A stretch of DNA of 64,000 nt, taken from Sporopachydermia quercuum. Its lineage: Eukaryota; Ascomycota; Sporopachydermiomycetes; Sporopachydermiales; Sporopachydermiaceae. Below, piece by piece: positions 1 through 64,000 of the stretch. The translations under genes and the position numbers were made by a program. The first letter of the stretch is position 1, and each line of letters opens with the position of its first letter. The stretch spans positions 2,416,925 through 2,480,924 of the forward strand of contig BCGN01000001.1 in the NCBI GenBank assembly GCA_001599295.1, in the 5' to 3' direction. The notes under the pieces were generated by a model that worked only from the letters and a program-made list of their open reading frames with translations, had not been told where the DNA came from and did not search any database.

Positions 1-3000
1 CAACTTCACAAACTGAAAATCTCTCCAGAAGTACCCTCAGAATTAGATTTGTCTCTGTCTTCCAATCAAAGCTCAGAACAAGAATTCGAAGGGGATGATA
101 CTGAGCTAATCAAAAACTCCCATGGACTACCTCAATTCGTAGTTTCAAGCTCCGATTCCAATTCAGTCAGACAATCCAATTCACACTCTTCGTCCGACTC
201 AAACTCATCTGCTGACAACGATGATGACTCGGACTCGGACTCGGAATCTGATTCTGAATTAGATTCCCTAGGGGAATACCGTCCGGGGACTCATGGTCAT
301 AAGCATCTGAGACAATCTTCTCAAATTCGAATATACAAGTTTTTAGAGTATCTCTGTGGTCTTAATTCCTCATTCTCTACTATAAGGAAACCCAATAGCA
401 ATGGAATAGTCGTTGACAATTCATGGTCACAACTATACCTTGCTAATAACAATTCAGCCGGAAGTGTTCAACGTCACGCTTTTGCCGTGACACCAATGTC
501 TCATATTTATAGGCAGTCTCAAATGTCTGGTGCGAACGTTTCTACAAGCAAGTTTCCTCATTCAAACGAGATTTCTCTACCATTTGCTTCTCCTTCAATG
601 TATAGAGACTATTTTGATAAACTGGATACTCGTAATATTGAGTCTCTGCAGTACTTACAAAATCACAATATTTGGAACCCTACAGCTTCTGTTTCTGTTT
701 TTCATAGATACTGTGACTTAACCCTAGATGTCCCACAGGAAGGGAATCCTCAGAACGCTTTAACCTCAACTGTTATGATCAACGAAAGCATATCTCTGCT
801 TTACAGAACTAATAGTGACGAGAAATCAGATTTTTCCCAACGGCCTGCAAACACACCTCTAGCAGACTCCACCGAGAAAGAACCAGTGAAAAATCCTCTA
901 TGTGAAGGCTATATTCATACTGTTGTAGAAGAAGCTGGACCTGCTAAATTCGGGGAACCAGAAATGACTCACAGATTAGCCAAACATCTGTTCAAACCGC
1001 AAGTTCAACGACCTTCAAACAACTCATTTTATGGTAATAGTGCCGAGAAACTTTTCCGGCCATCCTGGGATAACGGACCAGCAGAAGCTNCCATATCTCC
1101 TTTCTTGAGCTATATCCATGTGCCTCCTGTGTTCGGGAACACTCCGCCAAGCTCGGTGTTTGCTCATACTTCTGTACTTCTCGGCAATTGTATTTATACA
1201 TTTGGAGGCTTAAAAGGAGTCGAAGACGTGAAAGCATCCGAAAAAACTCGTCCGAGTTTTCGTGTCCGAAGTAGAAGACTTCGTCGACATCGGCAGAAGA
1301 ATCANCGGTTCTTTTTCTCGTCTCAAATAGGGTTCCATCCTGTGTACCCTCACGAACACATTGCTTCTGAAATTTATGAAACTGCTTATGATGGTCCTTC
1401 TAATGTTCCTTTACCGTTAAATACTAGGATCATTTCGGCTTCTCATATCGAACCTCATAAAGGTATGGAAGTTCTCAACTCACAGACAAATCTTTTAACA
1501 GAAATGAAAGTCTCAGGAGATATCCCGCCCAATATTCTGTATGCGTCAGCATGTAAAATTTCGGAGAAGCATATATTTTACTTTGGAGGGTTTGAGCTTC
1601 GGACAAATATGACTCATGCAATTCCCCTTCGGCTTAGATCTCTAACACGAGAGAGAAGATCTCAGAAACGCAAGCCTACTGTTATTAGGTTTTCGAAAGA
1701 GTTAGTTCCGAACCGCCGGGGATGGATTTTTGATTCTGAAACAGGGAAGTTTACTATAGTAGAAATTACACCGTACAGATCTCAGAACGGGAAAACTTCG
1801 GGAACCGAAAACATCAAAGCTAGATTCGGGCATTCCTGTGTATGTTTTCCGTTTGAACCCGGTGATCTAGGTGACCCAGACTTGGATCTCGGCTTATCCG
1901 AGTTTGCCGATAAGATTTCCGATCCGGGTACCGATTTCTCTCCTGTGTTCTCCGGTCAAGGTGATTATTTCTCTCCAAGACCAGGCCTGAATCCGGATCA
2001 CCATGGATCGGGAAATATAAGCTTGCCAAGTTTTCCGAGCTTTTCAGTATCTAAATCCGAGTCAAGCATACTTTCCATTGATTCCGGTGGTTCGGAAGAC
2101 AGCGCATCTCGAGTTTCCGAACTTTCCGTTCATTCAGCAAGAAACCATGCTATCGTTTACATTTTCGGGGGTTACTCAGCTGCCGAAATTCCAGGCCAAA
2201 CGAACCATTATAAATATAATGCACTGTCTGATATGTGGAGAATCGTCATACCGGTAAAACATAGTAGCAGAAGAGGTGGCAGCTTTACCTTTTCATCTAG
2301 ATGTACAGCATATAAAATTGGTGATAAAGAAAGCAAGCCAGGAGAAGCATGGCCGGAAGCAAGAGCGTTTGCAGGTGCAACATTATTTGATAGGAGGCTT
2401 GAACATGGAGATGGATCATCAAGCCGAGGTTCAATTCCAAAAATCCGGCAGGGCTTAAGACCTCGGAGTAAAACGGGATCAAAAACCGATACTCGGCATG
2501 ATTTTTCTCGTCGAACCGGTTTATCGGCTTACAAGTCTTCATACTCTTCTCTATTACGAGATATCCCAAAGAAACCCCGTCAACGGGTAGATTCCGATAC
2601 CGAAGTGGAATCCACCACCGATACTCCCTCTCCGTCTATCTCCGGTAACGTATCAGCGTATAGCTCACGATCTATATCGACAGTTCGGTATACATTAGCT
2701 CTTCACGGGGGCACTAATGGAGACAGGATTTTAGGAGATCTTTGGTCGTTTAACTTCGAAGCAGAAACATGGACACTTCTGGATCAATTTGGATTCGCGG
2801 AATTATTAGGCAAAAATAATAAACTAGAAGATGAATTAAAAGATGCCGAAGAAATGGAGCTATTGAATATGGAAGTTAAGCGAGCTGGCCATCAACTATT
2901 AGTATCAGAAAGATACATTTTATTGATAGGAGGGTCAATTGAAGCCGACTTCAATCTAGTTGATGAAACAAAGGAAAAGGAGGGTGATACAGTGGACATA

Positions 3001-3924
3001 ACGCAAATATCGCTTTCATCACCAGCAAGAACGTTACAAGATTTAGATTTTATAGGGAAAAACGTGAGAAACACTCATAAAGGTCAATTGTTCCATCAAT
3101 ATCATGCATTTGACCTTCAAAGTCAGTTCTGGGTACTACTCAAATATTACCATCATTTAGATGAAGTATTTATAGATAGATATGGTTTAGGGACAGAAAA
3201 ACCGGTTGGAACTAAACAACATCTATCACATGTGAATCCTAAGCAGAAAATACCTTCTGATAGTGATTACTATGGAGATACAAAGCTATACAGTGAAACA
3301 GCCTCCGAGACGGATGTTGCATCTACAATCTTACTTCAGCAAGAAACCAAGTTCAGGAAACATGTTGATTATAATCAAAATGAAGATCTTGATGAAAACG
3401 CAAAATGCGAAAGTGAAATCGAAGTCACGAACAGTGACCAGTATGAGGAGAAAGCCTATAATAGATCATCAGTAGTTGATATTGACGAAGGACTCTATCA
3501 ATACTCTTATGAAACCAAAACATTACAACTACTCAATCGACCTCAACAATTCTCATTTTCACAATTTGCTATTGTGGACCATACCGTTGTTGCTTTTGAT
3601 TCAAGGCTTTATATAATAGGAGGTAGAATATTACCTAGATTCAAGTATTGGGACACTGGTGAAGGACATAAGAATGAAGAGCGATTTGGACGAAGGGTTT
3701 TAAACATTACAAGTCTTGAGAAAGAAATTAGTCATCTAAATTTGTTTCCTGATGAAAAAACCAAAGTTAAAGTGTTAGAACGGATCAAGAAAGGAAATCC
3801 CGTGAAAATAGACTTGAAGCTGGATAATGCCCAGTACGGAGAAGAAGCTGTTTTAACTGGTGGTATTATGCTGATGGAAATACCTTTAACTGGTGTTCCA
3901 ATGTTTCCTTCAATGGCTGCGTGA
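1..3924 (+). CDS. MDS3/PMD1-like: Kelch-repeat regulator, MDS3/PMD1 family (5' truncated by window)
   Basis: Open from base 1 with no in-frame ATG for roughly the first 160 codons, so the true start lies upstream; 1307 codons are visible. Kelch-type beta-propeller signatures (hydrophobic run plus Gly-Gly) occur near codons 400, 526, 719, 900, 973 and 1204, separated by long Ser/Arg-rich and acidic inserts, which is the layout of yeast Mds3 and Pmd1 (about 1500-1750 aa). Known of the family: TOR- and pH-linked negative regulators of sporulation and morphogenesis, cytoplasmic. An acidic Ser/Asp stretch lies near codons 60-90. Two undetermined bases (1090, 1305) give unknown residues without breaking the frame. 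The family call rests on kelch spacing and overall architecture; MDS3 and PMD1 cannot be told apart here. Confidence 0.75.
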   Translation, partial: QLHKLKISPEVPSELDLSLSSNQSSEQEFEGDDTELIKNSHGLPQFVVSSSDSNSVRQSNSHSSSDSNSSADNDDDSDSDSESDSELDSLGEYRPGTHGHKHLRQSSQIRIYKFLEYLCGLNSSFSTIRKPNSNGIVVDNSWSQLYLANNNSAGSVQRHAFAVTPMSHIYRQSQMSGANVSTSKFPHSNEISLPFASPSMYRDYFDKLDTRNIESLQYLQNHNIWNPTASVSVFHRYCDLTLDVPQEGNPQNALTSTVMINESISLLYRTNSDEKSDFSQRPANTPLADSTEKEPVKNPLCEGYIHTVVEEAGPAKFGEPEMTHRLAKHLFKPQVQRPSNNSFYGNSAEKLFRPSWDNGPAEAXISPFLSYIHVPPVFGNTPPSSVFAHTSVLLGNCIYTFGGLKGVEDVKASEKTRPSFRVRSRRLRRHRQKNXRFFFSSQIGFHPVYPHEHIASEIYETAYDGPSNVPLPLNTRIISASHIEPHKGMEVLNSQTNLLTEMKVSGDIPPNILYASACKISEKHIFYFGGFELRTNMTHAIPLRLRSLTRERRSQKRKPTVIRFSKELVPNRRGWIFDSETGKFTIVEITPYRSQNGKTSGTENIKARFGHSCVCFPFEPGDLGDPDLDLGLSEFADKISDPGTDFSPVFSGQGDYFSPRPGLNPDHHGSGNISLPSFPSFSVSKSESSILSIDSGGSEDSASRVSELSVHSARNHAIVYIFGGYSAAEIPGQTNHYKYNALSDMWRIVIPVKHSSRRGGSFTFSSRCTAYKIGDKESKPGEAWPEARAFAGATLFDRRLEHGDGSSSRGSIPKIRQGLRPRSKTGSKTDTRHDFSRRTGLSAYKSSYSSLLRDIPKKPRQRVDSDTEVESTTDTPSPSISGNVSAYSSRSISTVRYTLALHGGTNGDRILGDLWSFNFEAETWTLLDQFGFAELLGKNNKLEDELKDAEEMELLNMEVKRAGHQLLVSERYILLIGGSIEADFNLVDETKEKEGDTVDITQISLSSPARTLQDLDFIGKNVRNTHKGQLFHQYHAFDLQSQFWVLLKYYHHLDEVFIDRYGLGTEKPVGTKQHLSHVNPKQKIPSDSDYYGDTKLYSETASETDVASTILLQQETKFRKHVDYNQNEDLDENAKCESEIEVTNSDQYEEKAYNRSSVVDIDEGLYQYSYETKTLQLLNRPQQFSFSQFAIVDHTVVAFDSRLYIIGGRILPRFKYWDTGEGHKNEERFGRRVLNITSLEKEISHLNLFPDEKTKVKVLERIKKGNPVKIDLKLDNAQYGEEAVLTGGIMLMEIPLTGVPMFPSMAA

Positions 3925-5412
3925 AACAAGAATTTACAATATGAATAGGCCCCAATGTTTTGATTTTGTAATTGTTTCGCTATTCTATCTCGCCATACCA
4001 AGGTTTCCTTATAATATTAAAGATGACATAATCCGAAAACTGAACTCTGAGGGTAAGCTTTGCTATCGGAACAGTCGAATTCTACATAGTGTGTTAAACA
4101 AAAAATTATGATGCACAGATAGACTACTAACATATTTGGATGCTATTGCAATAAATGCCTATCATTCTCTGCTAGCATTTGTATATCTTCAAGCATAACA
4201 CTTTCCTTCTCTTTCTAACTCTAGAACGTGCCAATAGCATTCTTTGTTATTGCTCGTTGTTATGGAGATAGAATTGCATATAAGATTAATGCATAATCTC
4301 AAACCATACATGAATANTCACAGTAAATCATGCACTTTCAAGCATTAGCATATTGCAAGCAACGCATTGCCTTTACAACCGTTTGCCTATTTCAGTCAAA
4401 CCATCTCGATTGGGTGCAAACCATAACAAACATTCCGATGCACATTAATGCATACATGCATAAAGAGTCTAACAAATATACACCAACATACTTTAAATAT
4501 GCGTCACTAATACATATCTATACAGTATCACCCCACTCATTAATACATACATGTTAATAATCAAGCCCTTAATTCCCGTTCCTTGTTTAGTATCTCATCT
4601 TGTTTTGTGTATGAGTGTGTATAAACGAGAAAAATCTGTATTGTTATTGATCCATCAAACATAGATAGATTTACTTAGCAAAGAAACCATAGAAGCACGT
4701 TGGAACAGCACACTAATATTATTGACTATGCGATCAATTGTTGAATTGAGTATCTATTGATTCAGTAAACATATTCTGTCGTGGGCATATTTTAGTATAT
4801 AATATTGAGCTGTTTGTATTGCAGGTACAATAACCAAACAAGCATTTATGATTGGATCAATAGGTAAATAGAGGCTAATAACAATAAGGCCAAACATTCT
4901 AGTTGAACAACTTGATCAAGAAGCGACCAACCAGCAGACTGCTCATCAAGTGCAAGAACATTGGTCGCAGGATCTGAATTTAACTTATTCACTCATTTTA
5001 CAATCTAACGTTCTACGAGAACATACCAGTTCGCATAACCATTGGATGAATAGCCGTTGAAGCGTCTATTTCACCCCAGATGATCTGTATTCTTTTGTAT
5101 GGTTTTTGAGCTTGTGATAAATCAAAAATCTGGTTATTTCTTTGAATGGTAAACTAAATTTTGATCAGTACTTGCTACAAATATAAATAGGGGAACGAAC
5201 TAAAACCAACTGAGGCCAGACAAATCGAAATCAGTGACCACCAATTATTTTAACTCATTATTTCAACATCTAGTTACTGGTTCATCTATAAATTTGATTA
5301 GAGCAAAAAAAAAAAAAAATTAAATAAAACCTCAGGATATTCATTACAAGCATCTTGATACCAAATTTTGGTTCATTCGAGATAATAGAAGGTTCCTCAC
5401 TCCATCCCCCAC
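3925..5412. other. Intergenic, INP2-like promoter region
   Basis: About 1.5 kb between two same-strand genes. Only short ORFs without recognisable similarity. It holds several ATGCAT/TGCAT words around 4270-4460, one undetermined base (4317), a TATA-like box at 5182-5189 and a short poly-A tract near 5307-5319 before the next start codon. No RNA gene seen. Confidence 0.6.
5182..5189 (+). promoter_or_regulatory. TATA box candidate for INP2-like gene
   Basis: TATAAATA lies about 225 bases before the ATG at 5413, a normal yeast distance. A poly-A run between it and the start would favour nucleosome depletion. Inferred from motif and position only. Confidence 0.4.
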
Positions 5413-8400
5413 ATGGATACATTACCTGATACTTTCTCTCAACCCAGCAGAAATGCTGGAACCGGAATAACTGCTTACGAAGGATATACAGACTCTGATA
5501 CCAACACAGTTGTACAGAACGATGGTTCAATCACTGACTTTAGTACTGGCCCAAATGTTGATAAAGATCTACGCGCTTCTGACTGGGGTATTGAACCGCC
5601 AACTGATTTGAAGTATCGGGACATGACCACTCCTATGTCAACATCAACGTCAGATTACAGCAGCAAGTTCTCACAAGGATCCACAGTTGTTGGCTCAGAC
5701 TCACAATCATTTGCATTTCCCATATCACCTTCTGACATTTATCCAAATTCCAATTCTAATCTACATTTCAGCAATACAAACAGCAATTGCCATCTAATGA
5801 ACAATAACTACAATAACAACTATTATTCACCTAATCAATTTAGCACCTCTGCATCTCAGACTTCAACTCCGGTAACAGGACAGTTTCAATTTCCATTGAA
5901 GAGCTCTTCTGAACAGTTCATCCCTTTCAATAGTAACAATACCAGCAACAGCATTAAAAATATCAACGTGTCAAACTCTTCAGTTAGTTCTAGCATTCAT
6001 TCTCATTCAGCATCAGTAACACCCGGTTTGGAATATCTGCGTCATTTTCGAACCCCCTCATTAATCCCATCAGAGGCATTTGATTCCGTCTCTGCAGTAT
6101 CTGCAGCTTCTGCTGCGTCAGCAGGTTTAACAGGTTTGAACATGAAAGACGGCTCAAGTCTAGAATCAATAGATGAGGCGACATACAATCGTGCTCCCTC
6201 TCTGAAGACATCGAGGTTAACATTAAGGGCATCTCAAAGCATTAAATCGTTAAATAAACAACAGCAAATGCATAGTCATAAGCGGTCACCCTTCACATTT
6301 CAAAGGTTCTCATCCTTCTTTTCTCGAATTCTTTCTAGTTCTCCTACAAGAGATGAATCTATCGAGTTTACTGACCAGTTTAGGTACATATTGGTTACTA
6401 GCCAATTACTGGAAGATAATATATCACCAATGCATATAGCTCTAAGGAAATTTAACCCGACAGGAGTTACAGGATTAAATGATCCAATGAAGTCATCTAA
6501 ACGATACTTTTTTATATCATCAAATATAAGGAAATTGGAGTCAAAGTTTTACATGGAAGGAGGTTTAGGTAGTGGGACAATCATTCTAGTTAGTCTACTA
6601 CTCAGCTGGGCTATTAAGAACTCTGATAAAATGACCACTTCGAGGAATAACACTATAAGCAAGATTATTGACGGGACATCACGAAAAGCAATGACATCCA
6701 CTTTACATAATGATACAGGGAAAACTGGTTATCATTATCACAACTCAGCAGGAGCAACTATTGAAGGAATGACGGAAACAGTAACTGATGCAATAGTTAA
6801 ACATCCAACAAGAGCTGCAGTTGTATTTGTTGCTTCTATCTCAATTGCAGTGTTTCTGTTTGCTCACTCTCAACGCCAGAGAATAAGAATCGTCAGAACT
6901 AACAGTCTGCAATGGACAGGAACATTTATAACTCATAGCCATAGATTTGATAGTTACCTATCAAATGCTATTGACTTAGTTAGAAACTCTGATGTTCTGA
7001 GTAAAGGAAGAACAGATTTTCCAGGCTTGAGCTTGGAATTAGAAACAATATTGGCTGCTGGTGGGAAACAGGCTTTTCAAAGGAATAAGAAAGAAATCAG
7101 ACGGTTGAAACATCTAAGAGCCTCTGTTTCTGCCTGTTTGTATCTTGCAATGACCAATATATTTGGAGCCGTCACGGTATTATTAGAGATTTGCGACGGC
7201 TTTGACTTAGAAAAATACTGTGATATCTATGAACTGAAGCTTGAAGACCTAGATCATCTGAGTTTTTTCTGGGATGATGACATTAGTGTTGACGACGATT
7301 CCTTTGATATGCGTAATAAAAGAAATTCTACATTCTCGGGGAGGAGTTTCCGAAATTCTCAGATAATTCCTGACTCACCACGTGATCTATCATTTTCTGA
7401 TTATAATACCAGCATAAGTGTATCAGATGATAGAAATGATGTGAAATTGAAAGATTTTATGCTAACAAAAAGTCCTCAATCCAGTAGAAGAAACTCAAGA
7501 CTACTTTTGCCGTTAACCAACGTATCTCGATCACCATTGGAGTTTTCTAAAGGATTTCCTATCACTGGAGAATCAATCAGCATATCATCACGAAATATCA
7601 TGAAAAACATATCTAACATGCTACAGGACAACAGAGATAAGTTCCATGGTACGTTTGGGGCTAACACTCCTTTGCCTCAACTACAATATTATTCAAACAA
7701 GTTTTATTTAGCGAGGAAACTGATGATTTGCTGCCTATTAGCTGTTCGCGTCAATACTTCTGAACCAACAGAACCATTTGATAACAACGCATTGTCAGGT
7801 CCAATAAATCAACGTAGTAAATCATCTAAAACAAAAAGCAGACCCAAGTTTAACGATTTTCAGAAATGGTACAAAGTGAGCAAATATGTAGAAAGAGTCA
7901 GCAAGGCTTTTGAAGCTCTTTCGAACGACTTGGCAGACGCTTGTGAGGATTTCATTGTAGAACCAGAAGATGCTTTAGATGGTGAAACAACAGATGCTTC
8001 ATTGTTTGCTCCAAACCTTGAAGAAATGAAGCTTAGAGTGAAAACTGTTAACGGACTTGCCGTGAGAATGAAAGCTCTTGATACCAGAATGCATATGATT
8101 AAAGGAGCATTATGCGACATTGATGAAGGATCGGATGAATTCTATCAGCAGTTTGAACAAATAGGCCAAGAACTACAATCATTAATGGGCTGTTGGAAAG
8201 TATCAAAGAGGACCCTACTAAGTAAAACGACCAATAGTAACAACATTAATAGGAAGTCTGACTTATGGAGCTCTTCAGACAATATTTTCAATATATCCTT
8301 ACCGATATCGCACGATGTTGGATCAGGTCTCACTGAACATGAGGATGAACATCTCTATCATGGTACTGATGATGAAGATGAACAAGAATCAGATGAAAAT

Positions 8401-8805
8401 GAAGAATTAAAGAAACGAAGGGAAGCTATCAGAAAGACTCAACTGGCATTAATTGGTGAAATTGATTTTGAAGATAAGCCAAATCCTGATATTGAAACAG
8501 ATACGAATTTGTATCAAAAGGGAAGTGAGGAGCTTGAAAGATTTCAGCGTGATTTGGATTCAAGACTTATAATGAATGCAGTACCATTGGAACAAGCTAC
8601 TAGAAAAAGAGATGATAATAGTAGGAATAGCGATGCTGTGAGCAATAACAGAAAATCTTTTAGACAGGAAAAACGGAAGATATCTAAAGATAATGAGCCA
8701 ATATTAGAAACAGATAACAGTCAATTTCTTGATGAGCTTGAAAGTGTATTACGAGCAAACACATCAACATCGAGCCTTGGTATTCAGTATCATAGATTAG
8801 AGTGA
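5413..8805 (+). CDS. INP2: Peroxisome inheritance protein, Inp2/vezatin-like
   Basis: 1130 aa starting at an ATG. The first ~290 residues are low complexity (Ser/Asn/Thr rich). A conserved block begins near residue 300. Two hydrophobic segments lie near residues 386-402 and 468-486, followed by an Arg-rich stretch and a helical region with the look of the vezatin/myosin-binding family. In S. cerevisiae Inp2 is the peroxisomal membrane receptor for the myosin V Myo2 and moves peroxisomes into the bud. The C-terminus is acidic, then basic and disordered. It is longer than S. cerevisiae Inp2 (about 705 aa), mostly because of the low-complexity N-terminus. Identification is from family architecture and remembered sequence feel; the alternative is another vezatin-domain membrane protein. 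Confidence 0.68.
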   Translation: MDTLPDTFSQPSRNAGTGITAYEGYTDSDTNTVVQNDGSITDFSTGPNVDKDLRASDWGIEPPTDLKYRDMTTPMSTSTSDYSSKFSQGSTVVGSDSQSFAFPISPSDIYPNSNSNLHFSNTNSNCHLMNNNYNNNYYSPNQFSTSASQTSTPVTGQFQFPLKSSSEQFIPFNSNNTSNSIKNINVSNSSVSSSIHSHSASVTPGLEYLRHFRTPSLIPSEAFDSVSAVSAASAASAGLTGLNMKDGSSLESIDEATYNRAPSLKTSRLTLRASQSIKSLNKQQQMHSHKRSPFTFQRFSSFFSRILSSSPTRDESIEFTDQFRYILVTSQLLEDNISPMHIALRKFNPTGVTGLNDPMKSSKRYFFISSNIRKLESKFYMEGGLGSGTIILVSLLLSWAIKNSDKMTTSRNNTISKIIDGTSRKAMTSTLHNDTGKTGYHYHNSAGATIEGMTETVTDAIVKHPTRAAVVFVASISIAVFLFAHSQRQRIRIVRTNSLQWTGTFITHSHRFDSYLSNAIDLVRNSDVLSKGRTDFPGLSLELETILAAGGKQAFQRNKKEIRRLKHLRASVSACLYLAMTNIFGAVTVLLEICDGFDLEKYCDIYELKLEDLDHLSFFWDDDISVDDDSFDMRNKRNSTFSGRSFRNSQIIPDSPRDLSFSDYNTSISVSDDRNDVKLKDFMLTKSPQSSRRNSRLLLPLTNVSRSPLEFSKGFPITGESISISSRNIMKNISNMLQDNRDKFHGTFGANTPLPQLQYYSNKFYLARKLMICCLLAVRVNTSEPTEPFDNNALSGPINQRSKSSKTKSRPKFNDFQKWYKVSKYVERVSKAFEALSNDLADACEDFIVEPEDALDGETTDASLFAPNLEEMKLRVKTVNGLAVRMKALDTRMHMIKGALCDIDEGSDEFYQQFEQIGQELQSLMGCWKVSKRTLLSKTTNSNNINRKSDLWSSSDNIFNISLPISHDVGSGLTEHEDEHLYHGTDDEDEQESDENEELKKRREAIRKTQLALIGEIDFEDKPNPDIETDTNLYQKGSEELERFQRDLDSRLIMNAVPLEQATRKRDDNSRNSDAVSNNRKSFRQEKRKISKDNEPILETDNSQFLDELESVLRANTSTSSLGIQYHRLE

Positions 8806-9286
8806 ACCTCTAGTTAGTATCTTTATCTTGGTTTATATATTATTGCAGTAGACATCAATTTTGGAGACGAGAAGATGAAATGATAGTAGGATAGTATACT
8901 ATAGTATTAGGGGGGATAGAATAATTTAAAAGGAGAAGGCTACATGAGCGCATTTTCTAGGTTTATGTTATTAGAAGCAAAAGGTGACTCAAGCTTGGGA
9001 TAAATTAGATATAATACTACAATTCATAAACATCCAAACAAAATATTCTACTATATAGATAGATATCAAGCGAACTGAGTTTATAGAATGCTTTTTTCAA
9101 TAGTAATCAACAATAGTGAAGTAAGTTTCTCGTAGAAGTAATCAGTTACAGGTTCCAGAGAATACTGATAACTGTCTTTATCATTTTATCGTCATACATA
9201 TTCAAATCTGAATGGTCAAATGATTAACGATGTATAGGAATGCAGTTCAAGCCGCTCAAAAACCAAACGATCTCCTTTTCATTCCT
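8806..9286. other. Convergent intergenic region
   Basis: 481 bases between the 3' ends of the INP2-like gene and UAP1. AT-rich, as expected for two facing 3' UTRs. No ORF, RNA gene or repeat recognised. Confidence 0.6.
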
Positions 9287-10708
9287 TCAAACAACAGTTT
9301 TCTCAGCTAATTCTTTACCATTTACAAACTCTAATCCTTCTCCTCCATAACTTGTTAATGGACTCACTTCCACAACCGCTCCCTCAGGTATAATCGCACC
9401 AGCCTCGATACACCATTTGGTAGTTTGAGCCAACAGATCTTTTCTAGAAGTTGTAGGATTATCGGTGGCAGCACTATCAGAGTTTTTTAACGGTGAGAAT
9501 TCTTCGCTTCTCAACACTTCCAACAAAGCAAACTTTTCAATAGGTACTTGTGGGAAAACATCAAAAACAAACTGTTCCAATTTGATTCCATTTGGTTCAG
9601 ATGGTTTCACTATCTCCCCAGTTTTTGCATCAACATATGGAATCTTCTTATGAGCCATATGGAATGGTAAATACTTCCTCATTTCCCAAGTTGGGATTCC
9701 AGCAAGGAACTTTATAGAATAATAATGATTGACAATATTGCCTGCACGCAATGCTAACAGAGATTCATCCTCTGGATCTTTCTTAGCAGCTAGATCATCA
9801 GACAGTTCTGAGTACTCAATGACCATTGGCTTTCGAGTAGATTTGTTCATAACAATCAGACCAACGGATTCGTTGGGGATATTCTTTCTCACTACTTTTG
9901 TAGCAATATCAACGTTCTTTTTGGCAGCATAAGCAATAAACAGGGGATCAGCAACTTTCACTAAACAGTTATCTACACAGTAAGCATGTAAATGTTTCAG
10001 TCCTCTTTGCTGCATATCCTTAAGTACTCCACTGACGTCTAATGCCTTATATAGACCGCCATTACCATCAGGAGCTACAGCAACTCTATCAGGAGTCTCA
10101 AGTATAACACGAGAACCATCAAAAGAAAAACAGGGTAAGACTCCTTGTTCAAAGAAGATCACATTCTTTGGATCCAAGCCGAAATACCCTTTGGCCTTGA
10201 AGAACTCTTCAGTTGGACCCCTTGTTGGACGTGATGTCATAACATACCAGGGTATTATTCCGTTGGTCAATTGTTGTAATCGTGAAATTCGTTCAGCTTG
10301 TAATTGAAATAATGTTTTGTGAGATGGCAATCCAACGTCATAACATCCTTTAGGCGCAGAGGATCCTAATCTTGTTCCTTGGCCACCTGCCATAAGGATC
10401 ACGCCGACACTGTTTTCGCCAATAAGTTTGAGACCTTGCTTAGTTAGATCTTCAATTTCCTCTTTGCTGAAGTTTGCAATGGAAGCAGAAAATTCGCTTG
10501 GAATGGCACCTATGTCAGATTGTGAAATAGCAGCAGCTGATTGTGATTGAACAATTGCTTCTTCTGCAACGTCTATCAGTGTTTCTGGTGATGGCAGTTC
10601 TTCCAATTGTTGTACTAAGTTCGCCTTTTGGTCATCAGATAATGTAGGTAAAAACTGAACCACGTGTGGTTGAAAATTTTCCCATTTACTGATAATTTCG
10701 CTGCTCAT
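9287..10708 (-). CDS. QRI1/UAP1: UDP-N-acetylglucosamine pyrophosphorylase
   Basis: 473 aa, essentially the length of S. cerevisiae Qri1 (477). It converts UTP and GlcNAc-1-phosphate to UDP-GlcNAc, the cytosolic precursor for chitin, N-glycans and GPI anchors. The nucleotide-binding signature LMAGGQGTRLG is at residues 105-115, followed by SSAPKGCYDVGL with the conserved lysine at 120. Further UDP-GlcNAc pyrophosphorylase blocks include the GNGGLYKAL segment and the VDNCLVKVADP segment. The ATG at 10708 gives a family-length protein. It sits head-to-tail with POL3 upstream (1.3 kb gap) and converges with the INP2-like gene. Confidence 0.95.
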   Translation of the reverse strand: MSSEIISKWENFQPHVVQFLPTLSDDQKANLVQQLEELPSPETLIDVAEEAIVQSQSAAAISQSDIGAIPSEFSASIANFSKEEIEDLTKQGLKLIGENSVGVILMAGGQGTRLGSSAPKGCYDVGLPSHKTLFQLQAERISRLQQLTNGIIPWYVMTSRPTRGPTEEFFKAKGYFGLDPKNVIFFEQGVLPCFSFDGSRVILETPDRVAVAPDGNGGLYKALDVSGVLKDMQQRGLKHLHAYCVDNCLVKVADPLFIAYAAKKNVDIATKVVRKNIPNESVGLIVMNKSTRKPMVIEYSELSDDLAAKKDPEDESLLALRAGNIVNHYYSIKFLAGIPTWEMRKYLPFHMAHKKIPYVDAKTGEIVKPSEPNGIKLEQFVFDVFPQVPIEKFALLEVLRSEEFSPLKNSDSAATDNPTTSRKDLLAQTTKWCIEAGAIIPEGAVVEVSPLTSYGGEGLEFVNGKELAEKTVV

Positions 10709-12008
10709 TTCTCTACCTACTTACGGAATTGGAATTAAACTTCTATGACAGATGTGTATTCTCTTGATGTGGAGAACAACAGTGATTAGACAAGAAAAAA
10801 ACTCAGACCAGATCAAAGTGAGAAGCCTTGAATGGGACAAACAGTTAGTTTCGCAAATTTCAACACTTTCAGTCTATTGACAACGCTGTTTGATTCTTGG
10901 TTTCTAATCAATAAAGGGCTATCTGACAGTCAGTCCAGTTCCTTCCCTTACGCTTGGTTGCAATGATGGAACATAAAACTGGGATCAATTCAAATCGCAC
11001 TGAGGATCGAATTCCATGCACAAAGTTTATTACATAATGAGATGCCAACACAATTAGTACTTTGTATTGAAGTTGTACAAATTGGGTAAATTATATGTAG
11101 TTTAACCTACGGTCTTTAGAGAACCCCACCGGAAAGTAATTATTTCCGGAATTGGTATGTTGAGTAGGAAAAGAACACCCAATTCAAATATGTGAGTGTG
11201 TGAGATATAAATATTGAGGCAGAATTATTGTTAGCATTTTGAGAGAATTCGGCTTTATTAGGGGATTAAAATGTGTTTTTTGGTGGCTGTTTAGGAAGGA
11301 AGGAAAATCATCTGTTGATCTTCTGCGGCTAAATGAGGGGTGCGAAATTATCAGGATTTGTGCTTGGTACTAGAAAGAAATAGGCACTGAACTTTTTCAC
11401 AACAGTAAATCCCTTAATGAATAGACTTAAATTTCATTGGAACTAATCGTTCTCTTCAGAAGCAAATACGATTAGAGTAACAGATCAGTTACTCCGACTC
11501 AAAACATGTTCTCTAGAAATAAGGTCATGATTCTCTGTAGTTATTTGCATGCGGCAGGGTAAACTTTCATAGATTCAAATGCGTTAATGTATGGAACGTA
11601 CGTACTATTCCATTCTTTACACATGTGTAGAGCTTCATTGTCAGCTTTTGAAAATTATATTAGAATAAACAAACACTACAAATGTTTGAACGAAGTCTAC
11701 TCCGAATCAAACACAAGATTCTGAATTTAGTAAGAGACTGTTATTGAAATAAGGTTTACTTGTTTCTTTCTTATAACGCAGGTACCAAACCTTAGTCCGA
11801 ACTTTAAACATAACCCTACAGCTTTTGCTTAATTTTCAGGAAGCGGTTTGACTGTTTTACTTGAAAGACCTTTTTGATACTGTAAGCAGCATCACGTTTA
11901 CTTTTGAAATAATATAAATTACCACAATTTTATTAAGCTGTCGACGCTTCTACTTAAAAGGCTGAAAGTTAGCGTTCTATACCTATCAGCACCCAACTTA
12001 GTCCTTAC
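10709..12008. other. Intergenic, UAP1 upstream region
   Basis: 1.3 kb between the UAP1 start and the POL3 stop (both minus strand), so it is UAP1 promoter plus POL3 3' region. No ORF recognised. It contains a perfect inverted repeat at 11129-11149 described separately. Confidence 0.6.
11129..11149. repeat. Perfect inverted repeat CCGGAAA-N7-TTTCCGG
   Basis: Seven-base arms CCGGAAA and TTTCCGG flank a 7-base AT-rich spacer. Everted CCG/CGG ends of this kind are typical binding sites of Zn2Cys6 factors; the site lies about 420 bp upstream of the UAP1 ATG. Function is inferred. Confidence 0.5.
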
Positions 12009-15000
12009 CTACCATACAGTGTCACTGAACTTCTGTAGTTCCTGTGTACCCTTCTCCACATCCTTCTGAGCTTTCTTTCTCATATAAAATATGGTACAAT
12101 CCTTATTTGAACAAATAACATCCTGATGTAAAGATCCTTGACACCTCTGACATTGAGTCCATAACTTCGCAAACTTCTCTTCTAATTCATTCACCTGCTG
12201 AAGATTCTTCAGATAAAGCCAACCTGCCTTTGGAATACAATTCTCACACAAAGCGCCTTTGTTCGACGATTTCAATGGTGTTTTGCAACCTTTACATGTT
12301 TCAGTCTTTTTGGCAAACGCCATTAAACCACCAGTCTTAGGAGCGGATACAGTAACAGTTCTTGTATGAGCTCCATTCAATAACTGTTTAGCTCTACGTT
12401 CACCTAAAACAGGATCAAAGATACGCATTAAAGGATTTGCCAACTGATTTTCCAAATAATACTTGGTATCAATAGGCAATGAGTGATCCAGTACATACAA
12501 TGGATCTTCTGATTTTTCATAGTTCTTGTCACCAGTTCCTGCCTTGGTAATAACATAAGCAACACGATCACCAATGTTAGGTGCAGAACCAGGATCACGC
12601 TTATGCATTCGTTCTGCAAGTTCAACGTGAGCTTGTTTTGCTGCATAATCGGCTCGTGATAGTTGCTTGGTAATAACCAACTGTGCTAAATCAACCTTGT
12701 CTTGAAGCAAATCCGCAATCATTCCCTTTACATACGACTCAGCTCCTTCAACATCTCTATCCATAAGAATCTTTTTAAGAACAGTTTCAATCACTACTTG
12801 GACTAATCGACAATTATCTCTACGAACAGTCTCAATACCTTTGGTATCCATCTTATCAAACTTATCAGGCTGAGTCCATAATAGCCCAGCATATCTCTTC
12901 TTATTAATCAGTAGGTAAGGGAAATACACTTTCTCGAATTCCAGCTTGATAGGTTTTATGAATTTGTCTGAAACAAAGTCAGCAGCTTCCTTACCTAAAT
13001 CCATGCATGTTTCAATATCCGAGTGACCAAACTTCACTAGAACAGAATCTGTATCACCATAGATAACTTTGGCATCAAACTTATACCCATTGGCAATACA
13101 GTAGTGTTTTTCAACTTCATTCTTTGTCTGTTCAATCATAATACGACCGAAAGCGGTAACCGAACTGGAAATAGCTAAACATGGTAGTTTTCCAATAGTT
13201 GCACCTGTGAACCCATAAACAGAGTTGGCAGAGATCTTTAGTGCTAATTGTCTACCATTGAGAACATCCCTTTTGAAAGGGTCCGTCTCCTTCTTTAAAT
13301 CTACCTTGGCTTTCTTTCTTGCACCAATAAGTTCTTCTAGAATAATAGGTAAAATTCCTTTCCTCACATGTGCTTTAACAAAACAGTCACCACTTGGAGC
13401 TTTTGTATAATCATCGCCTTCTTTCAGGTCTAGTTTTTCAATAGTGTTAGCGTTCAGCAATGTTGTGTAACATAAATTATGAGCCATCATAATACTAGGA
13501 TATAGAGAAGAGAAATCTAATGTTGAGATGGGTACATCATAGTAACCTCTGATTGGCTCAATAACAGTAGCACCTTCGTACTGTTCCTCAGTGCTACCTT
13601 CTTGCCGTAGATTAGGAGTCACAAGGCCTAGCTGATAAGCTTTACGGAACAACTGGGAAATGACTTTAATCTGTTGTCCTCTAGCTAATAAATATGAAAA
13701 CGGGACACCTGTTACTCTGGCCATTTCTGTATAGTTAACTAGACACATCAATTTCTCCATCAGTCTCATTGGTAAGTAGGCATCTTTCAAACAATAAACA
13801 GCTAACCGACGACGCGATTCCGCATTACCATTTTGTAGCTCAGTAATAATAGAATGTTGAACATCTTCTTTTTGTTCTCCTAAGAAGTGTGCTGAAACCG
13901 AGTTCAATGTATACGACCGTAGTTTATATTCTCTTTGGATGAATTGCAATAAATCAAGCTGCACACGACCATCAATATTGATTACCTTGGATTCACGAGT
14001 TCCGTAAGCACGTGAGGAGAATACGGAATCCTTTGCTTCTTGTTTGATATGACACAATCTTCCAAAATATGGAAAATCATTGACCTTGAGATGCTTTGCT
14101 CTATCCAGTAGATAGGGTAAATCAAAGTTGCAAGTATTATAACCAATGATTACATCAGGATCAGCTTCTTTGACAAAATCTCTCCAATTTCTAAGCAATT
14201 GTCTCTCATCAGAATGCTCATGAATATCGGAACCGACAATTGATGAACATGTATCAATAGTAAATACATTCCTTATAAACGGATGACCGGCACCATATTC
14301 TGATACAACATTGGCAATTTGAATAACAGGATCTTTATCAGGTTCAGGGAAGATACCTTTACGTCCAGCACACTCAATATCAAACGATAGGATCCTCAAA
14401 GGAGCCATTTTCAACCATTCACCATCAGGTTCATGTGAGACCAAATCTTTATAATTAATGTTCACTTCCATTTGACAGTTGGATACTCTAGTCTTTTCTG
14501 AGACGAATGTGTATTTTCCTTTGGGTAACGTCATCCAGGACATACCAGTAATATTACAATCAATCATAAGACGTAAAACATATGCAATATTGTCATAAGT
14601 CATAGTGTCTGAAGTGAAAAGATTATCACATCTAATCTCTCCTCTTTCAAATGCCGATCTTAGCTTTGGGATGCTTTTGCTATGTTCTCCGACAACCTTA
14701 ATGAAAGGCGATCTAAAATTACCATTATATCCCCATAAAGATTCCCTGAACACAAGCTCAGCATGATCAAATCCTTGGTAATTGGATTTCACAAACCGTG
14801 ATAAAACTGGCAAATGTCCTTCAGTAAAGCCTCTTGGCGCTGGAACATAGAAATAATGCAAAAATCCTGTAACATTACATAGTAAGGAATGTCCTTCTTC
14901 TGTTACACCAAAAAATCTCACAATAGATCCTCTATCTAGCGTACTTTCTTCTGCATCTAACTGTTGAAATGATATATCTCTGTCTTCTGGCTTGAATGGT

Positions 15001-15206
15001 TTGACTTCTGGTCTTCCTCTTCTAGGTTTAGCGGCACTACCCATGCTCTTAGCAGCTTGGGTCATTTTGATAAGCTCAGCTTCAAAAGAGCTTGGTTCTG
15101 TTTGAGCCATAGCATCTAATCCCTTCCTAAGTTTCTTTGCGACTGGATGTTGGCCAATTTCGCTCCCAGTATCTTCCTTCCTCTCATTCTTTACTTTACC
15201 TTCCAT
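12009..15206 (-). CDS. POL3: DNA polymerase delta catalytic subunit
   Basis: 1065 aa (S. cerevisiae Pol3 is 1097), family B replicative polymerase that synthesises the lagging strand with proofreading, in the nucleus. Exo I motif FDIE near residues 275-278; polymerase motif A (DFSSLYPS) near 562-570; motif B ([14 protein letters not shown]); motif C (YGDTDS) near 716-721 with both catalytic aspartates. The C-terminus carries CysA (CKGC...CENC, zinc) and CysB (CQRC-X9-C-X4-C, the 4Fe-4S ligand set). The basic N-terminus holds a KPRRGRP segment. ATG at 15206 is the first in frame. An MCB element 241 bp upstream suggests MBF control at G1/S as in S. cerevisiae. Confidence 0.98.
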
Positions 15207-16195
15207 TGTGGCTAATTACAGACCTGATTACTTGATACCCTTGATTAAACTATCATTCCCATCCGGAGAATTTCCCTTTAACTGAGGCTTGAATATCAAT
15301 TAACTACCTTTCCCAATAACAATCCAATAGTTTCACTCTTCTGCATCTATAAAAACACGTAGGTTTTCATACATACCTGCCACTAGCAACCATAACATAC
15401 ACATTGACTACGATAACTACTTGCTTGCTCTAATTACAACAGAAAGACGCGTAATAGATTGCGTACTAAGTGTAACAAGATCACTCATCGCGTCCCTCTT
15501 ATTGGACACTAAGATCTCAAAATCTCGTCGTTCGTCCCATAATAGGGGAACCGATATTCAATGCTTACAAGGGTACCCACTTGTCCCAATACAAGGGCAT
15601 GATTAGTCCCGCTTCCACTTCAGTAAATCAGTCTCGCTTGGTGGTGTAATATTTGTTGCAAAGGTGTTTTTTCTGCCAACTCTACTGAAATGACCAGACA
15701 CATATGTTTCAAGGAGAAACCACTTGATAGCATTGAAATTCAGTAAAAGAAGAGAACTATATGTTTTTTGGCACGAACTGAGAGAAGTAGTCTGAACATC
15801 AGGATTTGATAGAATTCACGAGCGGTGGAGCTGCAGATTCAAGTTTTGGTAGAATAGGAAGGGTATGTGCTATTAATATAGAGGTAGAACAAAACGACTT
15901 AAATTGATACTGGTGATCAAGTCAATGACAGGGTGGATACCGTGGAGAAAATTATTGCAAGTTGGTTAAACATCATTTGATAGGAAATTCGGACAAGCGG
16001 TTAAACGTTTATTGTGGGATATCGGTGGATGATACAAAGAAGGAGGCGACGAAGGCGAGCGAAGGAAGGAAACAGGGAAATAGCAAAATCAATACAAGAA
16101 CACACCTGGATGGGAAAAACGACAGTGATCTGAAGAAAATTTATCACTAGATACTGTACCGAAAGTATTTTACGATAAGAAATTAATAGAAGATA
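15207..16195. other. Divergent promoter region POL3 / HLJ1
   Basis: 989 bases between two divergently transcribed genes. It holds an ACGCGT element (15447-15452) and a second CGCGT word near 15489. Short ORFs here have no supported start or similarity. Confidence 0.6.
15447..15452. promoter_or_regulatory. MCB element (ACGCGT)
   Basis: Palindromic MluI cell-cycle box 241 bases before the POL3 ATG. DNA replication genes of budding yeasts are known MBF targets, so motif, position and gene identity agree. Confidence 0.6.
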
Positions 16196-17280
16196 ATGAG
16201 TTCAAGTACAGGCTCAAGTTCTTCCACAGATCACCCTCTTGCTGCTAAGCATAAGAAAGCAGTCGAGAGGATTTTAAAATGCAAACCAACAGCTTATTAT
16301 AGCATTTTGCAAGTAGAACAAACGTCAACAAGTGACGAAATCAAAAGATCATATAGAAAGATTGCTATCACAGTGCATCCTGATAAAAATACTCAAGATG
16401 GATCAGCAGAAGCTTTCAAAAGTATGTTACTTTTTAATTTTTATATTTTAATTTTTATCATGCCATTTCAGAAAATGCATTATTTTGTTACAAAAATACT
16501 AACTGGTTTGATAAAATAGTGGTTTCCAAAGCATTTGCAGTGCTATCTGACCCAGATAAAAGACGAGTTTTTGACCAGACAGGCGCCGATCCTGAACAAG
16601 CAAGAACGCAAGCTGGTGCTGGCTTCCCTGGAGGAGAAGGTTTCGCCAGAGCAGACCCCGGTGGACCTCAATTCATGAACCCGGAGGATATTTTTGCTAG
16701 TTTCTTTGGTGGTGGTAATACATTTGCTTTCAATAATGGTGGATTTTACTCTTATGGATTCCCAAATGGACCACGAAGGGCTAGAAGGCCACAGCAGCAA
16801 CAACAGCAACGACAACAAGAAGGTTTCAAAATGAACCTACAAGTAGTCCTACTATTGTTAACCGTTCTTCTGCCAATGATTTTACCATATCTTTCATCTG
16901 NTTTGTCTTTTATCTTTGGTATCGTTGACGATGGTCCTGTGTCATCTAATGGAGTGGCACCAGTATTTGCATTCTACCAAGATGCCTCATATAATAAGGA
17001 ATTGAAATCACCCAAGCTTGATATTCCTTATTATGTGAACGAAAAGAAGTACGAGAACCTTCCCCAAAAGAGGAAAGATAAGATAGAAACTAATGTCGAT
17101 TACTATTACCTCCAAGACTTGAAACAGCGTTGTGATAATGAGTATTTATCCAAAGCAAGAATGATCGAACACTATAGAAGATCCAATGATGATAGAAGCG
17201 TATTGAAGTATATTGAAGCCATTAATGCCAAGGCTCCTTCTTGTGAAAGATATGTGGAGCTTAGTCAAAAACTACTGTAA
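16196..17280 (+). CDS. HLJ1: ER membrane J-domain co-chaperone (spliced)
   Basis: Exon 1 is 16196-16421 and exon 2 is 16520-17280; splicing gives 328 aa. The join restores the J-domain: helices I-II with HPD at residues 61-63 in exon 1, then AEAFK|MVSKAFAVLSDPDKRR across the junction. A Gly/Phe-rich stretch and Gln tract follow, then one membrane segment near residues 182-205 and a C-terminal domain, the arrangement of the Hlj1/DNAJB12 class. Hlj1 is a tail-region-anchored ER J-protein that recruits cytosolic Hsp70 for ER-associated degradation. It is longer than S. cerevisiae Hlj1 (224 aa) through the C-terminal domain, as in DNAJB12/14. One undetermined base (16901) lies in the membrane segment. 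Confidence 0.88.
16422..16519 (+). other. Spliceosomal intron in HLJ1
   Basis: 98-nt intron with 5' GTATGT, branch TACTAAC at 16498-16504 and 3' TAG at 16517-16519. Removing it joins two frames in a conserved J-domain position. Confidence 0.93.
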
Positions 17281-19931
17281 GAGAGAAATTATTATTAATC
17301 GAGGGATAATTGAGCTTGGTGCCTTTGATGTAGTGTTAAACAGAATGAAGTTTCATTAAGTATTAATCATATCTTTAATTAGTAGACCGTCGTAATTATT
17401 AATAAAGCGTGTTTTATAAGACTGTAGAATAAAGCATAGTAAAAGGTTTTCTAATTTTGGTTGTGCAATAACATGCCGATATTAACGTTGAGTATCGCCA
17501 AACAATAAATCAAAATCTCGGGCCCAATTGTTATTATTTCTTGTTTGCACAATTTTCTTTTTTGAACCTCTATTAGTCATGTAAATATGCACAATTTCAA
17601 ACCTGAATAGGCATTGTTGATAGGCGTCATGAGGTGCTGACCACTGAAACCCCCGACTAGTCAATGCTTCAATGAATCATGGGCGAAGGTTCAGGTACAA
17701 TCAAAAGTACTCATGCTGATTGAATCAATAGAATGATCTAGATAACTTGGGAAATCATCATTATTCAGCGACAATAACAATACTAATCTGCTGAAAACAA
17801 CTAGTAAAACGAATCCTATGCTTGACCATATTGAAGTCTCCTCTAATAAATAGGAATTAGTAGATTTATTTAATCCTAGATATAAAAATACTAAGAATAA
17901 TCAAGAATATATAAAAGGCTGAAATTAAGAATAAATAATAATCGAAAAGAATATAATTGAGATCATTTAAATAAATTTTATATCATGAGTTAATAAGATA
18001 TGCTTTAGTAGCTTTAGGAGTTCACAAAAAATAATTCTATCGATATCAATAGATTCCTTACCTCAGTTAACAATCAATTATATAACCAATATGGGATGGA
18101 AATAAACACCAGCTCCTCAAGAAGAAGTATGACTAGCAAGCCGACTATTTAGAACTTCTTTATCTCATCTCGTTTGTCAGCATATCAACTCAATCAGTCT
18201 TACGCAGATTGTCCGAGTAGAGCCCAACTGAGGTCAAACGTAAAAGTGAAAATCATGTTTAGGACCTGATGCTAGAAAGATAAAAAAAAAATTGCTATTC
18301 TAGCATTATATATAATCATCTCTTCTATTTATTCAAATTCCAACAATCATCACTATCCTGCGCTACTCCTCTTTTACAGACTTTTACAAATAAATGACAG
18401 AGTTGTACTCCTTTGCGAACAATCGTTACTCACCATACGATCTTCTACATTCATTATCAATTGCATGAATAATGTAACTTAATTATTATTGAATACCATA
18501 TTTTCAAAGGAGAGCACTATTTCTGTATAATATTCTAGCAAATAAGTTGAATTACTTTGACTAATTCTAAATACTTCCAGATGTAATTCTTCTGACGAAA
18601 TCAAATTTTAATAATTAAAATAAAGTTGGACAACCTTAATATATTTCAACGAACAGTTGCATGAAACTTGGCGGTAGGTTAAACCTAAACTCGAGCTTTT
18701 CTCCTTGTTGGGTGGAGAACAAGGTGTATTAACCTTAAACTGCGATGGTTTCTGATTTTCAAACAAGTAAAGTTGGAACCTTAATTCAAAAAGCCATTAA
18801 GCTAAAAATCTTGTATCAAACCAGAGCAAACAATTTGGTATTTCGAGCGATAGAGCAATGCAGTGTTGAAGTGTAACTCAATAACAGTTTGACAATATGT
18901 TTATTCCACACAATAAAAATAGAGCAAGAGTGTTTCTTTTTCTATCTCTTTCTTTTTTTATTCTTTTTGTTTCATGAACATATATGAAGAACTGACAAAA
19001 CTGCTTGAAGCAATTTATTAATAGACCTCCAAGCATAGAATTATTAACGTATTAAAGTTGGAACTTTCTTGAAGTAATACGCATAATATCGTGGAACTGC
19101 GCCCAACTCTAATATTTCTTCCGTTTTGAATTTGTGTTTGTTTTTCCTCTATTTCGTATTATTCAAAACCATCGCAACAAACACAGTGAAGAATCAAAAC
19201 AGAGAAAAGCAGCAAACATCCAATCTTCTAATGTTTATTGTTCCAACACTTTTTGTCATCCTTTCCACTGATATTTCCTACAAACCCCTCTGAAAAGTGT
19301 TTTGTTTGAGCAAAAATCTACTTATTCTAGTCGATAATTCGTGTTCATCATATTAACCAAATTATCATCTTTTTTTTTCTTTTTCTTTTCATTCGTTCTC
19401 GTTTGTTGCTTGTTTCCTTGTCCCCTAGGATAGTAACTCATGGGTTCTTTGCATAAATTGGCGTTTCATTACTCATCACAATATTAAACAAACAACTATC
19501 CATTATATAACATTCTCATATCATCGTTTGATATTGGGGTTAGACGAAAGGAGGAATAGAGGCTATATTTGAATTATATGATTCATCTATTTCGAAGGTT
19601 GATTGATGCGCTAGGCGTTTATTAGAGGAGTATTCATTATCATCAGCATTGGGATAGCATATCACATTTGCATAAAAACTGATTATCCTTTACATTTGTT
19701 TAACGGTGTTTAAAAACTGAAGAATTTGCATTGACCTTTAGGTGTCAGAATTTCATATTTATGTCATCCAATAATCAGGATCGATCAACGGCAAAAACGG
19801 CACATAAAAGCTACTAAGCAAGGGGACTATCATGAAACATTAAACTAAACCAAAACAAATACGACAATATCTATCGAGAAAAAGATACAAAAAAGGCGAA
19901 AACAAGATACTAGCATAGAGTAATTACAACA
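17281..19931. other. Long intergenic region upstream of the aspartyl protease
   Basis: 2.65 kb with no supported ORF. It holds an inverted repeat TAGGTT-A-AACCTA (18675-18687), several ACCTTAA words around 18620-18790, and a pyrimidine-rich strand near 19370-19430. Long upstream regions of this type are common for heavily regulated surface-protein genes in yeasts. A non-coding RNA cannot be excluded by eye. Confidence 0.5.
18675..18687. repeat. Inverted repeat TAGGTT-A-AACCTA
   Basis: Perfect 6-base arms around a single A, inside the long upstream region of the aspartyl protease gene. Possible dimeric factor site; nothing further is supported. Confidence 0.35.
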
Positions 19932-21593
19932 ATGCTTCCAATATTCTTTCTCACATTACTGGCGTTTTGTTCCGCGTTTGTTCCCATAGAAGAACAACGA
20001 TTCATAAGTAAGAATCATGGAGAAGCTGTGTCGTCAATTACAAAAAAGCCATCATTTACAGATCTTTTAAGAAAAACTAATCAGCACATAAAATTCTCAA
20101 CCAGTAAAACTACTACTTCAATTGAAGCTGCACCCGATGTGATATACCTAACCGAGGGTACCTCGCTCATATCAACTGACTCAAATCGACAAAGTTATTT
20201 CACCAATATCACAATTCAGGGACAGGAATTTCCCTTGATAATTGATACAGGTTCCATTTACCTTTGGGTATACTCTTCACAATGTAAACAAGCATCAGAT
20301 GCCTGTAAAGAAAGCTACTCTTCCAAGGTGTTTTTTAATCCTGATGATGAACAGGACGGCTATTCGGATTTAAATAATTCATTCTCACTAACTTATGCAT
20401 CAGGTGTTGTCAATGGCACTGTTTTTAATGGTCCAATCTCCATCGCTGATTCGAATATTAGATTAAACTTTGGAGTAGCAGACGCTATTCCATCATCCTT
20501 CGGCCCTTTTCCCATTTCTGGTGTTTTGGGTTTACCATCAAGAGAATACGACAATAGTAATGACACCATTGAGAATGTGGTCTCCGTCATGGCAAAAAAT
20601 GGTGATATCAAAGATAAAGTATTTTCTGTTGCTTTAAGTACTAATTCTGAAAATCCTTCCAATCAAGGTGTTATTAGCTTTGGCAGTGAACAAATCGACC
20701 CTCAGCTATACACGGGATCAATAAGCTACGGCAGCATTGTGGCTTCGTCAAACCTTTGGAAGATTGTTATGGATAGCGTATACGTTTCTGCCAAAGGGGT
20801 TAGTTTTCGAATAAATTTCGATGAAGAAACTACACTACCTGATGACACTAAATCAAGAACTGATCGTATTAGCATTGTTGATACTGGATCTACTTTGTTA
20901 CTATTACCTTCAGCAGATGCAAATACTTTACACTCTTTTTTTGATTCTGCTTTCACAGATGGTGTCAATTATGCCATTCCTTGCGATAGTGCTATTGAAT
21001 TTGAGCTTTCAATTTTTGGCAGAAACTTCACCTTGAAGCCTGAAAACTACATCGGTGCAAAATATGAAGATGATTCACAATATTCCGGATATTGTGTCTC
21101 TAACATTCAAGCATACAATAACCTTGTATCCAATAATGAATGGGTAGTAGGAGGTGTATTTTTAACTACAGTTTATTCTGTTTTCAATATGGAAAACAGT
21201 ACTTTGGGTTTTGCTGATAGAAATCACAACGTAGTATTTGAGAATGCTCCCAGAGCTGCGCAAGGCAGTAGTGATACTGTAAGCAACGGAAACGGTTCTA
21301 CAGCCTCTGATAGTAACTCTGAAACTGAATATGATTTCACAACGGATTTCATCAAAACTCGTCCATACTCACTCACAACTTTACCAACGGAAACATTAGG
21401 TCAAAATGGAATTCCGATTTATAATAGTAGTTCTACTTCAGTTCAAACATGGACAACGTTGACTTCTACGGCAAATAATGATAATGACAGTAGTGCATCA
21501 GAATCAAGTTCTTCTAGTAGTGATAATGGTGGTGATAGATTATCATTAGGGGTTCTCTCCTTATTGGGAGGCATAGTATTAATGTTAATATAG
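19932..21593 (+). CDS. GPI-anchored aspartyl protease (yapsin/Sap-like)
   Basis: 553 aa. N-terminal signal peptide (about residues 1-15), a propeptide, then a pepsin-fold domain with both active-site motifs: DTGS at 105-108 and DTGS at 317-320. A Ser/Thr/Asn-rich stalk follows and the protein ends in a hydrophobic tail, the pattern for GPI attachment. Such A1-family enzymes act at the cell surface, processing wall proteins and precursors. Length matches yapsins (500-600 aa). No clear Kex2 site ends the propeptide; the run of basic residues near 38-61 may serve. Known relatives include S. cerevisiae Yps1/Yps3 and Candida Sap9/Sap10; I cannot assign one-to-one orthology. Confidence 0.9.
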   Translation: MLPIFFLTLLAFCSAFVPIEEQRFISKNHGEAVSSITKKPSFTDLLRKTNQHIKFSTSKTTTSIEAAPDVIYLTEGTSLISTDSNRQSYFTNITIQGQEFPLIIDTGSIYLWVYSSQCKQASDACKESYSSKVFFNPDDEQDGYSDLNNSFSLTYASGVVNGTVFNGPISIADSNIRLNFGVADAIPSSFGPFPISGVLGLPSREYDNSNDTIENVVSVMAKNGDIKDKVFSVALSTNSENPSNQGVISFGSEQIDPQLYTGSISYGSIVASSNLWKIVMDSVYVSAKGVSFRINFDEETTLPDDTKSRTDRISIVDTGSTLLLLPSADANTLHSFFDSAFTDGVNYAIPCDSAIEFELSIFGRNFTLKPENYIGAKYEDDSQYSGYCVSNIQAYNNLVSNNEWVVGGVFLTTVYSVFNMENSTLGFADRNHNVVFENAPRAAQGSSDTVSNGNGSTASDSNSETEYDFTTDFIKTRPYSLTTLPTETLGQNGIPIYNSSSTSVQTWTTLTSTANNDNDSSASESSSSSSDNGGDRLSLGVLSLLGGIVLMLI

Positions 21594-22040
21594 CACTGGC
21601 TTTCAAAAAATAAAAACGGCTAGCCATTATTTTTTATCGTGTTTTTATTCAACATCATTGCTGGGAAAATGATGATCGAAGAATTTTCTGTAAGTGAAGA
21701 GAGTATGGAAATGGGATTGGAAGAGGGAATTAAGGAATAAACATCTTACATCATATTTAAACATTTTTTATTAATGGGGAATACAGCACAACTAATATCT
21801 ACAAATAGTAAATCATCTATCTTATACGTATATTGATAATTCATCTATAGAATAATGAAAGCATTGAAGCAAGTACATATATCAAACTACAAATGACATT
21901 ATTTTCCTAAATATTTACACACGTATTCAATAACGACGTGCCAAAAGAACCTTGAAGAAGAAATGATCAATTAGTTAATCGTCTGAATATGTATCATTAT
22001 AGTTTATATCTACATATGTGTTTTTTGATTATAAGTTGAG
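21594..22040. other. Convergent intergenic region
   Basis: 447 bases between the 3' ends of the aspartyl protease gene and VAN1. AT-rich with no feature recognised. Confidence 0.6.
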
Positions 22041-23701
22041 CTAATACCATACGTTTTCCTCTCTATCAGGATCCGCTGCTTTAGCGGCTCTTTCTCTTCT
22101 TTTCTTTCTTTCCAGTTTACTGATTTCTACTAAATCATCCTCACTGGGTTCAAAAATATGCCATACAACATAATGGGGTAAACCCCAAACAGAAAAGTCC
22201 ATTCTTTTACACATTTTACCGAAAGCTTCTGTTTCAGCATGATTTTCNAATGTAAATGCAGGGAAATTAGCACCCTGTCGGAATACCTTTGCCTTTGCTA
22301 GAATAGAAACACCTCCAATACCATCCAATGGCATGATAGCATTAAGAGGCCCATTTTCGTCTCTGATGTATGCTAGATGAACTCTCCAAGTTGGATATTC
22401 AGCATATCCTTCAACAATTACTTCATCTTCATCAAGTTGTTTAGCTAATTCAAGCCCAGCTTCAGATTCTTGCCAGGAATTTAAATCATAAGGTTGCTCT
22501 TTACCTAAGAAGCTCGGTAAAGGTCTCCACACATTGGGAACAACAACATCTTGATTATGTTGCATCAAATCCTCTAGAACTGTACCAGAACACATTTCAA
22601 TATCAGCATCTCGCCAATATACCCAGGAATGATATGCTTTGATAGCGTTAGAAGCCAACCAGTTTCTTGCTCTACCCATAAGCTTCCGTCTTACACCCTG
22701 AATTCTTACACCATGTCGATCACTGAACCCTTGACCAATTACTTGACCAAAGTCCTTTTCGTATATAGTAATAGATCTGAATGGTTTTCTATACTCTGAA
22801 TGTCTTTTTTGGTTTTCTGCTTTGATTTGTTCATACCTTTCAGTATCCATGTAATTCATATAAATATCTCTGTTAGCACGAATAATATTTGAATTTTCAC
22901 TGATTTTGGTTTGAGACATTATATCCCAGATCAATTTATCTTCATCTTCAATAACATCAGCTAAAGTTCCATTCTGTAGATAAACGGAGTATTCAAATAA
23001 ATGATCCAGTGTGCGATCGTTTCCTGTGCAATCACTAACCAAAAATGCCAAATCAATCAATTCATGAGGATATGTAAGGTTCATTAGATGTCTGAACATT
23101 AGGGGTAAAACCTTTTGAGCATTTCGTAATGGAACAAGCATCAAAACTATTTCTTTATTTTCTTTTGCCGATTTTCCGTATGCATTACCCGTGAAATCAT
23201 TTAAATCATAGTAGGAAACAGAATTATGGTATTCTTCTTCTAGTTCAAGTTCTTCTGTAGATTTTGAACCTGTTTTTGAGGTACTATCTTGCGCATCAAA
23301 TTCGGCTGATAGTTTCGGTATTTGGTTTAGAGTATCTAAAGGAATATTTGTCGATTGTGATTTTGGTGAATTGATAATGCTTTCAATATGAGGAACGTCT
23401 TGAGATCTTTTAGGAATGGACGTTTCGTCTAATGCCGATGAACTGCCAAATAAACTGCTGAGAAGATAAAGAAAGAATATAATTCCAGCAATAGCAAGTA
23501 ATTTTTTTGATCTAACAATCCGTCTCAGGTTACTATATTGCGCTGGTCGAAATAGTTTGCCATGTGATTTGTGATGTCTATAGACACAAATGATGTTAAA
23601 AACAAAAACTGGAGTCTAAGGGGTAGAGCAAGAAGGAAAGAAAACTGTACTTACATTGGGAGATCTGATTTTTTCCCTTGTGTGTCTAAAGATGAAAACA
23701 T
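22041..23701 (-). CDS. VAN1: Golgi mannan polymerase I subunit (spliced)
   Basis: Exon 1 is 23655-23701 (47 nt) and exon 2 is 22041-23577, giving 527 aa (S. cerevisiae Van1 is 535). The long exon alone has no in-frame ATG before the conserved domain. The ATG at 23701 in a 15-codon first exon supplies the cytosolic tail. A basic segment and one membrane anchor (LLAIAGIIFFLYLL) follow, then a stem and the Anp1/Mnn9/Van1 domain with CTGNDRTLDHL, KDFGQVIGQGFSDRH and the metal-binding DAD at 339-341. With Mnn9 it forms M-Pol I, which starts the alpha-1,6-mannan backbone in the cis-Golgi. Similarity to Van1 is closer than to Mnn9 or Anp1 (for example the YAEYPTWRVHLAYIRD block). One undetermined base (22248) falls on a Phe/Leu codon. 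Confidence 0.92.
23578..23654 (-). other. Spliceosomal intron in VAN1
   Basis: 77-nt intron with 5' GTAAGT, a weak branch candidate TTTTAAC (23595-23601) and 3' TATAG. Other AG dinucleotides in the intron do not keep the frame, and an in-frame stop (23616-23618) lies inside it. Confidence 0.82.
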
Positions 23702-24517
23702 TGTGAGAAATGGATGTCGAAAGTATTCTTATCGTGGTGAAGATGTTTGATCTGTTTAGTTTCTTGAGAGCAGTTTAACAGTGAAAAATAATGGAAGAAA
23801 GCAATGAAATGAAACGGAAGCTTTCTCTACTTATTCATCACTTCTGATTACTTTGTTATTGTTGATCAAACCTTCTCAAAACAAGACTGGAATTGACAAC
23901 AAATATAGCTAATGTAACTTGAACGTCGCTCGATGAATGACCAGCAACTGTCATATAGTCCAAAAGCAAGGATCAAATAAGGTATAGGATGATCAACTAC
24001 TCGTTAAATAGCTTCCAGTATGATGCATCCATCAGCTCGAATCAAATTAACTCGACTCACAAGCAAGCCAAAATTTGTAATATGCCAATTACAACCAATG
24101 CTAATGAATACAGTTTTATCTTTAATCTATCTTCATTCAGAGACAATTCAATCAAAAGAGTGCGATACTATCAAAACACGCATACGAACTACGTGATTGT
24201 TTAGAACTTTTCAGGCTTTGTTGTACAGAAGGTAAAGAGTACTGTACATAGATAGGTAAACAGACGCAAGTAGTAGATGAAATGAACGAGACGAGATGTG
24301 ATGTCCTCTAACATATATGATTAGATTTATGGGTGTACTTGTTTAAAGTGTAAACTTAGCCGTACCTGCGTCAATATGCATAACATATTCGAAGTTTATT
24401 AGTCTCCTATTCAATTAGTTGATTGATGTATCCCATAAATAAAGGACTGTATGATATATAAGCGTAGTTGTAAGTTGCTTCATATAACAACACTTCACAT
24501 ACAATTCGATTTTTTTC
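23702..24517. other. Intergenic, VAN1 promoter region
   Basis: 816 bases between the VAN1 start and the PGM3 stop (both minus). A 71-codon ORF at 23989-24204 has no similarity I recognise and is treated as chance. No other feature seen. Confidence 0.55.
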
Positions 24518-26580
24518 TTAATGAGTCTGTAATCCACTTTCTCCTGGTTTAAACCATTGGGAAGCAAACGTTTCCCAAGCCAGTTTCGCCAAAAGCTCAG
24601 CCTTTTCCTCACTGGAGTCAACAGCTTCAATATATATCTTCAACTTTGGCTCAGTACCACTTCCGCGGCATGTAAACCGGACTTGAGACAAGTCGCCCTT
24701 CTTGGCCTTACCAATAGGGTCTAAAATACCTGTTATCATCTGCGATGATGCAGAAACAGGAAGCAAAGGTTTATGATCTCTTGTACTGGAGTCATATCCG
24801 ACTGTTAAATCTCTCCAGTAGACTATGTTAAAGTTTTCACCAAGAGTCTTTGGGTAGCTATACTGTTTGCTGTCACTCTTCTCACTACTATCACCAAGAG
24901 CTCTAATAGTATTGAAAACGGTCTCTCCAACTTCTGGACTAGGTGTAAAATAGTAATCATTATACTCGGCAAAATAACCATACTTTGAATAGAGTTGATC
25001 AAGTTTTTCCAAACAATTGATGCCATCTATTTTCCATTGTAGAGCCATTTGTAGAAACACAGCAGCTGCAGATATACCGTCTTTATCATGAACTACAGAA
25101 AACATAAACCCAATAGCTTCCTCATAGGCAAAAGGAACATCATATCCTTTGGACTCATACTCAATGGCCTTATTTCCAATCCACTTGAATCCGGTCAATG
25201 TATCACTACTAATAAAGTGTTCTTTATCAGCCATTGCCTTCAAGGCTTGTGATGATACAGTGGAGTTGAGAAAAACAAGATTTGATACATCACCGTCATG
25301 CGATTTTGCGTATTGAGTGAAAATATAGTCAGCAAATAACAAACCTAGCTGGTTACCTTTCAATTGGACCCATGTTGACGATAATGCATCCTTAATAGAG
25401 GCAGTAAACCTATCAGCATCGGGATCATTTGCTAGAACAAGCTCAACATTTTGTTCGTCTGCTTCTTCCTGAGCTATTTTCAAAGCCCCTTTTTCTTCAG
25501 GATTAGGAAATTTCACTGTTGGAAAAGCAGGATCTGGATTTGCTTGTTGCGATACAATTACTACTTGATTGCTGACAGCTTTAGGATCTTCCAGTAACAC
25601 ATCTAACAGCTTCTTCATTGAATGTAGGCCGACGCCATGCATTGGTGTATAAACAAACTTAAAATTAGCTGGGATCTTCTGTTTACCTCCTATCAGTTTT
25701 TCCTCAATATCTTTGAAGTACTGAGACTCCAAATCTTTGACAGGGTCTTTCAGATCTCCGGTCTTTTCAGCGCTTTTAAGGGATTCGACAATTTTTTCAT
25801 AATCCCAGTTTTGGTTCCAAGGTTGTAAATTCTCTTCCAGCTCAATTGTTTTTGCAATTCCACTATCATGCGGCGGTATTATCTGACAACCGTTACTCCA
25901 ATATACTTTATAACCATTATCCATTGCTGGATTATGGCTAGCTGTTATCATCACGCCGACAGCCGCCTTTAGAGTATCAACACCAAATGGGACCAGTGGA
26001 GTATGCACAAATCTTTTTTTATTTTCATGCTCGTTATCTGAAAATCCCAGTAGATAAACCTCAAATCCACGGCTCAGAAAGGTAAATGCAGTAATGTAGG
26101 CAAAATGTTTTGAAAGGTATCTATGATCGAACCCCACCACTAGTTTTTTCCCGATACTACTGGGATTTTGTTCTTTAGTTAATTGGGTTTCCACGTATTG
26201 ACAAAGACCCTGTGATGATTGTAAAACTGTAACTGCATTCATTCTGGAAAAGCCTGCTTCCATTCGAGCTCTCAAGCCTGCAGTACCAAAAGCAATTCGT
26301 TCACCCAAACGTCTTTCCAGCTCTTCTGACTTTTGCTCGTTCACCAATTTCATGATTTCATCTCTTGTCTCGTCATTCTAATTATCCTGTTAGTAACAGA
26401 AAGGCAAGATACATTCATAGGCTCAAGTTTTTATAGTAGCCATAAATGAGCTCTACAACCTCCAGCATGTATATATACTATGAAAAAAAAAGTCCTTACA
26501 TTATCTATGGCCAGCCATTGTTGGACAAGGCCTTCAACCCTGGGACTCAGAATCCGCAAACTAGTTTCAAAATCTACCAT
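24518..26580 (-). CDS. PGM3/PRM15: Phosphoglucomutase/phosphoribomutase (spliced)
   Basis: Exon 1 is 26500-26580 (27 codons) and exon 2 is 24518-26377, giving 646 aa (S. cerevisiae Prm15/Pgm3 is 622). Alpha-D-phosphohexomutase fold: phosphoserine loop TASHNP at residues 172-177, metal loop DPDADR at 345-350, sugar-binding EEAIGFM and phosphate-binding RGSGTEPK near the C-terminus. The family interconverts ribose-1-P and ribose-5-P and has weaker phosphoglucomutase activity. An ATG inside exon 2 (26353) would drop the N-terminal helix, whereas exon 1 supplies the region before FGTAGLR that the family has. Divergent from the hAT-derived gene. Confidence 0.93.
26378..26499 (-). other. Spliceosomal intron in PGM3
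   Basis: 122-nt intron with 5' GTAAGG, branch TACTAAC (26389-26395) and 3' TTAG. It splices in phase 0 and joins a 27-codon first exon to the mutase domain. Confidence 0.85.
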
Positions 26581-27221
26581 TATTAAAACTTGATAATAGT
26601 ATTAATGATAACAGAGATTATCTATTCGGCGGTTTCTCCGATTGATCAAAAGAAACTACAGAAACCTGTCACTTATCACTTCAATATAAGGCAGATTTCT
26701 TATATCTGATCCAGATATGGTTAAAGATATCTGTAGTAACGTGACGTTACTCGTTAATTATGTCATCATTTATTCCTACTCCTATACTGTCTTATCACAC
26801 ATCAATTTATGTGATCCGTTAATATGATCTGAGATGATAAACACAACTTAGCTTGCAAACAGTATCATCAGCTTTTTTTTTTCTTTCCTTTTATGACATC
26901 AGTTGTCATGCTTACTAATAGTTAGTTTAGTTCGGTTTACGTCTGATCAAAATAAAGCGTATCCTGTGAAGAATTTTTCCTTCGATTCTCTACCCAAACA
27001 GGCGGTTGATTGACCCGGGTAACAACTGGAATCCTCTCCTGCTTGGCCATCGGCTCATTTCTCATTGTATTTCGCGAGGTTTTTTATTTTGAACCGATCT
27101 TTTACTTATCCTCATTACAGAAAAAAATTAATTCGGATCAGTTCATAATCATAGATCACCCAGACTCATAAAACGGCTCTTGATAAATAAGGGTTGTTTA
27201 GATCAATTGCTTATCACTACA
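26581..27221. other. Divergent promoter region PGM3 / hAT-derived gene
   Basis: 641 bases. It holds CGG-N5-CCG at 26630-26640 (a Zn2Cys6-type site), a perfect 17-base palindrome at 26735-26751, and an ACCCGGGT word near 27017. No terminal inverted repeat of a transposon was recognised. Confidence 0.5.
26735..26751. promoter_or_regulatory. Palindrome AGTAACGT-G-ACGTTACT
   Basis: Eight-base perfect arms around one G. The core TGACGTTA resembles bZIP (CRE/AP-1-like) half sites. It lies between two divergent genes, about 155 bp from the PGM3 start and 470 bp from the hAT-derived start. Function is inferred from symmetry. Confidence 0.4.
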
Positions 27222-29189
27222 ATGTCTAATTCTAAAGCTAATAATGCAAACAATATAGAGCCAGATATCACTAGTATCATGCTCTTTCAAAACGATAACG
27301 CTCGGTCAAGAAGCCTCAAACGCACCAAAATATCTGCAGATTCAGAATCGTTATCCGCAGAGCAATTTGATGAATATCTTAAAGCAAGAAAAACAAGTGA
27401 TGTTTGGAAGTATTTTGTTTTCTCGTTGGATCAAGGTCGAGTCTTTTGCAAGTTATGTACAAGAAGTTATAAGTATGAAAAAGGTCAGAGCACCTCTAAT
27501 ATGTTAAAGCATATAAAATCCAAGCATGATTATCATTCCGACTCTACCAAATCTGTTGACTTGGCTTCATCATCTGCGACTACATCCAATGGAAATCCTA
27601 GATCTGTAGTCTTAGGTGCTGCAGCCCTCTTAAACTCTACTCCTAGTTCCAAAGCACGCGTAGGTAGTAAGAAAGAATATTCAATGAGAGAGACTCCTAA
27701 ATCTGAAAGTAGGAAAAGAGAGGTATTGGACATTGTTATTGGATTTCTAGTGGAAAATACTCTTCCAATATCAATAATATCATCTCCTTCATTTAAAGAA
27801 TTTCTTCGAATTTTCAAACCCAGTGATACTATTTCTTCATTACCTTCTGCTGAGACATTGTCGGAAACTATCTTACAACGATTTACAGAGAAGAAGACAA
27901 ATATCTTGAAGATATTAAAAAGTCAAGTATCAATAGGCATAACGTTTGACACTTGGAAATCTGCTAAATATGGTATGTTTATTGGTTATGCTGCCCATTT
28001 CATCGCTGAAGATATGACTAGTGTCTCTATTCCTTTAGCTATACAAGAGCTCTACGCACCTATCAGTGAAGAAGAGTTTAGTGGATTCCTAGAGCAAGTC
28101 CTGGATGACTTTCAAATTAAAAATATAATAATATCCATTACATGCAATAATTTGCTAATTGATTTCCAAAGACTGCCTAAATTAAATTTCGGCCAGGAAG
28201 TGTGTTTTGTTCGCAGTATTACTAATCTGGTAGACGACTTCTCGATCAATGTTTTGAGGGTTATCAACTCTGACACTGAAGGCTTACCTCATATTATCAA
28301 AAGGCTGCGTGATTTCTGTAGACGTCTTTGGCAAGATGAAGAGCTGAAGGCAAATTACTTAAGTTTCCATGGAGAGGCGACTTTACCTGTCTATAGAAAT
28401 AAAACAAATTTGGCATCCACTTTGACATCACTAGAAAGTCTCTATACTGAAAGAAATAGTTTGAACCAATTTATTGCTTTAAGAGGCCAAGAATTAGGTC
28501 TTGATGATTTTGCATTATCAGATTCTGATTGGAAAAGCGTGTTTGACGTTTATAGATTACTACAGTATTCTAAACAATTGAATGAGTATTTATCCAAAGA
28601 AAATTCTGGCAGTATTACTTTCTACGTCAGAGCCCTTTCTTTCTTTAGAAACCAACTAGAAGAGTTCTTATCTTCATCTATCAGTGCATATGTTTCTGAA
28701 GCTATTACGGTTTTGATCAATGAATTAGATGGGTTTTTACCGTTGATGGAGGAAAATACAAAGCTACAAGTCTGTAAATATTTACTTCCTGGTGGTAATA
28801 TTGAAAACTCAGGTGAAGCTATTGAAGTTTTAACTGAAGCTGCTAGTCCTTTTTTCGAATCAGCGTTGCCTTTGTTGAAAGATGGTGCAATTTCAGATGA
28901 TAATAATATTTTCACCAAGATTTATAAACCTAGAAATCCTAATACGATTGGTCGAGAAGTAGAAAGATACTTTACTGAGTTCCAGCAAGATCCTATGACA
29001 TTTTGGAAATCTTCTACCTCTTATCCATCTATTAAGAAAGTAGCAAGAATATATTTAGCTATTCAAGCTTGTTCTGGTAGTTCTGAACGTTTGCTTGATA
29101 AATGTCAGCAAATGGCAAGTAAGAGAGATGAAATGGACGTTGAATTATGGCATGCTATTATTCTATTGGAAGGATGGAGGGTTGTTTAA
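27222..29189 (+). CDS. Domesticated hAT transposase with BED zinc finger
   Basis: 655 aa from the ATG at 27222. An N-terminal BED finger (C76, C79, H97, H102, preceded by WKYFVF) would bind DNA. The middle has the hAT RNase-H block FDTWKSAKYGMF with its first Asp. At the second position the usual TDNA-type motif reads ITCNN, so that Asp is absent. The usual TRW-type motif is also not recognisable. The C-terminal hAT dimerisation region is kept (VARIYLAIQACSGSSERLL and a following LWHAIILLEGW). An intact long ORF with decayed catalytic residues and no visible terminal repeats indicates a host gene, probably a DNA-binding regulator. Its target is unknown. Confidence 0.82.
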   Translation: MSNSKANNANNIEPDITSIMLFQNDNARSRSLKRTKISADSESLSAEQFDEYLKARKTSDVWKYFVFSLDQGRVFCKLCTRSYKYEKGQSTSNMLKHIKSKHDYHSDSTKSVDLASSSATTSNGNPRSVVLGAAALLNSTPSSKARVGSKKEYSMRETPKSESRKREVLDIVIGFLVENTLPISIISSPSFKEFLRIFKPSDTISSLPSAETLSETILQRFTEKKTNILKILKSQVSIGITFDTWKSAKYGMFIGYAAHFIAEDMTSVSIPLAIQELYAPISEEEFSGFLEQVLDDFQIKNIIISITCNNLLIDFQRLPKLNFGQEVCFVRSITNLVDDFSINVLRVINSDTEGLPHIIKRLRDFCRRLWQDEELKANYLSFHGEATLPVYRNKTNLASTLTSLESLYTERNSLNQFIALRGQELGLDDFALSDSDWKSVFDVYRLLQYSKQLNEYLSKENSGSITFYVRALSFFRNQLEEFLSSSISAYVSEAITVLINELDGFLPLMEENTKLQVCKYLLPGGNIENSGEAIEVLTEAASPFFESALPLLKDGAISDDNNIFTKIYKPRNPNTIGREVERYFTEFQQDPMTFWKSSTSYPSIKKVARIYLAIQACSGSSERLLDKCQQMASKRDEMDVELWHAIILLEGWRVV

Positions 29190-29829
29190 TTGGAGTATTA
29201 GAAATTCAATAGCTAGTGATTCAAAAGGTGTCAGACAATAGGGTTAGATTTATCGTACTGTTGTTTTGGTTCACGACCGATTTCATTTAATGTTGTCACT
29301 TGATATAGGAATCGCCGGGTCACTATCAAAGGAACTGTCTGTCTCTCTTTCTCTTTCCCTCTTGATTATACTATCTAGACTGACAGAGCATGTATTTGTT
29401 CGGTTAGCATTTTATGGCTTCTAAGAATATTGACAGTAGTAATTAAATGAGTCTGACGAGGGAATCTGTTCAATTAATCATACTATTATTAAATAGATTG
29501 ATTGTATATGCATGAATTATGAACCATTATATAAATACAGTTATATTAATACACCTGATTGAACTGTGCATATGGTAGTTATGAAGTTATGACATATGAT
29601 ACATTATTCTGGTACAATGACAATGCAGGCAACAAAAAAAACTGAACTTGTAGATGATATTCAATTCAAAATATCTGAGCTACCTTTACCTCTTTCCAAA
29701 CCAAAACAGCGCTTATACCCATACGTACAATGCTTTATTGTGTGTGCTTTATCATCCTATACTAAGTTCTTAATAACCACAACAGTTATTCATCGTATCA
29801 TGAAAATTCTTTTGCTATACAAATTTCAT
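29190..29829. other. Convergent intergenic region
   Basis: 640 bases between the hAT-derived gene and the FCP1 stop. A 91-codon ORF that runs into FCP1 in antisense is judged chance. No feature recognised. Confidence 0.55.
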
Positions 29830-32616
29830 TCACTGGTCTTCAGGCACGTCGTCATCATTCTCATTAGCTGAGTCTTCAAACTCTTCTAAAGCATTGAGTT
29901 CTGCATCCAATTCTTCTGCTAAAGCTTCTTCATCAAGGTCATCTTCGGTAGAAACATCATTTGAATCAATAGGATCAACAGTTTCTTTCACTATTGATTC
30001 CGAGTTTGGAACATTGTCAATCACATCAGCTCCATTAACATCTCCTTCTGTATTTTGTTCATATGCTTCTTGATCATCAACCAATCCGTTCTCCCTGTCA
30101 TTTTCAGTGTCATTTCCATCATCATCGTCGTCATCGTCGTCATCATCATCATCATCAGATTCTAGAAACTCATCAAGTTCTCTGTTCACGTCATTCCAAT
30201 CTAAACCTTCTGTTATGGAAAATCTATCTTTAAAATCATCACCAGAATCATCATTTGATAATACATTATTTGTAGCAATAGAATTACTATTGAAACCATC
30301 ATCAATCTCATTAACTACATAATCTGACTCTGGAACTCTCCTCCAGTTGCTCATACAAGCAAATAGCCAATCTGGATGAACTACTTTAACTCCCGGAACT
30401 TTCTTCCTTGTTTCTCTCACTTTGGCTGTCCCTGTATTAGTGCATATGATATGGGTAATGTCATAAGTAGGCCTAGTTTCCACAATAGCACCGAATGATG
30501 TAGTCCAACGGACAATACCTGCTGAATGTATATTAATGCCTAATGGTAGCAATCCTGAAAATAGAAACACGCATCCTTCGAAGACCTGTCTTTTCATAGA
30601 AGGAATTATTTCTTTGACATCAGGAATAAGAAATTCCTGTCCTGGATTTTCTTTGTTCATTCTTTCATATTCTTCATAGAATCTTTCATGAATTCTTAAT
30701 AATGCTTTCCTTAAACTGCATAACTCAGTATCATCGTCAACTAACAATCTGTAATCATCAGGATTTTCAGAATGAGAATGATTTGTTTGGTTGGTAGTAG
30801 GGCTCGACGAAGACAAGTTAGGCAAGTCTGTTGATATTGTATTGTTGGCTAAATCATTTGATTGTAATGATGCACTACTGTTTTGATGTAGATTTTCTGC
30901 TACAGCCTCGGCCTCAGCTTCAGCATCTTCTTCCTCTTGAACCAATCTATCAAGATTCTTCTGTAACTGAGCTAATGGACGTTCGCTCTCCTGAGAAACA
31001 ATAATTTTAGACCTTTGAGTTGATTGTATATCTAATAATTGATCAGCGCTCTTGACATTCTGAAAGTCAATAGCTTGAATGTTTTTATCTTCAATAAGAT
31101 CGTCAGTTTCTAGTGCCAATTGCACATTTGATGTGCTACTTCTCCTTCGTCTAAATGTGTGAGCAGAATTTGAAAGCATGTCTTCATCTGAGTCGCTACT
31201 CACTGCTGTCTCTGAACCAGCTGATGATTCTAAATCGTTATTAGATGATTTCCTCATTCTTTTCAAATATTCTGTATGGCTCTCATTATTATCATTAGGT
31301 CCGAGAGAAGAAGAAGGCTTTCGTTTCTTCGTAGGAATGAGATTATCGTTTGGTAAATTCTTTGATCCATTGAACTCGTTATTAGTAGTAATGTCTATCC
31401 TATCAGTACTGTTATTTCTAGTTTCCGGCCCAGTTTCTCCATTATTGACTGTACCGCGTTCTCCCTCGACTTCTTCTTGCACTACTGATAATCTGTTCTG
31501 CTGTTCTGCTTGTTCTTGTAGTCGTTTCTGCTGTAAAGCAACAATACTCTTCCTACCTCTTGTGGGACCTAAAAGAACATCCTGTCTGGGTAAAAAGCCC
31601 GAGTTAATATCACCGATTCCCACGAAGAAATCATACGGAACTACTTTCACCAAGTTAGGACTCCATTTCCATACGTCTCCTCTGTCATCAATAATTACAA
31701 CCATTGAAGTATCAATTGGAAACAATCGAGCCAGAAATTTTTCAGTAAGAGAGCCTGATTCATTACGTGATAATATTCTATCACCAAAAAACTTCCCTGA
31801 CGGGTCAACGATCTTTGCTATCTCTATAGCATAAGATCTAGTTGCCATTGTATAAATATGTAGTTCGTATTTTTCACAAATGGTTTCCAGAAATTCAGTT
31901 ACTCCAGGTCTTAGTTTTATGTAATAAGAATACACTTTTTCAGTTCCGTTTATCTTTTCACCTAGATTAAATTGTCTTACGTTTTTGATAGATTCATAAT
32001 TTGGACCATTAGGATCTTTCATCCATTCTCCAACAGTTGGATCAACAGTAGCATGAATGATGGTTTGATCTAAATCTACTACCAGGACAAGTTTCCTTTC
32101 TTTTAGCAAATTCTCTTCTCGTCTTTTTTCAATCTTGGTTGCTTCAGAAATTGATACTTTGAGATTAGAATTATCATGAGTCATGGTAATAGGTGCCCTT
32201 TCTGAATATTTGAACCCTGAGTAATCTTCTTCATCATCCACGTTTTTCCCACAGATAGCACACATCCCACCATATTGCACTGGATGAGCGCATGGTTCCT
32301 CAACGGTTGCTATAACAAATGAAGCATTTTCTATCACTTGTCCAACCTTTACATCCAATGATACTATTTTCCCAGAGATCGGAGATTCAAACTTGTTGAC
32401 GTATTCAATGGGCCTTTTATTGTTTTCAGCATCAAAATCTTCTTCTTCCTCTCCTTCTTCTCTTTCTACTTTGATTGTCTCAATGAATTTATATGAAAGA
32501 AGTGATTCATGTTTACTAATCCCATCACCAGTTCGCTTCAGTACGGAGACAATAGTAACAGGAAAAGGCACTGAAGAAGGTAAGGTAATTGGTGTTGGGT
32601 CCTGACTCATTTCCAT
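29830..32616 (-). CDS. FCP1: RNA polymerase II CTD phosphatase
   Basis: 928 aa. N-terminal biotinyl-lipoyl-like region with CxxC (CAICG near residues 119-123), then the FCP/SCP phosphatase domain with catalytic DLDQT at 181-185 and downstream DDRGDVW, then a BRCT domain at about 675-766 and an acidic tail. It removes phosphates from the Rpb1 C-terminal domain to recycle RNA polymerase II. Order and length match yeast Fcp1 (732 aa) with longer disordered inserts. A tract of 14 Asp codons (about 30115-30160) forms a GAT/GAC microsatellite. Start ATG at 32616, with a second Met two codons later. Confidence 0.95.
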   Translation of the reverse strand: MEMSQDPTPITLPSSVPFPVTIVSVLKRTGDGISKHESLLSYKFIETIKVEREEGEEEEDFDAENNKRPIEYVNKFESPISGKIVSLDVKVGQVIENASFVIATVEEPCAHPVQYGGMCAICGKNVDDEEDYSGFKYSERAPITMTHDNSNLKVSISEATKIEKRREENLLKERKLVLVVDLDQTIIHATVDPTVGEWMKDPNGPNYESIKNVRQFNLGEKINGTEKVYSYYIKLRPGVTEFLETICEKYELHIYTMATRSYAIEIAKIVDPSGKFFGDRILSRNESGSLTEKFLARLFPIDTSMVVIIDDRGDVWKWSPNLVKVVPYDFFVGIGDINSGFLPRQDVLLGPTRGRKSIVALQQKRLQEQAEQQNRLSVVQEEVEGERGTVNNGETGPETRNNSTDRIDITTNNEFNGSKNLPNDNLIPTKKRKPSSSLGPNDNNESHTEYLKRMRKSSNNDLESSAGSETAVSSDSDEDMLSNSAHTFRRRRSSTSNVQLALETDDLIEDKNIQAIDFQNVKSADQLLDIQSTQRSKIIVSQESERPLAQLQKNLDRLVQEEEDAEAEAEAVAENLHQNSSASLQSNDLANNTISTDLPNLSSSSPTTNQTNHSHSENPDDYRLLVDDDTELCSLRKALLRIHERFYEEYERMNKENPGQEFLIPDVKEIIPSMKRQVFEGCVFLFSGLLPLGINIHSAGIVRWTTSFGAIVETRPTYDITHIICTNTGTAKVRETRKKVPGVKVVHPDWLFACMSNWRRVPESDYVVNEIDDGFNSNSIATNNVLSNDDSGDDFKDRFSITEGLDWNDVNRELDEFLESDDDDDDDDDDDDDGNDTENDRENGLVDDQEAYEQNTEGDVNGADVIDNVPNSESIVKETVDPIDSNDVSTEDDLDEEALAEELDAELNALEEFEDSANENDDDVPEDQ
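30115..30160 (-). repeat. GAT/GAC trinucleotide tract (poly-Asp in FCP1)
   Basis: An interrupted GAC/GAT run encodes consecutive aspartates near the Fcp1 C-terminus. Such tracts vary in length between strains. The acidic tail of Fcp1 is known to contact transcription factors. Confidence 0.7.
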
Positions 32617-33896
32617 TATTTATTATTCGTGTTTATTCTCTTGGATATAAAAAATGCTTTAATCGTAGAAACAGTTTCTAAAATGCATAGACAAGGTTCT
32701 TGAGCTTGTAGTTACCCTCAGTTCTTAACTGCTGCGAAGCGAAACTGAGAGATCTACAATGTTTTGAGTATCAATTTTGATTGTTGTTTCAAATGGTCGT
32801 CTGCAAGAGGTATATCTGGCTCATCATAATATACACTACTTAAGATTTTCCAACTATTCCTTCTCCGTTTCTTCTCACAGCAATGTAAGAGAATAGAACA
32901 GCTTTAGATCGTTATAACTATCTACCAAGTGTCTCTTCTTCTGTGATGTGTCGAAACAGTGGATTAATGGGTAAGGTTAGCCTAGTATCAAATCAATATT
33001 TGAGGATGAAAATATTTCATTCAATTCTTTCGGTAAGGATAAATTTCAGCCAATTCTGGTGATTCAATCTGTCATTCAAGTAGCACGTTATTACTGCAAG
33101 TTTATTACTTGCTTTTCCTTACTTACTTGTTCTCACTTTCTTACTTAATCTCAGTGATAATAACAATGACTCGTATATTCTTGGAATCAATATAATGTAT
33201 GACAGATAGAAATGTAACCACAGTTTAAACAGTGTCCGGTTTCGACAGTTTCCAACTCTACTGAGCATATGTCCGGGACAGTCGTGTGCTCATCAACTGA
33301 AATAATATGCGAGGACAAAGGGATAAAGTAATCTGCAAGGGTATGCATAAATATGCATATAGTACTGATTACGCGTATTCAATAATTAGATATTAAGAAT
33401 AACAATTGAGGAGTGCGACTATATTATGATAATGTTTGCCTATTGAGAAGCAATGGTTTTATGTCAGAAAAGTAAATTGTTAGTTTTCAATAATTGTAAT
33501 TCTATTGCTCTGAATCACAGTTGGTAAGTTGATTTGATAACCGGAAGCACAAAGGGTTCAAAAGAAGGATAAACTATCATTGACTGAGTCAGGTGATTTG
33601 GATGACCGAAGATTATTCGAAAAGAACAATCAAAACAACCAAAAGCCTTTATCCTGATAAGGATGATGAGAGATGACCAGAGTTCTATAGACCATCAAAA
33701 TTTATTAGCAGATGCAAGATTGCTATATAAAATAAAGAGCATGATGAAAAGATATAAGTTAAAACATGAGGAATACATAATAAGAGATTATAAAAAAATA
33801 AAAAATAAAATATAAAGTAAAACTAAAATAGTACAAGGTCAAATCATCGAATGACATACGAGTGACGAAATCGATTGAAATGAGATTATCATACAC
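32617..33896. other. Intergenic, FCP1 upstream region
   Basis: 1.28 kb between the FCP1 start and the stop of the WHI5/NRM1-like gene (both minus). It holds a 7-base inverted repeat CTCAGTT / AACTGAG (32717-32723 and 32743-32749) able to form a hairpin. No ORF or RNA gene is supported. Confidence 0.5.
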
Positions 33897-35059
33897 TTAG
33901 GATAAATGNCTGAGTTGCAAAAGGGATTTAGCAGCACCCATACTTGCTGGAGTACCTTCAACCTTTGTTGGTGAGGAGTAAGGTTGAGACAGTAGTTTTT
34001 CATCATTTTGTCTATGAGTTAAGGACTTTTTGGATTTGCTAGGAGTAACGAACAAATCCTCTTTTGAAGGTTTCGGTAAACTTGATGTATCTTCATGAAT
34101 AGTGAAATTACCCTTTCGGTCTATTGAAAGTGGTGTAGAGTATGGAACAGAGGCTGATTGAGATGAGGGGGCTGTAGTTCTTATAGATTGTGGAGATGTT
34201 GATGCATTAAGCAGGTTGTGAAGGTTGAGTTTATTGTTGGGTTTATTGTTGTTGTTTTTTCCAGAGTGTATGGGAGTTGGGATACTGGAAAAAGAATTTG
34301 ATGGTACCACAGATCTGAACTCTGATTTCATTGAGATGGATTTAGACTTTGGTACTTTCGTGTAGGATTTTGAGATAGAGAATGATGGTTTCTTTTGAGT
34401 TTTGGTTCCAGGTGTAAATGAGTTGGATTTTGTTATTTTTGGTGCTCTGATAGGATTTAGTGAGGTTCCGAATTTATTGGATCCAATTGAGGAGTTTGAC
34501 CTTGTCAGAGCTAACTTTTTCTCCAGCAAAGATTTTTGCCTGGAGAAATTTTCGGTTGTTACTAGAGTGCTAAAAGTAGTTACTCTAGAAGGGAGTTCAT
34601 TGAGAGATTGATAGACATTTGAAGATAACCGGGTGAGGGGGATATGTGTCTGATTTGTGCATAGTTTAAAATAGGCTAGCTTCAACCGAGTTTTCAATCT
34701 ATCAGCGTGCTACATTATGGGTGTTAGTTCAAGGTCTTCTATCAGTTTGTTAAAGAAATGAAGACAAACGAGTTTTCACTTACCAATTTGGGATCAAAGT
34801 CTAGTTCCAATTCTGATTCTGTATGATCACAGAACGATGGTTGTTCAAGTCTGAATGCNNTAATAGGTCTTTCTTTGCGATCAGAGTTGTCTTCTTTTTT
34901 TGTAATTGAAAATGGCACTTTAATTGGACTTTTCAAAGGGCTTTTCTGAGGTGATACAGTCAAGGTTATTTTGTTGTTGGACGACGGAAGAACATTGATT
35001 TGGTTAAGCGAAACCTGCCCGAGAGGTATGCGATTAGGACTCATTGCTACAATAGACAT
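33897..35059 (-). CDS. WHI5/NRM1-like: G1/S transcription repressor, Whi5/Nrm1 family (spliced)
   Basis: Exon 1 is 34784-35059 (92 codons) and exon 2 is 33897-34709, giving 362 aa. The junction yields HADRLKTRLKLAYFKLCTNQ starting at residue 93, which has the form of the Whi5-family GTB motif that binds SBF/MBF. The rest is Ser/Pro/Lys-rich and disordered with many SP/TP sites (SPQKSPLKSPIK in exon 1, others in exon 2), as expected for a Cdk-controlled repressor. Whi5 and Nrm1 cannot be separated here. Undetermined bases at 33909 and 34859-34860 leave two unknown residues. Neither ORF is convincing alone: exon 2 lacks an ATG at its start. Confidence 0.75.
34710..34783 (-). other. Spliceosomal intron in WHI5/NRM1-like gene
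   Basis: 74-nt intron with 5' GTAAGT, branch AACTAAC just inside the 3' end and 3' GTAG. The later TAG (7 nt downstream) would not keep the frame; the chosen site does and completes the GTB motif. Confidence 0.85.
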
Positions 35060-36847
35060 ATTGGATTACTCCTTAGATTTCAACGAGCTCTATTTTGTCT
35101 GAAAATCGGTGAGAATGATTGGTGTCAATAGAGATTGACTATGCTCGGGAGGAAGATCGCTGTTGCTCCAATCTAAGTTTATGTGTTGTTGATCTGTTGA
35201 TTCGTTAGCATTAGGATTTTTGATTTATTGTCCTTAATCTTGACTCACAGACCAGAGTAGAGGTACATTCGTGAGGCTATTCAGCTCTGATCTGGGCTTG
35301 AATGAGCTAATCACTGACGGATATATTCAAATGGCGTTCTTGGAGGAATCAGAGTTTACTTACTATTTACAAACAATCTTATGCGAGTCCGTTTTTGAGT
35401 ATTCAGCAATTCTAGTTATCCAACAACACATAAGGAAAGGAAACATGCAACGAATGCTTTTTATTCGAAGAAAAGCATTAATTTTGCTGANTGGCAAGCG
35501 CGATCATAGAATGAACACTTTAGAACCCCATATTAAAGAAGAACCATTACACATATATGAAGAAGGCATTTATTATGGTGTTTATAGTAAAAAATAACAG
35601 TGAAATATTCCTTTAACGGTTCCATAGAAACCAGAGTCTGTTTGTCCTGTTGATGTTTGTCATGCTCATGTCTTGGATTATGGAGTCATATATTTCCACT
35701 GTTCTGGAATGACATTGACCTGTAATGGAACATTACATCTATCTACTATCAATTATTATAATTTCAACAGAAGTAATTAAAAAGTTGTTTTATCTATTGT
35801 TTTATTTATTTACTTGGATTTTTGTTCTAATTGTTAATAACTTGAGAGTATTTCTATTGAATACTCCGCATAATTAACTGTTTCGTTATTGCAGTATCCA
35901 CATTGACTCGACATAGTAAGCAAAATGTATGTCATGTTAATTGGACCAGATCACCAACATTCCCCTTAGACTGTGAAAATAATCTCTCGGCATATCTGAG
36001 TGAATGACATACAGGGAAGTTAAAAAACAATATACCATGTCATGGAAATTGTTCCAAAATGGTAGTCCTATTCTAGCATACATACATCTTTTGTTTCATA
36101 CAAATAAATGCATTGTATGTTGTATGCACCGAGTCTGTCACGCTAATACTCTTCTCTAGGTGTATGTCAGAGTTTGATAGTTTGAAAATTTCATTGGCAA
36201 CTTGACCCCAGTTCGCGTATACATCTCATTCATTTATACTATCTTCGAACCAGTAAGTAAATAGGATCTTTAATTGCAGTAAACCATTTCTTTCAAAATA
36301 ACAGGTCAATACAAATTGTTTGACGGTTTCCAGTTTAATCTTCAAAAGACTCATCAAGAGAGTACAAAACCGTTAAACCCTTCCTTTAACTCCCTTGTAG
36401 TCATGTCAGTCATGCAAACTTTAAGGCTATTATTTTACTTCCTTTTTCTTCTTTTCAGAGTTTAAATTCTGATTGACAATTAAATCACAGCGCGAAAATA
36501 GAAAAGCACGTGAAACAAATGCATACGCGTCAATGTAAAATATTAAAGTTGAAATTTAAACTTGCGGCTAATTACCTAATTGGGAAATGTTGCGTCATGG
36601 TAGAAATTGCTTAAGTGACTATCTTCTCCGAAATTATAACTAACTGATTAATGCTGATTACGATATGTTAGGGAATTGAAGCCCTACTGAGAGAAGAGTA
36701 ATAAATTCGAATATCATCTGTGTCTTATAGCAAATGGTTCTACTTGATCTTGGGTTACAGTTTGCTACTAAATTTTGGAATCTCTTATTTCAGTAAATCA
36801 AATGCTATATATATATTCTTTTGCTATCTGTCAATTCTTTAATTCTG
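35060..36847. other. Intergenic, WHI5/NRM1-like upstream region
   Basis: 1.8 kb between the WHI5/NRM1-like start and the LRO1 stop (both minus). A 108-codon ORF at 35271-35597 (88 codons from its first ATG, one N inside) has no similarity I recognise. A cluster of CGCGAAAA, CACGTG and ACGCGT lies at 36491-36530. Confidence 0.5.
36491..36530. promoter_or_regulatory. SCB + E-box + MCB cluster
   Basis: CGCGAAAA (SCB type) at 36491-36498, CACGTG at 36507-36512 and ACGCGT (MCB) at 36525-36530 within 40 bases. It lies 1.4 kb upstream of the WHI5/NRM1-like gene and 320 bases past the LRO1 stop. Whi5-family genes are themselves SBF/MBF targets, so the match is suggestive, but the distance is long. 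Confidence 0.45.
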
Positions 36848-38941
36848 TTAGAAATCCATCTCTTTCACCCATTCACTTAAACTTGTTTGAATCTTCTCTT
36901 CAATCTGATCACCATGACCACCAGCAATCAGTAGGATTAATTCATTGAGAAATGCACTACCCAATATATCAACGTGTTCTGCTGTTTTGGCACCACCTCT
37001 CAAATCAAACCTACCAGGTTCATGTTTTATCTCAACAATCCTGACAGGAATTTTAGCTGGGTTATAAATGTTTCCTTCCTCTTTCCACTTGTGACACATG
37101 GAATGAGTTAATAAAGAAACAGTGCCGTCACCTTCAGAGAAAACAACAGTATTCCCTGTTCCAAATTCCATTGTAATATTCAAGTTAGCCGCTTCTGGGT
37201 TTGTTTCCTCTTTATAATAGTAGCTTCGTTCAGTTGGTTTTCCAAAACCATAGAAACAGTAAATCTTCATGTCAGGAGCATTGGGAAGAGCAACTTCCAA
37301 GGGATTTGTCCATTTGGTATGATCTAATTCGTTTTGCTTCAATTCCTTTGCGGTTCTAGCTATGCCATATGAATAACGATTATACGTCTTATCTGCATAA
37401 TTAGAAGGTGTGGCGTTGTTAAAAAAATAATCTATGCTTTCATCTATAGTTAAATTTTTCGCTGAATGTTTGCCAACTGTCTCTCTAAATCTAATGAAAT
37501 TTCCATATGAAACATGCTCAGGGTTATCTTTCTCGGTTTTATCATTACCATTGTTGTCAGAACCATCATTAATCATTTGTCTCGTTTTGTTGAGCATATA
37601 TGGATCATCAGGTGCTGAATTCTTATCACCCCAAATAATTTTACCACCTTTAGGAAGCATACTTGGAATTCCACTAAATGATCTCATCATATCAGCTCTC
37701 TCTCTTCTTGAAAAAAACTTCTCAAGCCCGTACACAGCTAAGCTATTCAGTTGAATAGTATCTTTCATTTCACCACTAAGCAATGCAACGACTGCTTTTG
37801 GGGTTCCTAATAAGCAGCCAGAGATATCAACAAATGCTTCAATATGATCATTAACCCAAGATTTTCCTCCATTTCCAAAATTAGGTCCTGTGGCTTCAAC
37901 CCATTTCAAAAAATAGAAAATAATCTGAGCACCCATTGAATGGCCCGTAAGAACAGCTTTCTTACCAGTCGTATGTTTAAAATGCTCAATTTGGGATTTA
38001 AACTTACTAAAGTATCCATCTCTTACTTCTAAATCTAAATAGGAAAGTCTCCAATCATAAGCTGCAGTTATCATTGTATTAGGATCGTATCCAATAGCAC
38101 TCAAGTTTTCGACAACTTTATTCCATATCCAGTATCCAGGAACAAAGAAGTCAGCAGATTCAAATCCTGATGCTGATCTAAGCTTGTAGTAAGGTGGATC
38201 AAGTCCTGTTTCCTCATCTAACATTACATGCTTCAACCAACAAGCTTTATCTAAGAACATTGTTTTCAGCATATACATTGATCCCCATAGTCTCTTCCTA
38301 TAATGTGGCTTAGATGGACAATCCGTTGTACCTGTTAGACCCCATGATTCTAAACCTGTTGTAACTACCCCAGGAACTAGTATCACAGGATGTTCCGCCG
38401 TTAGATTTCTATCCTTTCTCAAAGAAAGACCTACGGCAAAAGAATCAGTAGTCTCACGTAATTTATTTCCCGAAGGTTTTGACGTATCGTCAGAGTCTTT
38501 ATAATATTCACCTGTCTTGCTTGTCTTTTTCAACAAAGTTTTGATTCCTGGTGGTAAATTGAAATCATCCCAAAATTGAGTCATGGATTCAAGGTCAAAG
38601 TCTGAAAAGTCAGGAAGATTTAAAAATGATAAATCAACATCGATTCCTGGAAAATCTATTGAGTCTTTAGCCTTGTTAATGGCTTTCAAAGATGCTGGAT
38701 CATTGGCAACATAGGCCATTAATCCTACCACTAGCGATACTAGAGATACCCAAACATAGATATTGGTCCATGAGTATTTCAGTTCACGATTTTCCTTCGT
38801 CTCAAAGACTTTCTTTCTAGAATCTTTTCTCTCTCGATCAGTATGCTCATCATCTGTCACAAATTTTCCAACAAACCCATTCGAAGAGTTTCTTCTTCCT
38901 CCGTTTGGTCTCTTCTTATTGCTTCGTTTCTTGAGAACCAT
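36848..38941 (-). CDS. LRO1: Phospholipid:diacylglycerol acyltransferase
   Basis: 697 aa from the first in-frame ATG (38941); the reading frame stays open upstream but without an ATG. S. cerevisiae Lro1 is 661 aa. A Lys/Arg-rich cytosolic N-terminus is followed by one membrane segment (IYVWVSLVSLVVGLMAYVA) and an LCAT-like lumenal domain: VILVPGVVTTGLESW, the salt-bridge loop with CWLKH, and GHSMGAQ with the catalytic Ser at 335. The enzyme moves an acyl chain from phospholipid to diacylglycerol to make triacylglycerol at the ER. The catalytic His is in the AEHVDILG segment near the C-terminus. Confidence 0.95.
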   Translation of the reverse strand: MVLKKRSNKKRPNGGRRNSSNGFVGKFVTDDEHTDRERKDSRKKVFETKENRELKYSWTNIYVWVSLVSLVVGLMAYVANDPASLKAINKAKDSIDFPGIDVDLSFLNLPDFSDFDLESMTQFWDDFNLPPGIKTLLKKTSKTGEYYKDSDDTSKPSGNKLRETTDSFAVGLSLRKDRNLTAEHPVILVPGVVTTGLESWGLTGTTDCPSKPHYRKRLWGSMYMLKTMFLDKACWLKHVMLDEETGLDPPYYKLRSASGFESADFFVPGYWIWNKVVENLSAIGYDPNTMITAAYDWRLSYLDLEVRDGYFSKFKSQIEHFKHTTGKKAVLTGHSMGAQIIFYFLKWVEATGPNFGNGGKSWVNDHIEAFVDISGCLLGTPKAVVALLSGEMKDTIQLNSLAVYGLEKFFSRRERADMMRSFSGIPSMLPKGGKIIWGDKNSAPDDPYMLNKTRQMINDGSDNNGNDKTEKDNPEHVSYGNFIRFRETVGKHSAKNLTIDESIDYFFNNATPSNYADKTYNRYSYGIARTAKELKQNELDHTKWTNPLEVALPNAPDMKIYCFYGFGKPTERSYYYKEETNPEAANLNITMEFGTGNTVVFSEGDGTVSLLTHSMCHKWKEEGNIYNPAKIPVRIVEIKHEPGRFDLRGGAKTAEHVDILGSAFLNELILLIAGGHGDQIEEKIQTSLSEWVKEMDF

Positions 38942-39795
38942 TGTACCAGGTTTTCTACATTTAATGTTTTTACTCCCTCTGTCTTCCGGAACTTGCAATT
39001 GATCTTGCTTATGATAGTCAACTTCAACTATCCATAACCCATCTAAAAAGTATAGATCCAATAAAGAGTTGAAAGAATAACTTCTTCTTCATTTTTGAGT
39101 TGCTGTCGGTGTATTCGAAAGTTGGATAGCTCTCGACATTGCATTCTACATGCATGAAAATGCATAATGCTGCATAGTGTTGCATCTTCAACGTCCCTTT
39201 GAGACTGTCTGAAATTAATCGTTGTTTCGCTTCTCCGATCATGTGGTAATCTTCTTAACACTCTATTCAATGATCTTCTTAGCGGATAATAGGGAATATT
39301 TAAATAGTACTTGCCAATCCTAATGCTCGTGTACAAGCTACGATATAATTGATTTTCTGAATAGTAGTTTATTATTAATACCAGGTTGAAAAAAAAGGTT
39401 ATACAAGCTATAGGGCAAGATATCCCCTGTAATCTATAGCATTACAAAAAAGAATTAAAAAGGAGGCAACAATGAATTTACGATTGAATTGATAGGAGAA
39501 GTAATCATTGCTTCATTAGGCAACTTGGATGTCACACACCATCGTATTTCATACGGTTGACATTCTTTCAAGATTGTTTTACATACAGCTTGTGATCTCC
39601 TAATAATTCTTTTGACGGACTATTCCTCAGTGAGAGCTTTCTCAGCAAAACAGCTTAATTGAGTGGCAAGCTTTCGTGCCTAGGCACCAATTAGATAAAA
39701 TATAAATTTTTTGAAGTTCGAAGCTAAGTAAATCTTGCTCCCTAATTGAGCAACAGCTTAAGACCATAATAATAAGATGTTTATTAACAATCTCG
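38942..39795. other. Intergenic, LRO1 promoter region
   Basis: 854 bases between the LRO1 start and the ATG3 stop (both minus). It contains an array of five TGCAT words (39140-39185). ORFs listed here begin at non-ATG codons or overlap LRO1's 5' extension and are not supported. Confidence 0.55.
39140..39185. promoter_or_regulatory. Five TGCAT words at about 10-bp spacing
   Basis: TGCAT begins at 39140, 39151, 39161, 39171 and 39181, so all five copies face the same side of the helix. The array is 200-245 bases before the LRO1 ATG. A repeated factor site is inferred; TGCAT would also give ATGCAT palindromes at the two middle copies. Confidence 0.45.
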
Positions 39796-40779
39796 TCAAT
39801 AAGCATCCATCGTGTAATCATGTTCAATACCAGGAGTAACACTTGAAATAAATTTAAGAAACACCACTAGGTATTTATCAACTCTGAAAATATTATCATC
39901 CGACTCTGAGTCTTTTAATCCCTCATGCCGTATTTCTTCCCAATCTTCAGAATCAGCTACTCCAAGTTTCGCTNTTCCTTTCGTTAGCTGTACATCTGTT
40001 TCAATATTCTTACCTTCCCTCTTCTTACGCATATTTGCCACAGTCCTATCCATCAAAACTTTCATAACATTAGCGTGTCGACACGGATGAATTGATATCA
40101 TAGTTGAATTGTCAGCAAATGGAGCTTTTTCTATTGTAACTGTTTTATCCTTGTAGTCTCCAATTATATCCTCGTACATTTGATCAGGAACTAAGGGTGT
40201 ACCATCAGCATTGAATCCTTCCAAATACATCTTTGGAACGCGATAACTGGTTGAATACGTTATGTATATGTTGTATGTTCGGCGATCCTTCAAGTCTGAG
40301 TTTTCTCGTTTTGTCTCCGTTGGTCCTTGAAATACATCGTCGTCGTCTTCGTCTTCTTTTATCTCTTCCATGTTCAATAATTCATCAATATCATCTAGGT
40401 CTCCAACCCCAGTTGAGTCGTCTTTATTCTCATTGTTACTCCTGTCCTTCGGATACTGCTCAGTTGACACCCAATATTCACTGTCTTGAAATTCCCCATC
40501 AAATGCCTCATCACCTTTCTCATCTTCCCCTGTTATTCTGGCAGCACGAAAATATGAAGGAACATGTTTGGTTACTAATACCTGTTTATCTGATGGTAAA
40601 AAATTTCGCGCTTTATTCTTTGGAACTCCTGACCAAGTCCACGTAGGGAACCTATATACTAAATAATCACCTGCTTCAACAAATTCTTCTGGCGAGATTT
40701 GACCGGTATCTCGATAGTTCGACCGGTTGTCTACTGGAGTTAAATATTCCTTCAATGACGAAAATGTTGATCTTAACAT
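39796..40779 (-). CDS. ATG3: Autophagy E2-like enzyme Atg3
   Basis: 327 aa (S. cerevisiae Atg3 is 310). The N-terminus [16 protein letters not shown] matches the family amphipathic helix. [17 protein letters not shown] follows, then an acidic flexible insert of about 60 residues, the E2 core with [18 protein letters not shown], and HPC with the catalytic Cys at 233. The C-terminal [22 protein letters not shown] block is typical. It transfers Atg8 to phosphatidylethanolamine during autophagosome formation. One undetermined base (39974) sits in a non-conserved loop. Divergent from RAD14. Confidence 0.96.
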
Positions 40780-41818
40780 TTTTGCTGGTATGAGTATATT
40801 AGTATTATTAGTGTTAGCATCAGTTTAAGCACTTACTAGACATAACATCGGTGTTCTTTTCCTTGGTTGCAGTCTAATAGGGATGCAACTCCACNGATCT
40901 AGTCCGTTCGTTTCTATTCTCGTTTTGGACACAGTTTCTATGAGACAGTCGACTTTATCGGACAAATGGTTTTNTGATGGAAGACCGGAAATGGCAGCCA
41001 AGGGAAATTGCCGAAATGGGACTCATGAAAAAGGTGGGCAACTTAGTACAGAAAACCATAATGATTCCAACATCATTTAACTGGAATTATCAACTCTTGT
41101 TGTAATATCAAGTCCAATAATTCTTGTACTTCGTTGATATTGAATATATCACAACATTCTAAGAACCACTGCTATAGAGCTTCCCCAGTCAATACTGTAT
41201 ATATTTTATGACCGTTTGGTAGTATTTTCCGTTTGAAAATACGCACCCCAGTATAAGAGATTGAATGCAGAGTCTAAGAATCAGAACCAGGATGCGTGAA
41301 GAAAACATCAAAATAAAGACATTTGATAGGTGAGGATGGCGCCTCGGATGATGTGTTAATATTAGAAAAGTTGTAATGCGTGCTTGCAGTAATGCGAACA
41401 CTAAGTTCTGAACAAGAAAAAAGGCTACCGAGGTAGTTGAAACTTGGTAAGAAATGAGGTAAAAATGAAGCAAAAGGGATGTGGGGATTACCAGAAAGCA
41501 ACGGACACAATTCTTCCTAGTTTTAAAGTGTAGTGGAATAGATAAAATATTCGGTACTTTGAATAATGAATGGCAATCTGTGAGCTTTTTCTATCCGTCA
41601 TTCATACCTGAAGAAATAAATAATAATAATAAAAATTTAAATAAATAAAGCTTCTTCATCTAACTTAACAATACTCAGATCTACCAATAAATAAAAGCTC
41701 TAAACTCTTTGTAATATTCAGAGTAATTGANCCTGTTGATATGTCATACTAGTTTGAACGAAGATAATCGATTTCAAATTGGGGCAGATATTTCTTCTGT
41801 GATTTGGGGATCATCCAA
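40780..41818. other. Divergent promoter region ATG3 / RAD14
   Basis: 1.04 kb with three undetermined bases (40895, 40974, 41731). Short ORFs (for example 40883-41080) have no similarity recognised. No RNA gene or repeat seen. Confidence 0.5.
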
Positions 41819-43027
41819 ATGGGAATCACTTCCAATTTGCTTACTGAGGAGCAAAAAAGAATTCTGGTATGAACAATTGATTGTTAATCTTGATTTATTT
41901 ATTGAACAGTAGTGGAACATGTCTATTTATAAGTATTTATTGTGCTGGTGCTAACCTTTTGACTTGCAAAGAATGATAAGAGAAATAAGGCATTACAGAA
42001 GTTGAAAAAATTCAAAACTTCTGGTAACACTTCAAATGTCTCTGCTATAGCATCATCATCGAAGTCAATTTCAGCTAATGAAAGACAAGGGGAAAAGCAA
42101 GATGACAGTGAACGACCTCCAAAACGGCAAAAGGTTATAGAAAATGAATTCAATGGTGATAAAGGGTTAAATCAGAATAGCTCAAAACAACCCAGTATTC
42201 AGAAAGATCTTCAAACGGAAAAGCTGGATCCTTTATCAGTAGAAGGAATCCTTAAAATAGGTACAGATGTAAGACTGAATAAGAATGCTAACGATACTCA
42301 TTTTTCAAGTAAACCTCTGAAGCCTGCCAATGAAAAGTTTCTGAATTACATTGAATATGACTTTGATAAAATGGCTGACTCAAGAGGAGGCTTTGTTGTA
42401 AATGAGGAAGACTTAAAAGAACAAGAACTTACACTTGAGGAATGGCAGAATAATCAAGAGCTTGAGAAAGCTCCTATATCTATTGATCCGTCTCAAAATC
42501 CTCGATGCTATGAATGCGGCACAATGGATATTGATTATCGATTATATGTCATATTCAAATGCAGAGTTTGTAAGAGCTGCAAGAATAAGCTTCCTGAAAA
42601 ATACTCACTATTAACGAAAACAGAATGTAGGGAGGATTATTTGCTTACCGATCCTGAACTAAACGATCGAGATCTTTTGCCGCATCTCGAGAAGCCTAAT
42701 CCACACAAAACAAGTTATAATAATATGATGCTGTACATACGTTACCAAGTTGAAGAATATTCATATAAGAAGTGGAATGGCCCAGACGGGTTGGATGCCG
42801 AGTATGAACGAAGAGTGGAGATGAGGAAGAAGAGGAAAGATAAGAAATTTCTATTGAGACTTAATGAAATGAGGAAAAAGACGAGGGCTGCAGAAATAAA
42901 CAGAAAGAAGAAGAAAAACGGAGATGTCCATGAACATGAATGGGGTAATGAAACAAGAGGTGAAGATGGTATGGTGAAGCGTGCATGTGTAATATGTGGA
43001 TTTGAAACAGAAGAATTTGTTCTTTAA
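41819..43027 (+). CDS. RAD14: Nucleotide excision repair damage-recognition protein (spliced)
   Basis: Exon 1 is 41819-41866 (16 codons) and exon 2 is 41972-43027, giving 367 aa (S. cerevisiae Rad14 is 371). Exon 1 encodes MGITSNLLTEEQKRIL and exon 2 continues NDKRNKALQKLKKF, restoring the Rad14 N-terminal helix that starts TPEQKAKL in S. cerevisiae. The XPA-type zinc finger uses C195, C198, C213 and C216. The block LLTKTECREDYLLTDPELND and the KPNPHKTSY segment are hallmark XPA/Rad14 sequences. It verifies lesions and recruits the excision machinery in the nucleus. Exon 2 alone has no in-frame ATG near its start, so the tiny exon decides the start. Confidence 0.93.
41867..41971 (+). other. 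Spliceosomal intron in RAD14
   Basis: 105-nt intron with 5' GTATGA, branch TGCTAAC (41949-41955) and 3' AAAG. Both splice sites deviate from the usual GTATGT and YAG, but the join is phase 0 and gives the family N-terminus. Confidence 0.8.
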
Positions 43028-43390
43028 GTGATATGGATAGTTAGATTGCAATACTTGATTGTCAATACAGAATTGAATAGCTTAATGAGCCTCAAAGCAA
43101 GTAATCAATGAATTAACGAAATGAGTATGACTGGTCACGTGATAGGATACGTGACAAGTGTAGTTTTTTGTCGATACTTTCTTGTAGAAATTCCCTCTGA
43201 ATGTAATTAGAGAAAAAGATACTTTTGAGGCAACGAAAATATAAGCACCACTCCCTTCTCACATAATTGAACAGATGCTGATTCAGCGACTATACATTAA
43301 ATGTACCAAAGCTACAGTTATTGGTTTCACACCAACAAATTAATCAGTAAGATAAACTAATGTGGGTTTTATCCCACGTATACTACTAAA
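43028..43390. other. Convergent intergenic region RAD14 / VPS27
   Basis: 363 bases between two facing 3' ends. It contains an inverted repeat with a CACGTG core (43134-43155), listed separately. No ORF. Confidence 0.6.
43134..43155. repeat. Inverted repeat GTCACGT-N8-ACGTGAC with Cbf1-type core
   Basis: Perfect 7-base arms. The left arm runs into CACGTG (43136-43141), giving GTCACGTGAT, the bHLH (Cbf1) consensus. It lies between convergent genes, so it is not an ordinary promoter element. Confidence 0.5.
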
Positions 43391-45424
43391 TTATAGATCA
43401 AGCAAAAGTACTTCTTCCTTATCTGAACGACTTTTCGTGGCTGTTGGTTGCTCCTCATTCCTTGGTTGAGAAGAACTAACAAAACCTGGATTTGATGTTG
43501 ATGAGATTGTTGGGTTTAATATCGGTGAATTATATGACTGCGATACTCCATATTGACTTGGAGGCTCTGAAGGTTGAGCCCCAAAGTTTGTTAGTCCGTT
43601 ATTTTCTCTAGGTGGTTGTGAAAATTGTTGTTGGTCTTTGAAACCATGTTCTGATGGTTGTCCTTGATAATTATGAGATGGCTCCGATGGTTGTATTGAA
43701 TAGCCAAAAGAAGGCTCTGATGGCTGTCTAAACTGAGAAGTTTCAGCTGATACAAAAGGTGCATTAGAGTATTCACCTGGCTGATATGAATAGTAAGGAT
43801 TCACTGGTGGGTTCTCGAAATTGGGATTACTAGGAGTGCTAACTGACCCTGTAGAAAAACTGCTTCCAGCATCAATAGGAGGTCTTATTGTCAATGGTAC
43901 TGTACCATAAGAGGGATTTGAACTAAGATCTGCCCCTTTACCAGCATTTGATGATATAGCTTGAGATTGACCTGTTCCTTGATGTGGAATTTGCTGATAT
44001 GTTTGGCTTTGATAATATGGAGTAGATCCAACGGACATACCTCCATAAGCTCTTGCTAATCTTTCTTCTAGTAAAGCATCATAATACCGTAAAGCCGTAT
44101 TCAGTTTTCCATGCATATCAACATATGTATCGTAACGCGATATAGATTCAGCCAGAGATCTGGTAATTTTGGGTTTCAAACTCATAACCTTCTGGTGTAA
44201 TTCCTGAGCTTTGTCGTCATGTAATATAGAACCTGGAGGTTGAGTCTTCAATGATTCTAAGAGATTAGCGAATAAATGAACTGTTTCTTCGTCGGCAAAT
44301 GAAAGAGTATGTCCTTGTAAACTGTTACCACTAACTGACGGTATGCCAGCTGAAGATTTTGCAGGGTCAGTATTAATATTACTGGAAAGGTAATTGACAG
44401 ATCCCGTATACGGTGTAGATGATGAGACAGTAAGTTTACCAGAATTATATAGAGATGAAGCATTGGTATCCTTTCTAACAGCTCTTTGTTCTTCTATGTC
44501 TCTTAAACTAGCTTCGATAGCCGCTCTGAGATCAGGATCATCATCAAGCTCGCCATTTTCAAGTTTACTATTGCTAGTTGAAATAACGCTTGAAGATGTA
44601 GTGGGATTGGAATCTTGAAGGCTTAAAGCAATGGCTCTTTTGAAATCATCGTCTTCTTCCTCGTTATCCTGACTGGGTCTATTTCCACCGTGTAATTTTC
44701 CACTAGAAAGATGAGATTTGTGAGAAAAAGACTTGCTGTTCATTTTGTCATAACAATCATCACAAACGCGTACTGGTTCGTTGATCCCTAAGGATGGTAA
44801 TTTGCTAGTTTTAGACGAACAATCTTGACAGAAAACACCACCGCATGATCTACAATGATGTTTTCTATTCAAAATACCAAATTGATTATTGCACTTCATA
44901 CATATATCCGAATCTATCCATTCTGGAGGTGCTGATGAGTCAATAAAAGTAGATGATATAGGTTTGGAAGTCTTGTCAGGAAACTCAAACCCTTCAGACT
45001 TTAGTTTTTCATACAGTTTTCCCATTTCAGCCAATTGAACCTGTCCTTCAAAAGCAGATTTCCAATCTTGAATGTATTGTAAAAGTTCTTTCTTTACATC
45101 TTCATTCAAATGAACGTTCCTAACTACAGTTCCCAGAACATCGATAAACTCTCTTGATGTTATCTCAATCAAGAAATGAAACCCTCCATTCTTGATACAC
45201 GTATCCACTAAATGAATAGTCGCAAGTTGGACGTTTGGGTTTTTGTTTAAAATTCGTTTTCTCAGCGATCTCATAGCATCTTTAGGTGCAACTGTTTTAC
45301 TTCTGATTAAATCCGATATTTCCAACGCCATTGGGAGATCAATCTCACCAAAAGGTATTGATTCAGATGTAGCCTTCTCAATTTGAGAGTCTATCTGAAC
45401 ACCTGACGCTGAGAACCAAGACAT
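43391..45424 (-). CDS. VPS27: ESCRT-0 subunit Vps27
   Basis: 677 aa (S. cerevisiae Vps27 is 622). VHS domain at about residues 5-150; FYVE finger at 170-228 with RKHHCRSCGGVFC, which binds phosphatidylinositol 3-phosphate; two ubiquitin-interacting motifs near 258-272 (DDFKRAIALSLQD) and 296-310 (DLRAAIEASLRD); a helical GAT-like region near 380-460; a Pro/Gln/Ser-rich tail with PSEPS repeats; and a terminal LLLDL clathrin box. It sorts ubiquitinated cargo on endosomes into multivesicular bodies. The order and clathrin box are complete. ATG at 45424 is unambiguous. Confidence 0.97.
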   Translation of the reverse strand: MSWFSASGVQIDSQIEKATSESIPFGEIDLPMALEISDLIRSKTVAPKDAMRSLRKRILNKNPNVQLATIHLVDTCIKNGGFHFLIEITSREFIDVLGTVVRNVHLNEDVKKELLQYIQDWKSAFEGQVQLAEMGKLYEKLKSEGFEFPDKTSKPISSTFIDSSAPPEWIDSDICMKCNNQFGILNRKHHCRSCGGVFCQDCSSKTSKLPSLGINEPVRVCDDCYDKMNSKSFSHKSHLSSGKLHGGNRPSQDNEEEDDDFKRAIALSLQDSNPTTSSSVISTSNSKLENGELDDDPDLRAAIEASLRDIEEQRAVRKDTNASSLYNSGKLTVSSSTPYTGSVNYLSSNINTDPAKSSAGIPSVSGNSLQGHTLSFADEETVHLFANLLESLKTQPPGSILHDDKAQELHQKVMSLKPKITRSLAESISRYDTYVDMHGKLNTALRYYDALLEERLARAYGGMSVGSTPYYQSQTYQQIPHQGTGQSQAISSNAGKGADLSSNPSYGTVPLTIRPPIDAGSSFSTGSVSTPSNPNFENPPVNPYYSYQPGEYSNAPFVSAETSQFRQPSEPSFGYSIQPSEPSHNYQGQPSEHGFKDQQQFSQPPRENNGLTNFGAQPSEPPSQYGVSQSYNSPILNPTISSTSNPGFVSSSQPRNEEQPTATKSRSDKEEVLLLDL

Positions 45425-46187
45425 TATTAAAGTGTTGTCTCTTCTTTTAATATATTAAACAAAAATTGTCTTGTTTTTTTCTTGCTTTACCTTAACTTGC
45501 TGTTTGTATCGCATGTAATGTGATTGAGCGTCTTTTATATAACTATCGCTTGCTTGGTAATTTTCCGCACTCCTGACTTTCACTCGTCAAAGTCAGATAA
45601 TCATCACAATCAATAATCCATCAATCTTAAATATATCTTATTAAATTAATACTATACTATAATATTAGCTGAATATCTCCAAAATCGCCTTCCTTCTATC
45701 AGTTCAATAATATGACAGTAGATTACAAACTCTGTTTGTAGATTTTGGCAACCTGTAACGGGTTGTACCTGGCTAATCTATGATTATGTAATCTCTGCCA
45801 ATAGTATGTCTTGCCTCTTCGCTGTTCAAGCCGAAGTCTATTACAAATGGACCAATTGAATGTGAATTACAATGAAATAATAAATAATGAATACAAGATA
45901 GCAGTTGTACAATTAGAATAGCATGTTCTCTATAAGTTAGGACAAATGTTAAATTACACTGCTCCTTCAGAGTGCATGATGCTATCTATAAAAGAAGTTG
46001 AGGACTATCTATCTGATTTCGAGAAAGTGGTCGGATAAGATAAATTGAGTAAACATGCTGAAGGAACATAGATACATTCCCATGCAACACTAGAAGTTGG
46101 AAATATATATAAAAATCGTTTATTGATTCAGTTAATTCAATATTGCGTTACCTAAGAAAGTACATAAAACAATCCGGTAGAAAGAAA
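45425..46187. other. Intergenic, VPS27 promoter region
   Basis: 763 bases between the VPS27 start and the ROT1 stop (both minus). AT-rich, with no ORF, repeat or clear element recognised. Confidence 0.55.
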
Positions 46188-46925
46188 TTAAATAATAAAA
46201 ATACCAAGAGACCCAACAGCAATTAATCCCACACTGAGCCACCACCAAAAGTTATAATCAATCATACTAACTCTAACCGCATTAGTCTTACCTCTATTTT
46301 CAAGACTTCTCCTAACTCTTGTGACCAAACTTCTTTTATCATGACTAGAAGTTGGAGCCTCTGTAGGATTCAGCGTGATGGTTGGTAACATCATAGGAGG
46401 TCTGTAAGAAAGATACATAGGACTCAAAGGTGAACCATCATGTGCATACAAATCTAATCTGTATCTACCGTGATAATTATCAATTGAAACTTCGTATGAT
46501 TTGAAAATCTCTGACTGGTTATAGCGAGTGTATGTAGAAACACCATTATCGGCGCATGGATCGGATAGTAATTGTCTACCATCAACAATTATAGGAGTCA
46601 ATATTAAAGTACCATTATCTAAAACTTCATAGGTGCCATGCTGATATATAAGTACAGCAGAAGGGCATTGTGGTGTTTTTGGGTTTCCGGTAACTTGATA
46701 AATAGCTTCCTCCCAATGACCATCTTCTGTAAAAGAGTATGATAGACCTGGTAATGCAGGTTCTATCAGCAACTCATCAACGGGATCATAGAAGCCTGGA
46801 CCTGTGAAGATTGTGTTCGATTTGGTAGACCAAGTACCAACTATTGTCAATTCATCATCTTGCGCTTGTACGACAAAAGTAAACATCAAAAAGAATGAAC
46901 TGAATATTAAAGTTAACGAGATCAT
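46188..46925 (-). CDS. ROT1: ER membrane chaperone Rot1
   Basis: 245 aa (S. cerevisiae Rot1 is 256). Signal peptide at about residues 1-21 (ending FVVQAQ), then the conserved lumenal domain beginning with LTIVGTWSTKSNTIFTGPGFYDP and containing YSFTEDGHWEEA, and a single C-terminal membrane helix (WLSVGLIAVGSLGIFII). Rot1 is an essential ER chaperone with roles in N- and O-glycosylation and beta-1,6-glucan synthesis. Possible N-glycosylation sites include NGT and NQS. Divergent from the PGAP4-like gene. Confidence 0.95.
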   Translation of the reverse strand: MISLTLIFSSFFLMFTFVVQAQDDELTIVGTWSTKSNTIFTGPGFYDPVDELLIEPALPGLSYSFTEDGHWEEAIYQVTGNPKTPQCPSAVLIYQHGTYEVLDNGTLILTPIIVDGRQLLSDPCADNGVSTYTRYNQSEIFKSYEVSIDNYHGRYRLDLYAHDGSPLSPMYLSYRPPMMLPTITLNPTEAPTSSHDKRSLVTRVRRSLENRGKTNAVRVSMIDYNFWWWLSVGLIAVGSLGIFII

Positions 46926-48274
46926 GTTTGCTGTGAAGGTGTTGTGAATGTGGTGTTCTTCCAGCGATCTTCGCCCGTTATAATATACCTATCAACCTTC
47001 AAACACGTACTAAGCTATATGTTCTTGATGCAGCTGCAAATAATGGTTTGTGCAGTAATAATAACTTCTCTATAACAGCTTAAGCAACCAAATGAGTACT
47101 ATACTGATCCTGTTGAAACTTGCTGTACCAGTAACGGAATGTTATATTGTGATGTTGGCTTTTCTAGATCTTAAATAACTCGCTTTAAATTCAGAGTATT
47201 GCTTCTTCTATCAACGCTCTGATGATTTTTCAGTTCTTAATCGTGAACAATGATTTTGGATTAACAATCTGAGCTAGGTGTTCCGCAAAGGATAAACCGC
47301 AAAATACTTTACCACGCTTCTAGCTCGGTAAATGACACCTATCTATCCAAAGATATCACCAAGAAATCAGTTCCTGTCAAACAGATGTATGGTTATATAA
47401 GGTCAACTAATTTTATTAACTGGATCAACCGAATATCTACCTATTTCCATGTTTTAATACACTATGTTTCAACGAGAAAACACCAGCAAAGTAGACTATT
47501 ACAAGTTATGTCCATCACTCTCATCAATTACCTAAATGAGGCTTTGTTCATAAAAGTAGAAAAATCTTAGAGGGTCTTCTTGGACTACTTCAAAAGAAGA
47601 GAAATACGATCCATGTAAGGGACTATAACTTCTAGTATTTTGAAACTCCGACTTTATGTAAGTAAACAACGAATTTTTTCCTGTTTAAAAAAAATAAAAA
47701 TATTTGAGTAATTTCTAAATCAGATAATAGTAAAAAATTATGTAATATCTCACATCTTTCAATTCGTTTCAACAATACCTGGTATGCATCTAAACTGTGA
47801 ACAGACCCTTTGCTCCACTAAAAATAGAATTACCTCCAGAAAGCCATAATATAATATGCACATTCGCAAACCTTATTTTATGTTACATCTCATCCCACGC
47901 TTGTTGAGTTTCTTAGAAGTTTGGCATGTAGTCTTTTTGGTGTCCCAGCAAATGTTACTCGGAGAGATGGGTACTTACATGCAGCAGTAGGATCATGAGA
48001 AATACGATAATTTAATGGAATATGTCTATGCCTTTTTAAGATAGTGGTGGGCAGAAGAAACTTGGGAGTTTGTTATTGAAACTGCTTCAGAGNTGTGAAG
48101 TGCGTTCTTGTCGCTATTATCACCAGGTTTAGCCTTCGACGAACATTGAAATTATCAAAGAGAAATAGGTATAATCAATAAGTTGAGTTGGTTTATATAT
48201 CTACTAATTGAAGGCTCAGCAGTTCTTTGTATCAGAAAAGCTGGGAAAACTAGATTGTTGGTAGGGGGTTTGAA
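46926..48274. other. Divergent promoter region ROT1 / PGAP4-like
   Basis: 1.35 kb with one undetermined base (48093). A 61-codon ORF at 47385-47570 is not supported. No other feature recognised. Confidence 0.5.
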
Positions 48275-49084
48275 ATGTTATTATCAGCAGCCCCGTCTTA
48301 CAGGGGGTTGACTAACTCCGCCAAAAATATACAATATCAAAAACTTATAACTTTCTCCAATGTACTGAAGTTAGGATTCGCCATCGTTTTGGTATCACTG
48401 TGTTTTCTTATTCAGTACTCTTTTGAAACGATAGACAAGGTGAATACAGTATTGGGTATGCAAAAGATAGAAAGTCAGAGGTTATTTGATGCTAGGTATT
48501 CAGTTCATGTTATTACTCAAGATTGTGGTAGAAACACCGATTCTATCTTAGAATATTTTGCTGATTATGCTATTATTCATAACGATACTGAGTGTATTTT
48601 GGCTTCAAAGTATCCCAATCTTGTATATGCTAACCCATCTGAAAGCATCCCTGATGGAGATGAAGGAAAATACAAAGTGAAGTATGCTAATGTGATAGAT
48701 GCATGTACTACCGGTTCTCGTATGTTATGCATGGTCCTGGAAGATGATATTGAATGGATGTACTCGCGGGAGGATACTGTTCATGAAACTGTGATAAATT
48801 CTATTGCGACTTTCACTAATGATGATACTTCTTGGGATTGTTCCAAAGCCGGAACTGGCTGGAGGAACGTCAATCCTGATGGAAACAAGGCTCAGTGTAG
48901 AATCATCTCCAAAGAAAAATCTGCCTGTATGGCAAAGTTTATCAAAGCATCTAACGCTCCTTGTGATATTGCTCTGGCAGATTCAATGCCTTATTGCAAT
49001 GTCTTCCAAAGAAACTTCCTTATTGTTCAACACACTGGCGCCAAAAGTACTTTACACCATGAACCCATTGCCGACCCTATGTGA
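48275..49084 (+). CDS. Type II membrane glycosyltransferase, PGAP4-like (compact)
   Basis: 269 aa from the ATG at 48275. Short cytosolic tail, one membrane anchor at about residues 29-49, then a lumenal domain. The segment RMLCMVLEDDIEWM (Glu156-Asp157-Asp158) resembles the EDD metal-binding motif of PGAP4/TMEM246, the Golgi enzyme that adds GalNAc to GPI anchors. The C-terminal IALADSMPYCNVFQRNFLIVQHTGAKS block also resembles that family's tail (dialysed around a QHxGA-type motif). Several Cys suggest disulphides. It is clearly shorter than animal PGAP4 (about 400 aa), lacking the tandem membrane insert. The function is inferred; another small GT family is possible. Confidence 0.55.
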   Translation: MLLSAAPSYRGLTNSAKNIQYQKLITFSNVLKLGFAIVLVSLCFLIQYSFETIDKVNTVLGMQKIESQRLFDARYSVHVITQDCGRNTDSILEYFADYAIIHNDTECILASKYPNLVYANPSESIPDGDEGKYKVKYANVIDACTTGSRMLCMVLEDDIEWMYSREDTVHETVINSIATFTNDDTSWDCSKAGTGWRNVNPDGNKAQCRIISKEKSACMAKFIKASNAPCDIALADSMPYCNVFQRNFLIVQHTGAKSTLHHEPIADPM

Positions 49085-50007
49085 GTCATTAAAAACAAAT
49101 GTGAAGCATAAAAATTTCGTCAATATTTCACATAGTGTTGATGATCTTTTCAAGAGATAATTCTTCCATGTCCTCTTTGAAACATCTTTGGTAATAGACT
49201 CTTCCTTATCGTACTTGAAACTGGGGTTGCGTTATCCGATTATCAGCCTTCGTCAGCGCATCTTCCACTCTCCTAACTCGTTTATTTACACTGCATCCTA
49301 CTTTATCAATGCTAATTAATTTAATCGTATATGCTGTCAGTACAGGCAACAGTTTAGTATAATTGAAATGTTTGATCCTATGCATCTATTTACCTTTGAC
49401 TAGAATTGGACTTAGAATAAAACAAATAATGATGATGTCATATTAAATCGATAGGCATTGTGATAATATAAAGTCAGAACACAATCAATTTTGTTCGACT
49501 TCAACTACATACAAATGTTTTGGCCAGAAAATCCTCATGAAACCTATTCAGAAAGAATAATATGAAAGAAAAAATGAATAGAAAATAGAATAAAGTAGAA
49601 GTAAAAAAAAAAAATTAGTCAAGAAATATATACTCATTTTATATGAGTAAGGAATTGTTTATATTCTTAGATCATCAGTTTCATTGCATTACTTCAGGCA
49701 TCACCGTAGAAACACTGTACTATTACATGTACGTCCGTATATTTGACTAAAATGGTGTCTCCTAGAAATAATTCGCTGTGTGATTGAAACGAAACAACTT
49801 AACTCGTTTATAAATTATGGGGACTATAAGATATATATATATATATATATGTATGAAAGCTGTGATATTGAAATGATGAGAATGTTAGGAAGATAAAGGC
49901 TCAGCAATAAATATCCAATCGATTAACAATATTGGCTATCGTTCTCATTGTTTTGCTTGTTTATAGTCGTTGATTTGTAGCTTTGTTGTTATTCAAGAGT
50001 ACGAGCA
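49085..50007. other. Intergenic, AIM34 upstream region
   Basis: 923 bases between two same-strand genes. It has a poly-A tract near 49602-49615 and an (AT)10 microsatellite at 49831-49850, about 160 bases before the AIM34 start, which could act as a TATA region. Confidence 0.55.
49831..49850. repeat. (AT)10 microsatellite
   Basis: Ten AT units in the AIM34 upstream region. It may provide TATA activity; its length is likely variable between strains. Confidence 0.85.
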
Positions 50008-50736
50008 ATGATGAGCGGCCAGAGGACATTAAGAGCAGTAAGGTCATTGCCTTCACTTCGGGTTTTGGCTGAAAACCAGACCGTTGGAACAGCTAAAACA
50101 AACGTCAACTCTTGGGGACAGTGTGACTTCCGAAAACAGATTCATACCTCTACTAAGAAGGATCTTGTTGGGATCATAGGCAAACCTTTAGGTGATTTTG
50201 CTATGATGAACGTTAATGCGTTAAAAGCAGAATGCAGAAAGAGAGGATTGGCAGTTTCTGGAAGAAAAGCTGAGATTATCTCTCGCTTGCAAGCTTTTGA
50301 AGCAAATCATAAGACAATCAATGTTCTACCTCCAAGAGGTCAGGGTAATCCATTTGAATCTAAGAAGATGTTTAGTATGAGTAGAAAAACTGAAGCAAAA
50401 GGCGATGATTCTAGTATTGATTACTACAAAATTCCTACAACTGTATTATCTGAACCAGTCGTTGAACCTCATGTTAAGGTCCCCCATCTTTCTTCTTCTG
50501 GTAATTATCAACCACCAAGAGATATTGCAGGTACCGACGTTGACGCAAAAGTTGTCGCTGCTACAAATGTGAATGTTCGAATTTCTACAATGAATGAATC
50601 TGATATTACTGCTACCAAGATTGGTGACGAGGAAACAGAAGAATCTGAAAGTCCCAAAAATCTTTCTAAAAGAGATAAAACACTTTTGAGTTCTATGGCC
50701 GCTGTTGTGGCTGCCTGGTGGATATTCAATCCATAA
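50008..50736 (+). CDS. AIM34: Mitochondrial SAP-domain protein, Aim34-like
   Basis: 242 aa (S. cerevisiae Aim34 is 198). The N-terminus is rich in Arg and Ser without acids, as in a mitochondrial presequence. A SAP motif spans about residues 67-99 (MNVNALKAECRKRGLAVSG...), and the C-terminus ends in a short hydrophobic segment (SSMAAVVAAWWIFNP) that could be a membrane anchor. In S. cerevisiae loss of AIM34 alters mitochondrial inheritance; its molecular role is not known. Two Met codons open the frame. The next gene (JID1-like) converges with a 223-base gap. Confidence 0.75.
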   Translation: MMSGQRTLRAVRSLPSLRVLAENQTVGTAKTNVNSWGQCDFRKQIHTSTKKDLVGIIGKPLGDFAMMNVNALKAECRKRGLAVSGRKAEIISRLQAFEANHKTINVLPPRGQGNPFESKKMFSMSRKTEAKGDDSSIDYYKIPTTVLSEPVVEPHVKVPHLSSSGNYQPPRDIAGTDVDAKVVAATNVNVRISTMNESDITATKIGDEETEESESPKNLSKRDKTLLSSMAAVVAAWWIFNP

Positions 50737-50959
50737 TTTACATTACGCCGATTCTCCAAATCTTTGTGGGGCACACCAATTTTATTTCCTCGTTGTATTT
50801 TCAATAACCTAACAGTGTGTTATATTTATGGTGCTGTGTCTCCTTTCTTTTTTCACGTATATAGGTTAATATAACTTAGACCCGCTAGGTACTTATCAAC
50901 AAAGATTCTATTATGATTTGTTATCAATCTCCTTTCTCTGATGAGTGTTTGCATGAAAC

Positions 50960-51835
50960 CTATCTCCATAGCATATACGTTACAATACTTGCAAATCCTA
51001 AAACTGCTGCACTTATTGCGGTTCTATTATCTGTTTTATTTCCATGACGATTTTTGCTTCTTGTAAATCCTTCGTATGGATCTGGGTCTTGCTTTTTCAC
51101 TTCCGCTTCAGTCACCGTTATACGTCTTTTATGTAATCTTCTTTTGACTATTTCTTCCGCAGTTTCATTGGCAAGACTGCCATTTTTCCTCTCCTCAAAT
51201 CGAATATGCTGTACAAAATGTTTGTCGAAATCGAAATGTGGCACATCGTAATTTGACCCACTCTTCGGTCGCCCACTTAAAGGATTATCTTCATGGCTTT
51301 GTTGGTATTGAAAGCCACCGGCTCGGTGTCTCGTTCTGTTGAGTCCACTTTTTGATCGGGAGTATTTCACGGAATCTTCAGCAAAAGGGTTATTCTGATA
51401 GTTTCCATGGTGTTGTGCATGTGAGTGACGAGACCCGTTTCCATGTCCGTGTCCGTGCCTGACAGCCCGCTGTTGATGTATCAAATCATATTCTTTTCTT
51501 TTCCTTGCATCAATCAGTACTTCATAAGCATCTTTTATCTTGAGGAATTTCTCATGTGCCTTCTTTCGTATTTCTTCGGAGTTTTTTGTGTGTCTATCGG
51601 GATGATACAGTTTGGTTAACTTCCGAAACTGTGACTTAATTTGTTTTGCTGTGGCTGATGATGGTAAACTTAATGTTTCATAATGATTAGAGAAGCTATT
51701 GGATAATTGAATTGAGCCTGACGAAAATGATCGATGAGTGGTAGTGTATGAAGAAGAAAGTGTAACTGGTCTCAGATCCCTAGCTGAAAATGTTAGTATA
51801 TAGCTGAGGCATGGTGTCTGTGAAATTAAATGCAT
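50960..51835 (-). CDS. JID1: Mitochondrial J-domain protein, Jid1-like
   Basis: 291 aa (S. cerevisiae Jid1 is 301). A Ser/Thr/Arg-rich N-terminus compatible with a mitochondrial presequence is followed by a J-domain at about residues 51-117 with HPD at 78-80, a His/Gly/Asn-rich linker, a charged region and a C-terminal membrane segment near 273-290. J-proteins stimulate Hsp70 ATPase. Size, presequence and terminal anchor point to the Jid1 group, but other organellar J-proteins are possible. Confidence 0.7.
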   Translation of the reverse strand: MHLISQTPCLSYILTFSARDLRPVTLSSSYTTTHRSFSSGSIQLSNSFSNHYETLSLPSSATAKQIKSQFRKLTKLYHPDRHTKNSEEIRKKAHEKFLKIKDAYEVLIDARKRKEYDLIHQQRAVRHGHGHGNGSRHSHAQHHGNYQNNPFAEDSVKYSRSKSGLNRTRHRAGGFQYQQSHEDNPLSGRPKSGSNYDVPHFDFDKHFVQHIRFEERKNGSLANETAEEIVKRRLHKRRITVTEAEVKKQDPDPYEGFTRSKNRHGNKTDNRTAISAAVLGFASIVTYMLWR

Positions 51836-52759
51836 CCTAGTGCATCGCTTATCTTATTTGATTTCAAATGTATTTATAATATTTCTGGCAGGTTAATTTC
51901 ATCCTTCTTATTTCATCAGGTAGAAATAAAACGGTTACTATTCCCTAGTTTTATTTCTTTATTAGTATGGTATTACTATTGCAATGATAGATCTAATAAG
52001 AGGGTACATAAGGTCTCATCTTTATCTTAAGACTCTTACTAGTTGTGAGTGTTACTACAGAGCGTGGAACATATGAAATAGATGATGATATCATGTAAGA
52101 ACTGCCAGTTAATTTTAAGAGAGGCCTCCTGGATAGGTGAATTCAATGAAGACAACTCAACTTGCTCAAGTTTTGTTTAATAATTTATTCAAGTATATTG
52201 ATTCTGTAATTGCAAAAGATCTACTGATTTATCAAAACTTAATAAGTGCGAAAGTAGAATAGAGGAATGAAAATCGATTGTTTACCTTTAAAGGAAACTT
52301 TTGCTCAGCCAGTTTGCTAAGGATCACATTCAAAGAAGTGAAATGTAATTGATCTACAGCAAAGCCTTTCTTTAATGGTCAAATTCAGATGGTGTGAATT
52401 ACGTCCGAATTATGTTAAATGCTTAAGCTTAGATTCGATATTTTAGATGAACTGTAAACAGGGCGAAACATTTGAGTGAGAGCGAAAAATTACGGAAGTT
52501 TCGATACTTGTTACGACATTTTATAATCCATTTATCCAAAAGCTTATCGTGTGCAATAGAACTTATAAAATAATAAATAATACTTCATTTAAACCCAGAT
52601 GTCATAATTTAAATGGTTCTTTATAGTTATTGTTTCTTTTTCATACCAATACTCATCAATTCGCAGGCAAATTACACCATACTTTAAATGTAAAACTTAG
52701 GAATCCTCTTATTAACCTTAAATTGACTTAAGCTTTGCGGGTTGTTCAAGTTTAAGTGA

Positions 52760-52777
52760 CGGCCCGATGGCGGCCCG
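52760..52777. promoter_or_regulatory. Direct repeat of CGGCCCG (11-bp period)
   Basis: Two identical 7-mers separated by 4 bases, about 235-250 bp before the reductase ATG. GC-rich repeats with CGG triplets in AT-rich yeast promoters usually mark Zn2Cys6 factor sites. Confidence 0.4.
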
Positions 52778-52830
52778 GCTACCTAACACGGTGATGTTGG
52801 ATAATATTCTTGGATAGTCTCATTCTACGA

Positions 52831-52837
52831 TTAGTAA
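52831..52837 (+). promoter_or_regulatory. Yap1-type response element TTAGTAA
   Basis: Matches the YRE consensus TTASTAA, 173 bases before the ATG of an aldo-keto reductase, a gene class often induced by Yap1 under oxidative or electrophile stress. Inference from motif and neighbour. Confidence 0.4.
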
Positions 52838-53009
52838 GAAAAAATAGTTGGGAGGAGGGTGAAGTTAGTACATAAGGCCTGCTCGGTCCCAATGTTGAAC
52901 CGCAATTGTCTCTCTAAGAATTTCCGTTCATCAATTGATAAATCTTTGAGAAAACCTTGAGAATAACATAAAAATCGCAATTGAAATCAACTACAAAACG
53001 AAATCTAAA

Positions 53010-53915
53010 ATGACATTAGAATATTTTACTCTTCAATCTGGAAATATTCCTTCCGTTGGATACGGCACTGGAACGAAGTGGTTCAAGTACGGTAGAGATG
53101 AACTTGATAGAAACCTCGTTGATAACTTAGTGAGAGCTTTGAAAGCGGGATTCACTCATATTGACGGAGCAGAGGTCTACAATACTGCTTCAGAAATTGG
53201 AACAGCTATTAAGGAATCTGGTATTCCTAGAGAATCTCTCTGGTTGACTGATAAGTATTTTGCTGGTGATGGTACGTATAAAGTACACTCCAAAGAAGCA
53301 AATCCTTATGAGGCACTGAAGGCTTCATTGAAACAATTTCAAACAGATTATGTTGATCTTTATTTATTACATGCCCCATTCATTAAGAAGGAATCTCATG
53401 GATTCACATTGGAAGAGGCTTGGGGCTATTTAGAGAAACTTCAAAAAGAAGGACTTGCTAAGAACATTGGAGTTTCAAACTTCACTGTTGAAGACTTGGA
53501 GACGATTTTAAAAGTTGCCGAAATCAAGCCACAAGTCAATCAGATTGAGTTCAATGCTTACTTACAAAATCAGACACCTGGAATTGTTGAGTTTTCTCAA
53601 AAAAATGGTATTCTAGTTGAAAGTTATTCTCCTCTTGCTCCTGTATACAAAGGGGGGAAAGGACCTTTGAATGAATATATAGATGAGTTGATTAAGAAGT
53701 ACGGCAAAACAGACACTCAAATTTTGTTGCGATGGACTCTTCAGCTAGGTATCTTACCCATTACTACAACTTCAAAGGAGGGCAGATTGAAAGAGATTTT
53801 GGGTATTTATGATTTCCAGCTGGAAGAAAGTGAAGTTAACAAGATAAAAGAGCTTGGAAGTCAACATGGAACTGTTAGACAATATTGGATACCTGAGTTC
53901 TCTAAGTACGATTAA
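53010..53915 (+). CDS. NADPH-dependent aldo-keto reductase (YDL124W-like)
   Basis: 301 aa, a complete AKR (beta/alpha)8 protein. The catalytic tetrad is visible: D52, Y57, K82 and H121. NIGVSNFTVEDL and the EIKPQVNQIEFN block are family signatures. Similarity is closest to S. cerevisiae YDL124W (312 aa, alpha-keto amide/aldehyde reductase), including the LYLLHAPFIKKE and VNQIEF...LQNQTPGI segments. It would reduce carbonyl substrates in the cytosol. Possible stress control through the TTAGTAA site upstream. Confidence 0.9.
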   Translation: MTLEYFTLQSGNIPSVGYGTGTKWFKYGRDELDRNLVDNLVRALKAGFTHIDGAEVYNTASEIGTAIKESGIPRESLWLTDKYFAGDGTYKVHSKEANPYEALKASLKQFQTDYVDLYLLHAPFIKKESHGFTLEEAWGYLEKLQKEGLAKNIGVSNFTVEDLETILKVAEIKPQVNQIEFNAYLQNQTPGIVEFSQKNGILVESYSPLAPVYKGGKGPLNEYIDELIKKYGKTDTQILLRWTLQLGILPITTTSKEGRLKEILGIYDFQLEESEVNKIKELGSQHGTVRQYWIPEFSKYD

Positions 53916-54188
53916 ATAGGTTGGACTAATCAATTTGTATAATTTAGTGTTTTATTTCATTGACTTCTATTTTAGTATCTTTTAATTGAATAGCTTTTTT
54001 AACGATTCATCAATTGACAAAAGTAAAAGCTGTAGATAATGTGATATCCTCATTCATGTAGGTAACGTTAGTAGGCTCGCAGATAAAGAGTACTTGCCTA
54101 TTCGTTTTATCTGCCTTCTGTTTAATTAATGATTATCTGAACATTTATCTCTCTTCCTCACCACTAGCCATGTGGTTTGATCATAAAA

Positions 54189-54201
54189 GAAATTTCTAGA
54201 A
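54189..54201. promoter_or_regulatory. Heat-shock element (distal)
   Basis: GAA-N2-TTC-N2-GAA, three perfect alternating units, 644 bases before the HSP82 ATG. It could also serve as a chance motif near the reductase 3' end. Confidence 0.45.
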
Positions 54202-54638
54202 TAAATGCGAAACTACATTTCTATGTCTGCAGTATTTGGTTAAGTTCAAAGAAGTTGATAGAAGTCCATGGAAACTTCAATATTTACATGTCATTTTCTT
54301 CATATTATTGTTAATAGTTAATGATTTAGTTGTTGACAAATATGGAAACACGTAGACATTGGAATAGATTTCAAAAACTAGTAGTGATGAATGAATAATG
54401 TGTGATGGATTATTCTAAGTGATCTATCTATGAATAATAATAAAAAGTTGATTAAAAAAACAAGTAAATAAGCTATTCAATAAAATAATAAATAGATTAT
54501 TTCATAGTAGAACCTTTTATTGTTGAGATTTTAAATTCAATTTGGAAAGTGCCATGTCATCGCTTTGATAAGAGCGAAATTTTAACCATAGTTTTTGCCA
54601 TTGGAACTGGTAACAATTTTCACCTTAAAGTTTGTGCT

Positions 54639-54651
54639 TTCTTGAAGGTTC
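54639..54651. promoter_or_regulatory. Heat-shock element (proximal)
   Basis: TTC-N2-GAA-N2-TTC, three perfect units 194 bases before the HSP82 ATG and 50 bases before the TATA box. This is the usual place for Hsf1 binding at yeast Hsp90 genes. Confidence 0.75.
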
Positions 54652-54701
54652 TGTAAACGCCCATTTTTTTAACGATGAATAGTATTCGGTAACTGAAGAA
54701 T

Positions 54702-54713
54702 TATATATATAAA
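54702..54713 (+). promoter_or_regulatory. TATA box of HSP82
   Basis: TATATATATAAA lies about 130 bases before the ATG and downstream of the proximal heat-shock element. Confidence 0.65.
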
Positions 54714-54844
54714 CGAAGAATCCCCCTTTAGTGTTTTTTTTTAAGTACTACTTAACAATAACAATTATTGTTACTGAGGACGTATATTATCATTAAAAGT
54801 TTTAGAGTATCATCTATTCTTTTATCAATAACATATATTACAAG

Positions 54845-56938
54845 ATGTCGAAGAGTGAATCATACGAGTTTCAAGCTGAAATCACCCAGCTTATGGGGTT
54901 GATTATCAACACTGTCTATTCTAATAAGGAGATTTTCCTTAGAGAATTGATCTCTAACGCTTCTGATGCACTAGATAAAATTAGATATGAATCATTGTCT
55001 GATCCCAAAAAGTTAGAAACAGAACCGGAACTATTTATCAGAATCACTCCCAAACCAGAACAAAAGGTTTTGGAAATCAGAGATTCTGGTATTGGTATGA
55101 CCAAGGCTGATTTGATCAACAATCTTGGTACCATTGCCAAATCTGGTACTAAAGCTTTCATGGAAGCTTTATCAGCGGGTGCTGATGTCGCCATGATCGG
55201 TCAATTTGGTGTTGGTTTCTATTCACTTTTCTTGGTTGCTGACAGAGTCCAAGTGATTTCTAAGAACAATGATGATGAACAATACATTTGGGAGTCTGAT
55301 GCTGGTGGAAAGTTTACTGTTACTCTAGATGAAGTTAACGAGAGAATCTCCCGTGGTACCATTCTTAGACTTTTCTTAAAAGACGATCAGTTAGAATACT
55401 TGGAAGAAAAGAGAATAAAGGATGTTGTTAAGAGACACTCAGAATTTGTCTCATATCCTATTCAATTAGTCGTCACCAAGGAAGTTGAAGAAGAAGTTCC
55501 TGAAACCGAAGAAGAAAAGAAGGAAGATGAAGATGAAAAAAAAGACGCCAAGATCGAAGAAGTCAAAGAGGATGAAGAGGAAAAGAAAGAAACAAAGAAA
55601 ATCAAGAAGACTGTTTCAGAAACTGAAGAACTTAATAAGACCAAACCTTTATGGACCAGAAATCCTAGTGAAATTACTAAGGAAGAATATGCCGCCTTTT
55701 ATAAGTCTATTTCAAATGACTGGGAAGACCATTTGGCGGTTAAACATTTCTCTGTTGAAGGTCAGTTAGAGTTCAAGGCCATTTTGTTTATCCCTAGCAG
55801 AGCTCCTTTCGATCTTTTCGAATCTAAAAAGAAGAAGAATAACATCAAACTTTATGTCAGAAGAGTTTTCATCACTGATGAAGCTGAGGAATTGATTCCA
55901 GAATGGTTATCTTTTGTTCGTGGTGTTGTCGATTCCGAAGACTTACCTTTGAACTTGTCACGTGAAATGTTACAACAAAACAAGATTTTAAAGGTTATCA
56001 GGAAGAATATTGTCAAGAAGCTCATTGAAACCTTCAACGAAATTGCGGAAGACAGGGAACTCTTCGATAAATTTTATACAGCTTTCTCCAAGAACCTTAA
56101 GCTCGGTATACACGAAGATTCTCAAAACAGAAATGCCTTGGCTAAGTTGTTGAGATATTACTCTACAAAGTCCACTGAAGAAATGACGTCTTTAACTGAC
56201 TATGTCACCAGAATGCCAGAACACCAAAAGAACATCTACTATATCACTGGTGAATCTATCAAGGCCGTTGAAAAGTCACCTTTCCTGGATGCCTTGAAGG
56301 CCAAGAACTTTGAAGTCCTCTTCTTAGTTGATCCTATTGATGAATATGCTATGACACCACTTAAGGAATTCGAAGGAAAGAAATTGGTTGACATCACCAA
56401 GGATTTCGAACTTGAAGAGACTGAGGAAGAAAAGAAAGCTAGGGAAGAAGAAATCAAAGAATTTGAACCTCTCACCAAGGCTTTGAAGGAAATTTTGGGT
56501 GAACAGGTTGAAAAAGTTGTTGTTTCTCATAAACTTCTTGATGCCCCTGCTGCTATCAGAACTGGTCAATTCGGTTGGTCTGCTAATATGGAACGTATCA
56601 TGAAGGCTCAAGCTCTTCGTGATACCTCTATGTCAGCTTACATGTCATCCAAGAAGACCTTCGAAATTTCTCCTAAATCACCCATCATCAAAGAGTTGAA
56701 GAAGAAAGTTGAAGCCGATGGTGCCCAAGACCGTACTGTTAGAGATTTAACTACTCTGTTGTACGAAACTGCTCTTTTGACATCCGGTTTCACCTTAGAT
56801 GAACCCAATTCATTTGCTACTCGTATCAACAGATTAATCTCTCTAGGTTTGAATATTGATGAGGAACCAGAAGAAGAAACAAAGATTGAAGTTGAGGCTG
56901 AACCAGTTGAGGAGTCTGCCATGGAAGAAGTTGATTAG
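54845..56938 (+). CDS. HSP82: Cytosolic Hsp90 chaperone
   Basis: 697 aa (S. cerevisiae Hsp82 is 709). N-terminal GHKL ATPase with [26 protein letters not shown] and GQFGVGFYS; charged Glu/Lys linker at about residues 215-265; middle domain with the [12 protein letters not shown] block; C-terminal dimerisation domain; and the terminal MEEVD that binds TPR co-chaperones. Codon choice is strongly biased towards preferred codons compared with neighbours, as expected for high expression. CTG at residues 481 and 638 falls on invariant leucines. Only one Hsp90 is in this window, so HSP82 and HSC82 cannot be told apart. Confidence 0.98.
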
Positions 56939-57209
56939 AGGAACAAATAATGATCTAATAGACTCTTTTAAAGAGTTTGCAATGTAATAGTAATAGTTGC
57001 TTGTAAATAAAAATTCATCCCTCTGTAGGTAGCTTTACCTGAGTAAGTTCACTCGCTAATGGCATTTCTAATATTTTCTTCTATATGTTTCTAAGTATAC
57101 CCTAAACGGATATCAGAAATTTTTTATATTACAGGATATCTGAATAGCATCTTGAGTTGATTCCTCTATTGAATATGAACTATTAAATTGTTGAATTATT
57201 GTTTAGCAT

Positions 57210-58895
57210 TTAACTTCTATAATTTAGGTTTACTCTTTGCCTAAGTCTAGCTTTTTTGGTTTCTTGTAACTTGCGAATCTCTTCTTCGTTATCAGATTCT
57301 AAGCTACTTTCATCTTCACTTGGTTTTCCTAAGTGATTTCTTTCTTCTGATCCTTCTGTATGTAGAGAACTATTGTCCAGGTCTTCCGACTCCACCATGA
57401 TTTCAGGTATGGTGAACTTCCGATTGATTTTTTCTGTGGCAAGTAAAAGTTCTGGGGTTCCTTCTTGGTTCCCGTTGAGGGTACCAGCAGATTCTGATTG
57501 GTTCCTGGAAGGTTTGTGGCCACTTTGTCTTCGAAGGGACTTGACAATAGAGGAAGATTTTAAAGATTCGAGGTTGAGAAAAGAAAACTGTGAGCTGGTT
57601 TTCTTTTTCGAAGAATTCATAGGTTCAGTTTCCAGATTAGGGGTCCGTTCCTTCTGCAGCGAAACTCGTCGTGTATGTGCTTCGTCAGGTAGTTCTCTTA
57701 CCCATTGTGATTTGACAACCATATTTGAAGATCTATGTCTTTTCAAAAAGCTTGGTGTGTTTTCATAAACAGACGAAGATGTGTGAGATATTCCTGTATT
57801 TAGATTTTCACTTGAGCTGACTCCAGGCGTACCCGAATCATTGCTAAGATTGGGTGTTTGATTATTCGTGTTCGATAAAACATTGTTACGTATTTGAGAG
57901 GTTGAAGGGTAACAACGTACTGTTGATATTGGTGATGAGGATGAGGAAGAGGATGATGATAATAAAGCTAAATCTAGTTTTTCATTTAATTCTCTCAGGT
58001 ACGTCATTGTGACAGCGGTGAAGTTCGCGATCTGAAACACATCTTGAAGGTCATGGACAATTCTTTCGTTCAAGGATTCACTGATTTCAACTAAAGAGTC
58101 ACATCCTGGTTGACTCTCGTCAATATATGTCGATGCTTTAGCTAATTTGACAAGTCTTAAGATAAGACGCTTTCTCGAATTGAAATTCGAAGATGAACTT
58201 AGGTTTGACACAAAACTCCAATATTCCTCCAGTAAATCACTTATATCATTGTTTGGGGATTTACTAGCTATACGGATGAATAGCTGTGTCACTGTCTCCA
58301 AGAGAAAGATTTCATGCAAAGGAGAACCTTGCAAGATTGGATGTACTGAAAGCGTGCTGTCAAAAACTTGAAGAGTGTGAGTTAAAAGTGTAATCAATGA
58401 CTCATCATAGTCGTCTGTTCGTTTGCTCGATCTACTGTAAATTCTCATCAATATACTCAGAATTGCAATATTGGCTTTGGCAAAGATATTAATTAGCCTT
58501 TCTTCACTGTCACAATTACTCAAAATTCCTGGTACATTTAGATATATACTTTGAGGAGTCTGTTGCTGAAGCACCTGTTGTAAAGCATAGGGATAATATA
58601 AAGATAGAAAAAACTCTTGAATGGATTTCGCAAGAGCTAAATAAAAAAGACATTCATCCTGAGAGAGATTACTCAAGTCCACACAAGGTTGCTTTAATAA
58701 TTCAGATGTCTTCTCTGATTGACTTGAATAAAGCAGGAAGTGGATTAATTGATCTGCGTTTGAAAGTAATTGATTTGATTCACTTTTCACTAATTCTTTT
58801 AAAATGATTGGATCAACATTGACTTTTTCAGTATCTGTGTCAAGGACCTGGTGCAAGATATTGCCCTCATCTAGTAAACTCAAAAGTGCCTCCAT
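57210..58895 (-). CDS. Unrecognised protein with helical N-terminus and disordered C-terminus
   Basis: 561 aa from the ATG at 58895. Residues 1 to about 310 look alpha-helical (regular Leu/Ile pattern, few Gly/Pro), possibly HEAT- or armadillo-like. A run of nine serines follows (about 316-324), then a Ser/Asn-rich disordered half with basic patches (KKKTSSQF, SLRRQSGHKPSR) that suggest phosphorylation, and an acidic stretch before a basic end. No signal peptide or membrane segment. A continuous ORF of this length with a clean start supports a real gene. I do not recognise the family. It converges with HSP82 with a 271-base gap. Confidence 0.8.
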   Translation of the reverse strand: MEALLSLLDEGNILHQVLDTDTEKVNVDPIILKELVKSESNQLLSNADQLIHFLLYSSQSEKTSELLKQPCVDLSNLSQDECLFYLALAKSIQEFFLSLYYPYALQQVLQQQTPQSIYLNVPGILSNCDSEERLINIFAKANIAILSILMRIYSRSSKRTDDYDESLITLLTHTLQVFDSTLSVHPILQGSPLHEIFLLETVTQLFIRIASKSPNNDISDLLEEYWSFVSNLSSSSNFNSRKRLILRLVKLAKASTYIDESQPGCDSLVEISESLNERIVHDLQDVFQIANFTAVTMTYLRELNEKLDLALLSSSSSSSSSPISTVRCYPSTSQIRNNVLSNTNNQTPNLSNDSGTPGVSSSENLNTGISHTSSSVYENTPSFLKRHRSSNMVVKSQWVRELPDEAHTRRVSLQKERTPNLETEPMNSSKKKTSSQFSFLNLESLKSSSIVKSLRRQSGHKPSRNQSESAGTLNGNQEGTPELLLATEKINRKFTIPEIMVESEDLDNSSLHTEGSEERNHLGKPSEDESSLESDNEEEIRKLQETKKARLRQRVNLNYRS

Positions 58896-60454
58896 TTTTC
58901 GTTTCTCTTGTTCATACTAATTGGACAAACGCGCCAAACGAACAAAACAAAACAAAGCAATTTGATTGCCAACACCTTGACTGTGACAATAATTTTTATA
59001 TTAATAGTTCACTTTTGTGTTTTTCAAAGACTTAGGACATCCTCCGTGTGTTTCACCTGAGAAATCCATAATCGAAGCAACCACATGTGTAGTTGATTAT
59101 TTGCACTTAATTCCCTCAAGAATAAAATAGTAATTAATGACAATTCAATTGTTTATTGGGAGTTGCTATTGCAACTTCTGCATTTCTCTGATCAAAAGAT
59201 TATGTAATCTCAAATAAATAGCATTCTGGAGGTGATGAGAAGCGTGATTTGAATAGCCAAACTCTATTTTGCTCAATTATCCCATTTCAGGTTTGGCTCA
59301 TATTCCTTGAATAGATAAAATAGGTTTGAAGATATGGTTTGGTTACTTGTTGTAATAGACAAATCGCCACTATGAGTGATTCGATTAAAGTAGAATTATA
59401 AATAATTCCTTCAATGCATAATAATCAAATCTAAATGAACCCTTACCTATTACCGATTTATGAGTCAGTTGAAACTAGCAGATACATTTATTGCAATAGA
59501 AGTATCACGAATAACAGCTGATATACAAGTTGCAGGTTACTGATTTCTTTCATTTGAACAGTAAATTTTGATTAAGACAAGCAAGTGTTCGTTTAAATCA
59601 TAGATTCTGGGCAAATTTCCCCGAACAGAAATAAAACTGTATCTCCTTCTGTCGAACTAAGCAATATTCACGAGTATGGAAAAGAAACGAAATTGATATT
59701 ACTGCAATCACAGAACACTGGATATACATTAGTTGTATTCATATATATACAGAGAAAAGAGAATGAGGTTAACGTGACATTATCCTCCCACTAAGCTGAT
59801 TGTTCACACTATGCAAATGAAAATATATGTTGGACAATGATTACCTTACACGGAGAAATCAATACACCTCCAAATTGTAAGCATATGTTACTGAAAAATT
59901 AGTGAACATTCACGAGTATATAGACATCTANCAATGATTACTGGACTTTTAACCAACTACTTTTGCCAGTTATTTTGGTCTAACTAGAAAATTACTTAGA
60001 AATGAAATCAATTACAACCGGTAATCAAATCAAATCTGTGTGAAGCTTATTCATAGTTAGCGAGCGATACAGAAATAAGGTGAATACTTGATAATCTCAT
60101 AATTTCATGTTCAAAAGTTTCATCTATGATTAGCGTGGGAATAGCAAATCCTGTAGAATAATCATTAGATTGGCTGTTCCCAAACTTCTACATGAACCCA
60201 TTAATTATAACCTCAAGCAGGTTCGAAATTCCACCTTTACACTCTGGCATTACTGTATTTAGTAAATTTCAACTAAGTATTGAGTTGAAAAATTAATCCT
60301 ATTCCCCAAACCATAAACCCAAATGTTAGTTATCCCATCTCATGTCGAAGAAGAAGAGTCAGCAACGCTTAGAGTGACTGCTCAATATCAGAAGACTCCA
60401 GGAACCAGATTACTTGGGGTAAATTAGTATAATAGTCCTACCCAGTAACAGCAA

Positions 60455-60486
60455 CACAATGGTCGAACACAATGGTCGAACACAAT
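60455..60486. repeat. 13-bp tandem repeat, 2.5 copies
   Basis: Unit CACAATGGTCGAA occurs twice exactly, followed by a partial third copy CACAAT. No function is apparent. Confidence 0.8.
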
Positions 60487-61267
60487 AGGCCATATAACTA
60501 TAGATATCGCATTGTATTAGTAGCGTATTGGTCCATTTTCCATGTTAACAAAAATTGACCAGCTTTGATTTGTTCCTGAGCAACAAAGATGGAACTTAAA
60601 ATAGATAGAATACCTAAAATGGCAATGAAGATTGTTTTTAAAAGTGTACGTATCACTCAGTATGTGACCTGGTATACCACAGCAATAAGCAATCATGAGA
60701 CAGGTTCATGGCAATTAAATGCTACCCCATTAGGCAATTGAAATTTAAGGGTTTTTCTCTGTATAAACCCTAAAAAAATATTCGCAGAATATACCAATAG
60801 TACATTCAAGTGTGAGAACAATTGCACCATGGATATTTGAGCAAAAGAGAATGACTATTGAATCATTTTTCACTTTAATAACATTTTTGTTTTCCTTTTT
60901 AATAGAAATTACCCTCTGTGAAAGCTACACTGCAACTTTTATGATATCCATAAGTTAAGATTTATTTCCATTTTAGCCGTGAGAATTAATAACTTGGGAT
61001 CAAAAAGTAAGTTAGCAACCATAATTGAAATTTATGTATAATAATTTACTAGATATTCTTAGATTGGAAACTTCAATGTCAATGGCCGATACCAACACTG
61101 TTCTGGAACACAACTTAATACCTTCGAATGAACCTTAGTGATGAATACTTTATTTTCTTTTCCAGGGGTATAAGTATGGATTCTCCTATGCGTTTGGCAT
61201 TGGAACGCAACAATATCAATTACAATTTACAATTTAAGAGTCCGTTCGATTTCCATTCTTTTACGGC

Positions 61268-61489
61268 CTATTGAAATTGACGACCACCAGAACGTATAAT
61301 GACGCGAAACTCTTTCTGCTTCCTAAAGGCTTCCATATCGCCTTTGATACTGACTGGAACATGAGTTGCATCAAGTGTACCCAATCAATTACGCAATAAA
61401 GGTGAGCCTTCTACCAAACTACTAATACTTGGAACGGGCAATCTAATCCATTTTGTTACAGATTTTCTGAAGTACATGCACATCTCCCG
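61268..61489 (-). pseudogene. Relic of a PIF/Harbinger-like DDE transposase
   Basis: One frame of 74 codons with a single internal TGA (61385-61387) before a TAG. Around that stop it reads SPLLRN*LGTLDATHVPV, which matches the Harbinger hallmark [N-C-I/L-G-A-I-D-G-T-H-I-P] at the first catalytic Asp; TGA sits where the family has Cys, one base from TGC/TGT. FRKQKEFRV follows, as in the family's NRKG-type segment. Upstream in the same frame is FREMCMYFRKSVTKWIRLP, like the pre-catalytic helix. The second and third acidic residues are not found, and the frame breaks soon after. It is an old, dead copy; terminal repeats were not recognised. Confidence 0.65.
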
Positions 61490-63040
61490 GAATTTTCAGA
61501 CTCTTCGGATATTATATCTGGTTCAGACTTAATAAATACTTTCTGACATGAATGTAGTACACATTATGATGTATTAGATTGTGTAATAATAATGAGAAAT
61601 TTGTATTTATGGGCTCTTTCATGGCCTGACAGCTATCATTCAAAAGTGTGTTTGCTGATAAATGAAGATTATAAATGGATTGAATTGAGACTTGATGTAA
61701 ATATAGTTACCCGTCCTAAGTAAGATTTGATCAGAATGAACAGATAAAATCCCAGAATACCTGAAAATAATAAGAAAAACAGTAACCGAACAGAGCACGA
61801 ACCTGCTTAAAGTGTTCAACATAACTTAGCAATTACAACAAGCTGAACTTGATAAATTGACAAAAATACTGGTTGCTTTGAGCTAGAATATAATTCCTTT
61901 TTGTGTGTTCTATTTTTGATGATTCTACAAAAATCTTTGAAGCCTTCCAGGGTTGTTTGACGGCAGTTCAATAGATAATTACCCTTTGATAGTAGAAATA
62001 ATCATTCTGCGTCTTCTCAACTAGAGAAGAATAAATAGTTTACTGGAGGAGTTATTTGGCTGATTCATTAATTGAGAATCATCAATTAGTTGCTGGAAAT
62101 TATTACAATTGAAATAGTGCAATACTAGTCATTATAGTTGTTATAGTTGCTAAAGTTGTTGTCCTTCCGATGATTATTACTTCTCAACCCTTCGATTAAT
62201 AATAGAATAGCTCGAAGAGTAGTAATAATTTAGTGGTTATGTATCGTTGCATCGCGGTTTGCAAAAGTAAATGTTTTCAATATGAGTCCGCTTTGGGTAG
62301 TAATCTCTAACTTTCCCCAATTGTTTGCATAATAAATGACTAAATCCCTAAGTAACTACGTCTTAGGTGGTATTCTATTTAAACGAATTAGAGTTAACAA
62401 AAACTAATTGGCCCAACTTGCTTGTTATGTAGCAACAATAGTGATTCGTCGCAGCCAGATCTAGCTAAACTTAAAATGAATTCCCATTAGGGCAATTGGT
62501 TTTCTGTTTATCTTTTGAAAAGGGTAGCTCAATGTGTTGCGAAAAAAAAGTGTGTACTTAATCTGTATATTTTCAAAATGATATACATCCATTATTGGGA
62601 CAATAAAAAGCTGAACAAATTATAACAATAAAAGTTTATTTGCTTTGTATTAATAAATTGTCGAAGAAGTTAGACATCCTGAATTGATTTATGAAAGTTG
62701 ACAATTGAATTATTTCATTGATTTCAGTGAGGGTAATCATTCTCTAATGTGCCTGCTTTTGTTTATCATTATTTTCATTGGTCTATAGATCCAAATTGGG
62801 AGACTAGTTTGCTGGTTTGCCAAAAACCTGAACTATAATTAAGTTTCAACGGTTTTATACGTAAGTATTTTAATAAAGTTGCGGAAAATGGGAATGAAAT
62901 CTGGTTCTTCATTGCTATTCTTGCTACAAGTGATTTCTCCACCAGAAAGTCTTAACTTTACACATATATAATTTTTAACGATTATATTGTGACAATAATA
63001 TAATGCTCCCCACTATGACGAAGCTTCTTTTTCAAATACA

Positions 63041-63059
63041 TATATATATATATATATAT
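63041..63059. repeat. TA microsatellite
   Basis: Perfect TA repeat about 200 bases before the ATG at 63257. It could serve as a TATA region for the secreted protein. Confidence 0.8.
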
Positions 63060-63256
63060 GGTGGTAGATGTCACCATTGTGCCTGAGATTTCAATAAATG
63101 TAGATTTATATATTCTATGCTCTCTAATATTGTAAAGACATTCACTTTCGGCCGTACTAATATAGGGTAGATCTACAAATAGATCAACATCCATATAATC
63201 ACTCACACATACGCATACTCTCTCTACTAGTTTTTCCTAACGTATATCCAACCACA

Positions 63257-64000
63257 ATGTTTGGAAACACAGTACTGACGTTTGTCAGTATTCTGTTTTT
63301 CCTTACGCTTTCTCAGAAATCAACTGCTGTGCCAGTTGCGTCCTCTCTTGAAAAGCGTGGTTCATCATACTATCCAGAACCTGAGCTACCTAGTATATCT
63401 GGTTGCGACTTCATCAACAAATGCCCTAATGTTTTTTTTCCCAACCCTCCCAACAGCGGCTTATTCTTCACTATGACACCAGTAGATTATAAGCAAATTC
63501 AAGGACAAACATTCGATATCACCATCCGAGTTCAGATGCCTGGTAGTGATCTTACCTTGGCTGATGTCAGAGAATTGAAATGGGTCACTCCCTCTAAGAT
63601 GCTTTTCTCTCGTCAAAATTCAAATACTTGTAAAGTGAGCCAGAGCTCAAATGAAGTTTCCACATTGACTGACTTTGAATCTACTATCACGGTTGACTTA
63701 AATGATGATGGTGATAGATGGTGTTTCCCAGAAATCATGCTTCAATACGACTTTCAATATGGTATCTGTCCTAACGGTGATGTTGATGAGACTCCGCTTC
63801 AAGCAACTGGAACAGCTTCAGGCGATCCTTCTTTAAACTGTAACGCTGATAATATGAACAAAGGTCAAAAGAATTCTCCGCAATACTGCATTCCAAAGAG
63901 TTGCGGTACCACAGCTCCATCCAGCTCTGTGCCAGCTTTTTCTGCCTCTAGTGCAGCACCAGCTGAACCATCCAGTGCAGCACCATCTAGTGCAGCACCA
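63257..64000 (+). CDS. Secreted Ser/Ala/Pro-repeat protein (3' truncated by window)
   Basis: 248 codons visible, open to the window edge. N-terminal signal peptide of about 24 residues, then a short propeptide ending in SLEKR with a Lys-Arg Kex2 site at residues 33-34. A Cys-containing domain (about 40-225) with several aromatic and acidic positions follows. From about residue 228 the protein turns into Ser/Ala/Pro repeats (SSAAP, SSAP units) likely to be O-mannosylated. This is the build of a fungal wall or adhesin-type mannoprotein. I do not recognise the N-terminal domain. A GPI signal would lie beyond the edge. Confidence 0.8.
   Translation, partial: MFGNTVLTFVSILFFLTLSQKSTAVPVASSLEKRGSSYYPEPELPSISGCDFINKCPNVFFPNPPNSGLFFTMTPVDYKQIQGQTFDITIRVQMPGSDLTLADVRELKWVTPSKMLFSRQNSNTCKVSQSSNEVSTLTDFESTITVDLNDDGDRWCFPEIMLQYDFQYGICPNGDVDETPLQATGTASGDPSLNCNADNMNKGQKNSPQYCIPKSCGTTAPSSSVPAFSASSAAPAEPSSAAPSSAAP

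Follow-up and report, generated by a model that had tools for sequence, protein, structure and literature searches.

The systems closest to the feature described here are DNA transposons of the PIF/Harbinger (PHIS) superfamily. The account of grass PIF, in the passages concerned, gives GAMDGTH as the published motif, places the second Asp 75 residues after the first, and describes TTA/TAA duplications together with terminal repeats of 14-25 bp (PMC4565680); a section of a second paper gives the PIF/Harbinger duplications as TWA and an average length of about 4.1 kb for candidate autonomous elements (PMC4482050). Excerpts of further reports record the superfamily in fungi, Puccinia rusts among them (PMC4482050, PMC12730594), and Harbinger elements in Cryptococcus neoformans (PMC7175516). 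No report of a Harbinger transposase in Saccharomycotina was found in the literature searched, and the relevant passage of PMC3212892 mentions HARBI1 only. The nearest published cases, as they appear in passages of the two papers, are the centromeres of Dekkera bruxellensis, where stretches of 40-90 bp show nucleotide similarity to several types of element, Harbinger included (PMC4999066), and fragments of PIF/Harbinger in fungal introns of recent origin, in a passage that names no species (PMC8476143).

Here we describe a short peptide spelled by the minus strand of an intergenic gap in a 64 kb window (the whole stretch of DNA that was analysed). The peptide looks like the first-catalytic-Asp block of these transposases, and a first-pass annotation had read it as a dead PIF/Harbinger-like transposase. 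The preferred reading (probability about 0.58) is that AT-rich DNA between genes resembles this block by chance, which is somewhat likelier than a heavily decayed PIF/Harbinger relic, and the feature is at best an unproven fossil.

Genomic context

The neighbouring genes are budding-yeast-like. They include an HSP90, for which the closest chains are yeast HSC82/HSP82, a gene for the catalytic subunit of DNA polymerase delta (aligned to its best-matching chain), and others whose products have VHS/FYVE, LCAT, Autophagy_act_C, XPA and Whi5 domains. In the listed part of the polymerase delta alignment there are seven CTG codons (an eighth lies outside it), six of them opposite Leu and one opposite Cys, and CTG is therefore read as Leu. 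The host is a budding yeast that uses the standard code.

Several other features of the window are noted. An intact plus-strand ORF of 655 aa (27222-29189) combines a BED zinc finger (E = 1.4e-8) with a C-terminal dimerisation region of hAT type (E = 2.7e-6), and would be either a hAT-like transposase or a hAT-derived host gene. At 16196-17280, also on the plus strand, a DnaJ-domain ORF (16196-16519) meets an ORF in a different frame (16519-17280), and the two may be halves of a single gene, separated by a frameshift or a sequencing error. The window also contains 15 N letters between positions 1090 and 59931, two adjacent and the others single, several of which lie within ORFs. There is no tRNA, and no Rfam match at gathering score, in the 64 kb.

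The peptide lies in a gap between two yeast genes (Table 1) that contains no ORF of at least 100 aa. The gene to its right begins in the window (63257-64000, plus strand) and continues past it; its product looks secreted and has a Ser/Ala/Pro-rich end.

Table 1. Coordinates of the Harbinger-like peptide, the gap in which it lies and the flanking genes
Feature	Position in window	Strand	Basis or remarks
Intergenic gap holding the feature	58896-63256	.	4.36 kb, between two yeast genes
Left flanking gene	57210-58895	minus	561 aa, no Pfam match up to E = 1
Right flanking gene	63257 onward	plus	Flo11 domain matched weakly (21.3 bits against a cut-off of 25, E = 0.00033)
Frame with Harbinger-like peptide, one internal TGA and terminal stop	61268-61495	minus	Translation
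Hallmark-like core RN*LGTLDATHVPV	61352-61393	minus	Translation, pattern search
Internal TGA	61387-61385	minus	Within core
Putative first catalytic Asp codon	61372-61370	minus	Within core
SIKGDMEAFRKQKE, 14 residues after core	61310-61351	minus	PF13359 carrier test
FREMCMYFRK, upstream segment	61463-61492	minus	Present in translation

The peptide and its frame

The minus strand from 61495 to 61268 translates as KFREMCMYFRKSVTKWIRLPVPSISSLVEGSPLLRN*LGTLDATHVPVSIKGDMEAFRKQKEFRVIIRSGGRQFQ*, in which the core and the upstream FREMCMYFRK segment are both present exactly as first quoted. The placing of the internal TGA at a Cys position also holds, both for our hand-written family consensus and for a natural sequence, L001, which reads NCIGALDG. 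L001 is an animal-type Harbinger transposase fragment on contig JAHZIU010000197.1 (2001-2189); the contig is filed under a betaproteobacterial MAG and is probably eukaryotic contamination. After the core the window's peptide has FRKQKE, at the position of the YRNRKG-like block in the hand-written consensus. FREMCMYFRK itself has no independent support as a Harbinger segment: of the sequences compared, the hand-written fungal consensus is the only one to which the stretch before the core is significantly similar.

The frame and the motif were compared with random controls made by Markov models of the window or the gap, of order 1 for motif patterns and order 2 elsewhere. The gap has 16 stretches of at least 75 codons interrupted by a single stop, where 300 random gaps have a mean of 18.6. 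The open frame at 61268-61495 is ordinary for its sequence context; its length is no greater than in random sequence, one of the two outcomes that the first-pass annotation had named as refuting its reading, and it was rejected as evidence for a relic. The motif is rarer. The pattern [ILVM]Gx[ILVM]D[AGCS][TS][HY] is present once in the six frames of the window against 0.01 times per random window (n = 200), a stricter version extended to HVPV-like residues once against none in 200 random windows, and a looser core pattern twice against 0.275 times per random window, all of these patterns having been written after the motif was seen, when the hallmarks of many other families could equally have caught the eye.

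Similarity to Harbinger transposases

No Pfam family is matched up to E = 10 when the frame is read in three X-masked versions. In the six frames of 60801-62000 there is no match to DDE_Tnp_4, the other outcome named by the first-pass annotation as refuting its reading; the sole match is to DUF713, in a plus frame (E = 0.12). The power of this test is low because the PF13359 profile begins at about the Asp, and even an intact 70-aa piece taken from the hand-written fungal consensus scores just 18.3 bits (E = 0.0019). No PDB relative emerges; the best match is a uridine phosphorylase (E = 1.6), over residues 57-95 of the piece, after the core.

Pairwise alignments used L001, the one natural homologue, and four hand-written consensus sequences (fungal, plant-type, animal-type and HARBI1-like). 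The scores of the hand-written sequences are optimistic because these were typed after the window had been viewed. Smith-Waterman alignment over the gap gives 71 for the fungal consensus (reached by none of 400 random gaps), 53 for the plant-type (3/400), 48 for the HARBI1-like (2/400) and 36 for L001 (254/400), and all four align best at the 61268-61495 spot; the animal-type consensus aligns best elsewhere in the gap, with a score of 36 that 267 of the 400 random gaps reach. When the stretch before the core is taken alone, the numbers of 3000 random pieces that do as well are 6 for the fungal consensus, 1788 for the plant, 209 for the animal, 1503 for the HARBI1-like and 1403 for L001. The corresponding numbers for the stretch after the core are 568, 803, 2001, 616 and 271, and against 1000 of its own shuffles this stretch is equalled 46 times with L001 and 163 to 368 times with the other four.

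Home-made profiles rank the spot first. One built from the four hand-written sequences and L001 places it at the top of the window with E = 0.023, the next match having E = 2.2, and one from the fungal and plant sequences does so with E = 0.014, followed by 1.1. In three profiles calibrated on 150 random windows the spot is again the best of the window each time, and its score is reached by two random windows with all five sequences, by three without the fungal sequence and by none with the plant and HARBI1-like sequences only. On these comparisons the case for more than a chance resemblance is marginal.

The real PF13359 profile was also applied to composite sequences. A hand-written consensus without its first-Asp block, the long carrier, scores 88.1 bits, rising to 111.5 bits with the consensus block and to 97.0 bits with the window's block, a gain of 8.9 bits for the latter; three unrelated pieces give 90.3, 87.7 and 88.5 bits, changes of -0.4 to 2.2. 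With the window's core followed by hand-shuffled residues the long carrier scores 93.4 and 90.3 bits, and with an unrelated replacement for the core followed by the window's own residues it scores 94.7 bits. A shorter carrier gives 29.1 bits alone, 38.0 bits with the window's block (E = 1.7e-9) and 52.4 bits with the consensus block. With core and carrier held fixed, the 14 residues after the core outscore all 50 random 14-mers that were scored, of 60 generated (1.7e-9 against 4.7e-9 for the best random piece). The fit of these residues, a part of the peptide that the earlier reading had left unquoted, is modest support for a relic.

Other transposon features

Apart from the peptide and its stops, the tests run detect no other feature of a transposon. 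Within the gap, nothing at E = 10 or better matches the second Asp or the FNxRH/Glu block (profile positions beyond 56), and among the best six matches to each calibrated profile those of the spot end at position 56 to 58. Terminal inverted repeats next to TTA/TAA duplications are no more frequent in the gap than expected by chance: one pair of 12-nt inverted repeats with such duplications flanks the spot (two mismatches), against 0.83 expected from 30 random gaps. Other inverted repeats, such as 60611-60631 and 62906-62926, were considered as element ends and dropped, flanking TTA/TAA pairs being at chance level. The second ORF of PIF/Harbinger elements encodes a DNA-binding protein, of Myb/SANT type in several groups, and no Pfam match to such a protein is found in the six frames of 60801-62000.

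Relatives in other genomes

A scan of genome contigs yields 38 pattern matches, of which one, L001, is a relative. Among viral contigs, two scans give 4 and 64 pattern matches with no relative by tblastn at E 1e-3 and five scans give no match; the eighth scan gives L003, a contig that reads as an RNA phage from its ORFs and had matched one pattern by chance. A search of 398 prokaryote genomes returns a single match, L004 (1501-1770), which shares 30% identity with the hand-written fungal consensus over residues 67-152 of the latter (E = 4.6e-4). It has two internal stops, the Asp block lies outside the match, and it is either a chance match or a contaminant relic. No Harbinger relative was found in the plasmids searched.

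Origin of the resemblance

Most likely the locus is AT-rich DNA between two budding-yeast genes that codes for no protein, and in it an open stretch of ordinary chance length would happen to spell a peptide of 11 to 17 residues resembling the first-catalytic-Asp block of PIF/Harbinger. Such a stretch would encode nothing and would have no role as a transposase. We infer that the resemblance is accidental, and the breadth of the original choice also argues for chance, as a reader could probably have matched many other families. A relic is not established by a score that 0 to 2% of random windows also attain, for a family that was picked after the sequence had been read and for which no report from the host group was found.

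The alternative is that the peptide is what is left of a heavily decayed PIF/Harbinger (PHIS) transposase, inserted between the two genes by cut-and-paste transposition and then inactivated and eroded. We regard this as a tenable second choice, kept in view by the fit of the post-core residues to PF13359. It would also be consistent with the spot being the top profile match of the window, with the success of the post-core residues against every random piece under PF13359 and the gain in bits under the real Pfam profile, and with the closeness of GTLDATH to the GAMDGTH given for grass PIF in a passage of PMC4565680. The hAT-like ORF elsewhere in the window implies that genes of DNA-transposon type occur in the lineage. 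Only the first-Asp block would still be recognisable, with TGA replacing the common Cys. Against a relic, however, are the lack of a DDE_Tnp_4 match, the absence of a second Asp or Glu block from the gap, terminal repeats at chance level, and a pre-core half backed by the hand-written fungal consensus only (6/3000 random pieces as good). The first-pass assignment to the Harbinger family retains modest support from the post-core fit and the profile ranks, and as a whole is rated below chance resemblance; its further suggestion of a past invasion of the lineage is not warranted yet.

Very improbable is a third explanation, in which the peptide merely looks like Harbinger and comes from the remnant of some other gene for a protein, or from a short conserved feature that the gap has without annotation: the gene with the weak match to the Flo11 domain adjoins the gap, and places beside Flo11-type genes are where gene remnants tend to collect, but the six frames of 60801-62000 hold no Pfam match better than that to DUF713, Rfam and tRNA matches are absent, and the statistics of the stretch are ordinary.

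A true PIF/Harbinger fossil here would be one in a standard-code budding yeast, from a group with no Harbinger transposase report in the literature searched, and we think it possible, if on balance doubtful. It would mean that the superfamily once reached this budding-yeast lineage, adding a DNA-transposon superfamily to its history. As the evidence stands, the main lesson is that AT-rich DNA between genes can produce a striking motif of 11 residues that mimics a dead gene; as many as 3 of the 150 random windows contain an equally good match to a Harbinger profile.

Comparison with known systems

The spot in the window differs from PIF/Harbinger transposases (PHIS; DDE_Tnp_4, PF13359) in being without a significant profile match, a second Asp/Glu block or terminal repeats above chance, and in having an interrupted frame at a single place in the window. 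It is like them in the G-x-hydrophobic-D-x-T-H at the putative first Asp, which is GTLDATH here and GA-hydrophobic-DGTH in the family, and in the FRKQKE block, which follows this Asp at a suitable spacing. The relationship to L001 is similarly mixed, in that the alignment score of 36 is no better than in random gaps, whereas the best alignment in the gap lands on the window's core, and the NCIGALDGKH block of L001 has Cys where the window has TGA.
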